This document shows, piece by piece, positions 1-64,000 of a stretch of DNA of 64,000 bases (within the stretch, counting starts at the first letter, position 1; every line of letters starts with the position of its first letter). Both the position numbers and the translations under genes were made by a program. This stretch comes from Pseudomonas sp. BN102. GTDB taxonomy: Bacteria; Pseudomonadota; Gammaproteobacteria; Pseudomonadales; Pseudomonadaceae. The notes beneath the pieces were generated by a model. That model made no database searches and was not told where the DNA came from. It saw nothing but the letters and a program-made list of their open reading frames with translations. The stretch spans positions 62,001 to 126,000 of the forward strand of contig NZ_SSON01000072.1 of assembly GCF_029871245.1 (NCBI RefSeq). The letters are read 5' to 3'.

Positions 1-1
1 T

Positions 2-391
2 GACGTTTTCCTGCTGATGTTGTTCGCCACCGGTGCGGCCTGGTTGTGGCGCGGCCATGGTGTGCGCGAGCGCGCCCTGGCGCTGGCCAAGCAGCACTGC
101 GCGCGCCTCGATGTGGAGTTGCTGGATGGCAACGTCGCGTTTCGCCGCCTGGCCCTGGTACGGGATGGCAAGGGCAATCGCCGCCTGGCGCGCATCTACG
201 ACTTCGAATTCACCGTCACCGGCGAGCAGCGCCTGACCGGCAGCATCCAGATGTTCGGCAACTACCTCGGCCGCATCGACCTCGAAGCCCACCCCTTCCA
301 GGCCCAGCCCCAACATGAGGGCAAGGTTATCCACATGACCGAGTGGCGGCGTAACCATCCGAAGCCGGATGAACAGCGCCGGGTGGACTGA
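2..391 (+). CDS. DUF3301 domain protein, 5' end outside the window
   Basis: The reading frame is already open at the left edge, so the true start lies upstream and the first visible ATG (17) is internal. About 129 residues are visible. The visible N terminus is a short hydrophobic segment (FLLMLFATGAAWLW) that probably anchors the protein in the inner membrane. The rest is a small basic/aromatic domain with the look of DUF3301 proteins (KQHCARLDVELLDGNVAF), a family of unknown function common in gamma-proteobacteria. It converges on the hydrolase gene at 574-1452, with 182 bp between them. A DnaA box (327-335) lies in frame near its 3' end as codons for V-I-H-M. Family assignment is by recognition only. 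Confidence 0.7.
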   Translation, partial: DVFLLMLFATGAAWLWRGHGVRERALALAKQHCARLDVELLDGNVAFRRLALVRDGKGNRRLARIYDFEFTVTGEQRLTGSIQMFGNYLGRIDLEAHPFQAQPQHEGKVIHMTEWRRNHPKPDEQRRVD

Positions 392-573
392 ACCCGCTCT
401 GCCGCTTTCCGGCGACCAGCCTGTTCAAATGCCTTTCTCGCGCAAGAGTCGAACTTTGTGGATAACCGCTGGCGTGCAGTGGCTTCGCCAGGTGGTCGAG
501 GCTCGCGCCATCCAGCTTGCAATCCAGCCAGAGCTCGGAAAGCGCCAGCCAGACGGCTTCGCGACCCGATGGC

Positions 574-1452
574 TCACGCCCGGCGCAGCAGGAAGTCTGC
601 CGTGCGCTCGGCGCTGACCTGGGGAAATTCCTGCATGAAACAGTGACCGCCCTCCACCACCTGGGCGCTGACATGGCCGTTGAGGGCAGTCAGGCGCGCC
701 ACCGACTTGGCGACGAAGGGGTAACTGTGCTGGCCGTGGAGGATCAGGGTCGAGGCGGTGATCCGCCCAAGGGATGGCCACAGACGCTTGGGAAAGGAAC
801 TGAAGATCTCCGCCTCGCGGCTCGGCCGGCACTTGAGCTCGACACCGTTATCCACAGTCTTGAGGGCATGGTCCACGTAGGCCTGCAAGGCTTCCTCGGT
901 CCACCCCTTGAAGATGCCGCGGCCATGCAGGCCGTTCCAGACAGCTTGACGGTCGGCCCAGTGATTGCGCCGGGCCCGCGCCCGAGTGGCCATGGTCGTG
1001 CGCCGGTGCAGGCCGAGCACCTCGGAGAAGGCCATCACGCCCACCATGGCCGGGGTGAAGATCACCGGATCGAGCAATACGGCGCGGCTGAACAACTCTG
1101 GATGCCGGGCCAGGACCAGGCTGGTCAGGACCCCACCGAAGCTGTGGCCGACGGCCAGCCGTGGCACCCCGCCGAACTGCCCACGCCCCACTTCGAATGC
1201 CTCCACCGCCAGCTCGGCGTTGCGGTTCCAGCCGAGGAAGCGGCCGCCATGGTCGCTGTCGCCGTGGCCCTGGACGTCGCACAGCCAGAGATCGAAATCC
1301 TCAGCCAGCCGCTGCAGCAACGGCGTATAGGCGCGGCCGCAGAAGCCGTTGCCATGGAGGAAGTGCAGCAAGGGTTTGCCGGAGGCCGGGCTATGCCAGC
1401 CGCGCAGGGTAAAACCGGCGGAAGTCGAGTGGGACCAGGGAATCAATTGCAT
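574..1452 (-). CDS. alpha/beta hydrolase
   Basis: A 292-residue alpha/beta-hydrolase fold protein, probably cytoplasmic (no signal peptide). HGNGF (residues 33-37) fits the oxyanion-hole loop, GHSFGG (102-107) is the nucleophile elbow with Ser104, and His270 in EGGHCF is the likely catalytic His. The acidic member is not obvious: the usual place reads LILHGQHS with no Asp. DVQGHGDSD (59-67) is the typical loop after strand 4. The substrate cannot be told from sequence. The start ATG at 1452 is followed by a normal N-terminal strand. The gene is single, divergent from the sensor kinase gene and convergent with the DUF3301 gene. It carries one DnaA box (848-856). Confidence 0.85.
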   Translation of the reverse strand: MQLIPWSHSTSAGFTLRGWHSPASGKPLLHFLHGNGFCGRAYTPLLQRLAEDFDLWLCDVQGHGDSDHGGRFLGWNRNAELAVEAFEVGRGQFGGVPRLAVGHSFGGVLTSLVLARHPELFSRAVLLDPVIFTPAMVGVMAFSEVLGLHRRTTMATRARARRNHWADRQAVWNGLHGRGIFKGWTEEALQAYVDHALKTVDNGVELKCRPSREAEIFSSFPKRLWPSLGRITASTLILHGQHSYPFVAKSVARLTALNGHVSAQVVEGGHCFMQEFPQVSAERTADFLLRRA

Positions 1453-1564
1453 CGAACGTGCCTCGAAAAGACTGGGCGCAGTGTATCTGCTGCCATGCCT
1501 CCAGAGCAGGGGGGCCGGGCCAGCCGTGCTATCGTCGACGCCTTCGAACCACGGATTTCACGCC

Positions 1565-3319
1565 TTGATTCCCCGCCCGCTGCGCATCGTCCTGCTGATC
1601 CTGCTGCTGCTCGCCGGGCTGTTCCTGGCGATGCACCTGTCCGGCCGCCAGGCCGAGCGCCAGGCCCTGCGCGACGAAGGCGAGCAGGCCCGCGAGCAGC
1701 TGACGCTCTACGCCGGCAGCTTGCGCACCCTGATCGACCGCTTCCGTGCCCTTCCCGCCGTGCTGGCGCTGGACCCGGAAGTGCGCGCCACCCTCCAGGG
1801 GTCTGTGGATAACAGCGAGCAGACACAGCTCAACCTCAAGCTGGAGCAGATGAACCGCGCCGCCGGCTCCACCACCCTCGAGCTTCTGGACCGCGATGGC
1901 CTGGCGGTGGCCGCCAGCAACTGGCGCTTACCCACCAGCTTCGTCGGCCACAATTACGGCTTCCGCCCCTACTTCGCCGAAGCCCGCAGCCACGGTAGCG
2001 GACGCTTCTATGCGGTAGGCGTGACCAGCGGCATTCCCGGCTACTTCCTCGCTAGCGCAGTGCGCGGCGGGAAGGACGAGTTCATCGGCGCCATCGTGGT
2101 GAAGCTAGAGTTCCCCGAGCTGGAGCAGGAATGGGGCCAGCGCCCGGATATCATCCTGGTCAGCGACGCCCGCGGCGTGGTGTTCATCGCCAACCAGCCG
2201 GGCTGGCGCTACCGTGAACTTCAGCCCATCTCCGCCGAGGGGCGCGCCGAGATGGCCGCCACCCGCCAATACGACAAGCAGCCCCTGGCGCCACTTATCC
2301 ACAGCACACTGCAGGATTTTGGCGAGGGCAGCAGGCTGGCCCGGGTCGAGGGGCCCGGCGGCCGCGCCGACTACCTCTGGGAAAGCCTTCCCCTGCCCAG
2401 CGAAGGCTGGACGCTGCACCTGCTGCGCGCCCCACAAGAGGCCGCCAGCAGCGCGCGCAACGCCAGCCTGGCCGCCGCCGGCGCCTGGCTGGCGCTGTTC
2501 TTCCTCGCCCTGTTCCTGCACCAGCGCTGGCGGCTGGCGCGCATTCGCCAGCGCAGTCGGGAGGAACTGGAGCAATTGGTCGAGCAACGTACTGCCGCCT
2601 TGCGCACAGCCCAGGACGGGTTGATCCAGGCCGCCAAGCTAGCCGCCCTGGGGCAGATGTCCGCCGCCCTGGCCCACGAGATCAACCAGCCATTGACCGC
2701 CCTGCAGATGCACCTGGCCAGCCTGCGGCTGATGCTCGACAACGGCCAGCTGGAGCAGGCGCGCAAGGCCCTCTCGCGGCATGACGAACTGCTGCAGCGC
2801 ATGGCGGCTCTCACCGGCCACCTCAAGACCTATGCGCGCAAGACCCCCGGCGGGCTGCGCGAATGCCTGGAGCTCGGCAGCGTTGTGGATAAATCCCTGC
2901 AACTGCTGGCGCCCAACCTGCGCGACGCGAAAGTCGAAATCAGCCAGGAGCTCTGTATACCCGCCTGGGTCTCGGGGGATGCCATCCGCCTGGAACAGGT
3001 GCTGGTCAACCTGCTGCGCAATGCCCTGGATGCCGTGGCGGACAAGCCGGCTCCGCGCTTGTGGATAACCCTGCAGAGGGAGGCTGGCCACTGGCTGCTG
3101 AGTGTCGCCGACAATGGCGGAGGCATCGCCGAAGAGGACCTGCCGCGGGTCTTCGATCCCTTCTTCACCACCAAGCCGGCGGGTGCCGGCCTGGGGATCG
3201 GACTGGCGGTGTCCTACGCCATCGTCCATGAACTGGGTGGTAGCCTTGCCGCCGCCAACCAGGGCGAAGGCGCCGTATTCAGCCTGCGCCTGCCCGTGGA
3301 CAAAGCCAGAGAGGAATAG
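1565..3319 (+). CDS. mifS: DctB-family sensor histidine kinase (MifS type)
   Basis: Membrane sensor kinase of 584 residues. An N-terminal membrane helix (about 8-22) is followed by a periplasmic double-PAS-like sensor region (about 40-295), a second membrane helix (about 300-318), a coiled linker, the dimerisation/phosphoacceptor domain with AHEINQPL (His371) and a HATPase domain with DNGGG (Asp516) and GAGLGIGL. This is the DctB layout. I chose the TTG at 1565 because the membrane helix begins just after it and no ATG fits; upstream open frame is antisense to the hydrolase. It lies 2 bp before the response regulator gene, so they are co-transcribed. In P. aeruginosa MifS/MifR control 2-oxoglutarate use; the transporter gene next door supports that role, but C4-dicarboxylate sensing (DctB) is an alternative. 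Confidence 0.75.
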   Translation: MIPRPLRIVLLILLLLAGLFLAMHLSGRQAERQALRDEGEQAREQLTLYAGSLRTLIDRFRALPAVLALDPEVRATLQGSVDNSEQTQLNLKLEQMNRAAGSTTLELLDRDGLAVAASNWRLPTSFVGHNYGFRPYFAEARSHGSGRFYAVGVTSGIPGYFLASAVRGGKDEFIGAIVVKLEFPELEQEWGQRPDIILVSDARGVVFIANQPGWRYRELQPISAEGRAEMAATRQYDKQPLAPLIHSTLQDFGEGSRLARVEGPGGRADYLWESLPLPSEGWTLHLLRAPQEAASSARNASLAAAGAWLALFFLALFLHQRWRLARIRQRSREELEQLVEQRTAALRTAQDGLIQAAKLAALGQMSAALAHEINQPLTALQMHLASLRLMLDNGQLEQARKALSRHDELLQRMAALTGHLKTYARKTPGGLRECLELGSVVDKSLQLLAPNLRDAKVEISQELCIPAWVSGDAIRLEQVLVNLLRNALDAVADKPAPRLWITLQREAGHWLLSVADNGGGIAEEDLPRVFDPFFTTKPAGAGLGIGLAVSYAIVHELGGSLAAANQGEGAVFSLRLPVDKAREE

Positions 3320-3321
3320 CC

Positions 3322-4662
3322 ATGACAGCCCAGGTGATCTTCGTCGACGACGAGGCGGCCATCCGCGAAGCCGTACGCGAGTGGCTTGAGCTTTCCGGCT
3401 TCGAGGTGCAGGTGGAATCCAGCGCCGAAGGCTGCCTGAAGCGCCTCGACGCCGACTTCCCGGGCGTGGTCATCAGCGACCTGCGCATGCCCGGCATGGA
3501 TGGGATGGCCCTGCTCCAGGCCGTGCAGGCCATCGACCGCGAGCTGCCCTTCCTGATGGTTACCGGCCACGGTGACGTGCCGCAGGCAGTGGAGGCCATG
3601 CGCCTGGGCGCCTATGACTTCATCGAAAAGCCCTTCACCGCCGAGCGGCTACTGGACAGCCTGCGCCGCGCCCTGGAAAAACGCCGCCTGGTACAGGAGA
3701 ACCGCCGCCTGCGGGTCCAGGTCGACCTCAAGGACCAGCTCGACGGCCGCCTGCTTGGCGTCTCCCGGCCCATGCTGCAATTGCGCCGCCAGGTCCTGGA
3801 GCTGGCCCGCACCCCGGTGAATACCCTGCTGCGCGGGGAAACCGGCAGCGGCAAGGAAATGGTCGCGCGCTGCCTGCACGACTTCGGCCCGCGCGCGGAA
3901 AGGCCCTTCGTGGCACTGAACTGCGCGGCCATTCCGGAGAATCTCTTCGAGAGCGAGCTGTTCGGCCATGAAAGCGGAGCCTTCACCGGCGCCCAGGGCA
4001 AACGAATCGGCAAGATCGAACACGCCCACGGCGGCACCCTGTTCCTCGACGAAATCGAAAGCATGCCCCTCGCACAGCAGGTGAAGCTGTTGCGTGTGCT
4101 GCAGGAACAGCGCCTGGAGCGTCTCGGCTCGAACCAGAGCATCACCGTGGATATCCGCGTGGTCGCCGCCACCAAGCCGGACCTGCGCGAGGAGGTGCGC
4201 GCCGGACGCTTCCGCGAGGACCTGCTCTACCGGCTGAACGTGGCCGAGCTGCAGCTGCCGGCCCTGCGCGAGCGGCGCGAGGACATCCCGCTGCTGTTCG
4301 AGCATTTCGCTCGGCAAGCCAGCGAGCGCCTGGGCCGGCCGCAGCCTTCCCTGACCCCCGCCGAACTGGCGCAGCTGCTGGCCCACGGTTGGCCGGGCAA
4401 CGTCCGCGAGCTGGCCAATGCCGCCGAGCGCCATGTGCTGGGGTTATCCACAAGTGCGGCGGAACGGGGCGAAGGCGAGCCCTCGCTGGCCGAACTGATG
4501 GAAGCCTACGAGGCGCAATGCCTGCGCCAGGCCCTGGCGCGCAGCCAGGGCGATATCAAGGCGGTGATGACCCTGTTGCAACTGCCGCGCCGCACCCTCA
4601 ACGAGAAGATGCAGCGCCATGGCCTGGCGCGCAGCGAATTCCTGCGCGGCGAGGATGATTGA
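3322..4662 (+). CDS. mifR: sigma-54-dependent response regulator (MifR/DctD type)
   Basis: A 446-residue NtrC-family activator. The receiver domain (1-120) has Asp9, Asp10 and phospho-acceptor Asp53 (ISDLRMPGMDG). The AAA+ domain has Walker A GETGSGKE (about 172-179), the sigma-54 contact loop GAFTGA (about 220-225) and LFLDEI, and the C terminus carries a Fis-like helix-turn-helix (about 400-440). It sits 2 bp behind the kinase gene. The next gene, a 2-oxoglutarate transporter, has a sigma-54 promoter, which makes it the obvious target. The DnaA box at 4444-4452 reads as Leu-Ser-Thr with rare TTA and ACA codons in the linker before the helix-turn-helix. MifR versus DctD naming rests on context. 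Confidence 0.8.
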   Translation: MTAQVIFVDDEAAIREAVREWLELSGFEVQVESSAEGCLKRLDADFPGVVISDLRMPGMDGMALLQAVQAIDRELPFLMVTGHGDVPQAVEAMRLGAYDFIEKPFTAERLLDSLRRALEKRRLVQENRRLRVQVDLKDQLDGRLLGVSRPMLQLRRQVLELARTPVNTLLRGETGSGKEMVARCLHDFGPRAERPFVALNCAAIPENLFESELFGHESGAFTGAQGKRIGKIEHAHGGTLFLDEIESMPLAQQVKLLRVLQEQRLERLGSNQSITVDIRVVAATKPDLREEVRAGRFREDLLYRLNVAELQLPALRERREDIPLLFEHFARQASERLGRPQPSLTPAELAQLLAHGWPGNVRELANAAERHVLGLSTSAAERGEGEPSLAELMEAYEAQCLRQALARSQGDIKAVMTLLQLPRRTLNEKMQRHGLARSEFLRGEDD

Positions 4663-4678
4663 GTTCGCAAACGCTGTC

Positions 4679-4761
4679 GTAGGTTGGCGCTGAGCGAAGC
4701 GAAGCCCAACAATCCCGGCATAGGTTCATCGTTGGGCCTCGCAGGCTCGGCACCAACCTAC
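4679..4761. repeat. intergenic inverted repeat, family A copy 1
   Basis: An 83-bp element with outer arms GTAGGTTGG and CCAACCTAC and inner GAAGCCCAACA/CGTTGGGC blocks, able to fold into a long imperfect hairpin. A second copy with the same ends lies at 59805-59887. It resembles the short palindromic intergenic repeats common in Pseudomonas. It may act as a transcript-end structure for mifSR. Confidence 0.65.
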
Positions 4762-4778
4762 AGAAGCGCCCGGCATCA

Positions 4779-4849
4779 GCGGAATCTTGCTCATCGCCTG
4801 TCCGGCATCGGCAGGATTCCGCGCATATTTCCTACGTGATTCCAACGTA
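4779..4849. promoter_or_regulatory. candidate activator sites upstream of the sigma-54 promoter
   Basis: Two inverted repeats stand out between the repeat element and the -24/-12 promoter: GCGGAAT (4779-4785) with ATTCCGC (4816-4822), and TACGT (4833-4837) with ACGTA (4845-4849). Either could be the enhancer-type binding site of the adjacent response regulator. The second is close to the -24 element (about 30 bp), which is short for an enhancer. No direct evidence separates them. Confidence 0.35.
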
Positions 4850-4877
4850 ACCCCTCTATTCCGCGCCTTTCCTCCCC

Positions 4878-4893
4878 TGGCACAGCTCCTGCT
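4878..4893 (+). promoter_or_regulatory. sigma-54 (-24/-12) promoter of the transporter gene
   Basis: TGGCACAGCTCCTGCT matches the TGGCACGNNNNTTGCW consensus at 14 of 16 positions, with invariant GG (4879-4880) and GC (4891-4892) at the required spacing. It predicts a start near 4904 and a leader of about 60 nt. It fits control by the sigma-54 activator encoded just upstream. Confidence 0.8.
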
Positions 4894-4934
4894 ATGTGCG
4901 TGGTGCACAAGCGCAGCCTCAAAGCCGCGCCCAC

Positions 4935-4942
4935 AACAACAA
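4935..4942 (+). promoter_or_regulatory. Crc/Hfq-type A-rich motif in the transporter leader
   Basis: AACAACAA fits the AAnAAnAA catabolite-activity motif bound by Hfq with Crc in Pseudomonas. It lies about 10 nt before the ribosome-binding site GAGGAAAG (4952-4959), where binding would block translation. This predicts catabolite repression of 2-oxoglutarate uptake. Confidence 0.6.
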
Positions 4943-4962
4943 CTACGCGTCGAGGAAAGATG

Positions 4963-6270
4963 ATGGATAGCTCCAGCACCCTGACTGCCTCTGCAGCACC
5001 CCGCACGACATCGCAACGCATCAAGTCCATTTTCAGTGGCTCGGTCGGCAACCTGGTGGAGTGGTACGACTGGTACGTATACGCCGCCTTCTCGCTGTAC
5101 TTCGCCAAGGCCTTCTTCCCCCAGGGCGACATGACTGCCCAGTTGCTCAACACCGCTGCGATCTTCGCCGTGGGCTTCCTGATGCGCCCCATCGGCGGCT
5201 GGCTGATGGGCATCTACGCCGACCGCAAGGGCCGCAAGGCGGCTCTGCTGGCCTCGGTCCTGCTGATGTGCTTCGGCTCGCTGATCATCGCCCTGACCCC
5301 CAGCTACGAGACCATCGGCGTCGCCGCGCCGGTAATGCTGGTGGTAGCGCGTCTGCTGCAGGGTCTCTCGGTCGGCGGTGAATACGGCACCTCCGCCACC
5401 TACCTGTCGGAGATGGCGACCAAGGAGCAACGCGGCTTCTTCTCCAGCTTCCAGTACGTGACCCTGATCTCCGGCCAGCTCATCGCCCTGGCGGTACTGA
5501 TCGTCCTGCAGCAGACCCTGACCACCGAGCAGCTGGAAAGCTGGGGCTGGCGTGTACCCTTCGTGATCGGCGCCCTGTGCGCGGTGGTTGCCATGTTCCT
5601 GCGTCGCGGCATGGAAGAAACCGATTCCTTCACCAAGAAGAAGGACAAGCCCAAGGAAAGCCTGCTGCGCACCCTGATGCGCCATCCCAAGGAAGTGTTC
5701 ACCGTGGTCGGCCTGACCATGGGCGGCACCCTGGCCTTCTACACCTACACCACCTACATGCAGAAGTACCTGGTGAACACCGTGGGCATGAGCAAGGGCG
5801 ACTCGACCATGATCTCGGCCGCCACCCTGTTCCTCTTCATGCTGCTGCAGCCCATTGTCGGCGCGCTTTCCGACAAGATCGGCCGGCGCCCGATCCTGAT
5901 CGCCTTCGGCGTGATGGGCACCCTGTTCACCTACCCGATCCTCAGCACCCTGCATAGCATCGAGACCTGGTGGGGCGCGTTCTTCCTGATCATGGCGGCG
6001 CTGATCATCGTCAGCGGCTACACCTCGATCAATGCCGTGGTGAAGGCCGAGCTCTTCCCCACCGAGATCCGCGCCCTGGGCGTGGGCCTGCCCTACGCAC
6101 TGACCGTATCCATTTTCGGCGGCACCGCCGAGTACGTGGCGCTGTGGTTCAAGAGCATCGGCATGGAAAGCGGCTTCTACTGGTACGTCACCGCCTGCAT
6201 CGCCTGCTCGCTGCTGGTGTACGTGTTCATGAAGGACACCCGCACCCATTCGCGGATGAACCAGGAATGA
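4963..6270 (+). CDS. kgtP: MHS-family MFS transporter, probable 2-oxoglutarate permease
   Basis: A 435-residue inner-membrane symporter with 12 predicted helices. The N-terminal cytoplasmic stretch leads into SGSVGNLVEWYDWYVY, a hallmark of the metabolite:H+ symporter group that includes KgtP, ShiA and ProP. RPIGGWLMG followed by DRKGRK gives the MFS loop 2-3 motif, and SDKIGRRP its repeat in the second half. I chose ATG 4963, spaced 7 nt from GAGG at 4952-4955; ATG 4960 is also possible. The sigma-54 promoter and the two-component pair next to it point to 2-oxoglutarate, as for PA5530 of P. aeruginosa; other dicarboxylates are not excluded. Confidence 0.8.
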   Translation: MDSSSTLTASAAPRTTSQRIKSIFSGSVGNLVEWYDWYVYAAFSLYFAKAFFPQGDMTAQLLNTAAIFAVGFLMRPIGGWLMGIYADRKGRKAALLASVLLMCFGSLIIALTPSYETIGVAAPVMLVVARLLQGLSVGGEYGTSATYLSEMATKEQRGFFSSFQYVTLISGQLIALAVLIVLQQTLTTEQLESWGWRVPFVIGALCAVVAMFLRRGMEETDSFTKKKDKPKESLLRTLMRHPKEVFTVVGLTMGGTLAFYTYTTYMQKYLVNTVGMSKGDSTMISAATLFLFMLLQPIVGALSDKIGRRPILIAFGVMGTLFTYPILSTLHSIETWWGAFFLIMAALIIVSGYTSINAVVKAELFPTEIRALGVGLPYALTVSIFGGTAEYVALWFKSIGMESGFYWYVTACIACSLLVYVFMKDTRTHSRMNQE

Positions 6271-6297
6271 TCGAGCGCTGAACCGCGCCTTCATTAC

Positions 6298-6325
6298 AAC
6301 GGGCCCTTCAGGGCCCGTTTTCGTT
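6298..6325 (+). terminator. rho-independent terminator of the transporter gene
   Basis: AACGGGCCC and GGGCCCGTT form a 9-bp GC-rich stem with a TTCA loop, followed by TTCGTT. It lies 28 bp after the transporter stop codon. Confidence 0.85.
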
Positions 6326-6361
6326 GGTGGGTAGATTGGATCGGCGCGAGGGAACAGCCCT

Positions 6362-6459
6362 TGTAGGGGCGATTTCAATCGCCAAGCGGACCGCAGGTTC
6401 GCCCTTCACCCTGTCAGGGGGCAGCTCCGCCGCCCTTGGCGAATGAATTCGCCCCTACA
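6362..6459. repeat. intergenic inverted repeat, family B copy 1
   Basis: About 98 bp with ends TGTAGGGGCG and CGCCCCTACA and inner arms around GCGATTTCAATCGCC/GGCGAATGAATTCGCC. A fuller copy lies at 61561-61659, and a decayed core at 47679-47716. Half-elements also occur near 6505-6520 and 59942-59957. It looks like a Pseudomonas palindromic repeat family. Confidence 0.65.
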
Positions 6460-6565
6460 GGAAAGCACGCACCTCCAGCCCCGACGTAGCCGTTCGGCCA
6501 ACGTTCTGAATGAGTTCGCCCCTGCGCGCGTCGCAGCATCAGCCGGGAAGCCGGAGTCGCTCCTC

Positions 6566-7531
6566 TCACTCCAGCCGGCAGGCTTCCATCCCCGCCGTCA
6601 GCGCGGCTTCGTCCTGAGGCCCGGCGAAGATCAGCTCCAGACGCGAATCCTTGCGCCATTCGCTGGCCTGCCAATGGATCGGCGCGCCATCCAGGGCATT
6701 GCCCGAGAGCCAGCCGGCATTGGTCCGCAGCACCAGCTTGGCGCGGCGCCAGGGCAAGCCGGCGAGCCACAGCTGCACGCGCACCAGCTCGAGCTGCTGG
6801 CTCGGATGCCAACGCCAACCGATGCTCCAACCTTCGTTACCGGCCTGAATTTGGCAGATCGGTTCAGCCGGATTCCTCCACAGAGCCGGATGTTTATCCA
6901 CACCTGTTGGTAACTTGTCGATATCAACAGTTTTTCCAGAGTGTGAATGAATGCCTGGAAGCTTCTCGATATCGAGCCTGCCCTGTGTCGTCCACAGCAC
7001 GTTGGAGGCAGGCAATTGCGCGGAAAGTTGTTCACATGTGGACAAATCGAGGTTTTCCGACTTATTCAGTAGCACAAGGCCAGCACCAGAAAGTGCCTCC
7101 CGCTGGCTGTCCGGCAGGGGCTGGCCCGTAGCCAGCGCCGCCGCGTCCAGCACCACGACGCTTGGCTGTAGCGCCAAAACGCCCTCCCAGGGCGGTTCGC
7201 GGAGCTGTCGCAGTAGCTCGACCGGATGTCCGAGTCCGGAGGGCTCAATCAGTAGCCGGTCCGGCCGCGCCTTGCGCAGTAGACGGGCCAGGCCGACCTG
7301 GAAGGGCGCGCCGTTGACGCAGCAAACGCAGCCGCCCGCCACTTCGGCGAGGCTGATGCCGTCGTCACTACTGGTCAGCAGGGCGGCGTCCAAGCCGATC
7401 TGGCCAAATTCGTTGATCAGCACCGCCCAGCGTTCATGGTCGGGCCGCTGCGCCAGCAGCTGGCGGATCAGGCTGGTCTTGCCGGCGCCCAGGGGCCCGG
7501 CGATCAGATGGGTAGGGATATGAGTAAGCAT
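6566..7531 (-). CDS. COG0523/CobW-family G3E GTPase
   Basis: A 321-residue GTPase of the COG0523 metallochaperone group. Walker A is GPLGAGKTS (12-20), INEFGQIGLD matches the switch region, GGCVCC (66-71) is the metal-binding CxCC motif, and EPSGLGHP follows. The G4 motif reads NKSE rather than NKxD. The C-terminal half has the loose CobW C-terminal domain. I chose ATG 7531, where the conserved first strand starts; an upstream ATG at 7552 is possible. It is divergent from a small secreted-protein gene and stands 450 bp from the zinc-limitation operon, but I see no Zur palindrome in front of it. Its metal is unknown. Two DnaA-box-related changes are in frame (6894-6902, codons V-D-K). Confidence 0.8.
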   Translation of the reverse strand: MLTHIPTHLIAGPLGAGKTSLIRQLLAQRPDHERWAVLINEFGQIGLDAALLTSSDDGISLAEVAGGCVCCVNGAPFQVGLARLLRKARPDRLLIEPSGLGHPVELLRQLREPPWEGVLALQPSVVVLDAAALATGQPLPDSQREALSGAGLVLLNKSENLDLSTCEQLSAQLPASNVLWTTQGRLDIEKLPGIHSHSGKTVDIDKLPTGVDKHPALWRNPAEPICQIQAGNEGWSIGWRWHPSQQLELVRVQLWLAGLPWRRAKLVLRTNAGWLSGNALDGAPIHWQASEWRKDSRLELIFAGPQDEAALTAGMEACRLE

Positions 7532-7609
7532 GGACCTATGGTGCTGCTTCACAGCCGGCCAGGAAAGCGCCGTGCTAGAGTCGCGTCCTTCATTGCCTGG
7601 AGACCTCCC

Positions 7610-7957
7610 ATGCGTGCCTGGTTACTACCCGCGCTGCTGTTGCTGTCCGTCGAAGCCCACGCCGAAGCCTGCGTGGTGCACAGCCAGGGCGAACGTCTGG
7701 AAGTGAAGCTCTGCCAGGAAAACCGTAGCATTCCGACGCAGCTGTTTCGCGAAGGTTTCTGCCAGCCGCAGATGCAGGGGCAGAAGGTGGAAGTGGCTTT
7801 TGTGGATAACTGCCCAGCCGGCGCCTTCGGCGTCTGCCGCAACGCCAAGGTCAGCAACCAGCCCTATCGCCAGGATATCCACTACTACGGCGTGGCCAGC
7901 GATGCGCGTTACCTCAAACCCTTCTGCGAGGCACAGAGCCAGGGCAAGTGGGAGTAG
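7610..7957 (+). CDS. small secreted protein of unknown function
   Basis: A 115-residue protein with a clear signal peptide (MRAWLLPALLLLSVEAHA, cleavage expected after residue 18). The mature part has six cysteines (ACVV, KLCQ, GFCQ, DNCP, GVCR, PFCE), which suggests disulfides in the periplasm or outside. CTGGAG upstream of ATG 7610 serves as ribosome-binding site. I do not recognise a domain. A similar small gene is found beside the CobW/DUF1826 genes in related pseudomonads, from memory. A DnaA box (7801-7809) is in frame as V-D-N. Confidence 0.7.
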   Translation: MRAWLLPALLLLSVEAHAEACVVHSQGERLEVKLCQENRSIPTQLFREGFCQPQMQGQKVEVAFVDNCPAGAFGVCRNAKVSNQPYRQDIHYYGVASDARYLKPFCEAQSQGKWE

Positions 7958-7980
7958 CGCCCCCACAGGACAGCTTCCCG

Positions 7981-8624
7981 TCAGCCCAACCAGTCCAGCG
8001 TCAGCAGCAGCCGGCCTTCTCCCGGTGCGGGCTGCGGCGACCTGTGGATAATGCCCCGGCCTTCATTCCCCAGCCATTTCTCGCCCTTGAACAGGGCCAC
8101 ATGCCCGGCCGCCAGCTGCTGGTTATCCACAACCACGCCCGGTTCCACGGTCCAATCGCCCAGACGCGCTCGCGGCATCTGGCCTTCCTGCAGCCACTGG
8201 CTGCCTACGCCGGCGTAGGTGGTGATCAGCCGCAGCGGCACATGGTCGACGTGAAAGCGCGGGCACATGGCCTTGTCCAGGCGCCGCAGGCGCAGGCCGA
8301 TACGCCGGGCGTCCAACAAGCAGGCAAAGGCGCGGACCAGCCAGCCGACATCGGCGATGAAGCCCTGGTAACCCTCCAGGTCGGCGAAGCCGGACGCCAG
8401 GCCCTCGAGTTCCGGTTCGGAATCGGCACCAGTCAACTCCAGGGTCAGGGATTCGCTCAGCGGATCACCCAAGGCCAGCAGGCTGTTGGCGAAGCCTTCG
8501 ATGTGCAACGGCAGGCGCCGTTGCCAGACCGCCAGATTGACCCCATCGCGCAGGGCCTCGGCCAGTACCTCCGGGCTGTCGCCCCGGACCTGGCGGGGCG
8601 CAAGTTCCACTTGCGGCGCCAGCA

Positions 8625-8625
<1 letters not shown>
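7981..8625 (-). CDS. DUF1826 family protein
   Basis: A 214-residue protein with the DUF1826 pattern, including FHVDHVPLRLITTYAGVGSQWL in the second half, where the His-x-Asp-His cluster resembles a metal or 2-oxoglutarate-oxygenase-like site (inference). Its start overlaps the stop of the preceding GTPase gene by one base (TGATG at 8627-8623), so translation is probably coupled. Genes of this family recur next to Zur-regulated COG0523 genes, which suggests a role in zinc limitation. No activity is established to my knowledge. Two DnaA boxes (8043-8051, 8123-8131) lie in it. Confidence 0.75.
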
Positions 8626-9836
<1,211 letters not shown>

Positions 9837-9847
9837 GGGTATTCCTC

Positions 9848-10267
9848 TCAGGCTTGGCGCAGGTGGCGCTCTCGTTGTTCCTGGCGTTGCTTGGCTTCGA
9901 TGCAGAGGGTCGCGGTGGGACGCAGCAGCAGGCGGCGCAGGCCGATGGGCTCGCCGCTTTCCGCGCACCAGCCGTACTCGCCGCGAGCGAGCCGTTCCAG
10001 GGCTTGGTCGATCTTGTCCAGCAGCCGCTTCTCCCGCTCCAGCAGGCGCAACTGCCACTGGCGCTGTTCCTCGCGGCTGGCGAGGTCGGCTTCGTCGCTG
10101 ACCGGCTCGAAGTCACGCAGGGCACCGAACTCACCGTCGATGCGCAGGCGTAGCTCCTGCCGCTGAGACTCGAGCAGGGCACGGAAGAAGGCCTGCTGGG
10201 CCGCATTCATATAGGCCTCGGCGGGCTGGGCGAGGAGTTCTTCGTGGTTGAGGAGGGCTTCGGGCAT
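9848..10267 (-). CDS. dksA2: DksA2, cysteine-poor DksA paralogue
   Basis: A 139-residue DksA/TraR protein that binds the RNA polymerase secondary channel and works with ppGpp. The coiled-coil is in the middle third (about 35-100), with [18 protein letters not shown] leading into the C-terminal globule. Canonical DksA holds zinc with four cysteines; here the positions read C-A-E-S and C-I-E-A, leaving two cysteines. That is the signature of the zinc-independent DksA2 that replaces DksA when zinc is scarce. First gene of the dksA2-zigA-DUF1826 operon, reading from the Zur-type palindrome shared with folE2. Confidence 0.9.
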
Positions 10268-10291
10268 GGCGGCGATCGCTTGGTGTGTTAT

Positions 10292-10308
10292 TTGTTATAA
10301 CATAACAA
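10292..10308. promoter_or_regulatory. Zur box between dksA2 and folE2
   Basis: TTGTTAT and ATAACAA form a perfect inverted repeat separated by AAC, matching the GTTATA-N-ATAAC type Zur operator. It is centred at 10300, 33 bp before dksA2 and 36 bp before folE2, so one repressor dimer pair could shut off both divergent units when zinc is plentiful. Confidence 0.8.
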
Positions 10309-10335
10309 TATCCATCAATTACAAGAGCCCCTCCG

Positions 10336-11226
10336 ATGAACGCCATCAACCTCCCGGATATCGCCTCCCAATCCAGCGCCCAAGCCATGCCCCTGGACTG
10401 GGTCGGCATGTGTGGGATCGCCCTGCCACTGTTGCTGAACAGCCAACGCATAGCTGCCCGCGCCGATGTCGGCGTCAGCCTGGATGAGGCCAGTGCGCGG
10501 GGCATCCATATGTCCAGGCTCTATCTGGCGCTGGAGGAGTTGGAACAGGAAGAGCTGGCGCCGGCCTTGCTGCATCGGGTACTGACACGCTTCCTCGATA
10601 GCCATGAGGGTCTGTCCAGCAGCGCCAGCTTGAAGCTGCGCGGCGAGGTCCTGTTGCAACGTCCAGCGCTGGTCAGCCCGCTGGCAGGATGGAAGGCCTA
10701 CCCCTTCGAGGTCATCGCACGCCAGGATCGGCGGGGGTTTCACGTGGAACTTCATCTGCAGCTGGCTTATTCCTCCACCTGCCCTTGCTCCGCAGCCCTC
10801 GCTCGCCAACTGATTCAGCAGCGCTTTGCCGAGGACTTCGACGGGCGGCCGCTGGAGCAGCCCCGGGTGCTGGACTGGCTCGGCAGCAGCAAGGGCATTG
10901 TCGCGACACCCCACAGCCAACGCAGCCATGCCCAGCTGTGGGTGCGGCTGGGGCGTACCGGCGCCCTCGCCTTGCGCCACCTGGTCGACCTGGCGGAACA
11001 AACCCTGGGCACTGCTGTGCAGACCGCCGTGAAACGTGCGGACGAACAGGCCTTCGCCCTGGCCAACGGCCAGAACCTGATGTTCTGCGAAGATGCGGCA
11101 CGGCGCCTGAGCGGCGCCTTGCGCGAGCAGGAGTGGCTGGAGGGCTTCAAGCTGAGGGTCGTGCACGCGGAGAGCCTCCACGCACACGACGCCGTGGCCG
11201 AAAACAGCTGGAACTGGGCGGCCTGA
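10336..11226 (+). CDS. folE2: GTP cyclohydrolase FolE2 (type IB)
   Basis: A 296-residue type IB GTP cyclohydrolase, converting GTP to dihydroneopterin triphosphate for folate synthesis. Hallmarks are KGIHMSR-like ARGIHMSR (about 54-61), STCPCSAAL (metal-binding Cys, about 147-155), ATPHSQRSHA and the C-terminal NLMFCEDAARR. Type IB enzymes can use metals other than zinc, so bacteria switch to them when the zinc-dependent FolE fails. Divergent from dksA2 across a Zur-type palindrome. The sequence at 10736-10751 inside the gene resembles a parS site. It abuts the convergent cfa gene with no spacer. Confidence 0.92.
   Translation: MNAINLPDIASQSSAQAMPLDWVGMCGIALPLLLNSQRIAARADVGVSLDEASARGIHMSRLYLALEELEQEELAPALLHRVLTRFLDSHEGLSSSASLKLRGEVLLQRPALVSPLAGWKAYPFEVIARQDRRGFHVELHLQLAYSSTCPCSAALARQLIQQRFAEDFDGRPLEQPRVLDWLGSSKGIVATPHSQRSHAQLWVRLGRTGALALRHLVDLAEQTLGTAVQTAVKRADEQAFALANGQNLMFCEDAARRLSGALREQEWLEGFKLRVVHAESLHAHDAVAENSWNWAA
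10736..10751. other. parS-like sequence inside folE2
   Basis: GGTTTCACGTGGAACT matches the Pseudomonas parS sequence TGTTCCACGTGGAACA at 13 of 16 positions, including the central CACGTGGAAC. It is about 22 kb from oriC, inside the usual parS zone. Weaker than the two sites in recF. Confidence 0.45.
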
Positions 11227-12411
11227 CTAGCGGTATAGGTCGGCACGGCTCCATGGCAGCTCATGGGAGCCGTCCGCACGCGGCTTGAGCGCGAGGATCT
11301 GGTGCAGGTTGATCCAGCCCTTCTGGAACCCGTGGGCGCAGCCGGCCAGGTAGAGCCGCCAGATACGCAAGGCCTGTTCTGGTATCAGCTTGGCCGCCTT
11401 GGCCAGGTTGGCCTCCAGGTTGGCGCTCCAGAACTCCAGGGTACGCGCGTAGTGCAGACGCAGGCTCTCCACATCCACCACTTCCATGCCGGCCAGGCTC
11501 AGCTGGGCAACCATGGTCGACAGGTGGGGCAACTCGCCATGGGGGAAGACAAAGCGGTCGATGAACTCGCCGGCGCCCCGCCCCACCGGGCGTCCGTCCG
11601 GATGACGGGCGGTGATGCCGTGGTTCATGATCAGTCCGCCATCGCGAACCGCCCCGTACAGGCGCTTGCAATAGACCGGCAGGTTGGCATGCCCGACATG
11701 CTCGAACATACCGACGCTGATCGCTTTGTCGAAGCGACCGTCCTGAGGCAGGTCGCGATAGTCCAGCAGCTGCAGCTCCACCTGGCCACCCAGGCCATCG
11801 GCCTTGACCCGCTTGCGGCCCAAGGCCAACTGCTCGCGGCTGAGGGTGATGCCGAATACCCTGACGCCATACTCACGGGCTGCGAAGCGCGCCAGCCCTC
11901 CCCAGCCACAGCCCACGTCCAGCAGGTACTCACCGGACTTCAGCCGCAGCTTGCGGCAGAGGTGGTGCAGCTTGGCCTGCTGGGCGCTATCCAGGTCTTC
12001 GGTGCCGGTGGGGAAATAGGCGCAGGAATAGACCATTTCGCGGTCCAGCCAGAGCGCATAGAAATCGTTGGACAGGTCGTAATGATAGGAAATAGCGGCG
12101 GCGTCGGTGTCCTTGTCATGAGCCTGGCGCTCAGGGACGACCTCTTCGTCGTCTCCTGCCAGGGCCGCGCTCAGCGCATCGCCGACCCGGATCACTTCGA
12201 GTATCGGTCCCGCGAGCTCCAGGCGCCCTTCCACATAGGCGGCACCCAGGGTGTCCAGGCTTGGCCGCGCCAGCAGGGATACCAGGCTGGGATCCTTGAC
12301 CGTCATGGTCACGGTCGGGTTCGGACCGAGCTCGATCTCCTTGCCGTCCCACAGCAGCAGGCGTAGCGGCAGTTGCAGATCGCGGAGGACCGGGGGAAGT
12401 TGCGCAAGCAT
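11227..12411 (-). CDS. cfa: cyclopropane-fatty-acyl-phospholipid synthase
   Basis: A 394-residue SAM-dependent enzyme that adds a methylene bridge to unsaturated acyl chains of membrane phospholipids. The N-terminal lipid-binding part (1-100) precedes SYHYDLSNDFY, the SAM motif LDVGCGWGGLA, and MFEHVGHANLP, all typical of the family; the length is also typical. ATG 12411 is chosen because AAGGAGGAG stands just before it. It is convergent with folE2 and transcribed away from glmS, with a terminator between. Cfa enzymes are usually induced in stationary phase; no such promoter was identified. Confidence 0.92.
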   Translation of the reverse strand: MLAQLPPVLRDLQLPLRLLLWDGKEIELGPNPTVTMTVKDPSLVSLLARPSLDTLGAAYVEGRLELAGPILEVIRVGDALSAALAGDDEEVVPERQAHDKDTDAAAISYHYDLSNDFYALWLDREMVYSCAYFPTGTEDLDSAQQAKLHHLCRKLRLKSGEYLLDVGCGWGGLARFAAREYGVRVFGITLSREQLALGRKRVKADGLGGQVELQLLDYRDLPQDGRFDKAISVGMFEHVGHANLPVYCKRLYGAVRDGGLIMNHGITARHPDGRPVGRGAGEFIDRFVFPHGELPHLSTMVAQLSLAGMEVVDVESLRLHYARTLEFWSANLEANLAKAAKLIPEQALRIWRLYLAGCAHGFQKGWINLHQILALKPRADGSHELPWSRADLYR

Positions 12412-12504
12412 AAGAACTCCTCCTTCACCAAGGACACTGCAAAGGTAGACCACCTTAGGCAATTGTATGGCTATAGGCTCAATAGTTCTGCGCTATGCGA
12501 ACGG

Positions 12505-12533
12505 CAAAAAGCCCGGCGTACCGGGCTTTTTTC
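12505..12533 (-). terminator. terminator of the glmS transcript
   Basis: GCCCGG/CCGGGC stem flanked by AAAAA and TTTTTT runs (AAAAAGCCCGGCGTACCGGG, then CTTTTTT). The symmetrical A/T flanks allow use in both directions. It lies between glmS and cfa. Confidence 0.85.
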
Positions 12534-12547
12534 ACACGGGCACCTGG

Positions 12548-14383
12548 TTATTCGACAGTCACTGACTTCGCCAGGTTTCGCGGCTGATCCACGTCCGTGC
12601 CCTTGAGCACGGCCACGTAGTAGGACAGCAGCTGCAGCGGGATGGTGTAGAGGATGGGCGCCAGGGCGTCGTTAATGTGCGGCATGGCCACCATGTGGGT
12701 GCCCTCGCCATTCTCGATGCCGGCCTCGCGATCAGCGAAGACGATCAGCTGGCCGCCGCGGGCACGCACTTCCTGCAGGTTGGACTTGAGCTTCTCCACC
12801 AGCTCGTTGTTCGGCGCCACGGTGACCACCGGCATGTCGCTGTCCACCAGCGCCAGCGGGCCATGCTTGAGCTCGCCTGCCGGGTAGGCTTCGGCGTGGA
12901 TATAGGAAATTTCCTTGAGCTTCAGCGAACCTTCCATGGCCACCGGGTACTGGGCGCCACGGCCGAGGAAGAGGGTGTGGTGCTTTTCGGCGAACAGCTC
13001 GGCGACCTTCTCCACAGTCTTGTCCATGGCCAGGGCTTCGCCCAGGTGGGTCGGCAGGCGCCGCAGGCCTTCCACCAGACCGGCTTCGACGCCCGCCTCG
13101 AGGGTGCCGCGTACTTGGCCCAGGGACAGGGTCAGCAGCATCAGGCCTACCAACTGGGTAGTGAAGGCCTTGGTGGAGGCGACGCCGATTTCCGGGCCGG
13201 CCTGGGTCAGCAGGGTCAGGTCGGATTCGCGTACCAGCGAGCTGGTACCGACGTTGCAGATGGCCAGACTGGTCAGGTAACCCAGTTCCTTGGCATTACG
13301 CAGGGCGGCCAAGGTGTCGGCGGTCTCGCCCGACTGCGAAATGGTGACGAACAGGGTGTCCGGCTGCACCACCACCTTGCGGTAGCGGAACTCGCTGGCC
13401 ACCTCGATCTGGCAGGGAATGCCGGCCAGGCCTTCGAGCCAGTAACGGGCCACCATGCCGGCGTGATAGCTGGTGCCGCAGGCGACTATCTGCACATTGC
13501 GCACCTTGGCGAACAGCTCGGCGGCGCGCGGGCCGAACGCATTGACCAGCACGTGGTCGTTGCCCAGGCGGCCTTCCAGGGTGCGCTGCACCACCTTGGG
13601 CTGCTCGTGGATTTCCTTGAGCATGAAGTGGCGGTATTCGCCCTTGTCGGCGGCCTCGGCGCCTTCGTGGTACTGCACCTGCTCGCGCTGTACGGAGCGG
13701 CCCTGCTGGTCCCAGATCTGCACGCTGTCGCGGCGGATCTCGGCGATGTCGCCCTCTTCCAGGTAGACGAAACGGTCAGTGACCTGGCGCAGGGCCAACT
13801 GGTCGGAGGCGAGGAAGTTCTCGCCCAGGCCAAGGCCGATCACCAGCGGGCTGCCGCTACGAGCAGCTACCAGGCAGTCCGGCTGTTTGGCGCTGATCAC
13901 GGCCAGGCCATAGGCGCCGTGCAATTCGGCCACGGCAGCCTTGAGCGCGCTGGTGAGGTCGCCCAGCGCGGCCAGCTTGTGGTCCAGCAGATGGACGATG
14001 ACCTCGGTGTCGGTATCCGAGGTGAAGACGTAGCCCAGGCCCTTGAGCTGCTCGCGCAGGGCGTCGTGGTTCTCGATGATGCCGTTGTGCACCACGGCCA
14101 GCTGCTCGCCGGAGAAGTGCGGGTGGGCATTGCGCTCGCAGGGGGCGCCATGGGTGGCCCAGCGGGTGTGGGCGATGCCCAGCCGGCCGGCCAGGGGCTC
14201 GCCCAGCAGCGCCTGATCCAGTTCGGCGACCTTGCCGGCGCGGCGGCGGCGTTCCAGCTTGCCTTCGTGGCTGAATACGGCCACGCCGGCGCTGTCGTAG
14301 CCCCGGTATTCGAGGCGCTTCAGGCCCTCGACCAGGATCGCGGTGATATTACGCTCGGCGATAGCGCCAACAATGCCACACAT
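12548..14383 (-). CDS. glmS: glutamine--fructose-6-phosphate aminotransferase
   Basis: A 611-residue enzyme making glucosamine-6-phosphate from fructose-6-phosphate and glutamine, the first step toward UDP-GlcNAc for peptidoglycan and [11 protein letters not shown] puts the catalytic Cys at the N terminus after Met removal. The N-terminal glutaminase (1-240, [14 protein letters not shown]) is followed by two SIS sugar-isomerase domains ([17 protein letters not shown]; the end KSVTVE is the conserved C terminus). GAGAAAGGAG precedes ATG 14383. Encoded 15 bp after glmR on the same strand. The 3' region before the terminator is the usual attTn7 target in bacteria; no Tn7 insertion is present. 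Confidence 0.97.
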
Positions 14384-14398
14384 GGTTGTTCTCCTTTC

Positions 14399-15166
14399 TC
14401 AATCAATGCTCGCGCAGATCAGCTTGATCCCGCGCGCGGCCAATTGTTCGCGCGCTTCCGGGGCAAGGCGCTCATCGGTAATCAGGGTGTCGATACTGCT
14501 CCAGGGCAGTTCGAGGTTGGGGATGCGCCGGCCGACCTTATCGGACTCGGCCAGAACTATCACTTCGCGGGCGACCTCGGCCATGACCCGCGAAAGGCCC
14601 AGCAGCTCATTGAACGTGGTGGTGCCACGCTGCAGGTCGATGCCATCGGCACCGATGAACAGCTGGTCGAAATCGTAGGAGCGCAGGACCTGCTCGGCCA
14701 CCTGGCCCTGGAAGGACTCCGAGTGCGGGTCCCAGGTGCCGCCGGTCATCAGCAGCACCGGCTCATGTTCCAGCTCGCGCAGGGCATTGGCGACGTTGAG
14801 GGAGTTGGTCATCACCACCAGGCCGGGCTTGTGCCCCAGCTCCGGAATCATGGTCGCCGTGGTGCTGCCGCTGTCGATGATGATGCGCGCATGCTCGCGG
14901 ATACAGCCGACGGCAGCACGGGCGATGGCCAGCTTGTAGGAGGACACCGGCTGGCTGACCTCGCCTATCAGCTCCTGGGGCATCGGCACGGCGCCCCCAT
15001 AGCGGCGCAGCAGCAGGCCGTTCTTCTCAAGGGCGGTGAGGTCCTTGCGAATGGTCACTTCGGAGGTGGCGAAGGCCTTGGCCAGCTCGTCGACGCTCAC
15101 CTCGCCCTGCTGGTCGAGCAGCGCGAGGATCGCATGGCGGCGTTGGGGCGTATTGCGTTTCGTCAT
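14399..15166 (-). CDS. glmR: DeoR-family transcriptional regulator GlmR
   Basis: A 255-residue DeoR-type regulator. The N-terminal helix-turn-helix includes ATSEVTIRKDLTALEKNGLL and RRYGGA, both family hallmarks, and the C-terminal sensor domain (80-250) has IIIDSGSTT and ADGID for sugar-phosphate binding. In P. aeruginosa the glmR product affects glmS and cell-wall precursor supply. It lies directly before glmS and after glmU on the same strand. I chose ATG 15166; a TTG one codon earlier is possible. A palindrome at 15170-15188 just upstream may be its own operator. Confidence 0.88.
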   Translation of the reverse strand: MTKRNTPQRRHAILALLDQQGEVSVDELAKAFATSEVTIRKDLTALEKNGLLLRRYGGAVPMPQELIGEVSQPVSSYKLAIARAAVGCIREHARIIIDSGSTTATMIPELGHKPGLVVMTNSLNVANALRELEHEPVLLMTGGTWDPHSESFQGQVAEQVLRSYDFDQLFIGADGIDLQRGTTTFNELLGLSRVMAEVAREVIVLAESDKVGRRIPNLELPWSSIDTLITDERLAPEAREQLAARGIKLICASID

Positions 15167-15169
15167 CAA

Positions 15170-15188
15170 CGAAAGTTTCGATTCGAAA
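15170..15188. promoter_or_regulatory. candidate DeoR-type operator before glmR
   Basis: Overlapping inverted repeats CGAAA-G-TTTCG (15170-15180) and TTTCG-ATT-CGAAA (15176-15188) lie 4-22 bp upstream of glmR. TTTCG/CGAAA half-sites are typical of operators of DeoR-family regulators such as GlpR. This suggests autoregulation and, through it, control of glmS. Confidence 0.5.
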
Positions 15189-15243
15189 GATAATGGCGCG
15201 AATCAAAACCTAACGAAGGCATCGCGTCAACCCCGAAAACGAC

Positions 15244-15267
15244 AAAAGGCGGCCTTGGCCGCCTTTT
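15244..15267. terminator. bidirectional terminator between glmU and glmR
   Basis: AAAAGGCGGCC and GGCCGCCTTTT form an 11-bp stem with a tiny loop, with T runs on both strands. It ends the glmU transcript before glmR. An exact DnaA box (15283-15291) and TTATGCACA (15299-15307) sit between it and glmU. Confidence 0.85.
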
Positions 15268-15310
15268 GGGCTGGGCCATGGGTTATCCACAGCCCGGGTT
15301 ATGCACAACC

Positions 15311-16675
15311 TTACTTCTTGATCTTCACCGGGCGCTTCCAGCCTTCGATATTGCGCTGTTTGCCACGACCGACGGCCAGGGCGTGGGCCGGCACGTCCTG
15401 GGTGATGGTCGAGCCGGCACCGGTGGTGGCGCCGTCGCCCAGGGTCACCGGCGCTACCAGGGCACTGTTGGAACCGATGAAGACGTCCTCGCCCATGACG
15501 GTGCGGAACTTGTTGGCGCCGTCGTAGTTGCAGGTGATGGTGCCAGCGCCGACATTAGTGCGCGCACCGATCTCGGCATCGCCCAGATAGGTCAGATGAC
15601 CGGCCTTGGCGCCCTCGCCCAACACAGCGTTCTTCAGTTCGACGAAATTACCCACATGGGCCTTGGCCCCCAGCACGGCACCGGGACGCAGGCGGGCGAA
15701 CGGACCGCAGTCGGCACCCTCCCCCAACTCGGCGCCTTCCAGGTGGCTGCTGGCCTTGACTACGGCGCCACGGCGCAGAGTGCTGTCCTTGATCACGCAG
15801 TTCGGGCCGATTTGCACGCCGTCCTCGATCACCACGCGGCCTTCCAGGATCACGTTCACGTCGATCAGCACGTCGCGGCCCACTGTCACTTCGCCTCGCA
15901 GGTCGAAGCGCGCCGGGTCCAGCAGGGTGACTCCCTGGGCCATCAGGCGGCGAGTCGCGCGCTTCTGGTAGTGGCGCTCCAGTTCGGCGAGCTGGATGCG
16001 GTCGTTGGCGCCCTGCACTTCCATGGCGTCATGGGGCTGCTCGGTGGCCACCACCAGGCCATCGGCCACGGCCATGGCGATCACGTCGGTGAGGTAGTAC
16101 TCGCCCTGGGCGTTGTTGTTGGACAGGCGCCCCAGCCAGTCCGCGAGGCGCTTGCCGGGCACCGCGAGGATGCCGGTATTGCCTTCGCAGATGGCGCGCT
16201 GCTCGGGGGTCGCGTCCTTGTGCTCGACGATGGCCTTCACCACGCCGGCAGCATCGCGAACGATCCGGCCATAGCCAGTGGGGTCGATCAGGTCCACGGT
16301 GAGCAGGGCGAGCTGGTCATCCTTCACCTTTTCCAGCAGGCGCTGCAGGGTTTCCACCTCGATCAGCGGCACGTCGCCATAGAGGATCAGCACACGCTCG
16401 GCATTGAGCTGCGGCAGCGCCTGGGCGACGGCATGGCCGGTGCCCAGCTGTTCGGCCTGCAGCACGAAGCCGAGATCGTCCGCGGCCAGACGCTCGCGCA
16501 CTGTTTCGGCGCCATGGCCGATGACCACGTGTATGCCCTGGGGGGCGAGCTTGCGGGCAGTGTCGATGACGTGGCCGAGCATGGCCTTGCCGGCCACCGG
16601 GTGCAGCACCTTGGGCAGGGCCGAACGCATGCGCGTGCCCTGGCCAGCGGCGAGGATGACGATATCGAGGGACAT
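15311..16675 (-). CDS. glmU: bifunctional UDP-N-acetylglucosamine pyrophosphorylase/glucosamine-1-phosphate acetyltransferase
   Basis: A 454-residue bifunctional enzyme that acetylates glucosamine-1-phosphate and couples it to UTP, giving UDP-GlcNAc. The N-terminal uridylyltransferase domain starts with [17 protein letters not shown] (about 9-25). The C-terminal half is a left-handed beta-helix of hexapeptide repeats (about 250-430; [35 protein letters not shown]). The start is ATG 16675, which gives the usual length. It works in the same pathway as glmS three genes along; glmM is not in this window. Confidence 0.96.
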
Positions 16676-16726
16676 TGAGGGAATCACCAAATCAGGCTGT
16701 AGACGAAATCCGGAACGCCGGAAAAG

Positions 16727-16752
16727 AAAAAGGGTAGCCAAGGCTACCCTTT
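16727..16752 (-). terminator. terminator of the ATP synthase operon
   Basis: AAAGGGTAGCC and GGCTACCCTTT form an 11-bp stem with an AA spacer; on the minus strand it is followed by a T-rich run (TTTTTCTTTT). It lies 28 bp after atpC. Confidence 0.88.
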
Positions 16753-16779
16753 AACTTGTCTGCAATGAAGCCTTTGGCC

Positions 16780-17205
16780 TTAGCCGCCGAACTTCTTGCG
16801 GATCTGTTGGACGGTACGCAGCTGGGCCGCGGCCTCGGCCAGACGAGCGGAAGCGGTGGAGTAGTCGAACTCCGCGCCTTTCTCGTGCAGGGCCTTCTCA
16901 GCAGCCTTGAGGGACTCCTGAGCAGCAGCTTCGTCCAGGTCGCTGGCGCGCAGCACGGTGTCGGCAAGGACCTTCACCATGTTCGGCTGGACCTCGAGGA
17001 AACCGCCGGAGATGTAATACACCTCCTGCTCACCACCCTGCTTGACCAGGCGAATGGGGCCCGGCTTGAGGTCAGTGATCAGCGGGGCGTGGCCCGGCGC
17101 GATACCCAGGTCACCCAGGTTGCCGTGCGCAATCACCATCTCCACCAGACCGGAGAAGATCTCCGCTTCGGCGCTGACGATATCGCAATGGACAGTAATA
17201 GCCAT
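16780..17205 (-). CDS. atpC: ATP synthase F1 subunit epsilon
   Basis: A 141-residue epsilon subunit, the inhibitory central-stalk subunit of F1. The N-terminal beta-sandwich (1-85; [27 protein letters not shown]) and the C-terminal helical hairpin (about 90-141) are both present. Last gene of the atp operon, 43 bp after atpD, and followed by a strong terminator. Confidence 0.96.
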
Positions 17206-17248
17206 ACGCTTGCCTCACGTAAGCGCCCGTTGCCGGGCGCTCAGGGGG

Positions 17249-18655
<1,407 letters not shown>

Positions 18656-19516
18656 TTAAACCGCGGCAGCGCCGCCGACGATTTCCGAGATCTCTTGAGT
18701 GATCGCTGCCTGACGCGCCTTGTTGTAGATCAGCTGGAGGCTGCTGATCAGGTCACCGGCGTTGTCGGTGGCATTCTTCATCGCGATCATCCGTGCCGCC
18801 TGCTCGCAGGCGTTGTTTTCAACCACGGCCTGATACACCTGGGATTCCACGTAACGCACCAGCAGCCCTTCGAGGAGCTCCTTGGCGTCGGGTTCGTAGA
18901 GGTAGTCCCAGTGATGCTTCAGCTCTTGATCCGGGTCGGCCACCAGCGGAACCAGTTGGTCCACGGTCGGCTTCTGCGTCATGGTGTTGACGAACTTGTT
19001 GGAGACCACGAACAGGCGATCGATACGGCCTTCCAGGTATGCATCGAGCATGACCTTGACGCTGCCGATCAGGTCGTTGATCGAGGGTTCCTCGCCGATG
19101 TGGCTGATGGCTGCAACGACGTTACCGCCGTAGTTGCGGAAGAAGGCCGCACCCTTGCCACCAATCACGCAGAGGTCGATCTCCACGCCTTGTTCGCGGT
19201 AACCCGCCATGTTCTTGATCAGGGCCTTGAACAGGTTGACGTTCAAGCCGCCACACAGACCACGGTCGCTGCTCACCACGACATAGCCGACGCGCTTTAC
19301 TTCGCGGTCGATCATGAACGGGTGGCGGTACTCCGGGTTCGCGTTGGCCAAATGACCGATCACCTGGCGGATGCGCTCCGCGTAGGGGCGGCTGGCAGCC
19401 ATACGCAGTTGAGCCCTGCGCATCTTGCTGACCGCCACCTTTTCCATGGCGCTGGTGATCTTTTGCGTGCTTTTGATGCTCGCAATCTTGCTGCGAATCT
19501 CTTTTGCGCCTGCCAT
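18656..19516 (-). CDS. atpG: ATP synthase F1 subunit gamma
   Basis: A 286-residue rotor subunit. The start [20 protein letters not shown] and the C terminus [20 protein letters not shown]-like coiled coil form the asymmetrical shaft; [11 protein letters not shown] is the conserved central segment. It links the c-ring to the F1 hexamer. Start ATG 19516. Confidence 0.97.
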
Positions 19517-19568
19517 GTAACACCTATCGGGTTAGCAGGCGGGGGGTCTTGCGACCCCCCGCTGCGGC

Positions 19569-21113
<1,545 letters not shown>

Positions 21114-21134
21114 TGCTCTGCTGCCCCTTCAAAC

Positions 21135-21671
21135 TCAAGATTTCAACGCTTCGGCCAGTTTCGCGAGCTTGCCGCGAACCGAGCCATCGATAACCAGGTC
21201 GCCGGCGCGGATCACGACACCGCCAATGAGGCTGGAGTCTTCCGCGGCGTGCAGACGCACTTCCCGGCTGAGCCGTGCGCTGAGAACCTTGGCGAGTTTG
21301 TCTTGCTGTTCATCGCTCAATGCGAAGGCACTGGTGACCTCCACGTCTACCGACTTCTCCCGCTCGGCCTTGAACAGCTCGAACAGTTCGGCGATTTCCG
21401 GCAGCAGCACGAGGCGGCCGTTCTCGGAAACAACGTGGATGAAGTTCTGTGCCTGGGCGTCGAACTTGTCGCCAACCACCTCGATGAAGGCGTTGGCTTT
21501 CTCTGTGCTCGTCAAACGCGGGGCTTTGAGCACGCGCTGCATGGTGTCGTCCAGCGACACCGCAGCGGCCAGGCCTAGCATGGCCGACCAGGCGGCCAGC
21601 TGCTGATGGGCCTGGGCGTACTCGAAAGCAGCCTTGGCGTAAGGTCGGGCCAGCGTGGTCAGTTCTGCCAT
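21135..21671 (-). CDS. atpH: ATP synthase F1 subunit delta
   Basis: A 178-residue delta subunit (OSCP homologue) joining the peripheral b stalk to the top of F1. [12 protein letters not shown] at the N terminus and the C-terminal [20 protein letters not shown] signature are both diagnostic. Located 12 bp after atpF. Confidence 0.97.
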
Positions 21672-21683
21672 GATCGCCCTCGC

Positions 21684-22154
21684 TTAAATTTCGGCAGCCA
21701 GTTTGTTAACCAGCTCCGCGTGCGCGTTTTGATCGATAGTGGCACCCAGGATCTTCTCGGCACCGCCGACGGCCAGGCTACCCAGTTGGGCGCGCAGCGC
21801 GTCTTTGACGCTGTTCAGTTCCTGCTCGATCTCGGCCTGAGCCTGCGCCTTCAGGCGCTCGCCTTCGGCACGTGCCTGATCGCGAGCTTCGTCGACGATC
21901 TGGGTAGCGCGCTTTTTGGCTTGCTCAATGATTTCTGCCGCCTGGCCTTTGGCTTCGCGCAGTTGCTGACCCACTTTTTCGTGGGCCAGCTCCAGGTCAC
22001 GAGCTGCACGGCTGGCAGCGTCCAGGCCATCAGCGATCTTCTTCTGACGTTCACGCAGAGCAGTGATGACCGGAGGCCACACGAACTTCATGCAGAACAG
22101 TACGAAGATGAAGAAGGCAACGGACTGGCCGATCAGGGTTGCATTAATGTTCAC
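21684..22154 (-). CDS. atpF: ATP synthase Fo subunit b
   Basis: A 156-residue b subunit: one N-terminal membrane helix (about 5-27, [20 protein letters not shown]) then a long charged coiled coil rich in Ala, Glu, Arg and Lys that dimerises as the peripheral stalk. Lies 49 bp after atpE. Confidence 0.97.
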
Positions 22155-22203
22155 GCCAACACCTCGCTCGTTCGTTGTCAGTCGAATCCTCGAAAATCGA
22201 GGA

Positions 22204-23951
<1,748 letters not shown>

Positions 23952-24098
23952 CGCAGCTGTTCCTCTGGCGTCGGCCTCTTGAATCAACGACTTGGCATAC
24001 TTTGTGCCGACAAAATTGCGCGCAGAGTATAGGGTGGCAACCCACCCCGTTCAACTGCCGGGTAGTGAAATCCGACCGTCGCTACAGCGCCTTTAGTG

Positions 24099-24971
24099 TC
24101 AGCGAATGTGGGCCAGGACGCCCTGTAGTTCGTCGAGGGAGTTGTAGCGGATCACCAGCTGACCTTTGCCTTTCTGGCCATGCTTGATCTGCACCGGAGC
24201 GCCCAGCCGCTCTGCCAGGCGCTGTTCGAGGCGGCTGATATCCGGGTCGGATTTGACCGGTTCGACAACTTTCTCCTTGCTGCTCAGCCAGTGTCGGACC
24301 AGTGCTTCGGTCTGGCGCACGGTGAGCCCCCGTGCGACAACATGTCGCGCCCCTTCCACCTGCCGCTCGAGGGGCAGGCCGAGCAGGGCACGGGCATGCC
24401 CCATCTCCAGATCGCCATGGGACAGCAGGGTCTTGATCTCTTCCGGCAGGCCGATCAGGCGCAGCAGGTTGGTGATGGTGACCCGCGACTTGCCAACGGC
24501 TTCAGCCACCTGTTGCTGGGTGAGCTGGAATTCCTGCTGCAGGCGCTGGAGGGCGATGGCCTCCTCGATGGGATTGAGGTCCTCGCGCTGGATGTTCTCG
24601 ATCAGCGCCATGGCAATGGCAGCTTCGTCGGGCACCTCGCGGACCATGGCCGGAATCTTTTCCAGCCCGGCCTGGTGGCTGGCACGCCAACGGCGTTCGC
24701 CGGCAATGATCTCGTAGCGGCCTCCGCCGATGGGACGCACCACGATGGGCTGCATCACGCCCTGGGCCTTGATCGACTGGGCCAGTTCCTCGAGGGCGGT
24801 GGGGTCCATGTCGCGGCGGGGCTGGTACTTGCCGCGCTGGATCAGGTCCAGGGGCAGGTGCTGGAGCTCGCGGGTGTCGACCTGGACGGCTTCTTCTTCA
24901 AGCGTGGCGACGGTACTGCCGGCCAGCAGGGCGTCCAAGCCACGGCCCAGACCTCGTTTCTTCGCGGCCAT
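24099..24971 (-). CDS. parB: chromosome-partitioning protein ParB
   Basis: A 290-residue CTP-dependent DNA clamp that loads at parS. The N-terminal KKRGLGRGLDALL is the ParA-interacting motif. The ParB/Srx domain follows (VRPIGGGRYEIIAGERRWRA with the CTP-site GERRxRA), then the helix-turn-helix (QQQVAEAVGKSRVTITNLLRL) and a C-terminal dimerisation domain. Ten bp behind parA. Two strong parS sites are in recF of this window. Confidence 0.96.
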   Translation of the reverse strand: MAAKKRGLGRGLDALLAGSTVATLEEEAVQVDTRELQHLPLDLIQRGKYQPRRDMDPTALEELAQSIKAQGVMQPIVVRPIGGGRYEIIAGERRWRASHQAGLEKIPAMVREVPDEAAIAMALIENIQREDLNPIEEAIALQRLQQEFQLTQQQVAEAVGKSRVTITNLLRLIGLPEEIKTLLSHGDLEMGHARALLGLPLERQVEGARHVVARGLTVRQTEALVRHWLSSKEKVVEPVKSDPDISRLEQRLAERLGAPVQIKHGQKGKGQLVIRYNSLDELQGVLAHIR

Positions 24972-24980
24972 GCGGATTCC

Positions 24981-25769
24981 TTATGCGGTAGCGGTTTTGG
25001 CGTTCGCGCGCTGGCGGCGGACCAGTTCGCCTGCCAGCGCCAGATAGGCGACGGCGCCACGGGATTGCTTGTCGTAGACCAGGGCAGGCATGCCATAGCT
25101 GGGGGCTTCGGCCAGGCGCACGTTACGCGGGATGACAGCGTCGTAGAGCTTGTCGCCGAAGTGCGTCTTGAGCTGGGCCGAGACTTCGTTGGTCAGGCTG
25201 ATGCGCGGGTCGTACATGGTGCGCAACAGGCCTTCGATCCTGAGGCTCGGATTCAGCAGCTGGCCGATGCGTTGGATGCTGTTGACCAGGTCCGACAGGC
25301 CTTCGAGTGCGTAGTACTCGCACTGCATGGGAATGATCACGCCGTCGGAAGCGACCAGGGCGTTGATCGTCAGCATCGACAGCGAAGGCGGGCAATCGAT
25401 GAGGATGTAGTCGTAGTTTTCGCGGATCGGCGCGAGGGCCTCGCGCAAGCGATGCTCCTTGCTCGGCATGTCCAGCAACGCCACCTCCGCCGCGGTGAGA
25501 TCGCGGTTGGCCGGCAGCAGCTGGTAGCCGCCATGCTCGGAGAATTGCATGGCGGTCGCCAGATCGCATTCGCCGGTTAGTACGTCGTAGACGGAGTGTT
25601 CCAGGGCGAGCTTGTCGACACCGCTGCCCATGGTGGCGTTGCCCTGGGGATCGAGATCGATCAGCAGCACGCGGCGCTTGGTGGCGACCAGCGAGGCCGC
25701 CAGGTTGACACAGGTGGTGGTCTTGCCGACCCCGCCCTTCTGATTGGCGATTGCGAATACCTTGGCCAT
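24981..25769 (-). CDS. parA: chromosome-partitioning ATPase ParA (Soj)
   Basis: A 262-residue deviant-Walker ATPase. NQKGGVGKTT (9-18) contains the signature Lys, and DLDPQGNATMG and DCPPSLSMLT are the other nucleotide motifs. It moves the ParB-parS complex during origin segregation. In the order mnmG-rsmG-parA-parB, 15 bp after rsmG. Confidence 0.96.
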   Translation of the reverse strand: MAKVFAIANQKGGVGKTTTCVNLAASLVATKRRVLLIDLDPQGNATMGSGVDKLALEHSVYDVLTGECDLATAMQFSEHGGYQLLPANRDLTAAEVALLDMPSKEHRLREALAPIRENYDYILIDCPPSLSMLTINALVASDGVIIPMQCEYYALEGLSDLVNSIQRIGQLLNPSLRIEGLLRTMYDPRISLTNEVSAQLKTHFGDKLYDAVIPRNVRLAEAPSYGMPALVYDKQSRGAVAYLALAGELVRRQRANAKTATA

Positions 25770-25784
25770 GGCTGCCCTTCCCCC

Positions 25785-26431
25785 TTATAGCGTGCGGCGC
25801 AGTATCAGCAGATGGCGCTGACCTTGGCAACCAGGAACCACCAGCTCATGCGCCGACTCGACGTGGAAGTCCGCGGGCAGTGCCTGCAGCTCGTCGTTCG
25901 GGTGCAGGCCCTTCATGGCCAGCCAGCGAGTCTCGCCGTCCCCCAGGTGGCGGGTCCAGTTGCTGAAATCCTCCAGCGAACTGAAGGCACGGGACACGAT
26001 GCCGCTGAATGGTTTTTCCGGGGCGAAGGCTTCGACCCGGCTGTGGACAACCTCGAGATTGGCAAGTTTCAGTTCCAGCTTCACCTGGGTGAGGAAACGG
26101 GTCTTCTTACCGTTGGAGTCGAGCAGAGTGAAGCGTCGCTCCGGGAACAGGATGGCCAGCGGAATGCCAGGCATGCCGCCGCCGCTTCCTACGTCAAGCC
26201 AGTCATCCCCAAGGGCGGCCACATGGGACACCACGCTAAGGCTGTCCAGCAGGTGGCGCGACACCATTTCGTCCGGGTCGCGCACCGCGGTCAGGTTGTA
26301 GGCCTTGTTCCATTTGATCAGCAGGGCCAGGTAGGCGAGCAGTTGCTGCTGCTTCTCCGGCGCCAGTTCGACAGCGAGCTGTTGCGCGCCACGGGACAGT
26401 TCATCGGCGTGGCGTTGGGTGACGAGGGACA

Positions 26432-26432
<1 letters not shown>
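25785..26432 (-). CDS. rsmG: 16S rRNA (guanine-N7)-methyltransferase RsmG
   Basis: A 215-residue SAM methyltransferase that makes m7G527 in 16S r[18 protein letters not shown] is the SAM site and [16 protein letters not shown] the conserved substrate region. Its ATG overlaps the mnmG stop by one base (TGATG at 26434-26430), indicating translational coupling. Confidence 0.96.
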
Positions 26433-28324
<1,892 letters not shown>

Positions 28325-28838
28325 CACGCACCTCGTGCCTGTCCAGGCATGGGAAATAGAGAAAGCCGCACAGTATAGGGGAAATTTCCTATTCGCATGA
28401 AGCCGTCTGGCCAAAAAGTAGCCAACCCTCAGGTCAGCCCTTTCCAAGGAAAGTTATCCAGAATGGGAAAGGACCTGTGGGTAAAGAAAATAAGAGAGAA
28501 GAATTTCTTAAAAAGCTTGTTCTTATGTTTATACATTGGGGAATGGAGTTTCTGTGGATAAGCGACCGTAGCCCAGTAATCACAGGGATTCCAGCGAATG
28601 ATAAACCTGTGGCGTTCCTGCCCGTAGCCGCTGTGTAAGCCGTCAGCAAGCTGTGCATGCAATGTGATGTTATGCACAGGGGATTTATCCCTTGGCTTTT
28701 CACCAGGGTTATGGACTGGGTTAAAGGCAACTTATCAACAGGGTTCAGGCGAGGCTATTTGTGAAGGACGGACAAGCAGAAACGGACCGCCTGGGAACCA
28801 GGCAGTCGCGTCCTTTGTGGATAAGTAAGGGGCGCGGC
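28325..28838. other. 514-bp intergenic region with DnaA boxes and an AT-rich stretch (oriC-like)
   Basis: Between mnmG and mnmE I see no gene. The region has exact DnaA boxes at 28553-28561 and 28816-28824, the box TTATGCACA at 28670-28678, and one-mismatch boxes at 28454-28462, 28476-28484 (complement) and 28732-28740. An AT-rich run (about 28482-28545) lies next to the first cluster. This is the layout of a bacterial origin and is at the mnmG side, where E. coli has oriC. The mnmG promoter must also be here. Confidence 0.55.
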
Positions 28839-30206
28839 TTATTTGCCGATGCAGAAACTGGAGAAAATGCGTCCGAGCAGGTCGTCGGAGCTGAAGGCGC
28901 CGGTGATTTCCCCCAGCGTTTGCTGTGCCTGGCGCAGGTCTTCCGCCAGCAGTTCGCCGGCACCCGCCAGGGTGAGCTGGGAGCGGCCGTGATCAAGGAA
29001 GGCACCTGCCTGGCGCAGGGCTTCCAGGTGACGACGACGGGCGCTGAAGCTGCTCTCGGCGGTCTGTTCAAAGCCCATGCAGGCCTTCAGGTGCTCGCGC
29101 AGGAGTTCCAGGCCGTCGCCAGAACGTGCGGAAAGGCTCAGGGTCGCGTGACCGTCATCGCTGATCTCCAGGCCTGTCGCCTCGCCGCTGAGGTCGGCCT
29201 TGTTGCGGATCAGGGTGACCTTGGCCGGGTCTGGCTTCTGGTCGAGGAACTCCGGCCAGAGGGCGAAGGGATCGGCCGCCTCGGGCGCCGTGGCGTCCAC
29301 CACCAGCAGCACGCGGTCGGCTTCGCTAATGGCCTTGAGGGCGCGTTCCACGCCAATCTTTTCCACATGGTCGTCGGTATTGCGCAAGCCGGCGGTATCC
29401 ACAACGTGCAGGGGCATCCCGTCGATGTGGATATGTTCGCGCAGCACGTCGCGGGTGGTGCCGGCGATTTCGGTCACGATGGCTGCCTCACGTCCGGCGA
29501 GGGCATTCAGCAGGCTGGACTTGCCCGCATTGGGGCGACCGGCGATTACCACCGTCATGCCGTCTCGCAGCAGCGCGCCCTGGCCCGCTTCGCGCATAAC
29601 TGTGGATAAGTTTTCGCGTACGCCGTCCAGCAACCCCAGTACATGGCCATCGGCGAGGAAGTCGATTTCCTCCTCCGGGAAGTCGATGGCGGCTTCCACA
29701 TAGATGCGCAGCTCGATCAGTTTCTCGGTCAGGGCATGCACGCGCCGGGAAAACTCGCCTTGCAGCGAGCGCAGGGCATTGCGCGCGGCCTGTTCGGAAC
29801 TGGCCTCGATCAGGTCGGCGATGGCTTCGGCCTGGGCCAGGTCGAGCTTGTCGTTGAGAAAGGCGCGCTCGCTGAACTCGCCCGGGCGCGCCTGGCGTGC
29901 GCCCAGTTCCATGCAGCGGCGCAGCAACAGGTCGAGGACCACGGGGCCGCCGTGGCCCTGCAGTTCGAACACGTCTTCGCCGGTGAAGGAGTTCGGGCCG
30001 GGGAAATACAGGGCTATGCCCTGGTCCAGGGTCTGTCCGGTGCCATCCAGAAAGGACCCGTAGTGGGCGAAGCGCGGCTTCGGTACCCGGCCGCTGATGG
30101 CCTCGGCTATCCGCGCGGAAAGTGGCCCGGATACGCGGACTATGCCCACCCCGCCACGGCCCTGGGCGGTGGCAACGGCGGCGATGGTTTCACGGACAGG
30201 ATTCAT
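28839..30206 (-). CDS. mnmE: tRNA modification GTPase MnmE (TrmE)
   Basis: A 455-residue dimeric GTPase. The N-terminal tetrahydrofolate-binding domain (1-118; [21 protein letters not shown]) is followed by a helical domain carrying the inserted Ras-like G domain ([27 protein letters not shown]), and the C terminus ends in FCIGK, the catalytic CxGK motif. ATG 30206 gives the usual length. The DnaA box at 29601-29609 is three codons, TTA TCC ACA, in the G-domain linker. Confidence 0.96.
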
Positions 30207-30241
30207 CTGTGGATACCTTGAGGTCTGCGGATTGCGGATAG

Positions 30242-30273
30242 CAAGACGCCCCACAGAGGGGGCGTCTTGTTCA
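30242..30273 (-). terminator. terminator of yidC
   Basis: GACGCCCC and GGGGGCGTC form a GC-rich stem around a short loop, with T-containing flanks on both strands (CTTGTT, CTTGC). It lies between yidC and mnmE. Confidence 0.7.
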
Positions 30274-30291
30274 ATCAGTATGGCGCTTCTG

Positions 30292-31968
30292 TCAGGCCGC
30301 GGCTTTCTTGGCGGCCGACTCGATCTGCCGGGTAATGTACCACTGCTGGGCGATCGACAGGACGTTGTTGACTACCCAGTACAGCACCAGGCCGGCCGGG
30401 AACCACAGGAAGAAGAAGGTGAAGATGATCGGCATCAGCTTCAGCACCTTGGCCTGCATGGGGTCCGGCGGAGTCGGGTTCAGCTGCTGCTGAATAAACA
30501 TGGTGGCGCCCATGATGATCGGCAGAATGAAGAACGGATCCTTGATCGACAGGTCGGTGATCCAGAACATCCAGGGTGCCTGGCGCATTTCCACGCTTTC
30601 AAGCAGTACCCAGTAGAGGGCGAGGAAGACCGGCATCTGCACCAGGATCGGCAGGCAGCCGCCCAGCGGATTGATCTTCTCCTTCTTGTACAGCTCCATC
30701 ATTGCCTGGGACATCTTCTGGCGATCGTCACCGAACTGTTCCTTCAGGGCCTGCAGCTTCGGCGACACGGCACGCATGCGTGCCATGGACTTGTAGCTGG
30801 CGGCGGACAGCGGGAAGAAGGCGCCTTTGATTAGGATGGTCAGGACGATGATCGACCAGCCCCAGTTGCCCAACAGGTTGTGGATATGTTGCAGCAGCCA
30901 GAAGATCGGCTGGGCGATGAACCAGAGGAAGCCGTAGTCGACGGTCAGTTCCAGGCCCGGGGACAACTGCTTCAGGTGTTCCTGGATCTTCGGACCGGCG
31001 TAAAGGGTTGCGGAGGTCTCGGCCTGGGCGCCGGCCGGCACGTTCAGCGCGGAGCCGACGAAACCGACGATGTAGTTGCCCTTGGAGTCCTTGCGGGTCT
31101 GGATGGCGTTGTTCTGATCCTTGTCGGCAACCCAGGCGGTCACGAAGTAGTGCTGCAGCCAGGCGACCCAGCCAGCCTGCACGGTTTCCTTGAAGGGCTG
31201 CTTGTCCATGTCGCCCATGGACACTTTCTTGTATGGCTCATCCGGGGTCCAGACCGCGGCGCCCAGGTAGGTGGACACGCCGGTGGCGGTGTTGGAGGAC
31301 GGGTCGGAGCTAGCATCACGCTTGAGCTGCGCGTACATGCTGCCGGTCCAGGGCTGGGCGCCCTGGTTGTCGATCTTGTACGACACTTTCAGATCGTACT
31401 TGCCGCGGGTCAGGGTGAAGCGCTTGGTGTAATTGACACCGGCTTCGCTGAAAGTCAGGTCGACCACCAGCTGGTCCTGGCCGTCGGCCAGCTTGAATTG
31501 ACGCTGGGTCGCGCTGTAGAGCGGGCGGCCGTTGGCGCGGGCGTCCGGGCCATTGGCGCCGACGAGACCGCTCTGGGCCTGGTACAGGCGTTCGCCGCCG
31601 TTGTCGAACAGCTGGAAGGGCACCTCCGGATGGTCCTGGCGACGCGGGTACTTCGGCAGGGTCAGCTGGACGATGTCCCCGCCGTTCGGGTCGATGGCCA
31701 GGTTGAGGACGTCGGTTTCAACGCGGATCAGGTCGCTGCTGGGCGCTACCTGTGCGGCTGCCGGCTCGGTGCGCTCTGCGCTTGCGGTCGGCACGTCGTC
31801 GCTGGACTTGGCGGTTGCGGTGTTGTCCGGCAGGGTCGCTTGTGCACTGCTGGCGCTGGTGCCTGCAGTCGGCAGGGCGGCTTGACCGTAGTCCTGGTTC
31901 CATTGGAGAACCATCAGGTAGGACACGATTGCCAGGGCGACGATCAGGATCGAGCGTTGAATATCCAT
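30292..31968 (-). CDS. yidC: membrane protein insertase YidC
   Basis: A 558-residue inner-membrane insertase. One N-terminal membrane helix ([18 protein letters not shown]) leads to a low-complexity Ala/Ser/Thr-rich linker, the large periplasmic beta domain (about 90-330), and five C-terminal helices ([30 protein letters not shown] starts the insertase core; [21 protein letters not shown]). The positively charged C terminus (ESAAKKAAA) is short. It is part of the rpmH-rnpA-yidD-yidC series. Confidence 0.96.
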
Positions 31969-31970
31969 GA

Positions 31971-32216
31971 TTACTCGGCCATCGAAGGGGGTTGGGAAGT
32001 GTTGGCGGGTGGCACCGGGTCATAGCCGCCCGGATTCCACGGATGACAGCGGCCGAGCCGACGCAGGGTCAGCCAGCCACCACGCAGGACGCCATGCTGT
32101 TCGATGGCCTCCTGCGCGTAGCAGGAACAACTGGGATAGAAACGACAGTGACTGGCCATCAGCGGGCTGATGGCGTAGCGGTAGAACTGGATCGGAACGA
32201 GGGCCAGTTTACGCAT
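31971..32216 (-). CDS. yidD: membrane protein insertion efficiency factor YidD
   Basis: An 81-residue YidD protein. [30 protein letters not shown] holds the conserved cysteine cluster, and [23 protein letters not shown] the family C-terminal signature. It helps YidC-dependent insertion. It overlaps the end of rnpA by 8 bp and ends 2 bp before yidC. Confidence 0.95.
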
Positions 32217-32607
32217 GGGGACTGTCGGACACCCCTGATCCGGTTTGTTCTGGGGCCCGGCTGCGCGCGAGGCGCTTCCAGAGTTTGCCGAACTGATGCC
32301 TCAGCTCGGGGTTCTCCAGGTCGCCAATGCCTTTACGCGCCACGATGACGATATCCCATCCGGCCAACGACTCGAGGTTGTGGCGGAAGGATTCGCGAAT
32401 CTGGCGTTTGAGGCGATTGCGCTCTACGGAGAGCTTGACGCTCTTTTTGCCGATCACCAGACCTAGGCGGGGATGATCGAGGCCGTTGTCGCGCGCGAGG
32501 AGCAGGACGTGCTTGCCGGGAACCTTCCCGGTTGGTGAGTCAAAGACTGCCTTGAATTGTCGAGGAACCAGCAGACGCTTTTCCCGACCGAAGCCCTGAC
32601 TCACCAC
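32209..32607 (-). CDS. rnpA: ribonuclease P protein component
   Basis: A 132-residue basic protein subunit of RNase P, which trims tRNA 5' leaders with the M1 [16 protein letters not shown] is the RNR signature helix, and [14 protein letters not shown] precedes it. The start is one of two adjacent GTG codons (32607 or 32604); both give a [13 protein letters not shown] terminus. It begins 14 bp after rpmH. A longer frame through the origin region to 33186 is not a gene. Confidence 0.94.
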
Positions 32608-32621
32608 CCGTTCCGGATAAA

Positions 32622-32756
32622 TCAGACGGTCAGGCGCTTGCGGCCCTTGGCGCGACGACGCGACAGGACTGCGCGGCCGTTCTTGGTGGCCATGCGGGCA
32701 CGGAAGCCGTGGGTGCGAGCGCGCTTGAGGGTGCTGGGTTGGAAAGTGCGTTTCAT
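32622..32756 (-). CDS. rpmH: 50S ribosomal protein L34
   Basis: A 44-residue protein, read directly as [20 protein letters not shown] at the N terminus with the basic C terminus [13 protein letters not shown]. It is the usual gene next to oriC and dnaA, divergent from dnaA and followed by rnpA. Length and sequence match L34 throughout. Confidence 0.97.
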
Positions 32757-33281
32757 GATGCTTTACCTGGTGGTCACTACGGGCCGGAAGTGGCCCCCGT
32801 TTAAAGAGACCGGCAATTCTAGAGAAACGGGGCGGGCAGGTCAATTTCCAACCAGTACCGTCGAGCAAAAGAAAATAAAAGGAAAGGAAATCTAGAAAAG
32901 CTTGGCTGTGTTTATTAATGCTGTGTGACTGGTCGGCCTGTGGAAAACCTTCTAAAGGCCACGTACAGCCTGGCTTTCCGGAGCCTAACAACCTTGTCGA
33001 CAACGGGTGACCTGGCTGTGGGGGAGCTGGGCAGAAGCTGGGGGCGGATTGGCACTTTACCCACAGGCGGAATATCCAGATGGTTTTCCCCAGGGAGGAA
33101 AGGGGGGTTATTGCATGGTTATCCACAAGATTCATGCCAACCACATCGCTCTCCGGAGCGGTGAATAACATCTTGATTTTATTCAACCATTGGCTCCTTT
33201 TCGTGTGGATAACTCTTTCGGCGGCGGCTACAATGACGGCTGTTTTTTGCGTCCGGCACCTTTCCGACTTGGGGGATATCC
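32757..33281. other. chromosomal replication origin region (oriC) between rpmH and dnaA
   Basis: In Pseudomonas oriC lies between rpmH and dnaA. This 525-bp gap has exact DnaA boxes at 33119-33127 (+) and 33204-33212 (-), the consensus variant TTTTCCACA (complement at 32939-32947), TTACCCACA ending near 33066, and an AT-rich stretch (about 32868-32930; GAAAATAAAAGGAAAGG, TGTTTATTAATG) suitable for unwinding. The dnaA and rpmH promoters must overlap it. The box at 33204 is about 70 bp from the dnaA start and could serve autoregulation. Confidence 0.85.
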
Positions 33282-34742
33282 GTGTCAGTGGAACTTTGGC
33301 AGCAGTGCGTGGAGCTCCTCCGCGATGAGCTGCCTGCCCAGCAATTCAACACCTGGATCCGCCCATTGCAGGTTGAAGCCGATGGAGACGAACTGCGCGT
33401 CTACGCGCCCAACAGGTTCGTGCTCGATTGGGTCAACGAGAAGTACATGGGCCGACTCCTCGAGTTGCTTGGCGAACGGGGCAATGGCCTGGCGCCAGCC
33501 CTCTCCTTATTAATAGGCAGCAAGCGCAGCCCGGCACCGCGAAAGGCACCTCCGCCCCCGCCGCCGGTCATGGCGCCGCCGCCCCCTGCTCCCGCACCCG
33601 TGCAGATGCGTATCGAGACCGTGGAAGAAAACCGCGACAATCTCGACCCGCTTGCATCGGTGGTGCCCGCGCCGGCAATCCGTACCGAGCGCTCGGTGCA
33701 GGTGGAAGGCGCGCTGAAGCACACCAGCTACCTGAACCGCACCTTCACCTTCGAGAACTTCGTCGAGGGCAAGTCGAACCAGCTGGCTCGAGCAGCCGCC
33801 TGGCAGGTGGCCGACAATCCGAAGCACGGATACAACCCGCTGTTCCTTTATGGCGGCGTCGGCCTCGGCAAGACCCACCTGATGCATGCTGTGGGTAACC
33901 ATCTGCTGAAGAAAAATCCGAATGCCAAGGTGGTTTACCTGCATTCCGAACGCTTCGTCGCAGACATGGTGAAAGCCCTTCAGCTGAATGCCATCAACGA
34001 GTTCAAGCGCTTCTACCGATCCGTGGACGCATTGCTGATCGACGATATTCAGTTCTTCGCGCGCAAGGAGCGTTCGCAGGAGGAGTTTTTCCACACCTTC
34101 AACGCCCTGCTCGAAGGTGGTCAGCAGGTGATCCTTACCAGCGACCGCTACCCGAAGGAGATCGAGGGTCTGGAAGAGCGCCTGAAATCCCGCTTCGGTT
34201 GGGGGCTCACGGTTGCAGTGGAACCGCCGGAGCTCGAAACCCGTGTCGCGATCCTGATGAAGAAAGCCGAGCAGGCCAAGGTCGATCTGCCTCACGATGC
34301 CGCGTTCTTCATCGCCCAGCGTATTCGTTCCAACGTTCGCGAACTGGAAGGTGCGTTGAAGCGGGTGATCGCCCATGCCCACTTCATGGGGCGGGACATC
34401 ACCATCGAACTGATCCGCGAGTCGCTCAAGGACCTCCTGGCCCTGCAGGACAAGCTGGTCAGCATCGACAATATCCAGCGCACGGTAGTCGAGTACTACA
34501 AGATCAAGATGTCCGACATGCTCTCCAAGCGCCGTTCGCGCTCGGTGGCGAGGCCTCGACAGGTCGCCATGGCGTTGTCCAAGGAACTGACCAATCACAG
34601 CCTGCCGGAAATCGGCGATGCCTTTGGCGGACGAGACCACACCACGGTGCTCCACGCCTGTCGTAAGATTGCGCAATTAAGGGAATCCGACGCGGACATT
34701 CGCGAGGATTACAAGAATCTGCTGCGTACACTCACCACCTGA
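33282..34742 (+). CDS. dnaA: chromosomal replication initiator protein DnaA
   Basis: A 486-residue initiator. Domain I (1-80; [20 protein letters not shown]) binds helicase, domain II (about 81-145) is a proline-rich linker with a run of about 10 prolines, domain III is the AAA+ module with Walker [10 protein letters not shown] (191-199) and Walker [10 protein letters not shown], and domain IV (about 375-486) has the DnaA signature [19 protein letters not shown] 33282 is the start. The abundant DnaA boxes in this window are its potential sites. Confidence 0.98.
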
Positions 34743-34771
34743 TCGCAGCCCAAGAGGCAAGGGACTAGACC

Positions 34772-35875
34772 ATGCATTTCACAATTCAACGCGAAGCCCT
34801 GTTGAAACCCCTGCAACTGGTCGCCGGCGTAGTTGAGCGCCGCCAGACCTTGCCGGTCCTCTCCAACGTTCTGCTGGTAGTCGAAGGCCAGCAGTTGTCG
34901 TTGACCGGTACCGACCTCGAGGTCGAACTGGTCGGGCGCGTTGCCCTGGAAGAGCCGGCCGAGCCTGGTGAGATTACTGTACCGGCACGCAAGCTGATGG
35001 ATATCTGCAAGAGCCTGCCCAGCGATGCGTTGATCGACATCCGCGTCGACGAGCAGAAGCTGCTGATCAAGGCCGGCCGCAGCCGTTTCACCCTGTCCAC
35101 CCTGCCGGCGAACGACTTCCCCACGGTCGAGGAAGGCCCGGGTTCGCTGAACTTCAGCCTGGTGCAGAGCAAACTGCGCCGTCTGATCGAACGCACTAGC
35201 TTCGCCATGGCCCAGCAGGATGTGCGCTACTACCTCAACGGCATGCTGCTGGAGGTGAATGCCGGGATCCTGCGCGCCGTCGCCACCGATGGCCATCGCC
35301 TGGCGATGTGCGCCATGGATGCTGGCATCGAAGGTGTCGAGCGCCACCAGGTGATCGTGCCGCGCAAGGGCATTCTCGAATTGGCCCGCCTGCTTACCGA
35401 GCAGGACGGTGAAGTCCGCATCGTACTCGGCCAGCACCACATCCGTGCTACCACTGGCGAGTTCACCTTCACCTCGAAGCTGGTGGATGGCAAGTTCCCG
35501 GACTACGAGCGTGTCCTGCCCCGTGGCGGCGACAAATTGGTCGTGGGCGATCGCCAGGCACTTCGTGAAGCCTTTAGCCGGACCGCGATTCTGTCCAACG
35601 AGAAGTACCGCGGTATTCGCCTGACTCTGGCTTCCGGCCAGCTGAAGATCCAGGCCAACAACCCGGAGCAGGAAGAGGCGGAAGAGGAAGTGGCCGTGGA
35701 CTACAACGGCAGCAATCTGGAGATCGGCTTCAACGTGAGCTATCTGCTCGACGTGCTGGGGGTGATGTCCACCGAGCAGGTTCGCCTGATCCTGTCCGAT
35801 GCCAATAGCAGCGCGTTGGTGCAGGAAGCCGACAACGACGACTCTTCCTACGTCGTCATGCCGATGCGCCTGTAA
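34772..35875 (+). CDS. dnaN: DNA polymerase III subunit beta (sliding clamp)
   Basis: A 367-residue clamp with three repeats of the same fold (about 1-120, 130-245, 247-367). [32 protein letters not shown] is the conserved start, and the C terminus YVVMPMRL is the canonical end that closes the protein-binding pocket. Located 29 bp after dnaA and followed 7 bp later by recF. Confidence 0.98.
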
Positions 35876-35882
35876 CCACTCG

Positions 35883-39406
<3,524 letters not shown>

Positions 39407-39473
39407 GTGGAGCGGGAAATAGTTAATGTCCACTGCGGACAAAGTTAACTTCCTTCCCTTTCCTTGATACAAG

Positions 39474-39506
39474 CCCCGGTAGATCGAGAGGTCTACCGGG
39501 GTTTTT
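39474..39506 (+). terminator. terminator of gyrB
   Basis: CCCCGGTAGA and TCTACCGGGG form a perfect 10-bp stem with an 8-nt loop followed by TTTTT, 68 bp after the gyrB stop. A further imperfect inverted repeat, AGTTAA...TTAACT with inner TGTCC/GGACA, lies at 39421-39450. Confidence 0.92.
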
Positions 39507-39513
39507 CATTCTG

Positions 39514-40590
39514 ATGGAGGAGGACCTATTCCACTCCGGTCTCCTACTATCGAGCCAACGACATTCTGGATATCGGCTACGGCAGCCATGCACCAGGGCT
39601 GGCACCTGGGCTTGGCCGGCCTAGCGCATCACACCAGGTGACTCGCTGAATTCGGACAATCAGGAACTCGAACAGCTGGAGGATCTTCGGAGAGCTTGGA
39701 CCGATCAAGGGGACCCTCGGGCAAGACTCGCCGAGTTGAATCCACCTTGGGAGTACCTTCATGAGGAGCGTTTTACACGGAAGCATTGCGCGTCTGTCGC
39801 TACTACGCTCTGCGCCTGTGTCGCGCTGGAGATGCTACCTACCCACGCAACATGGATGGCTGACGCGGAACGGCAGACACCTGCGCGGGCTCGGGCGGCT
39901 GAGGTGATCTAGGGCCTGAAGGCCCAGGAGCAGTCTGGTCGGGTTATTCCCCCTGTCATGATTCCATTGCCAGCCCTTCCATCGACCCATGTGCCAGAGG
40001 CTGTGGAAACACCTTCACTCCCGCTGCGGGAACCAGAGGTTGTGGCAACTGTTCCCCAGGCAGAGCCCGTTCAGGTTAACTGGGCTGCGCCGACACCTCC
40101 GGCGTTTCCGAATGACTCCCAGTTACCCTCGCCAGAGGTGGCCATCACAGCGCCGGCAAAGGTTTGGCGCCGCGCGTCTCTTGAGGGCACCTAGGCCATC
40201 GAGGATGGCAGCTACTCGATGGACATCGAACAGGACGGAGACGATCTGGTTGCCGTCGACTCGAACAAGCGGTCGATCTAAAAGAAGCAAGGTGGCGGCA
40301 GTTACCAGTTCTATAATCCGAATACCGGTTCCACGTTCTCGCTGCGCTTCCTCGACGAGCGCACAGTTGAAGCGGATCCTGCGCCGTCTGCCGGCACGCC
40401 CAGCATCTTGAAACGGGCGGAGGGGCAGGCCGCAGCTGAGTCTTCGACTGTGAACGAAACCTATGCGGCAATCGCGTAGCGCTACAACGAGTTGGCTCAG
40501 AGCGATACAGATAACGCGCAGGCTTGGACGATGTGCTCAGCGGTAGCGTTCAAGCGCAGCCTGTCCGCTGGGGAAGACTCCTTCTGGTAA
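39514..40590 (+). pseudogene. decayed gene of unknown function after gyrB
   Basis: No intact gene fills this 1.1 kb, but fragments read like protein. One frame gives YYRANDILDIGYGSHAPG near 39545. The frame at positions 1 mod 3 gives GDSLNSDNQELEQLEDLRRA (about 39640) and, after a frame change, EALRVCRYYALRL (about 39780). It later gives a proline-rich linker (39958-40190), a segment with YSMDIEQDGDDLVAVDSNKR, one with SYQFYNPNTGSTFSLRFLDE, and finally NAQAWTMCSAVAFKR ending at TAA 40588. In-frame stops occur at 39622, 39910, 40192, 40279 and 40477. I do not recognise the family. The stops at 40192 and 40477 are TAG, each one C-to-T step from CAG. Confidence 0.6.
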
Positions 40591-40658
40591 GTCGAAGTCA
40601 CCCACAGGAACCTGGGGAGCGCTGGGCCTTACCTCTCCAGATCGGGGCCGCTGCTGGA

Positions 40659-40689
40659 GGTAACAGGATGTGTGACACAGAGTGTTACC
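40659..40689. promoter_or_regulatory. palindromic activator site upstream of the small RNA promoter
   Basis: GGTAACA (40659-40665) and TGTTACC (40683-40689) form a perfect inverted repeat with a 17-bp spacer, so the half-sites are 24 bp apart. It lies about 120 bp before the -24 element at 40808, the usual place for a sigma-54 enhancer. From memory, sites of CbrB, which activates crcZ, also contain GTTAC/GTAAC half-sites. Confidence 0.6.
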
Positions 40690-40774
40690 TTGTCCTTGCC
40701 CCAGGATTGGCCATGCGAGTCGTAAGGGAACAGTTTCGTACCCTGGTCAGGGCCTTCAGAGCATGATTATTTTA

Positions 40775-40787
40775 TAAATCATTGATT
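40775..40787 (-). promoter_or_regulatory. IHF consensus within a 23-bp palindrome
   Basis: On the minus strand AATCAATGATTTA matches the IHF consensus WATCAANNNNTTR at every defined position. It is the centre of a perfect palindrome, TTTATAAATCA-T-TGATTTATAAA (40771-40793). Its place between the activator site and the -24/-12 promoter is typical of IHF-bent sigma-54 promoters. Confidence 0.6.
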
Positions 40788-40807
40788 TATAAAGGTTTTG
40801 TATTTTA

Positions 40808-40823
40808 TGGCACGACTCATGCT
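40808..40823 (+). promoter_or_regulatory. sigma-54 promoter of the candidate small RNA
   Basis: TGGCACGACTCATGCT matches TGGCACGNNNNTTGCW at 15 of 16 positions counting the spacer, with GG at 40809-40810 and GC at 40821-40822. It predicts a start at about G40834. Confidence 0.85.
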
Positions 40824-40833
40824 CTATATATGG

Positions 40834-41187
40834 GACAACAACAACAAAAAGCTTCAAGAAGAAATATTTCGACTCTGACAAAACAAAAACAACAGGCCAG
40901 AGAAGAAGCAAACCGATTTTTTTGGAAAGGGTGTGCCATTCCGCACCCGGTGACTGGAGCAACATAACAATAAAACTACCTCAAGGTAGCGGCGCTCTGG
41001 TTGGTTCAATTGATGACGATGGCATGATCAGCGTCCAAAAAAATCTGTTTGCCCTGGATCCATTTGGGATCAGCCAATTCTGGCTCGCTAGCAGCCAGTA
41101 GCGAAGAACAACAACGAACACTCGAATAAGAACAACAACAATAAAGAAGAAACATTTGAGGGGAGCTTAGGCTCCCCTCAGTGCTTT
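40834..41187 (+). ncRNA. CrcZ/CrcY-like small RNA that may sequester Hfq-Crc
   Basis: A predicted RNA of about 350 nt with no ribosome-binding site. It starts GACAACAACAACAAAAAGC and has AAnAAnAA motifs at 40837-40847, 40856-40863, 40885-40892, 40966-40973, 41104-41114 and across 41125-41153. It ends in the perfect hairpin GAGGGGAGC-TTAG-GCTCCCCTC (41158-41179). Multiple A-rich motifs, a sigma-54 promoter with an upstream activator palindrome and a GC-rich end hairpin are the features of CrcZ, CrcY and CrcX, which bind Hfq/Crc and relieve catabolite repression. CrcZ itself normally sits behind cbrB, which is not here. The middle part (40922-41100) can also be read as a short protein-like frame. 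Confidence 0.72.
41158..41187 (+). terminator. terminator of the candidate small RNA
   Basis: A perfect 9-bp GC-rich stem with a TTAG loop, followed by AGTGCTTT. The T-run is weak, so termination may rely on the stem strength. Confidence 0.7.
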
Positions 41188-41346
41188 CCGCCTCCCGCAA
41201 ATTCGTGACTTCCAGTCTTCCTCTTCTCGGTCCCAGGGCACGCTGGCGCGCGTTTGTCGTGTGACCATGGGGGGGTGGCCGCCATTACGTGGGAATCGTA
41301 GTCTGGGAGCGATCCATGGGCCCTGTAGGGCCTGCCGAGGAGCAGG

Positions 41347-41541
41347 ATGATGGAAGAGAACAATGAGCAGTCTGCGATCTCCGATGAGGAGATCAGCGCC
41401 TACATGATGCGTCAGCTACGTTCCGGCCGGGTGAAGCCCGCAGTGCTGGTGGTGCTGACCGAGAAGACCTTTCCCGACGTGGAGCGCGAGCGGATCATCC
41501 GCTGCTTCAACGCCCTGGATTCCAGGTATCTGAAAGGTTGA
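41347..41541 (+). CDS. small protein of unknown function
   Basis: A 64-residue acidic-to-neutral cytoplasmic protein, MMEENNEQSAISDEEISAYM at the start and FPDVERERIIRCFNALDSRY near the end. GAGGAGCAGG just before ATG 41347 is a good ribosome-binding site; the next codon is also ATG. Codon use and GC match the chromosome, unlike the AT-rich stretch before it. I do not recognise the family. Possible role unknown. Confidence 0.65.
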   Translation: MMEENNEQSAISDEEISAYMMRQLRSGRVKPAVLVVLTEKTFPDVERERIIRCFNALDSRYLKG

Positions 41542-41593
41542 GCCAGGACGCCGGCGGGAAATCGTTATGCACTTTTTCGCTTAGCCTTAGCGC

Positions 41594-41651
41594 GATTTAC
41601 AAAGCCTTGTAAATCAGCGCTTTAACCGGCATTTTTGGCAGTTCGCCAAAA
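41594..41651. terminator. paired hairpins after plsC
   Basis: Two stems lie in the 134 bp between the small gene and the acyltransferase gene: GATTTACAA-AGCC-TTGTAAATC (41594-41615), extendable by CGC/GCG-like flanks, and TTTTGGC-AGTTC-GCCAAAA (41633-41651). They sit 3' of the minus-strand acyltransferase gene and could end its transcript. Confidence 0.5.
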
Positions 41652-41675
41652 TCTTGTTAACAGTTTATCCACAGA

Positions 41676-42440
41676 TCAGGCCGGTTGGTCGACGGTCGCT
41701 GCGGATTGCGGGCCTTCCAGTTCGCGCTGAGCTGCTTCCACCCAGGCGAAGGCGCGGTCGTTCAGCGCAGCGATGGCGCGTGGGCCCTCCCCTTCGGCAT
41801 ACATCGGCGGGCCGATGATCACCTGGATGGTGCCCGGGTGCTTGGCCCAGCCTTCCTTGGGCCAGAAGGTGCCGGCGTTGTGGGCCACCGGTAGTACCGG
41901 AAGCTGGGCATTGACCGCCAGTGCGGCGCCACCACGGGAGAATTTGCCCATCTGGCCAGCCGGCACGCGGGTCCCTTCGGGGAAGATCAGTACCCAGGCT
42001 CCCTGCTTGAGGCGCTCATCCCCCTGGCTGGCAAGCTGCTTGAGGGCAGCCTTGGGATTGCTGCGATCGATGGCGATGGGTTTCATCAGCGCCATGGCCC
42101 AGCCGAAGAAGGGCACGCGCAGCAGTTCTCGTTTGACCACCTGGCTGAGGGGCTCGAACGCTCCGGAGAGGAAGAAGGTCTCCCAGGTGCTCTGGTGCTT
42201 GGCAAGGATCACGCAGGGCCGCTCCGGCACGTTTTCCAGGCCCTTCACCTCGTAACGGATGCCCACCATCACCTTGGCCAGCCAGACGGCGAAACGGCAC
42301 CAGCGCCAGACGATGAAGCGGTAGCGGGCGCGGAAGGGCATGAAGGGTGCGAAGAAGAGACTCAACGTGCCCCAGATGAATGCGCTCAACGATAGCAACA
42401 GGTAAAAGAGGAAAGTTCTGGTGGCCTGCACTGTCGTCAT
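41676..42440 (-). CDS. plsC: 1-acyl-sn-glycerol-3-phosphate acyltransferase
   Basis: A 254-residue membrane-bound acyltransferase of phospholipid synthesis, acylating lysophosphatidate. An N-terminal membrane helix (TFLFYLLLSLSAFIWGTLSL) is followed by the HxxxxD-type motif KHQSTWE and the FPEGTR substrate motif. The catalytic box reads H-Q-S-T-W-E. The H-x4-D/E position therefore ends in Glu. Start ATG 42440. This is the PA0005 (lptA) position of P. aeruginosa. A DnaA box ends 3 bp from its stop codon. Confidence 0.9.
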   Translation of the reverse strand: MTTVQATRTFLFYLLLSLSAFIWGTLSLFFAPFMPFRARYRFIVWRWCRFAVWLAKVMVGIRYEVKGLENVPERPCVILAKHQSTWETFFLSGAFEPLSQVVKRELLRVPFFGWAMALMKPIAIDRSNPKAALKQLASQGDERLKQGAWVLIFPEGTRVPAGQMGKFSRGGAALAVNAQLPVLPVAHNAGTFWPKEGWAKHPGTIQVIIGPPMYAEGEGPRAIAALNDRAFAWVEAAQRELEGPQSAATVDQPA

Positions 42441-42454
42441 GGGAGCTGTTGACC

Positions 42455-42985
42455 TTATTGAAGGAGATGCGCGGCGACCGCCGCCAGATCGTCGAATACC
42501 AGGGTGCCCGCTGGCAAGGGCTTGGCCAGGGTCCGTTCGCCCTTGCCGGTCTTCACCAGAACGGGCTGACAATCGACGGCAAGCGCGGCGTCCAGGTCAC
42601 CACTGCTGTCGCCGACGAACCAGATACCAGCAAGGTCCACGCCATAGTGCTCGGCAATACGCTTGAGCATACCGGGGCGCGGCTTGCGGCAGTCGCAGCC
42701 ATCGTCAGGACCATGCGGGCAATGCACGATCAGGCCGATTTCGCCGCCCTGCTCTGCCACCAGTTCACGCAGGCGTGCATGCATGGATTCCAGGGTGGCC
42801 AGGTCGTAGTAACCGCGTGCGACGCCGGACTGGTTGGTGGCCACGGCCACGGTCCAGCCGGCCCGGCTCAGGCGGGCGATTGCGTCGATAGAGCTGGGAA
42901 TGGGGATCCACTCTTCGAGCGATTTGATGTACTCGTCGGAGTCCAGGTTGATGACACCGTCGCGATCAAGAATCAGTAGTTTCAT
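42455..42985 (-). CDS. gmhB: D-glycero-beta-D-manno-heptose 1,7-bisphosphate 7-phosphatase
   Basis: A 176-residue HAD phosphatase for ADP-heptose synthesis (LPS inner core). DRDGVIN (8-14) is the nucleophile motif, TNQSGVARGYY matches motif II, CPHGPDDGCDCRKPRPGM is the zinc-binding loop with three Cys and one His, and VGDSSGDLDAA motif IV. Located 14 bp upstream of plsC. Confidence 0.93.
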   Translation of the reverse strand: MKLLILDRDGVINLDSDEYIKSLEEWIPIPSSIDAIARLSRAGWTVAVATNQSGVARGYYDLATLESMHARLRELVAEQGGEIGLIVHCPHGPDDGCDCRKPRPGMLKRIAEHYGVDLAGIWFVGDSSGDLDAALAVDCQPVLVKTGKGERTLAKPLPAGTLVFDDLAAVAAHLLQ

Positions 42986-43012
42986 TCGAACAGAGCCTGA
43001 AGCCGGAAAACT

Positions 43013-43048
43013 GAAGCTGGAGGCCGGGCATACCCGGTCTCCAGCTTC
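43013..43048 (-). terminator. hairpin after glyS
   Basis: GAAGCTGGAGGCCGGG and CCCGGTCTCCAGCTTC pair over 16 bp with one wobble and a CATA loop, between glyS and gmhB. On the minus strand it is followed by AGTTTTCC. Confidence 0.6.
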
Positions 43049-43065
43049 CTGCTTTCAGCCTGGGT

Positions 43066-45111
43066 TCAACCCAGTACCGAGATATCCGCTACGCCCAGGA
43101 ACAGGCCGCGCAGCTTGGCCAGCAACGCATAACGGTTGTTCCGTACTGCGGCATCTTCGGCGTTGACCAGCACCGCTTCGAAGAAGCTGTCCACCGGCTC
43201 GCGCAGGCTGGCCAGGCGCTCCAGGGTTTCGCGGTAACTGCCGGCGGCCGCCAGGGCCTGCTCGGCGTCGGCCACGGCGTTGGCCAGGGCCTGTTCTGCG
43301 GCTTCCTGCAGCAGCGTGCTGTCGATGCTGGCCGGTACGGCCCCGTCGGCCTTGCTCAGCAGGTTGGAGACGCGCTTGTTGGCAGCGGCCAGGGCAGCGG
43401 CTTCCGGGAGCTTGCGGAAGGCCTGCACGGCCTGCACGCGCTGGTCGAAGTCCAGCGCCGAGGACGGCTGCAGGGCACGTACCGAGAGGTATACGGCCAC
43501 GTCCACGCCTTCATCCTCGTAACGCGCGCGCAGGCGGTCGAAGACGAAGTCCAGAACCTGGTCGGCCAGGCCTTCGGCCTTGACCTTGGCGCCATAGAGA
43601 TCGATGGCGACGGCGACGGCGGCGGCCAGGTCGAGGTCCAGTTGCTTTTCGATCAGGATACGCAGCACGCCCAGGGCCTGGCGGCGCAGGGCGAAGGGGT
43701 CCTTGCTGCCGGTGGGCAGCATGCCGATGCCGAAGATACCCACCAGAGTGTCCAGCTTGTCGGCCACGGCCACGGCGGCGCCGGTGAGGGTCTGCGGCAG
43801 CTCAGCGCCAGCGCCACGGGGCATGTACTGCTCGTTAAGCGCCTGGGCGACGTCTTCCGCCTCGCCGTCGTTGAGGGCGTAGTAGTAGCCGGCGATGCCT
43901 TGCATCTCGGGGAATTCACCGACCATTTCGGTGGCCAGGTCGCACTTGGCAAGGATGCCGGCGCGAGCAGCGCGAACCGGGTCGGCTCCGATCTGCTCGG
44001 CGACGAAACCGGCCAGGCGGGAAACCCGTTCGGCCTTCTCGAACACCGTGCCGAGCTGGGCCTGGAACACCACGTTCTTCAGGCGCTCGTTGAAGCTTTC
44101 CAGCTTCTGCTTCTTGTCCTGCTTGAAGAAGAATTCGGCGTCGGTGAGGCGCGGACGCACCACCTTTTCGTTGCCGGAAATGATCTGCGCCGGGTCCTTG
44201 CTGACCACGTTGGCCACGGTGATGAAGCGCGGCAGCAACTTGCCGTTGGCATCCAGCAGGCAGAAGTACTTCTGGTTGTCCTGCATGGTGGTGATCAGGG
44301 CTTCCTGCGGCACCTCGAGGAAGCGTTCCTCGAAGGAGCACACCAGCGGCACCGGCCACTCGACCAGGGCGGTCACTTCATCCAGCAGGTCGGCGGGGAC
44401 CACCGCGGTGCCTTTCTGCTCGGCGGCCAGTTCGGCCACGCGCTTGGCAATGATCTCGCGGCGCTCGGCGAAGTCGGCCAGTACATGGGCGCTACGCAAG
44501 TCTTCCAGGTAAGTGGAGGGCTTGCTGATGCGGATGTTGTCCGGATTGTGGAAGCGGTGGCCGCGGGATTCACGACCGGCCTTCTGGGCAAGGATCACGC
44601 AGTCGATGACCTCTTCGCCGAACAGCATCACCAGCCACTGGGTCGGACGGACGAACTCTTCGCGACGGGCTGCCCAGCGCATGCGCTTGGGGATGGGCAG
44701 GCCGGCGAGGGAAGTTTCGACGATGCCGGGCAGCAGACCGGCAGCCGGCTGGCCCGGGATGCTCTGGCTGAACTTCAGCTTGGGGCCGCCCTTGTCGATC
44801 TGCTCCAGGTCGACACCGCACTTGCGGGCGAAGCCCAGGGCGGCCTGGGTCGGTTTGCCTTCGGCATCGAAGGCGGCCTGGATCGGCGGGCCGTCGAGGT
44901 TGACGCTGCGGTCGGGCTGCTGGGTGGCCAGTTGCTCCACCAGCACCGCCAGGCGGCGCGGGGCGGCAAATACCTGGGCCTTGGCATAGCCAAGGCCGGC
45001 GGCCTTGAGGCCCTGCTCGATGCCGGCGAGGAAGGCGTCACCGAGCGATTTCAGGGCCTTGGGTGGCAGCTCTTCAGTGCCCAGTTCTACCAGAAAATCT
45101 TGTGCACTCAT
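43066..45111 (-). CDS. glyS: glycyl-tRNA synthetase beta subunit
   Basis: A 681-residue beta subunit of the tetrameric bacterial glycyl-tRNA synthetase. The N terminus [19 protein letters not shown] is diagnostic; the C-terminal part contains the anticodon-binding and HD-like regions ([18 protein letters not shown]). It overlaps glyQ by 4 bp and depends on it for activity. Confidence 0.97.
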
Positions 45112-46055
45112 GCTTGAGCCTCCAGCTTGGCCAGTACTTCGTCACGCAGTTCGGGAGTGGCCATGGGGAAGCCGAGGCGCGCGCGCGCCTGCAGGTAGCT
45201 CTGCGCCACTGCGCGGGCCAGGGTGCGCACGCGCAGGATGTAGCGCTGGCGCTCGGTCACCGAGATGGCGCGGCGGGCGTCCAGCAGGTTGAAGGTGTGG
45301 GAGGCCTTGAGGACCATCTCGTAGGTCGGCAGCGGCAGCTCCAGCTCGATCAGGCGGTTGGCCTCGCTTTCGTAGAAGTCGAAGAGCTCGAACAGCTTCG
45401 GCACGTTGGCGTGCTCGAAGTTGAAGGTGGACTGCTCCACTTCGTTCTGGTGGAACACATCACCGTAGGTGACCTTGCCGAAGGGGCCGTCCGTCCAGAT
45501 CAGGTCGTAGACCGAGTCGACGCCCTGCAGGTACATGGCCAGGCGTTCCAGACCGTAGGTGATCTCGCCGGTGACCGGGAAGCACTCGATGCCGCCGACC
45601 TGCTGGAAATAGGTGAACTGAGTGACTTCCATGCCGTTAAGCCAGATTTCCCAGCCCAGGCCCCAGGCGCCAAGGGTCGGCGATTCCCAGTTGTCCTCGA
45701 CGAAGCGGATGTCGTGCACCAGCGGGTCGATACCAATGGCTTTCAGCGAGCCGAGGTACAGCTCCTGGAAGTTTTCCGGGTTGGGTTTGAGCACCACCTG
45801 GAACTGGTAATAGTGCTGCAGGCGGTTGGGGTTCTCGCCGTAGCGACCATCGGTCGGGCGGCGGGACGGCTGCACGTACGCGGCGTTCCACGTCTCCGGG
45901 CCGATGGCGCGGAGGAAGGTGGCGGTGTGGAAGGTACCGGCGCCCACTTCCATGTCGTAGGGCTGGAGCACCACACAGCCCTGCTCGGCCCAGTACTGCT
46001 GCAGGGCGAGGATCAGGTCTTGGAAGGTGCGCACGGCGGGCGTAGTCTGGCTCAC
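45108..46055 (-). CDS. glyQ: glycyl-tRNA synthetase alpha subunit
   Basis: A 315-residue catalytic subunit with the class II motifs ([60 protein letters not shown]). GTG 46055 is chosen because it gives [18 protein letters not shown] and the usual length; a longer open frame continues antisense to tag. Divergent from tag with 81 bp between. Confidence 0.96.
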
Positions 46056-46136
46056 GAATTTCACCTGTGCTGGGTCTTCGACGGAAAATGCCGGAGTATA
46101 CCCGATCCGACCCGCCGCCACCGCATGGAAAGCCTT

Positions 46137-46688
46137 ATGCCACGCTGCTTCTGGTGCAATGACGACCCCCTCTACATCGCCTACCACGACACCGAATGGG
46201 GCGTACCGCTGAAGGACCCGGCGGCGCTCTTCGAACTGCTCCTGCTGGAGGGCTTCCAGGCCGGCCTGTCGTGGATCACCGTGCTGAAGAAGCGTGAGCG
46301 CTACCGTGAAGTCCTGTTCGGCTTCGACCCGCAGCGCCTGGCGCGGATGAGCGACGAGGAGATCGAGCAGCGGATGCAGGACCCAGGCATCATCCGCAAC
46401 CTGCTCAAGCTCAAGGCCGCGCGGCAGAACGCCCAGGCCTGGCTGCGACTGGACGACCCGGCGGTGCTGCTCTGGTCCTTCGTCGGCGGTGCGCCCAAGG
46501 TCAATCACTTCAGCGAGCGGGGCCAGGTGCCGGCGGTCACTCCCGAAGCCGAGGCCATGAGCAAGGCACTCAAGAAGGCCGGCTTCACCTTCGTCGGCCC
46601 GACCATTTGCTACGCCTTCATGCAGGCCGCCGGCATGGTCATGGATCACACCATCGATTGCGATCGCTACCGCGAACTGACTGCCTGA
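46137..46688 (+). CDS. tag: DNA-3-methyladenine glycosylase I
   Basis: A 183-residue base-excision enzyme removing 3-methyladenine. Zinc ligands appear as Cys4 and the HD around residue 17 ([21 protein letters not shown]) and the C-terminal [21 protein letters not shown] is the helix-hairpin-helix region. ATG 46137 is chosen: GGAAAG is spaced 5 nt before it and the length is right; ATG 46125 would add four residues. Confidence 0.94.
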
Positions 46689-46749
46689 GGCGGGATTCCG
46701 CTGCCTGGCGAGGGTAGAATGCCCCCTTTTGAATCTCCTGGAGTTGCCT

Positions 46750-47637
46750 GTGGATAAGCTGAAAGGCGCGCTGGTCGTCGGTTTCCTGCGCCTCTTCGCC
46801 CTGTTGCCCTGGCGTGCCGTACAAGCGGTCGGCGCGACCATCGGCTGGCTGATGTGGAAGTTGCCCAATCGTTCCCGTGACGTGGTGCGGATCAACCTGT
46901 CGAAGTGCTTCCCCGAATGGTCGCCGGCCGAACTGGACCAGCGCGTGGGCCAGAGCCTGAAGGACATCGGCAAGACCTTAACCGAAAGCGCCTGCGCCTG
47001 GATCTGGCCGGCGGAGAAATCCATTGGCCTGGTGCGCGAGGTGGAAGGCCTGGAAGTGCTGCACGAGGCCCTGGCCAGCGGCAAGGGCGTGGTCGGTATC
47101 ACCAGCCACCTGGGCAACTGGGAAGTCCTCAACCACTTCTACTGCGCCCAGTGCAAACCCATCATCTTCTACCGCCCGCCCAAGCTGAAGGCGGTGGACG
47201 ACCTGCTGCAGAAGCAGCGGGTGCAGTTGGGCAACCGCGTGGCACCTTCCACCAAGGAAGGCATCCTCAGCGTCATCAAGGAAGTGCGCAAGGGCGGAGC
47301 CGTGGGCATCCCCGCCGACCCGGAGCCGAGCCTGTCGGCCGGCCTGTTCGTGCCCTTCCTCGGCACCCGTGCGCTGACCAGCAAGTTCGTTCCCGGCATG
47401 CTCGCCGGCGGAAAGGCGCGCGGTGTGTTCCTGCATGCCCTGCGACTGCCCGATGGCTCGGGCTTCAAGGTGATCCTGGAAGCCGCGCCCGAGGCGATGT
47501 ACAGCGAGGACCTGGAAGAGGCCGTGACCGCGATGAGCCAAGTGGTGGAGAAGTACGTGCGGGCCTACCCCACCCAGTACATGTGGAGCATGAAACGCTT
47601 CAAGAAGCGGCCCGAGGGCGAGAAGAAGTGGTATTGA
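46750..47637 (+). CDS. lpxL: lipid A biosynthesis lauroyl acyltransferase
   Basis: A 295-residue LpxL/HtrB-type secondary acyltransferase. A hydrophobic N terminus ([18 protein letters not shown]) is followed by the catalytic HLGNWE motif (HX4E) and the later GIPADPEPS segment. It adds a secondary acyl chain to Kdo-lipid A or a precursor. I chose GTG 46750, which has CTGGAG 6 nt before it and gives the family length; TTG 46729 is possible. A DnaA box (46749-46757) overlaps the start codon. Confidence 0.88.
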
Positions 47638-47642
47638 CGAAG

Positions 47643-47665
47643 AAGGCGCCGGAAGGCGCCTTTTT
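47643..47665 (+). terminator. terminator of the lipid A acyltransferase gene
   Basis: AAGGCGCC and GGCGCCTT form an 8-bp stem with a GGAA loop followed by TTT, five bp after the stop codon. Confidence 0.85.
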
Positions 47666-47678
47666 CATGCCTTGTGGG

Positions 47679-47716
47679 TTCGAATTCATTCGAAAAGCAG
47701 GCCGAAGGCCTGCCCG
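47679..47716. repeat. decayed copy of the family B repeat
   Basis: TTCGAATTCATTCGAA with a following GCAGGCCGAAGGCCTGCC matches the left half of the family B element at 61561, but the outer arms are missing. Confidence 0.45.
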
Positions 47717-47807
47717 GCGAGCTATCCCAGCTCCAGAGGGGTTGTGCCGATCCGCGAATAGCCTTATTAACGGCAGCAGAAAAATTGGCTCAGGATGGCG
47801 CGATCCC

Positions 47808-48074
47808 ATGGCAAACCAGCGGCAATTTCCCCGAACTCCGATGAAGTGCCGGATCAAGATCAGCCACCCGAGCTTCGGTGAGCTGATCGCCCAGACCCGC
47901 GATCTGTCCGATGGCGGGGTCTATGTCCGGCATCCCGACCTGGCGGCCCTGCCACTTGGCAGCTTGGTTCGCGGCCAGGTGCAGGACCTGCCGATGGAGG
48001 CACCCATCCTGGAAATGGAAGTGACGCGGGTGGATGCCGAAGGCGCCGGCCTCCGCTTCCTGTCGGGCGACTGA
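47808..48074 (+). CDS. PilZ domain protein
   Basis: An 88-residue single PilZ domain. The cyclic-di-GMP motifs are present: RxxxR as RQFPR near the N terminus and DxSxxG as DLSDGGVYV around residues 34-42. This is the position of PA0012 in P. aeruginosa, a single-domain PilZ protein. Partner and output unknown. ATG 47808 follows CAGGATGG. It is separated from the lipid A gene by a terminator and a decayed repeat, so it probably has its own promoter. Confidence 0.88.
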   Translation: MANQRQFPRTPMKCRIKISHPSFGELIAQTRDLSDGGVYVRHPDLAALPLGSLVRGQVQDLPMEAPILEMEVTRVDAEGAGLRFLSGD

Positions 48075-48106
48075 TTGCCTCTGCGTTCACTCCGCAATCG
48101 CAGCCT

Positions 48107-48853
48107 TCAACGCAGCGTATAGCCGCTGTCCACCACCAGATCCTGCCCGTACAGGCCGCGCGCGGCCGGCGAAAGCAGGAAGAGGATGACTTCGGCCACC
48201 GCTTCCGGCTCGAGGAAGCGGCCGCCCAGCAGGCGCTGGTTCACCGTACCGGCCACCGCGCCAAGCTGGTCATCGTCCAGGCCAAGGCTCGACCAGATGG
48301 GCGTGGCGGTGGGGCCGGGCGATACCAGGTTCAAGCGCACACCGCGCTCGGCCATTTCCACGGCCAGGGTGCGCACCTGCGCCTTCAACGCGCTCTTCGA
48401 GGCGATGTAGGCGGCGAGCCCGGGGAAGGTCACCTGGGCGAGGAAGGTGCCGATGAACACCACCGAGGCCGATGGCGCCAATTGATCACGCAGTGCTGCG
48501 AGGGTGTCGAGGGCGCCGGCTCCGTTGACCGCCCATTGCGCGGCGAAGGCGGCAGTGTCCAGGCCGTCGGCCAGACGCGCGATGCCGGCGTTCGGCACCA
48601 GACAGTCCACCGGGCCCAGACTGCGTGCCACAGTCGCCAGGGCCGCGAGGTCGGCGGCACGGGTGACATCGCCGGGCTGCCAGCGCAGGGCGGCGCCGAA
48701 GCGTGCTTTCAGATCGTCCAGCCCGCCGACGCTCCGGCTCATGGCCAATACGCGGGCACCACGGTCGAGCAACTGCTCGACGAGGGACAGGCCGATACCG
48801 GAGCTGGCGCCGGTGACTACGGCAAGGCGATTCTCGAATGTTTCCTGGGGCAT
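48107..48853 (-). CDS. SDR-family oxidoreductase
   Basis: A 248-residue classical short-chain dehydrogenase. TGASSGIG binds the nucleotide, NAGIARL is the second motif and YIASK gives the catalytic Tyr and Lys. The residue 13 before the Tyr, normally Ser, is Thr (IGTFLAQ). The end is the usual SDR tail LYGQDLVVDSGY. ATG 48853 is chosen; a GTG at 48895 would add 14 residues. The gene is not in the P. aeruginosa order I remember here and lies beside an ABC ATPase remnant and a large palindrome, so it may be a local replacement. Substrate unknown. Confidence 0.82.
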   Translation of the reverse strand: MPQETFENRLAVVTGASSGIGLSLVEQLLDRGARVLAMSRSVGGLDDLKARFGAALRWQPGDVTRAADLAALATVARSLGPVDCLVPNAGIARLADGLDTAAFAAQWAVNGAGALDTLAALRDQLAPSASVVFIGTFLAQVTFPGLAAYIASKSALKAQVRTLAVEMAERGVRLNLVSPGPTATPIWSSLGLDDDQLGAVAGTVNQRLLGGRFLEPEAVAEVILFLLSPAARGLYGQDLVVDSGYTLR

Positions 48854-48941
48854 GACAGGGGTCCTGTTGTGAAGGGAGTCGTCGGGCTCAGCCACGACGC
48901 TCTGTCAGAAACAAGAACCGCGCCAAAAATAAAAGGCTTAT

Positions 48942-48954
48942 AAATCAATAATTT
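48942..48954 (+). promoter_or_regulatory. IHF consensus before the SDR gene
   Basis: AATCAATAATTTG fits WATCAANNNNTTR exactly. It lies in an AT-rich stretch (48925-48958) between the SDR start and the large palindrome. It may simply be the promoter. Confidence 0.35.
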
Positions 48955-48965
48955 GAAAGCGTTGA

Positions 48966-49017
48966 TGTCCGTATGACTGCAAATATTTGCGGTCATACGG
49001 ACACAGATTGCGGTCAT
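48966..49017. promoter_or_regulatory. 38-bp palindrome plus third half-site upstream of the SDR gene
   Basis: 48966-49003 is a palindrome with ends TGTCCGTATGAC and GTCATACGGACA, centred on AAATATTT, with one imperfect pair. Its right half TTGCGGTCAT (48987-48996) is repeated exactly at 49008-49017, 21 bp away, so both fall on the same face of DNA. It looks like an operator for a dimeric regulator, about 115 bp before the SDR start. No regulator gene is adjacent. Confidence 0.6.
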
Positions 49018-49028
49018 TATGACTCACG

Positions 49029-49109
49029 TCAGTTGGCTTTCTTGACCGTGCTGAGGAAGCAACGGGTGCGCTCTTCCCGTGGGTTGCCGAAGTGCTCTTC
49101 CGGAGCGCC
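49029..49109 (-). pseudogene. 3' remnant of an amino-acid ABC transporter ATPase gene
   Basis: On the minus strand a short frame reads GAPEEHFGNPREERTRCFLS and ends TVKKAN-stop. This matches the last residues of polar amino acid ABC transporter ATPases (GlnQ/HisP type), whose C termini end like F.NP...RT..FLS. Nothing of the ATPase core is present upstream; that sequence is a GC-rich hairpin (about 49106-49160). It looks like a deletion scar. Confidence 0.5.
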
Positions 49110-49175
49110 CGCCCTTGCGGCGGGGCTCCTTCGCAGGCCCGCAAGGTGGGCTGAAGTCCACCCTACCGGTTCAAC

Positions 49176-49487
49176 CTATGAACGCTTGTCCAGCCGCTTC
49201 AGGAATACCGTCATCTCCTTCTCCGCCTGCTTGTCGCCATGGGCGCGGGCGGCGTCCAGGCCCTGGGTCCAGGCTTCTCGCGCCGCGGCATGCTCGCCCT
49301 GGGCTTCCAGGGCCTTGCCCAGCAGTTTCCAGGCGGCCGAATACTTGGGGTCGAAGACCACGCACTGACGCAGGTGTTCGACGGCCTTCGGGTGGTCGCC
49401 CTGATCCAGGTAGCCCTTGCCCAGGCCGAAGCGCAACAGGGCGTTGTCGACGCCCTTGGCCAGCATTTTTTCCAGTGACTCGATCAT
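49176..49487 (-). CDS. tetratricopeptide-repeat protein
   Basis: A 103-residue cytoplasmic protein with about two TPR units (LRFGLGKGYLDQGDHPKAVEHL and AWKLLGKALEAQGEHAAAREAW). TPR proteins hold partners; none is evident. It matches the small TPR gene PA0015 next to trkA in P. aeruginosa. ATG 49487 is chosen for the MIESLEKML start and the AGGAGAG upstream; 49505 is an alternative. It is followed by the ABC ATPase remnant. Confidence 0.82.
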   Translation of the reverse strand: MIESLEKMLAKGVDNALLRFGLGKGYLDQGDHPKAVEHLRQCVVFDPKYSAAWKLLGKALEAQGEHAAAREAWTQGLDAARAHGDKQAEKEMTVFLKRLDKRS

Positions 49488-49526
49488 GCCCTGCTCTCCT
49501 GCCAATCGCGTTCGTCATTGTGCCAG

Positions 49527-49760
49527 CTAGAAGCGCCAGAAGGCCGGGGTGAGAAGGATCAGCGGGGAAAATACCTCCAGCCGGCCCAGCACCATGGCCA
49601 GGCTCAGCACCAGCTTGGCGCTGTCGGGCAGGTTGGCATAGTGCGTGGCGTCCTCGCCCAGGGCGGGGCCGAGGTTGTTCATGCAGGAGGCCAGGGCGGA
49701 GAAGGCGGTCAGCTGGTCCAGGTCCAGGGCGAGCAGGATCAGCAGGAGGACGCGGCCGGA
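49527..49760 (-). pseudogene. trkH: 3' remnant of a trkH potassium transporter gene
   Basis: The minus strand reads VLLLILLALDLDQLTAFSAL, then SCMNNLGPALGE and SLAMVLGRLEVFSPLILLTP ending AFWRF-stop. This is the last membrane repeat of TrkH, including its fourth selectivity-filter-like NNLGP. About 75 residues remain of roughly 485; upstream the frame runs into unrelated sequence just after the trkA stop. It has no start or ribosome-binding site. It implies an ancestral trkA-trkH pair, as in some other gammaproteobacteria, lost here by deletion. A functional trkH is presumably elsewhere. Confidence 0.75.
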
Positions 49761-49809
49761 ATGGTCGGAGAACTGTCCGAAACCATTCCCGCGCCGCGGT
49801 GCGGCCGAC

Positions 49810-51183
49810 CTAGAAGAAGGTCAGGCCGACCTGGAACAGGCGCTCGGCATCGCGGATGTACTTCTTGTCCACGAGGAACAGGATCACGTGGTCCCCCGAT
49901 TCGATCACCGTGTCGTCGTGGGCGATCAGCACTTCCTCGTCGCGGATGATGGCGCCGATGGTGGTGCCCGGCGGCAGGGCGATGTCCTCGATCATCTTGC
50001 CCACCACCTTGCTCGACTTCGCGTCGCCATGGGCGATGGCTTCGATGGCCTCGGCCGCGCCGCGGCGCAGGGAGTGCACGCTGACGATGTCGCCGCGGCG
50101 CACGTGGGTCAGCAGGGTGCCGATGGTGGCCAACTGAGGGCTGATGGCGATGTCGATGTCGCCGCCCTGCACCAGATCCACGTAGGCCGGGTTGTTGATG
50201 ATGGTCATCACCTTGCGCGCGCCCAGGCGCTTGGCCAGCAGCGAGGACATGATGTTGGCCTCGTCGTCGTTGGTCAGGGCGAGGAAGATGTCCGCGTCGT
50301 TGATGTTCTCCTCCACCAGCAGGTCGCGGTCGGAGGCGCTGCCCTGCAGGACGACGGTGCTGTCCAGGGTCTCCGAGAGGTGTCGGCAGCGCGCCGGGTT
50401 CATCTCGATGATCTTCACCTGGTAGCGGCTCTCGATGGCTTCGGCCAGGCGCTCGCCGATATGGCCGCCGCCGGCGATCACCACCCGCTTGTAGTTGTCC
50501 TCAAGGCGCCGCAGTTCGCTCATCACCGCGCGGATGTGGGCCTTGGCGGCGATGAAGAAGACTTCGTCATCGGCCTCGATAACCGTGTCGCCCTTGGGAA
50601 TGATCGGCCGGTTGCGGCGGAAGATGGCCGCCACGCGGGTGTCGACGTTCGGCATGTGCTGTCGGATCTGGCGTAGTTCCTGGCCCACCAGCGGGCCGCC
50701 GTAGTAGGCCTTGACCCCCACCAGCTGGGCCTTGCCCTCAGCGAAGTCGATCACCTGCAGGGCGCCGGGGTACTCGATCAGGCGCTTGATGTAGTTGGTC
50801 ACCACCTGTTCCGGGCTGATCAGCACGTCCACCGGAATGGCCTCGTTATCGAACAGGCCGGCGCGGGTCAGGTAGGCCGCCTCACGCACCCGGGCGATCT
50901 TGGTGGGGGTGTGGAACAGGGTGTAGGCCACCTGGCAGGCGACCATGTTCACCTCGTCGCTGTTGGTCACCGCGACCAGCATGTCGGCGTCGTCGGCGCC
51001 GGCCTGGCGCAGCACGGTGGGGAAGGAGCCACGGCCGTGCACGGTACGGATGTCGAGACGGTCACCGAGGTCGCGCAGGCGGTCGCCGTCGGTATCGACC
51101 ACGGTGATGTCGTTGGCTTCGCCCGAGAGGTGTTCGGCCAGGGTGCCCCCCACCTGGCCGGCGCCGAGAATGATGATCTTCAC
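49810..51183 (-). CDS. trkA: Trk system potassium uptake protein TrkA
   Basis: A 457-residue regulatory subunit of Trk K+ uptake. Two RCK_N/RCK_C pairs: [13 protein letters not shown] (7-19) and [13 protein letters not shown] (about 237-249) are NAD-binding folds. It gates the TrkH channel from the cytoplasm. The usual partner gene directly downstream survives only as a fragment. Twelve bp after rsmB's stop on the same strand. Confidence 0.95.
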
Positions 51184-51194
51184 TGCTAGCTCCG

Positions 51195-52508
51195 TTAGCC
51201 GCGCGCTGAGGCGGCGATCTTGATCAGCTTGGCATAGTAGAAACCGTCATGACCGTCTTCCTGCGCCAGCAACTGGCGGCCATGGGGTTGTTTCAATCCG
51301 TAGGGGCCGGGGATGTCCAGCTCGCGGGCGCCAGGCGTGCGGGCGAGGAAGGCGGCAATGTTGTCGCTGTTTTCCTGTGGCAGGGTCGAGCAGGTGGCGT
51401 AGAGCAGCACGCCGCCCACTTCCAGCGTCGGCCAGAGTGCGTCCAGCAGCTCGCCCTGGAGCTGGGCCAGGGCGGGGATGTCCTCCGCCTGGCGGGTCAG
51501 CTTGATGTCCGGGTGGCGGCGAATTACGCCGGTCGCCGAGCATGGCGCATCGAGCAGGATGCGCTGGAAGGGCTTGCCGTCCCACCAGGCGCCCGTGTCA
51601 CGGCCGTCGGCGGCGATCAGGGTGGCCTGCAATTGCAGCCGTGCCAGGTTCTCGCGCACGCGCACCAGCCGGCTTTCTTCCAAGTCGACGGCCACCACCT
51701 CGGCGAGGCCCGGTTCGGCCTCCAGCAGGTGGCAGGTCTTGCCGCCGGGGGCGCAGCAGGCGTCCAGCACGCGCTGGCCGGGTGCGAGTTCGAGCAGGTC
51801 GGCGGACAGTTGCGCGGCCTCATCCTGCACGCTGACGCGGCCTTCGGCGAAGCCGGGCAGGGTCTTCACATCGCAGGCTTCCTCGAGGCGGATGCCGTCG
51901 CGGCTGAAGCGGCAGGGTCCGGCGCTGATGCCGGCCCGCGCCAGCTCGGTCAGGTAGGCATCGCGGCTGCCATGGCGGCGGTTGACCCGCAGGATCAGCG
52001 GCGGATGCGCGTTGTTCGCCGCACACACCGCTTCCCAGTGCTCCGGCCAGCTGGCCTTGAGTGCCTTCTGCAGCCAGCGCGGGTGGGCGGTGCGGGCGGC
52101 CGGGTCGCGTTCCAGCTCGGCGAAGATGGCTTCGCCCTGGCGCTGGGCGTTGCGCAGCACGGCATTGAGCAGGCCCTTGGCCCAGGGCTTCTTCAGCTTG
52201 TCCGAGCAACCAACGGTTTCGCCAATGGCGGCGTGGGCAGGGATGCGGGTGTAGAAGAGCTGGTAGAGGCCCACCAGCAGCAGGGCTTCGACGTCCTTGT
52301 CGGCAGCCTTGAACGGCTTCTGCAACAGGCGATCGGCCAGGGCGGCGAGGCGCGGCTGCCAACGGGCGGCGCCGAAGGCGAGGTCCTGGGCCAAGGCGCG
52401 GTCGCGGGGCTCCACCTTGTCCAGCTGCGGCGGCAGGCTGCCGCCGAGGGAAGCCTTGCCGGAAAGGACCGCGGCCAGGGCGCGTGCGGCAGCGAGACGC
52501 GGGTTCAT
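51195..52508 (-). CDS. rsmB: 16S rRNA (cytosine-C5)-methyltransferase RsmB
   Basis: A 437-residue enzyme making m5C967 in 16S rRNA. The N-terminal NusB-like RNA-binding domain (1-140) precedes the methyltransferase with [16 protein letters not shown] (SAM site) and [10 protein letters not shown] (catalytic Cys). It overlaps fmt by 4 bp. Also known as sun or fmu. Confidence 0.96.
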
Positions 52509-53449
52509 GCGCCCAGCACCTTGCCCACGGCGAACTGCTCGCGGCGGCTGTTGTAGAGGTCGGCGAAGTTCAGCGGCTTGCCGCCGGGCAGCTGCAGGCG
52601 GGTGAGAAGCAGGGCGCCCTCGCCGCAGGCGACGGTCAGGCCGTCCTTGCTGGCGGCGAGGATCTGTCCGGGCACACCCTTGCCCTCACCGAGGGTGGCG
52701 GCCAGCACTTTCAACGGCTCGCCATCGAGGCTGCTATGGCAGATCGGCCAGGGGTTGAAGGCGCGCACCAGGCGTTCCAGCTCAACGGCCGGGCGGCTCC
52801 AGTCGATCCGCGCTTCGTCCTTGTTCAGCTTGTGGGCGTAGTTGGCCAGGGCATCGTCCTGCACCTCGCCTTGGAGCGTGCCGGCGGCCAGGCCTTCGAC
52901 GGCTTGCAGCACGGCCTGGGGGCCGAGCTGGGCGAGACGGTCGTGCAGGCTGCCGCCGGTGTCGGAGGCCGCGATCGGCGTGGTGACCTTGAGCAGCATG
53001 GGGCCGGTATCCAGGCCCGCTTCCATCTGCATCACGGTGACGCCGCTCTCCGCGTCACCCGCCTGCACCGCGCGCTGGATCGGCGCGGCGCCGCGCCAGC
53101 GCGGCAGCAACGAGGCGTGGCTGTTGATGCAGCCGAGGCGCGGGGTGTCGAGCACCACCTGCGGCAGGATCAGGCCGTAGGCCACCACCACCATCAGGTC
53201 CGCGCCCAGGGCCTTCAGTTCAGCCTGGGCGGCCGGGTCGCGCAGCGTCGGCGGCTGCAGCACCGGGATGTCGTGCTCCACGGCAAGCTGTTTGACCGGG
53301 CTCGGCATCAGCTTCTGGCCACGGCCGGCCGGGCGGTCTGGCTGGGTGTAGACGGCGACTATCTGGTGAGGGGAGTCGAGCAGGGCTTTGAGGTGCTCGG
53401 CGGCAAACTCCGGGGTGCCGGCGAAGACGAGGCGCAAAGGCTGGGTCAT
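52505..53449 (-). CDS. fmt: methionyl-tRNA formyltransferase
   Basis: A 314-residue enzyme formylating initiator Met-t[18 protein letters not shown] is the N terminus, [16 protein letters not shown] the catalytic HASLLPxWRG-type motif, and the C-terminal domain holds the tRNA-binding barrel. Works with def, whose product removes the formyl group; the two are separated here by a terminator-like hairpin. Confidence 0.97.
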
Positions 53450-53467
53450 GGCTACTCGCTAAAAGAA

Positions 53468-53491
53468 AAAGGCTTGCCGGAGCAAGCCTTT
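53468..53491 (-). terminator. terminator-like hairpin between def and fmt
   Basis: AAAGGCTTGC and GCAAGCCTTT pair over 10 bp with a CGGA loop; on the minus strand TTTTTCTTTT follows. This should stop most def transcription before fmt. Confidence 0.75.
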
Positions 53492-53503
53492 GGAGATCGG
53501 GGA

Positions 53504-54010
53504 TCAAGCGTGCTGGCGGTGCTGCTTTTCCAGCTTCTTCTTGATGCGGTCGCGCTTGAGGGACGACAGGTAGTCGACGAAGAGCTTGCCGTTGAGGTGG
53601 TCGCACTCGTGCTGGATGCACACGGCGAGCAGGCCTTCGGCGATCAGCTCGAAGGGCTGGCCGTCGCGGTCCAGGGCCTTGATCTTCACCTTCTGCGGGC
53701 GGTCGACGTTCTCGTAGAAGCCCGGTACCGAAAGGCAGCCTTCCTGGTACTGGTCCATCTCGTCGGTGAGGGATTCGAACTCGGGGTTGATGAAGACCCG
53801 CGGCTCGGACTTGTCTTCCGACAGGTCCATCACCACCACGCGCTTGTGCACATTCACCTGGGTGGCGGCCAGGCCGATGCCCGGCGCGGCGTACATGGTT
53901 TCGAACATGTCGTCGATCAGCTTGCGCACGGAATCGTCCACCACCTCCACCGGCTTGGCGATGGTGCGAAGCCGCGGATCGGGGAATTCGAGAATGTTCA
54001 GTATCGCCAT
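53504..54010 (-). CDS. def: peptide deformylase
   Basis: A 168-residue Fe2+/Zn2+ hydrolase. All three motifs are present: [17 protein letters not shown] and QHECDHLNG, with the metal ligands Cys in EGCLS and the two His in HECDH. The longer C-terminal tail is of type 1. Divergent from tsaP. Confidence 0.97.
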
Positions 54011-54151
54011 ATGCGTTTGTGATGCACTTGTGGAATAAAGTAAAAATCCGCTGCTAAGATGATGAGCAGCATCGAAAAACGGCTACAGAGCCCGGTTGGG
54101 GCGGCTCTCAGGGCGTTTCATGTGAATGGACATAATAAAGGGATTCACCGC

Positions 54152-55177
54152 ATGAGGAAATCACTACTCGCCCTGCTGCTCCTGGCTGCCAGTGGCCTGA
54201 CCCAGGCTGCGGTGGAACTCAGGGAGGGGCATCCGGAGCGCTATACGGTGGTCCGTGGCGACACGCTCTGGGATATTTCGGGCAAGTTCCTGAGCAAGCC
54301 CTGGAAATGGCCGGAAATCTGGCACGCCAACCCGCAGATCGAAAACCCGCACCTGATCTATCCAGGTGATGTCCTCAGTCTGGTCTACATCGACGGCCAG
54401 CCGCGCCTGGTGCTCAACCGCGGTGCTTCCCGCGGCACCGTCAAGCTCTCTCCCCAGATGCGCAGCACGCCCATGGCCGAAGCCATCCCGGCCATCCCGC
54501 TGGAAGCCATCAACAGCTTCCTGCTCTCCAACCGCATCATCGATGACCCCAAGGAGTTCGAAGCCGCTCCTTATATAGTCGCCGGCAATGCCGAGCGCGT
54601 GGTCAGCGGCGCCGGTGACCGCGTCTACGCCCGCGGCAGCTTCTCCGAGGAGCAGCCGGTCTTCGGCATCTTCCGCCAGGGCAAGAGCTACATCGATCCG
54701 GAAACCAAGGAATTCCTCGGCATCAACGCCGACGATATCGGCGGCGGCGAGATGGTCGCCGACGAAGGTGACATCGGCACCCTGCTGCTGACCCGCTCCA
54801 CCCAGGAAGTCCGCCTCGGCGACCGGCTGTTCCCCACCGAGGAACGCGCGATCAATTCGACCTTCATGCCCAGCGCGCCGGCCGGCGACGTCAACGGTGT
54901 GATCCTCGATGTGCCGCGTGGCGTGACCCAGGTCGGCCAGTTCGACGTGGTCACCATCAACAAGGGCAAGCGCGATGGCCTGGTGGAAGGCAACGTGCTG
55001 GCGATCTTCAAGACCGGCGAAACCGTGCGCGACCGGATCACCGATGAATTCATCAAGATCCCGGACGAGCGCGCCGGCCTGCTGATGGTGTTCCGCACCT
55101 ACGACAAGCTCAGTTACGGCCTGATCCTCGCCGCCTCCCGCCAGTTGGCGGTGATGGACAAGGTACACAACCCGTAA
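54152..55177 (+). CDS. tsaP: LysM peptidoglycan-binding protein (TsaP type)
   Basis: A 341-residue exported protein: signal peptide MRKSLLALLLLAASGLTQA, then a LysM domain (about 32-80; YTVVRGDTLWDISGKFL) that binds peptidoglycan, followed by a unique beta-rich region. Matches PA0020, described as a secretin-associated protein of type IV pili (TsaP). AAAGGGA lies before ATG 54152. Divergent from def, followed by a terminator and dprA. Confidence 0.88.
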   Translation: MRKSLLALLLLAASGLTQAAVELREGHPERYTVVRGDTLWDISGKFLSKPWKWPEIWHANPQIENPHLIYPGDVLSLVYIDGQPRLVLNRGASRGTVKLSPQMRSTPMAEAIPAIPLEAINSFLLSNRIIDDPKEFEAAPYIVAGNAERVVSGAGDRVYARGSFSEEQPVFGIFRQGKSYIDPETKEFLGINADDIGGGEMVADEGDIGTLLLTRSTQEVRLGDRLFPTEERAINSTFMPSAPAGDVNGVILDVPRGVTQVGQFDVVTINKGKRDGLVEGNVLAIFKTGETVRDRITDEFIKIPDERAGLLMVFRTYDKLSYGLILAASRQLAVMDKVHNP

Positions 55178-55183
55178 CACCTC

Positions 55184-55210
55184 CAAGCCCCCGCGTCGCG
55201 GGGGCTTGTT
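55184..55210 (+). terminator. terminator between tsaP and dprA
   Basis: CAAGCCCCCGC and GCGGGGGCTTG form an 11-bp stem followed by TTGTT, seven bp after tsaP. Confidence 0.88.
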
Positions 55211-55262
55211 GTATTGATGGCGGTCCTGCCGCTGCGCGCGGCGCGATCAAGGACCGATCGAC

Positions 55263-56357
55263 ATGCCAACTATCTCCCCTGCCGAGCTGGAAGCTCGCCT
55301 GCGTCTGCATCTGCTCCCCGAACTCGGCCCGGCCCGATTCCACCGCCTGCTGGAAGCCTTCGGCAGCGCCTCCGCCGCCCTCAGCGCACCGGCTCCCGCC
55401 TGGCGTTCCCTGGGGCTGCCGCAAGCCTCCGCTGACGCGCGGCGCAGCCCACAGATCCGCGACGCCGCCGCCAACGCCCTGGCCTGGCTGGAGCAGCCCG
55501 GTCATCGCCTGCTGTGCTGGGATGACCCCGCCTACCCCGCCCTGCTCGGTGAACTGGCCGGTGCCCCGCCGCTGCTGTTCGTCGCCGGAGATCCCGCGCT
55601 GCTGGAGCGGCCGCAGCTGGCCATGGTGGGCAGCCGCCGCGCATCGGCCGCCGGGCTGGACACCGCACGCGCCTTCGCCCGCAGCCTGGCCGGCGGCGGC
55701 TTCGTGATCACCAGCGGCCTGGCCCTGGGCATCGACGGCGCTGCCCACCAGGGCGCGCTGGATGCGGGCGGCAAGACGGTGGCGGTGCTCGGCACCGGCC
55801 TCGAGCGCGTCTACCCGAATCGTCACCGCAGCCTGGCCGCGCGAATCGTCGACGAAGGCGGCACTCTGGTCTCCGAGCTGCCGCTGGACTGCCCACCGCA
55901 CCCCGGTAATTTCCCGCGGCGCAATCGCATCATCAGCGGCCTTTCCCTCGGCGTGCTGGTGGTGGAGGCCAGCCCCTCCAGCGGATCCCTGATCACCGCG
56001 CGCCTGGCCGCCGAGCAGGGTCGCGAGGTCTATGCCATTCCCGGTTCCATCCACCATCCAGGGGCCCGCGGCTGTCACCAGCTGATCCGCGAAGGCGCCA
56101 CGCTGGTGGAGAAGGTGGAAGACATTCTCGAAGCCCTGCGCGGTTGGCAGGCCGTGGCGTCCGCTCCGCGGGTCGACACCCCGGCACCAGTCTCCCATCC
56201 GCTGTTGGACCTGCTGCGCGCAGCCCCCTACAGCAGCGAAGGCCTGGCCGCCGCCAGCGGCTGGGAGCTGCCACGTATCCTGGCCGAACTCACCGACCTC
56301 GAACTGCAGGGCCTGATTGCCCGCGACGCTGGCTGCTGGGTGCATCGCTCTGGTTGA
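55263..56357 (+). CDS. dprA: DNA-processing protein DprA (Smf)
   Basis: A 364-residue DNA-binding protein that loads RecA on incoming single-stranded DNA in transformation. The Rossmann-like core has [29 protein letters not shown] and [12 protein letters not shown]. An N-terminal SAM-like region (1-60) and a C-terminal winged-helix (about 310-364) flank it. CGATCGAC, not a good ribosome-binding site, precedes ATG 55263. Confidence 0.95.
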
Positions 56358-56397
56358 GCCTTGTACACTTTGCCGAACTGGTTTGCGGGAGTGGGTG

Positions 56398-56952
56398 ATG
56401 GTCAGCAAGTGGCGAGTGCAGCGAGTGGCGCGGATCGTGCGCGAGGGCGGGGTGATCGCCTATCCCACCGAGGCGGTCTGGGGCCTGGGCTGCGACCCCT
56501 GGAACGAGGACGCGGTGTATCGCCTGCTGGCGCTCAAGGAGCGTCCTGTGGAGAAGGGCCTGATCCTGGTGGCGGACAATATCCGCCAGTTCGACTTCCT
56601 CCTCGAAGGCCTGCCGGATACCTGGCTCGACCGCCTCGCCAGCACCTGGCCGGGACCCAACACCTGGCTGGTGCCGCACCAGGACCTGTTGCCGGAATGG
56701 GTCACCGGCCAGCACGAGAGCGTCGCCCTGCGCGTCAGTGACCACCCGCTGGTGCGCGACCTCTGCGCCCTCACCGGGCCGCTGGTGTCCACCTCCGCCA
56801 ACCCTTCCGGCCGTCCCGCCGCCTATTCGCGCCTGCGGGTGCAGCAGTACTTCGGCGATGACCTAGACGCGGTGCTGGGAGGCGCCCTCGGCGGGCGCCG
56901 CAATCCCAGCGTGATCCGCGACCTGGTGAGCGGCAGGGTCCTCAGGGGATAA
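56398..56952 (+). CDS. tsaC: threonylcarbamoyl-AMP synthase TsaC
   Basis: A 184-residue YrdC-fold enzyme that makes threonylcarbamoyl-AMP for the t6A37 tRNA modification. [15 protein letters not shown] is the conserved motif, with KxR-like [10 protein letters not shown] and [11 protein letters not shown] 56398 follows GCGGGAG. Its end overlaps the convergent qor gene by 11 bp. Confidence 0.94.
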
Positions 56953-57919
56953 GCACGGTCGACCCGGTGGTCTGACGGCTGGCCAGGGCGGTATGCGCCT
57001 TGGCCGCGTCGGCCAGGGCAAAACGCTGCTTGATCTCCACCTTGATGCGGCCGTCGGCGATCAGCCTGAACAGCTCGTCGGCCATGGCCTGCAGGCGTTC
57101 CGGCGTATTCGCGTAGCCGAACAGGGTGGGCCGGGTGACGTAGAGCGAACCCTTCTGCGCCAGTATCCCCAGGTTGACCCCGCTCACCGGCCCCGAGGCA
57201 TTGCCGAAGCTGACCAGCAGGCCGCGTGGGGCCACGCAGTCGAGGGAGATTTCCCAGGTGTCCTTGCCCACCGAGTCATAGACCACCGGGCACTTGGCCC
57301 CGTCGGTCAGTTCCTGCACCCGCTGTACTACGTTCTCGAGGCTGTAGTCGATGGTCGCCCAGGCGCCGTTGGCCTTGGCCAGCTCGGCCTTCTCGGCCGA
57401 GCTGACGGTGCCGATCAGCTTGACTCCCAGGGCCTTTGCCCACTGGCAGGCGATCAGGCCGACACCGCCGGCGGCGGCGTGGAAGAGGATGGTCTCGCCA
57501 CCCTTGAGCTCAAAGGTCTGGCGCAGCAGGTATTGCACCGTCAGGCCCTTGAGCATCACCGCCGCGGCCTGTTCGAAGCTGATGCTGTCCGGCAGCCGCA
57601 CCAGCTTGTCCGCCGGCAGCACGTGCAATTCGCTGTAGGCGCCCAGTGGGCCGGTGGCATAGGCGACGCGGTCGCCCACCTTGAACTGGCTCACCGCGCT
57701 GCCCACTGCCTCCACTTCGCCCGCGCCTTCGGTGCCCAGGCTGGTGGGAAAGGCCGGCGCCGGGTAGAGGCCGCTGCGGTAGTAGGTGTCGATGAAGTTC
57801 AGGCCGATGGCGCGGTTGCGCACGCGCACCTCCTGAGGCCCTGGCTCGGCCGGCTGGTAGTCCGCGTACTCGAGAACTTCCGGACCGCCATAGGCGGAGA
57901 ACTGGATGCGTTTGGCCAT
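56942..57919 (-). CDS. qor: NADPH:quinone reductase (zeta-crystallin family)
   Basis: A 325-residue medium-chain dehydrogenase without zinc ligands. [16 protein letters not shown] is the family motif, and [18 protein letters not shown] the nucleotide-binding site. It reduces quinones with NADPH in the cytoplasm. ATG 57919 is preceded by AAGGAGGTTG. Matches PA0023. Confidence 0.94.
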
Positions 57920-57969
57920 GCTTGCAACCTCCTTGGTCGGAAAAGCCCCAATCCAACGCCTCGCCTTGA

Positions 57970-58976
<1,007 letters not shown>

Positions 58977-58977
<1 letters not shown>

Positions 58978-59801
58978 TGGACAGCTACTGCGTCTTCGGC
59001 AATCCCATCGGCCACAGCAAGTCGCCGCTGATCCACCGCCTGTTCGCCGAACAGACTGGCCAGCAGCTCACCTACGAAGCCGTGCTGGCGCCGCTGGACG
59101 ACTTTACCGGCTGTGCGCGGCAGTTCTTCGCCACGGGCAAGGGCGGCAATGTCACCGTGCCCTTCAAGGAACAGGCCTATCAATTGGCCGCCAGCCTCAG
59201 CCCGAGAGCGCAACGGGCCGGCGCGGTGAACACCCTGAAGAAGCTCGACGATGGCAGCTTGCTCGGTGACAACACCGACGGTGCCGGCCTGGTGCGCGAC
59301 CTGGTCCGCAATGCCGGACTGTCCCTGGCCGGCAAGCGCATCCTGCTGCTGGGTGCCGGTGGCGCCGCCCGTGGGGTGATCGAGCCGCTGCTGGCGGAAA
59401 AGCCTGCGGCCCTGGTCATCGCTAACCGCACCGTGGAAAAGGCCGAGGCCCTGGCCCAGCTCTTCGCCGACCTGGGGCCGGTATCCGCCAGCGGTTTCGA
59501 CTGGCTGGAAGAGCCCGTGGACCTGATCATCAACGGCACCTCGGCGAGCCTCGCTGGCGACCTGCCGCCCATCTCGCCGAGCCTGATCAAGCCGGGCCAC
59601 ACGGTCTGCTACGACATGATGTACGGCAAGGAAATGACCGCCTTCAACCGCTGGGCCACCGAGCACGGCGCCGCGCGCACCCTCGACGGCCTGGGCATGT
59701 TGGTGGAACAGGCCGCCGAAGCCTTCCTGCTCTGGCGTGGCGTGTTGCCGGACAGCGCGCCGGTGCTGGCCGAGCTGCGCCGCCAGCTGGCCCAGGGCTG
59801 A
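58977..59801 (+). CDS. aroE: shikimate dehydrogenase
   Basis: A 274-residue NADPH enzyme of the shikimate pathway. [15 protein letters not shown] is the shikimate-binding start, [11 protein letters not shown] contains the catalytic Lys, and [14 protein letters not shown] the NADP-binding fold. Translationally coupled to hemF by overlap. Confidence 0.97.
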
Positions 59802-59804
59802 TGC

Positions 59805-59887
59805 GTAGGTTGGGCTGAGTACGACGAGGCCCAACAGCGGAGCCAGGCTCGTGATCGTTGGGCTTCGCTTCGCTCAGCCCAACCTAC
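59805..59887. repeat. intergenic inverted repeat, family A copy 2
   Basis: 83 bp with ends GTAGGTTGGGCTGAG and CTCAGCCCAACCTAC forming a long stem; matches the element at 4679-4761 in length and ends. It lies three bp after aroE and may end its transcript. Confidence 0.7.
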
Positions 59888-59985
59888 AGAGGCATAACGC
59901 CAAGCCACCTCCTGATGCACCGCCCCGTGAGCGATTCAATCGCGAATGAATTCGCTACAGATGCATTGCTATTCCGGGCAATGTC

Positions 59986-61545
59986 CTACCCCTCGATTAC
60001 CAGGCTACTGCTTTCGTCGTCCAGCTTGCGCAGCTCCCGCTCCACCTGGGGCCTGGCGCGGCGCAGCACCAAGCTGCGCCCTTCCCCGCCCAGGCGCCTT
60101 GCCTCCTCATGCAGCATGCTCACGCCGGCGTAGTCGATGAAATTCACATGGTGGGCGTCCAGCACCAGACGTCCGGCGCTGCTGCGCTGGATCAGCTTCT
60201 GCAGGTAGGGGCAGGCGCCGAAGAAGATCGAACCCTCAATGCGCAGCACCTCGTCCTCGCCCTCCCTGCCCTGCAGCACCCGTGGCTGTGAGGTGCGCTT
60301 CAAGTAGAAGAACAGCGACGCCAGCACCCCGGCATAGATGGCCGTCTGCAGCTCGAGCAGCAGGGTGGCGGCGCAGGTCAGCGCCATCACCACGAATTCC
60401 GCGCGGCTGACCCGCCAGAGCTTGCGGATGCTGCGCCGGTCCGGCAGCCCCCAGCAGATCAGCAGGATGCTCGCCGCCATGGCCGGTAGCGGGATCAGCG
60501 CGATCAGCCGGGCGCCGAGCACGGCGAACAGCGCCACCCAGAGTGCCGAGAACACGCCCGCCAGCGGCGACTGCGCACCGACTTGCAAATTGAGCCCGGA
60601 GCGGGTGAAAGAGCCCGCCGAGAGGTAGCCGGAGAACCAGGCGCCAACCAGGTTGGACAGCCCCTGGGCGCGGGTTTCCTGGTTGGCGTCCAGAACCTGC
60701 CGGGACTGGCTGGCCAGGGCGCGGGCGATGGACAGGCTGGTGACCAGCCCGAGCAGGCCGCAGGCCACGGCCGATGGCAGCAGGCGCAGTACGTCCTCGG
60801 CATCGAAATGGATCGACGCGAGCGGCGGCAGGCTGCCGCTGAAGGACTGGACCAGCTCGACGCCGGCGAAGGCCCCTGGCAGCGCCGCCACCAGCAGGCT
60901 GCCGCCGGCTATGCCGATCAGCAGTGCCGGCAGGCGCGGCCACAGGCTGCGCACCAGAATCGACAGGCCCAGGGTGACGGCGGCCACCAGCAGCGACGGC
61001 CCGTGCACCTCACGCACATGCTCGGCCAGCTGCAACGCGCTCTGCCAGGCGGTGGCGCGCCCTTCCAGGTTGGAGAGACCGAGCAGGTTCGGCACCTGGC
61101 CAAGCGCGATCACCAGCGCCGCACCCAGGGTGAAGCCGAGCACCACCGATTGCGAGACGAAGTTGGCCAGCACTCCGAAGCGCAGCAATCCGAGCAGCCA
61201 CTGAAAGGCCCCGGCGAGGACGGTCAGCAGCAGCACCAGGCTGATGTAGTCCTGGCTACCCGGCAGCGCCAGTGGGCTGACGCTGGCGAAGAGCACCACC
61301 GAAATGGCTGCCGTCGGCCCGCAGATCAGGTGCCGTGACGAACCCCAGAGGCAGGCGATGACCACCGGCACCACTGCCGCATACAGACCGTATTCCGGCG
61401 GCAGCCCGGCGATCAGTGCGTAGGCGATGGACTGCGGCAGGGCGAGGATGGCGCCGGTCAGCCCCACCAGCGCGTCGCGGCCGAGGCCGCGCGGCCGGGT
61501 GGAAGGCAGCCAGGTGAGGAAGGGGAAGAGGTCGGAGGGTTTCAC
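59986..61545 (-). CDS. SulP-family anion transporter
   Basis: A 519-residue SLC26/SulP transporter. About 10-12 hydrophobic segments (DALVGLTGAILALPQSIAYALIAGLPPEYGLYAAVV is the family N-terminal signature) are followed by a C-terminal STAS domain (about 430-519; VLDAHHVNFIDYAGVSMLHEE). Sulfate or bicarbonate is likely; sequence alone does not decide. GTG 61545 is the only start near the first helix, with a weak ribosome-binding site. The adjacent choline sulfatase releases sulfate, which makes sulfate transport plausible. Matches PA0029. Confidence 0.85.
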   Translation of the reverse strand: MKPSDLFPFLTWLPSTRPRGLGRDALVGLTGAILALPQSIAYALIAGLPPEYGLYAAVVPVVIACLWGSSRHLICGPTAAISVVLFASVSPLALPGSQDYISLVLLLTVLAGAFQWLLGLLRFGVLANFVSQSVVLGFTLGAALVIALGQVPNLLGLSNLEGRATAWQSALQLAEHVREVHGPSLLVAAVTLGLSILVRSLWPRLPALLIGIAGGSLLVAALPGAFAGVELVQSFSGSLPPLASIHFDAEDVLRLLPSAVACGLLGLVTSLSIARALASQSRQVLDANQETRAQGLSNLVGAWFSGYLSAGSFTRSGLNLQVGAQSPLAGVFSALWVALFAVLGARLIALIPLPAMAASILLICWGLPDRRSIRKLWRVSRAEFVVMALTCAATLLLELQTAIYAGVLASLFFYLKRTSQPRVLQGREGEDEVLRIEGSIFFGACPYLQKLIQRSSAGRLVLDAHHVNFIDYAGVSMLHEEARRLGGEGRSLVLRRARPQVERELRKLDDESSSLVIEG

Positions 61546-61560
61546 GTTTGACCAGGCTCT

Positions 61561-61659
61561 TGTAGGGGCGAATTCATTCGCCCAGCAGACCGAAGGTCTG
61601 CCATTCGGGAGCGGCAAGGGGCAGCTGCGCTGCCCTTGGCGAATGAATTCGCCCCTACA
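61561..61659. repeat. intergenic inverted repeat, family B copy 2
   Basis: 99 bp with ends TGTAGGGGCGAATTCATTCG and CGAATGAATTCGCCCCTACA, perfect over 20 bp, and an inner hairpin AGACCGAAGGTCT. It separates the SulP gene from choX. Related to 6362-6459. Confidence 0.75.
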
Positions 61660-61680
61660 GGAAAGACCGCCCCATCAGGG

Positions 61681-62607
61681 TCAGAGCTTCGCCTGCACCG
61701 CCGTCACGGCATCGCCGCCCTCGCGGGTGGTGACGCCCTGCAGCCAGCCGTCGACCACCGCCGGGTTGGCTTTCAGCCAGGCCTTGATCGCCGCGTCGTT
61801 GTTGGCATCGCCGTTGAGCACCTGATCCATGATGGCGTTCTCCATGTCTTGGGTGAACTGCAGGTTGGCCAGCAGCTTGCCCACATTCGGGCACTGCTGG
61901 GCATAGCCCTTGCGCGCCAGGGTGTTCACGCTGCCGCTTTCACCGAAGTACTTCTCGCCGCCCTTGAGGTAGGCCATGTCGTACTGCACGTTCATCGGGT
62001 GCGGGGTCCAGCCGAGGAAGACCACGAACTGGTTGCGCTTCACCGCCCTGCCCACCTGCACCAGCATCGCCTGCTCGCTGGACTCCACCAGCGTCCAGTC
62101 GCCCAGGCCGAACTCGTCCTTGGCGATCATCTGCCGGATCGACTCGTTGGCTGGCGAGCCGGAGGCGATGCCGTAGAGCTTCTTGTCGAACTTGTCGGCG
62201 TACCTGTCCAGGTCGGTGAAAGTCTTCACCCCGGCGTCGAAGACATAGCGCGGCACGGCAAGGGTGTATTCGGTGCCGCTGAGGTTCTGCGCCAGCTTGT
62301 CGATGCTACCGGCGGCGACGAACTTGTCGTAGTTGCTCTGCTGGGCCGGCATCCAGTTGCCGAGGAAGGCATCGATCTGGCCCTTGTGCAGGCCGGCGAA
62401 AATGATCGGCACCGCCAGGGTCGGAGTCTCGGTGCGATAGCCGAGACCTTCCAGGAGGACGCGCGCCACGCCATTGGTCACGGCGATATCGCTCCAGCCC
62501 GGATCACCCAGCTTCACCGTTGCGCAACTGGCGTCTTCCGCCTGGGCGTTGAACGCCAAGCCGGCCAGCAGCACGCCGCCGGCAAGCACTGCATTGATCG
62601 TCTTCAT
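61681..62607 (-). CDS. choX: choline ABC transporter substrate-binding protein (ChoX type)
   Basis: A 308-residue periplasmic protein. The signal peptide is MKTINAVLAGGVLLAGLAFNAQA. The mature OpuAC domain has the aromatic residues of the choline box (DPGWSDI, GNWMPAQ, FLGWTPHPM). It captures choline, here probably choline released from choline-O-sulfate by the sulfatase encoded upstream. No permease or ATPase gene is adjacent, so it must share a transporter encoded elsewhere. 24 bp after betC. Confidence 0.88.
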   Translation of the reverse strand: MKTINAVLAGGVLLAGLAFNAQAEDASCATVKLGDPGWSDIAVTNGVARVLLEGLGYRTETPTLAVPIIFAGLHKGQIDAFLGNWMPAQQSNYDKFVAAGSIDKLAQNLSGTEYTLAVPRYVFDAGVKTFTDLDRYADKFDKKLYGIASGSPANESIRQMIAKDEFGLGDWTLVESSEQAMLVQVGRAVKRNQFVVFLGWTPHPMNVQYDMAYLKGGEKYFGESGSVNTLARKGYAQQCPNVGKLLANLQFTQDMENAIMDQVLNGDANNDAAIKAWLKANPAVVDGWLQGVTTREGGDAVTAVQAKL

Positions 62608-62631
62608 GCCTTGGTTCCTCGCAAGGGTGGG

Positions 62632-64000
62632 TCAGGGTTGGGGAAAGCGCGCGCGGCGTTCCAGGTCGTCCAGGTCGATGTGATTGCGCATGTACTGCTG
62701 GCTGGCGTCGACAAAGGGCTGGTGGTCCCAGCTCTTCAGCGTGCCGTGGGTCAGGGCCTCGGCGACGAAGCGACGGCGGCGCTGGCTGGCCAGGGTGGCC
62801 TGGTGGATGGCGGGGATGTCCCAGCGGACGCGGGCCTCTTCCAGGAAGGCTTCCAGCAGGTCCTGGTGGTCGGAGGAGCCGGCCAGGTTCTCCAGTTCCT
62901 GGGGATCGTTTTCCAGGTCGAACAGCAGGCAGGGGTCCTGCACCGAGTAGATGAACTTGTAGGCATCACGGCGGATCATCATCAGCGGGCTGGTGGTGCC
63001 TTCGGCCATGTATTCGCCCAGTACCTCGTCGTGCCCGCCACGGCCTTCGAGGTGCGGCAGCAGGGAGCGGCCATCCAGCGGCAGGCTGGTGTCCAGCTCG
63101 CCGCCAGCCAGCTCCACCAGGGTGGGCAGCAGGTCGACCGTGGAGACGGAGGCCTTCACCCGTGCGGCAGCAAAGCGCGCCGGGGCGTGTACCAGCAGCG
63201 GGACGCGGGCGGCCATCTCGAACCAGTGCATCTTGTACCAGAGGCCGCGCTCGCCAAGCATGTCGCCGTGGTCGCCGGAGAAGACGATGATGGTGTCCTG
63301 ATCCAGGCCGCAGTCGGTCAGGGTCTTGCGCAGGCGGCCGACCTGCTCGTCGACGTAGCTGCAGGCGCCATAGTAGGCGCGCCGAGCGTCACGGACCTTG
63401 TGTTCGGGCAGCGGCTTGCCCCAGAGATCGATGACCTTGAGCAGGCGCTGGGAGTGCGGGTCCTGTTCGGCATCGGCCAAGTGCACGCGCGGCAGCTCGA
63501 TGTCCTCGTCGCGGTACAGGTCCCAGTATTCCTCGGGGATGGTGTACGGGTCGTGGGGGTGGGTCAGCGACACCGTCAGGCAGAAAGGCTGTTCGGGGTG
63601 TTCGCGCACATGGTCGTAGAGGTACTGGCGCGCCTTGAACACCACTTCCTCGTCGAAATCCAGCTGGTTGGTGCGCACACAGGGACCCGCCTGCAGCACC
63701 GAGGACATGTTGTGGTACCAGCTCGGGCGCACGTCCGGCTCGTCCCAGTTCACCGCCCAGCCATAGTCGGCCGGGTAGATATCGCTGGTCAGGCGCTCTT
63801 CGTAGCCGTGCAACTGGTCCGGGCCGCAGAAGTGCATCTTGCCGGACAGCGCCGTGCGGTAGCCGAGGCGGCGCAGGTGGTGGGCGTAGGTGGGCACGTC
63901 GGCGGGGAAGTCGGCGGCGTTGTCATAGGCACCGATCTTCGACGGCAGCTGGCCGCTTACCAGGGTGAAGCGCGAAGGTGCGCACAGCGGGCTGTTGCAG
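62632..64000 (-). CDS. betC: choline sulfatase, N-terminal part outside the window
   Basis: 456 residues of a type I sulfatase, open to the right edge. The visible part begins CNSPLCAPSRFTLVSGQLPS, in which the Cys of CAPSR becomes formylglycine. SGKMHFCGPDQLHGYEERL, FSGDHGDMLGERG and the C-terminal QYMRNHIDLDDLERRARFPQ are choline-sulfatase hallmarks. It hydrolyses choline-O-sulfate to choline and sulfate, feeding glycine betaine and sulfur supply. First gene of betC-choX. About 45-50 N-terminal residues are missing. Confidence 0.93.
   Translation of the reverse strand, partial: CNSPLCAPSRFTLVSGQLPSKIGAYDNAADFPADVPTYAHHLRRLGYRTALSGKMHFCGPDQLHGYEERLTSDIYPADYGWAVNWDEPDVRPSWYHNMSSVLQAGPCVRTNQLDFDEEVVFKARQYLYDHVREHPEQPFCLTVSLTHPHDPYTIPEEYWDLYRDEDIELPRVHLADAEQDPHSQRLLKVIDLWGKPLPEHKVRDARRAYYGACSYVDEQVGRLRKTLTDCGLDQDTIIVFSGDHGDMLGERGLWYKMHWFEMAARVPLLVHAPARFAAARVKASVSTVDLLPTLVELAGGELDTSLPLDGRSLLPHLEGRGGHDEVLGEYMAEGTTSPLMMIRRDAYKFIYSVQDPCLLFDLENDPQELENLAGSSDHQDLLEAFLEEARVRWDIPAIHQATLASQRRRRFVAEALTHGTLKSWDHQPFVDASQQYMRNHIDLDDLERRARFPQP

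Follow-up and report, generated by a model that had tools for sequence, protein, structure and literature searches.

A CrcZ-family small RNA between gyrB and plsC in Pseudomonas sp. BN102 and its relatives, a probable second Hfq-Crc decoy

Introduction

What does the AT-rich gap between gyrB and plsC of Pseudomonas sp. BN102 encode? An initial annotation of this DNA, made from the letters alone, had proposed an unannotated CrcZ/CrcY-like small RNA, which could be an extra or a relocated member of the family, or a new Hfq decoy. CrcZ of P. aeruginosa carries six A-rich stretches and titrates Hfq via the distal face of the protein (PMC4063720, excerpt). We ask whether the RNA beside gyrB belongs to this family, to which of its lineages it belongs, and what it would do next to CrcZ.

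The stretch analysed, referred to as the window, comprises 64,000 nucleotides. A plsC scan gave Pseudomonas sp. BN417 (99%) as the nearest named relative, together with P. resinovorans DSM 21078, P. boanensis DB1, sp. BN411, sp. JM0905a and xwS3 (labelled P. taiwanensis). P. resinovorans is placed in Metapseudomonas by the NCBI taxonomy, and the window's genus is probably this Metapseudomonas group.

Family membership, motifs and fold

In the covariance-model search suggested by the initial annotation, window positions 40835-41212 (+) matched the Rfam model of CrcZ (RF01675) from end to end (model positions 1-398) with 205.2 bits and E 2.3e-55, the gathering cut-off being 95 bits. CrcZ was the sole match over cut-off when the entire 64 kb were compared with Rfam by cmscan. 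The previously proposed extent (40834-41187) is close to the Rfam match at its start and falls short of the Rfam alignment at its end. The coordinates of the RNA, its internal elements and its surroundings are compiled in Table 1.

Table 1. Features of the gyrB-plsC region of the window (positions of the 64,000-nt stretch)
Feature	Positions	Strand	Evidence or remark
gyrB, upstream landmark	36986..39406	+	
Broken gene (remnant, outside the RNA)	39826..40578	+	tblastn with the 323-aa ORF of G006; stops
GTAACA, reverse-type CbrB subsite (predicted), at -175	40660..40665	+	exact match to the R subsite of PMC6296734 (excerpt)
TGTTAC, forward-type CbrB subsite (predicted), at -152	40683..40688	+	
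Conserved GTCGTAAGGGAACA block	40719..40732	+	GGAACA kept in 16 aligned genus copies
IHF-type site TAAATCATTGATT (pattern YAANNNNTTGATW)	40775..40787	+	at -60
Sigma-54 promoter TGGCACGACTCATGCT	40808..40823	+	GG-N10-GC at 40809-40822; GG at -26
CrcZ-family small RNA	40835..41190	+	RF01675; Rfam alignment extends to 41212
5' cluster of Hfq/Crc-type A-rich motifs	40837..40893	+	AAnAAnAA at 40837, 40856, 40882
Central long-range stem, 5' arm	40908..40926	+	consensus fold of 19 sequences, columns 79-97
A-rich motif between the central-stem arms	40966..40973	+	AAnAAnAA
Central long-range stem, 3' arm	41034..41052	+	consensus fold, columns 212-230
3' cluster of A-rich motifs	41104..41151	+	AAnAAnAA at 41104, 41125, 41134, 41144
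3' hairpin, probable transcript end	41158..41179	+	perfect 9-bp stem, paired in 19/19 aligned sequences
Conserved 64-codon ORF	41347..41541	+	tblastn match in 17/17 other genus genomes
plsC-type acyltransferase, downstream landmark	41676..42440	-	PF01553, E 5.7e-27

Where at least six AAnAAnAA clusters had been noticed, we counted eight non-overlapping ones; dinucleotide shuffles contained 0.97 on average, and eight were reached in 0 of 1000. AANAANAANAA occurs eight times on the two strands of the window, always within the RNA, and none of 100 window shuffles had eight. In the 14 gyrB-side copies of the genus the number of motifs is 6-8, compared with 6 in the 18 crcZ genes of the genus. The RNA also stands out by composition, as had been remarked before: G+C is 41.7% at 40751-41100, whereas the ten remaining blocks of 39001-42850 range from 54.9 to 65.4%.

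The 3' hairpin (GAGGGGAGC-TTAG-GCTCCCCTC) is indeed perfect, with nine of nine pairs formed. The T-run 3' of it is weak on the plus strand, and a terminator scan of this strand reported no site at the hairpin. The predicted fold of the whole RNA has -104.4 kcal/mol (z -4.5). A consensus fold was derived from 19 sequences of the gyrB lineage (an alignment without L025, a near-identical copy, and without G032, P. flexibilis, G316 and G075); it comprises 65 pairs, 17 of which show at least one two-sided, pair-keeping change, and has the 3' hairpin closed. The mean predicted unpaired probability is 0.89 in the motifs versus 0.38 elsewhere, a difference that comes without a composition-matched control and carries little weight.

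A protein translated across 40834-41100 was named in the initial annotation as an observation that would speak against an RNA, and we examined the TTG-initiated ORF at 40922-41101 (59 aa) in this respect. It has no Pfam match, and when 16 genus copies were aligned, stops interrupted it in 14, so that it is open only in the window and its near-identical sister; we rejected it as a coding gene.

Two further reading frames flank the RNA. The gene after gyrB is decayed, as previously described, with four in-frame stops and 52% identity across 258 positions to a 323-aa ORF of G006. This relative (L115) is intact, has by eye a lipoprotein-like start and matches neither Pfam nor NCBIfam. Downstream, between the RNA and plsC, lies an intact 64-codon ORF that the initial annotation did not mention; it also occurs in genomes without the RNA, has neither a Pfam nor an NCBIfam match, and is possibly an unannotated small protein.

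Distribution

The 6.48-Mb genome of BN102 holds two CrcZ-family members. Canonical crcZ (L001) is in place between cbrB and pcnB, so that the copy beside gyrB is an extra family member, one of the origins considered initially. Among 18 genomes of the genus, 12 contain two members, two contain three and four contain one. A copy between gyrB and plsC was found in 14 of the 18, on the gyrB side of plsC at a distance of 0.43-0.68 kb. In three of the genomes without it (G004, G009, G017), 75-97 bp separate gyrB from the match to the 64-codon ORF, behind which plsC lies. In the fourth, G008 (L107:1-2503), the DNA before the ORF is unlike that of G009 and has no gyrB match for about 2.5 kb; a further insertion, of about 2.5 kb or more, lies at the same place, without a CrcZ-type copy detectable by blastn. 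In the crcZ part of the tree, the four genomes fall outside the group formed by the 14.

Across the wider family, under stricter filters, a CrcZ-family match was present in at least 391 of 398 genomes. About 60 genomes were examined for the address of their copies. In 38 of these, chosen by hand for copy number and genus spread so that the count is not a frequency, three (G032, G149, G307) share one contig between gyrB and an adjacent copy. In a fourth, G080 of another genus, a copy adjoins plsC and is preceded by an Nmad3 match. One gyrB-side copy is present in P. flexibilis ATCC 29606, and in G316 one copy, among the matches listed, converges on gyrB. The P. flexibilis copy (L152:7877-8219, minus strand; 146 bits) is motif-poor and has no sigma-54 box at the usual place; it is perhaps decayed or differently driven. 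Two genomes of another genus (g10; G026 and G064) contain four family copies each, which group together on the CrcZ side of the tree and suggest duplication within that genus.

The RNA match lies at 7.4-9.8 kb in five genomes that consist of one or two contigs. If these records start at dnaA, the gyrB-side RNA would be close to the replication origin and its gene dosage would rise in fast growth. Among the papers listed by a literature search and the excerpts consulted, none placed a CrcZ-family RNA beside gyrB, which we do not take as absence from print; in an excerpt of PMC13086519, gyrB appears as a marker gene only.

Promoter and upstream sites

A GGCAY-N7-GC box with its GG at -26 to -32 precedes 101 of 102 family loci (at -26 in 92), the exception being P. 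flexibilis. The pattern TGGCACGN5TGC has one match in the window, and 37 of 100 shuffles give one too, so that the evidence lies in the position of the sigma-54 box. Twelve of the 14 genus gyrB-side copies carry an exact match to YAANNNNTTGATW, which we take as the IHF consensus, at -59/-60, and 16 of the 18 genus crcZ genes have one upstream. This strict pattern precedes only 4 of 33 cbrB-linked crcZ genes outside the genus and is missing from both island copies described below, and is therefore not universal in the CrcZ family; of 29 copies at other addresses, 16 have it. A shuffled 250-bp upstream region is expected to contain 0.002 matches to the IHF pattern and 0.10 matches to the two CbrB subsites combined.

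In P. putida, TGTTAC and GTAACA are CbrB subsites, and IHF assists CbrB at crcZ and crcY (PMC6296734, excerpt). Thirteen of the 14 genus gyrB-side copies have TGTTAC at -149 to -152, and it also precedes all 18 genus crcZ genes and all 33 other cbrB-linked copies. GTAACA is found in exact form at -173 to -184 of 11 of the 14; it was absent in this form from the remaining three, from both island copies and from all five gyrB-side copies examined outside the genus. In the crcZ of BN102 itself, TGTTAC is at -151 and GTAACA at -130; the gyrB-side copy differs from this in the order of the subsites and in a third one, for which the GTCGTAAGGGAACA block, possibly a degenerate CbrB subsite, is the candidate. 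The GGAACA within this block is retained in 16 aligned genus copies, most of the DNA around it not. The same applies to the promoter region as a whole: the sites are conserved across these 16 copies and much of the DNA between them is not. In most of 11 relatives compared, the DNA from gyrB to the promoter is largely unlike that of the window, with the distances of the sigma-54 box, IHF site and TGTTAC fixed. The -12/-24 boxes described for A. vinelandii crcZ precede its first A-rich motif by 13 and 25 nt, and the CbrB sites are near -125 and -145 (PMC5429807, excerpt); these published spacings agree with those of the gyrB-side copy.

Lineage and address

In a tree of 101 rows, 51 cbrB-linked copies and 10 others (61 rows) are split from the remaining 40 rows with support of 100/99, and the gyrB-side copies belong to the 40-row set. 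A clade of 20 (99/98) unites 19 of the 21 gyrB-side and island rows with one more copy from G307; the two rows outside it are G032 and P. flexibilis. A single clade of all 21, G032 and P. flexibilis included, is borderline in the AU test (p-AU 0.0545). A second tree of 113 rows, for which L031, L033 and L096 were replaced by the longer loci L219, L218 and L225, is compatible with one clade of the gyrB-side copies when the long-branched G032 and P. flexibilis are left aside (p-AU 0.285). One locus, L102, was left out of both trees; its promoter is still counted above.

The addresses were compared by clustering the flanks of 45 loci that are not cbrB-linked. Nineteen lie at a hydroxymethylglutaryl-CoA lyase gene (identified by profile in 2 of the 19 loci), seven at gyrB/plsC and six at a third locus, which may be CrcX; the remaining 13 form a trio, pairs or singles. 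PP3540 of P. putida is presumably this lyase gene. An excerpt of PMC6296734 lists crcY as PP3540b, and we refer to the 19 as CrcY-locus copies. In the 113-row tree, the gyrB-side copies share their side with all CrcY-locus copies except one. The latter are not a clade themselves: a single clade was rejected, partly owing to L129 (G064), which is on the CrcZ side. The gyrB-side copies are on the tree side of the CrcY-locus copies, in a lineage of their own. Trees and flanks together indicate two well-separated sides of the CrcZ family and one recurring address beside gyrB. The window copy, which is off the CrcZ side and lies between gyrB and plsC, is distinct from crcZ and has another address than CrcY; it is either an old paralogue or a moved CrcY-type gene.

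The second of these possibilities, that the RNA is CrcY (or CrcX) at a new address, the same lineage with different neighbours, is the one to be taken most seriously. The gyrB lineage adjoins a group of non-genus CrcY-locus copies (94/79), all further copies in the 18 genus genomes are in the gyrB-plsC interval, and no sampled genome with a gyrB-side copy was seen to have a CrcY-locus copy too. On the other hand, the flanks cluster apart, the gyrB-side copies fit a clade of their own once the two long-branched rows are removed, and a joint clade of gyrB-side and CrcY-locus copies was rejected, in a test weakened by the CrcY-locus row L129 on the CrcZ side. We hold this explanation to be tenable, if somewhat doubtful.

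The gyrB-plsC interval

Genomes vary in what separates gyrB from the RNA, both in the size of this filler (1.0-3.6 kb in 12 measured) and in its content. An Nmad3-type gene (PF18754 in G016; L119:2436-3287) recurs in it: of the 14 genus gyrB-side loci, 11 gave a tblastn match to it upstream of the RNA. The match spans nearly the whole gene in nine of them and a part of it in G005 and G001; the loci of G000, G015 and G002 had none. The interval is also a hotspot of insertion: in G001 and G007, gyrB and plsC are 38 and 45 kb apart, respectively, with a third CrcZ-type copy in between in each. The G007 island (L158, L112, L113) carries Tn7-like genes, encoding a TnsA-like protein (below the Pfam cut-off), a Mu-type transposase C-terminal domain, TniB and TniQ; that of G001 (L160, L110, L161, L111) encodes type I restriction-modification and the primase-helicase of a TOTE conflict system. 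A TOTE-type helicase end is also present in G007 (90% identical) and, in another genus, between gyrB and the RNA of G149, where it is 77% identical to that of G001; this likeness suggests that interval and RNA travelled or descended together. Near the third copies of G001 and G007 are ORFs of 387-398 aa without a Pfam match, which resemble each other by eye. Neither the Nmad3 gene nor the 387-aa island ORF matched NCBIfam. In xwS3, the interval contains an rsmX RNA (L148:8178-8278, minus strand; 68.8 bits, cut-off 56) about 1.6 kb upstream of the CrcZ-type RNA, so that decoys for two global RNA-binding systems adjoin.

One may speculate that the RNA is a further old Hfq-Crc decoy lineage that was retained in an island hotspot near the origin and in part spread together with it, the islands of two genomes bringing or carrying another CrcZ-type copy. 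Mobile DNA would then possess a switch of its own for the carbon repression of the host and for the availability of Hfq. The TOTE and third-copy data favour such a connection without showing it, and we consider it improbable. If the link were true, mobile DNA would carry decoys of global RNA-binding proteins as cargo.

In an interval so rich in debris, the RNA could instead be a decaying, non-functional remnant. A broken gene lies directly upstream, the copy is absent from 4 of the 18 genus genomes, and that of P. flexibilis is motif-poor and devoid of the sigma-54 box. Within the genus, however, the RNA and its regulatory sites are kept while the filler turns over, the 14 copies have no fewer motifs than the 18 crcZ genes (6-8 versus 6), and not one of the 14 has lost the sigma-54 box or most of its motifs, which makes decay very unlikely. 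Another idea is that the RNA is a CbrB/sigma-54-driven leader, or the start of an operon, for the 64-codon ORF, which follows on the same strand about 170 nt past the hairpin, behind a weak terminator. We find this very unlikely: the four genomes that lack the RNA still have the ORF, directly behind gyrB in three, so that the ORF does not depend on the RNA; moreover, the hairpin is kept in 19 aligned copies and the Rfam model spans the RNA alone. Finally, a moved or recently duplicated crcZ, arisen within the genus from the cbrB-linked gene (the relocation considered in the initial annotation), would explain the Rfam family and promoter layout common to both copies but is hardly credible with canonical crcZ still between cbrB and pcnB, the 51 cbrB-linked copies split off at 100/99, and a single clade of all 34 genus copies rejected at p-AU 4.2e-6, barring gene conversion or model error.

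Proposed function

The protein partners of such an RNA are encoded in the BN102 genome: an Hfq gene is present, cbrB adjoins canonical crcZ, and Crc is L214 (E 4e-150 to PDB 4jg3, catabolite repression control protein). Two other PF03372 candidates for Crc were discarded, L213 being exonuclease III and L215 having no PDB match at E 1e-20. Together with the full-length model match and the promoter layout of the family, these genes bear out the CrcZ/CrcY-like character that the initial annotation had recognised.

We conclude that the RNA between gyrB and plsC is very probably a second CrcZ-family decoy of a lineage distinct from CrcZ, presumably driven by CbrB and sigma-54, that would sequester Hfq-Crc and add to the effect of CrcZ. 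According to this proposal, a poor carbon supply would activate CbrA/CbrB, and CbrB would bind near -150 to -175 upstream of the gyrB-side RNA. IHF would bend the DNA at -60, and sigma-54 RNA polymerase would start at about position 40835. The resulting RNA of ~350 nt is predicted to fold with its A-rich stretches open in two clusters; these would occupy the distal face of Hfq (with Crc) and release the mRNAs of catabolic genes from repression. The second decoy would share both the input (CbrB) and the target of CrcZ, and would add to it as CrcY does in P. putida, where CrcY and CrcZ were described as sequestering Hfq/Crc, apparently in a dose-dependent manner (PMC12533007, excerpt).

The surprise is moderate, because redundant CrcZ-type RNAs of this family are already known in other pseudomonads; new here are the address and the lineage. 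In this sense the notion of a new Hfq decoy holds for the lineage and not for the family, which is that of CrcZ. For studies of catabolite repression in the P. resinovorans group, deletion of crcZ alone would leave a second decoy, and the four close relatives without a gyrB-side copy provide a natural experiment.

Comparison with known systems

CrcZ (RF01675), known from P. aeruginosa and relatives, shares with the gyrB-side RNA the length class, the A-rich Hfq motifs, the layout of a sigma-54/CbrB promoter and the 3' hairpin. It differs in sitting behind cbrB, on the opposite side of the tree. The covariance score is 205 bits for the gyrB-side RNA and 333 bits for the crcZ of BN102, the lengths matched by the model being 378 and 399 nt.

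CrcY of P. putida and A. vinelandii is, like the gyrB-side RNA, a second family member beside CrcZ, and is driven by CbrB and RpoN, as predicted for the RNA described here. CrcY-locus copies are found at the hydroxymethylglutaryl-CoA lyase gene, from which the gyrB-side RNA is separated by its flanks. In A. vinelandii, crcY is located between Avin04820 and Avin04790 (PMC5429807, excerpt); as far as seen, CrcY adjoins gyrB in neither species. CrcX of P. syringae is a third family member with the same proposed function.

RsmX, RsmY and RsmZ, which bind RsmA-type proteins through GGA motifs, follow the same logic as the CrcZ-type decoys, with unrelated sequences. There, too, several RNAs are under the control of a two-component system and act by titrating an RNA-binding protein (PMC8871633, excerpt).
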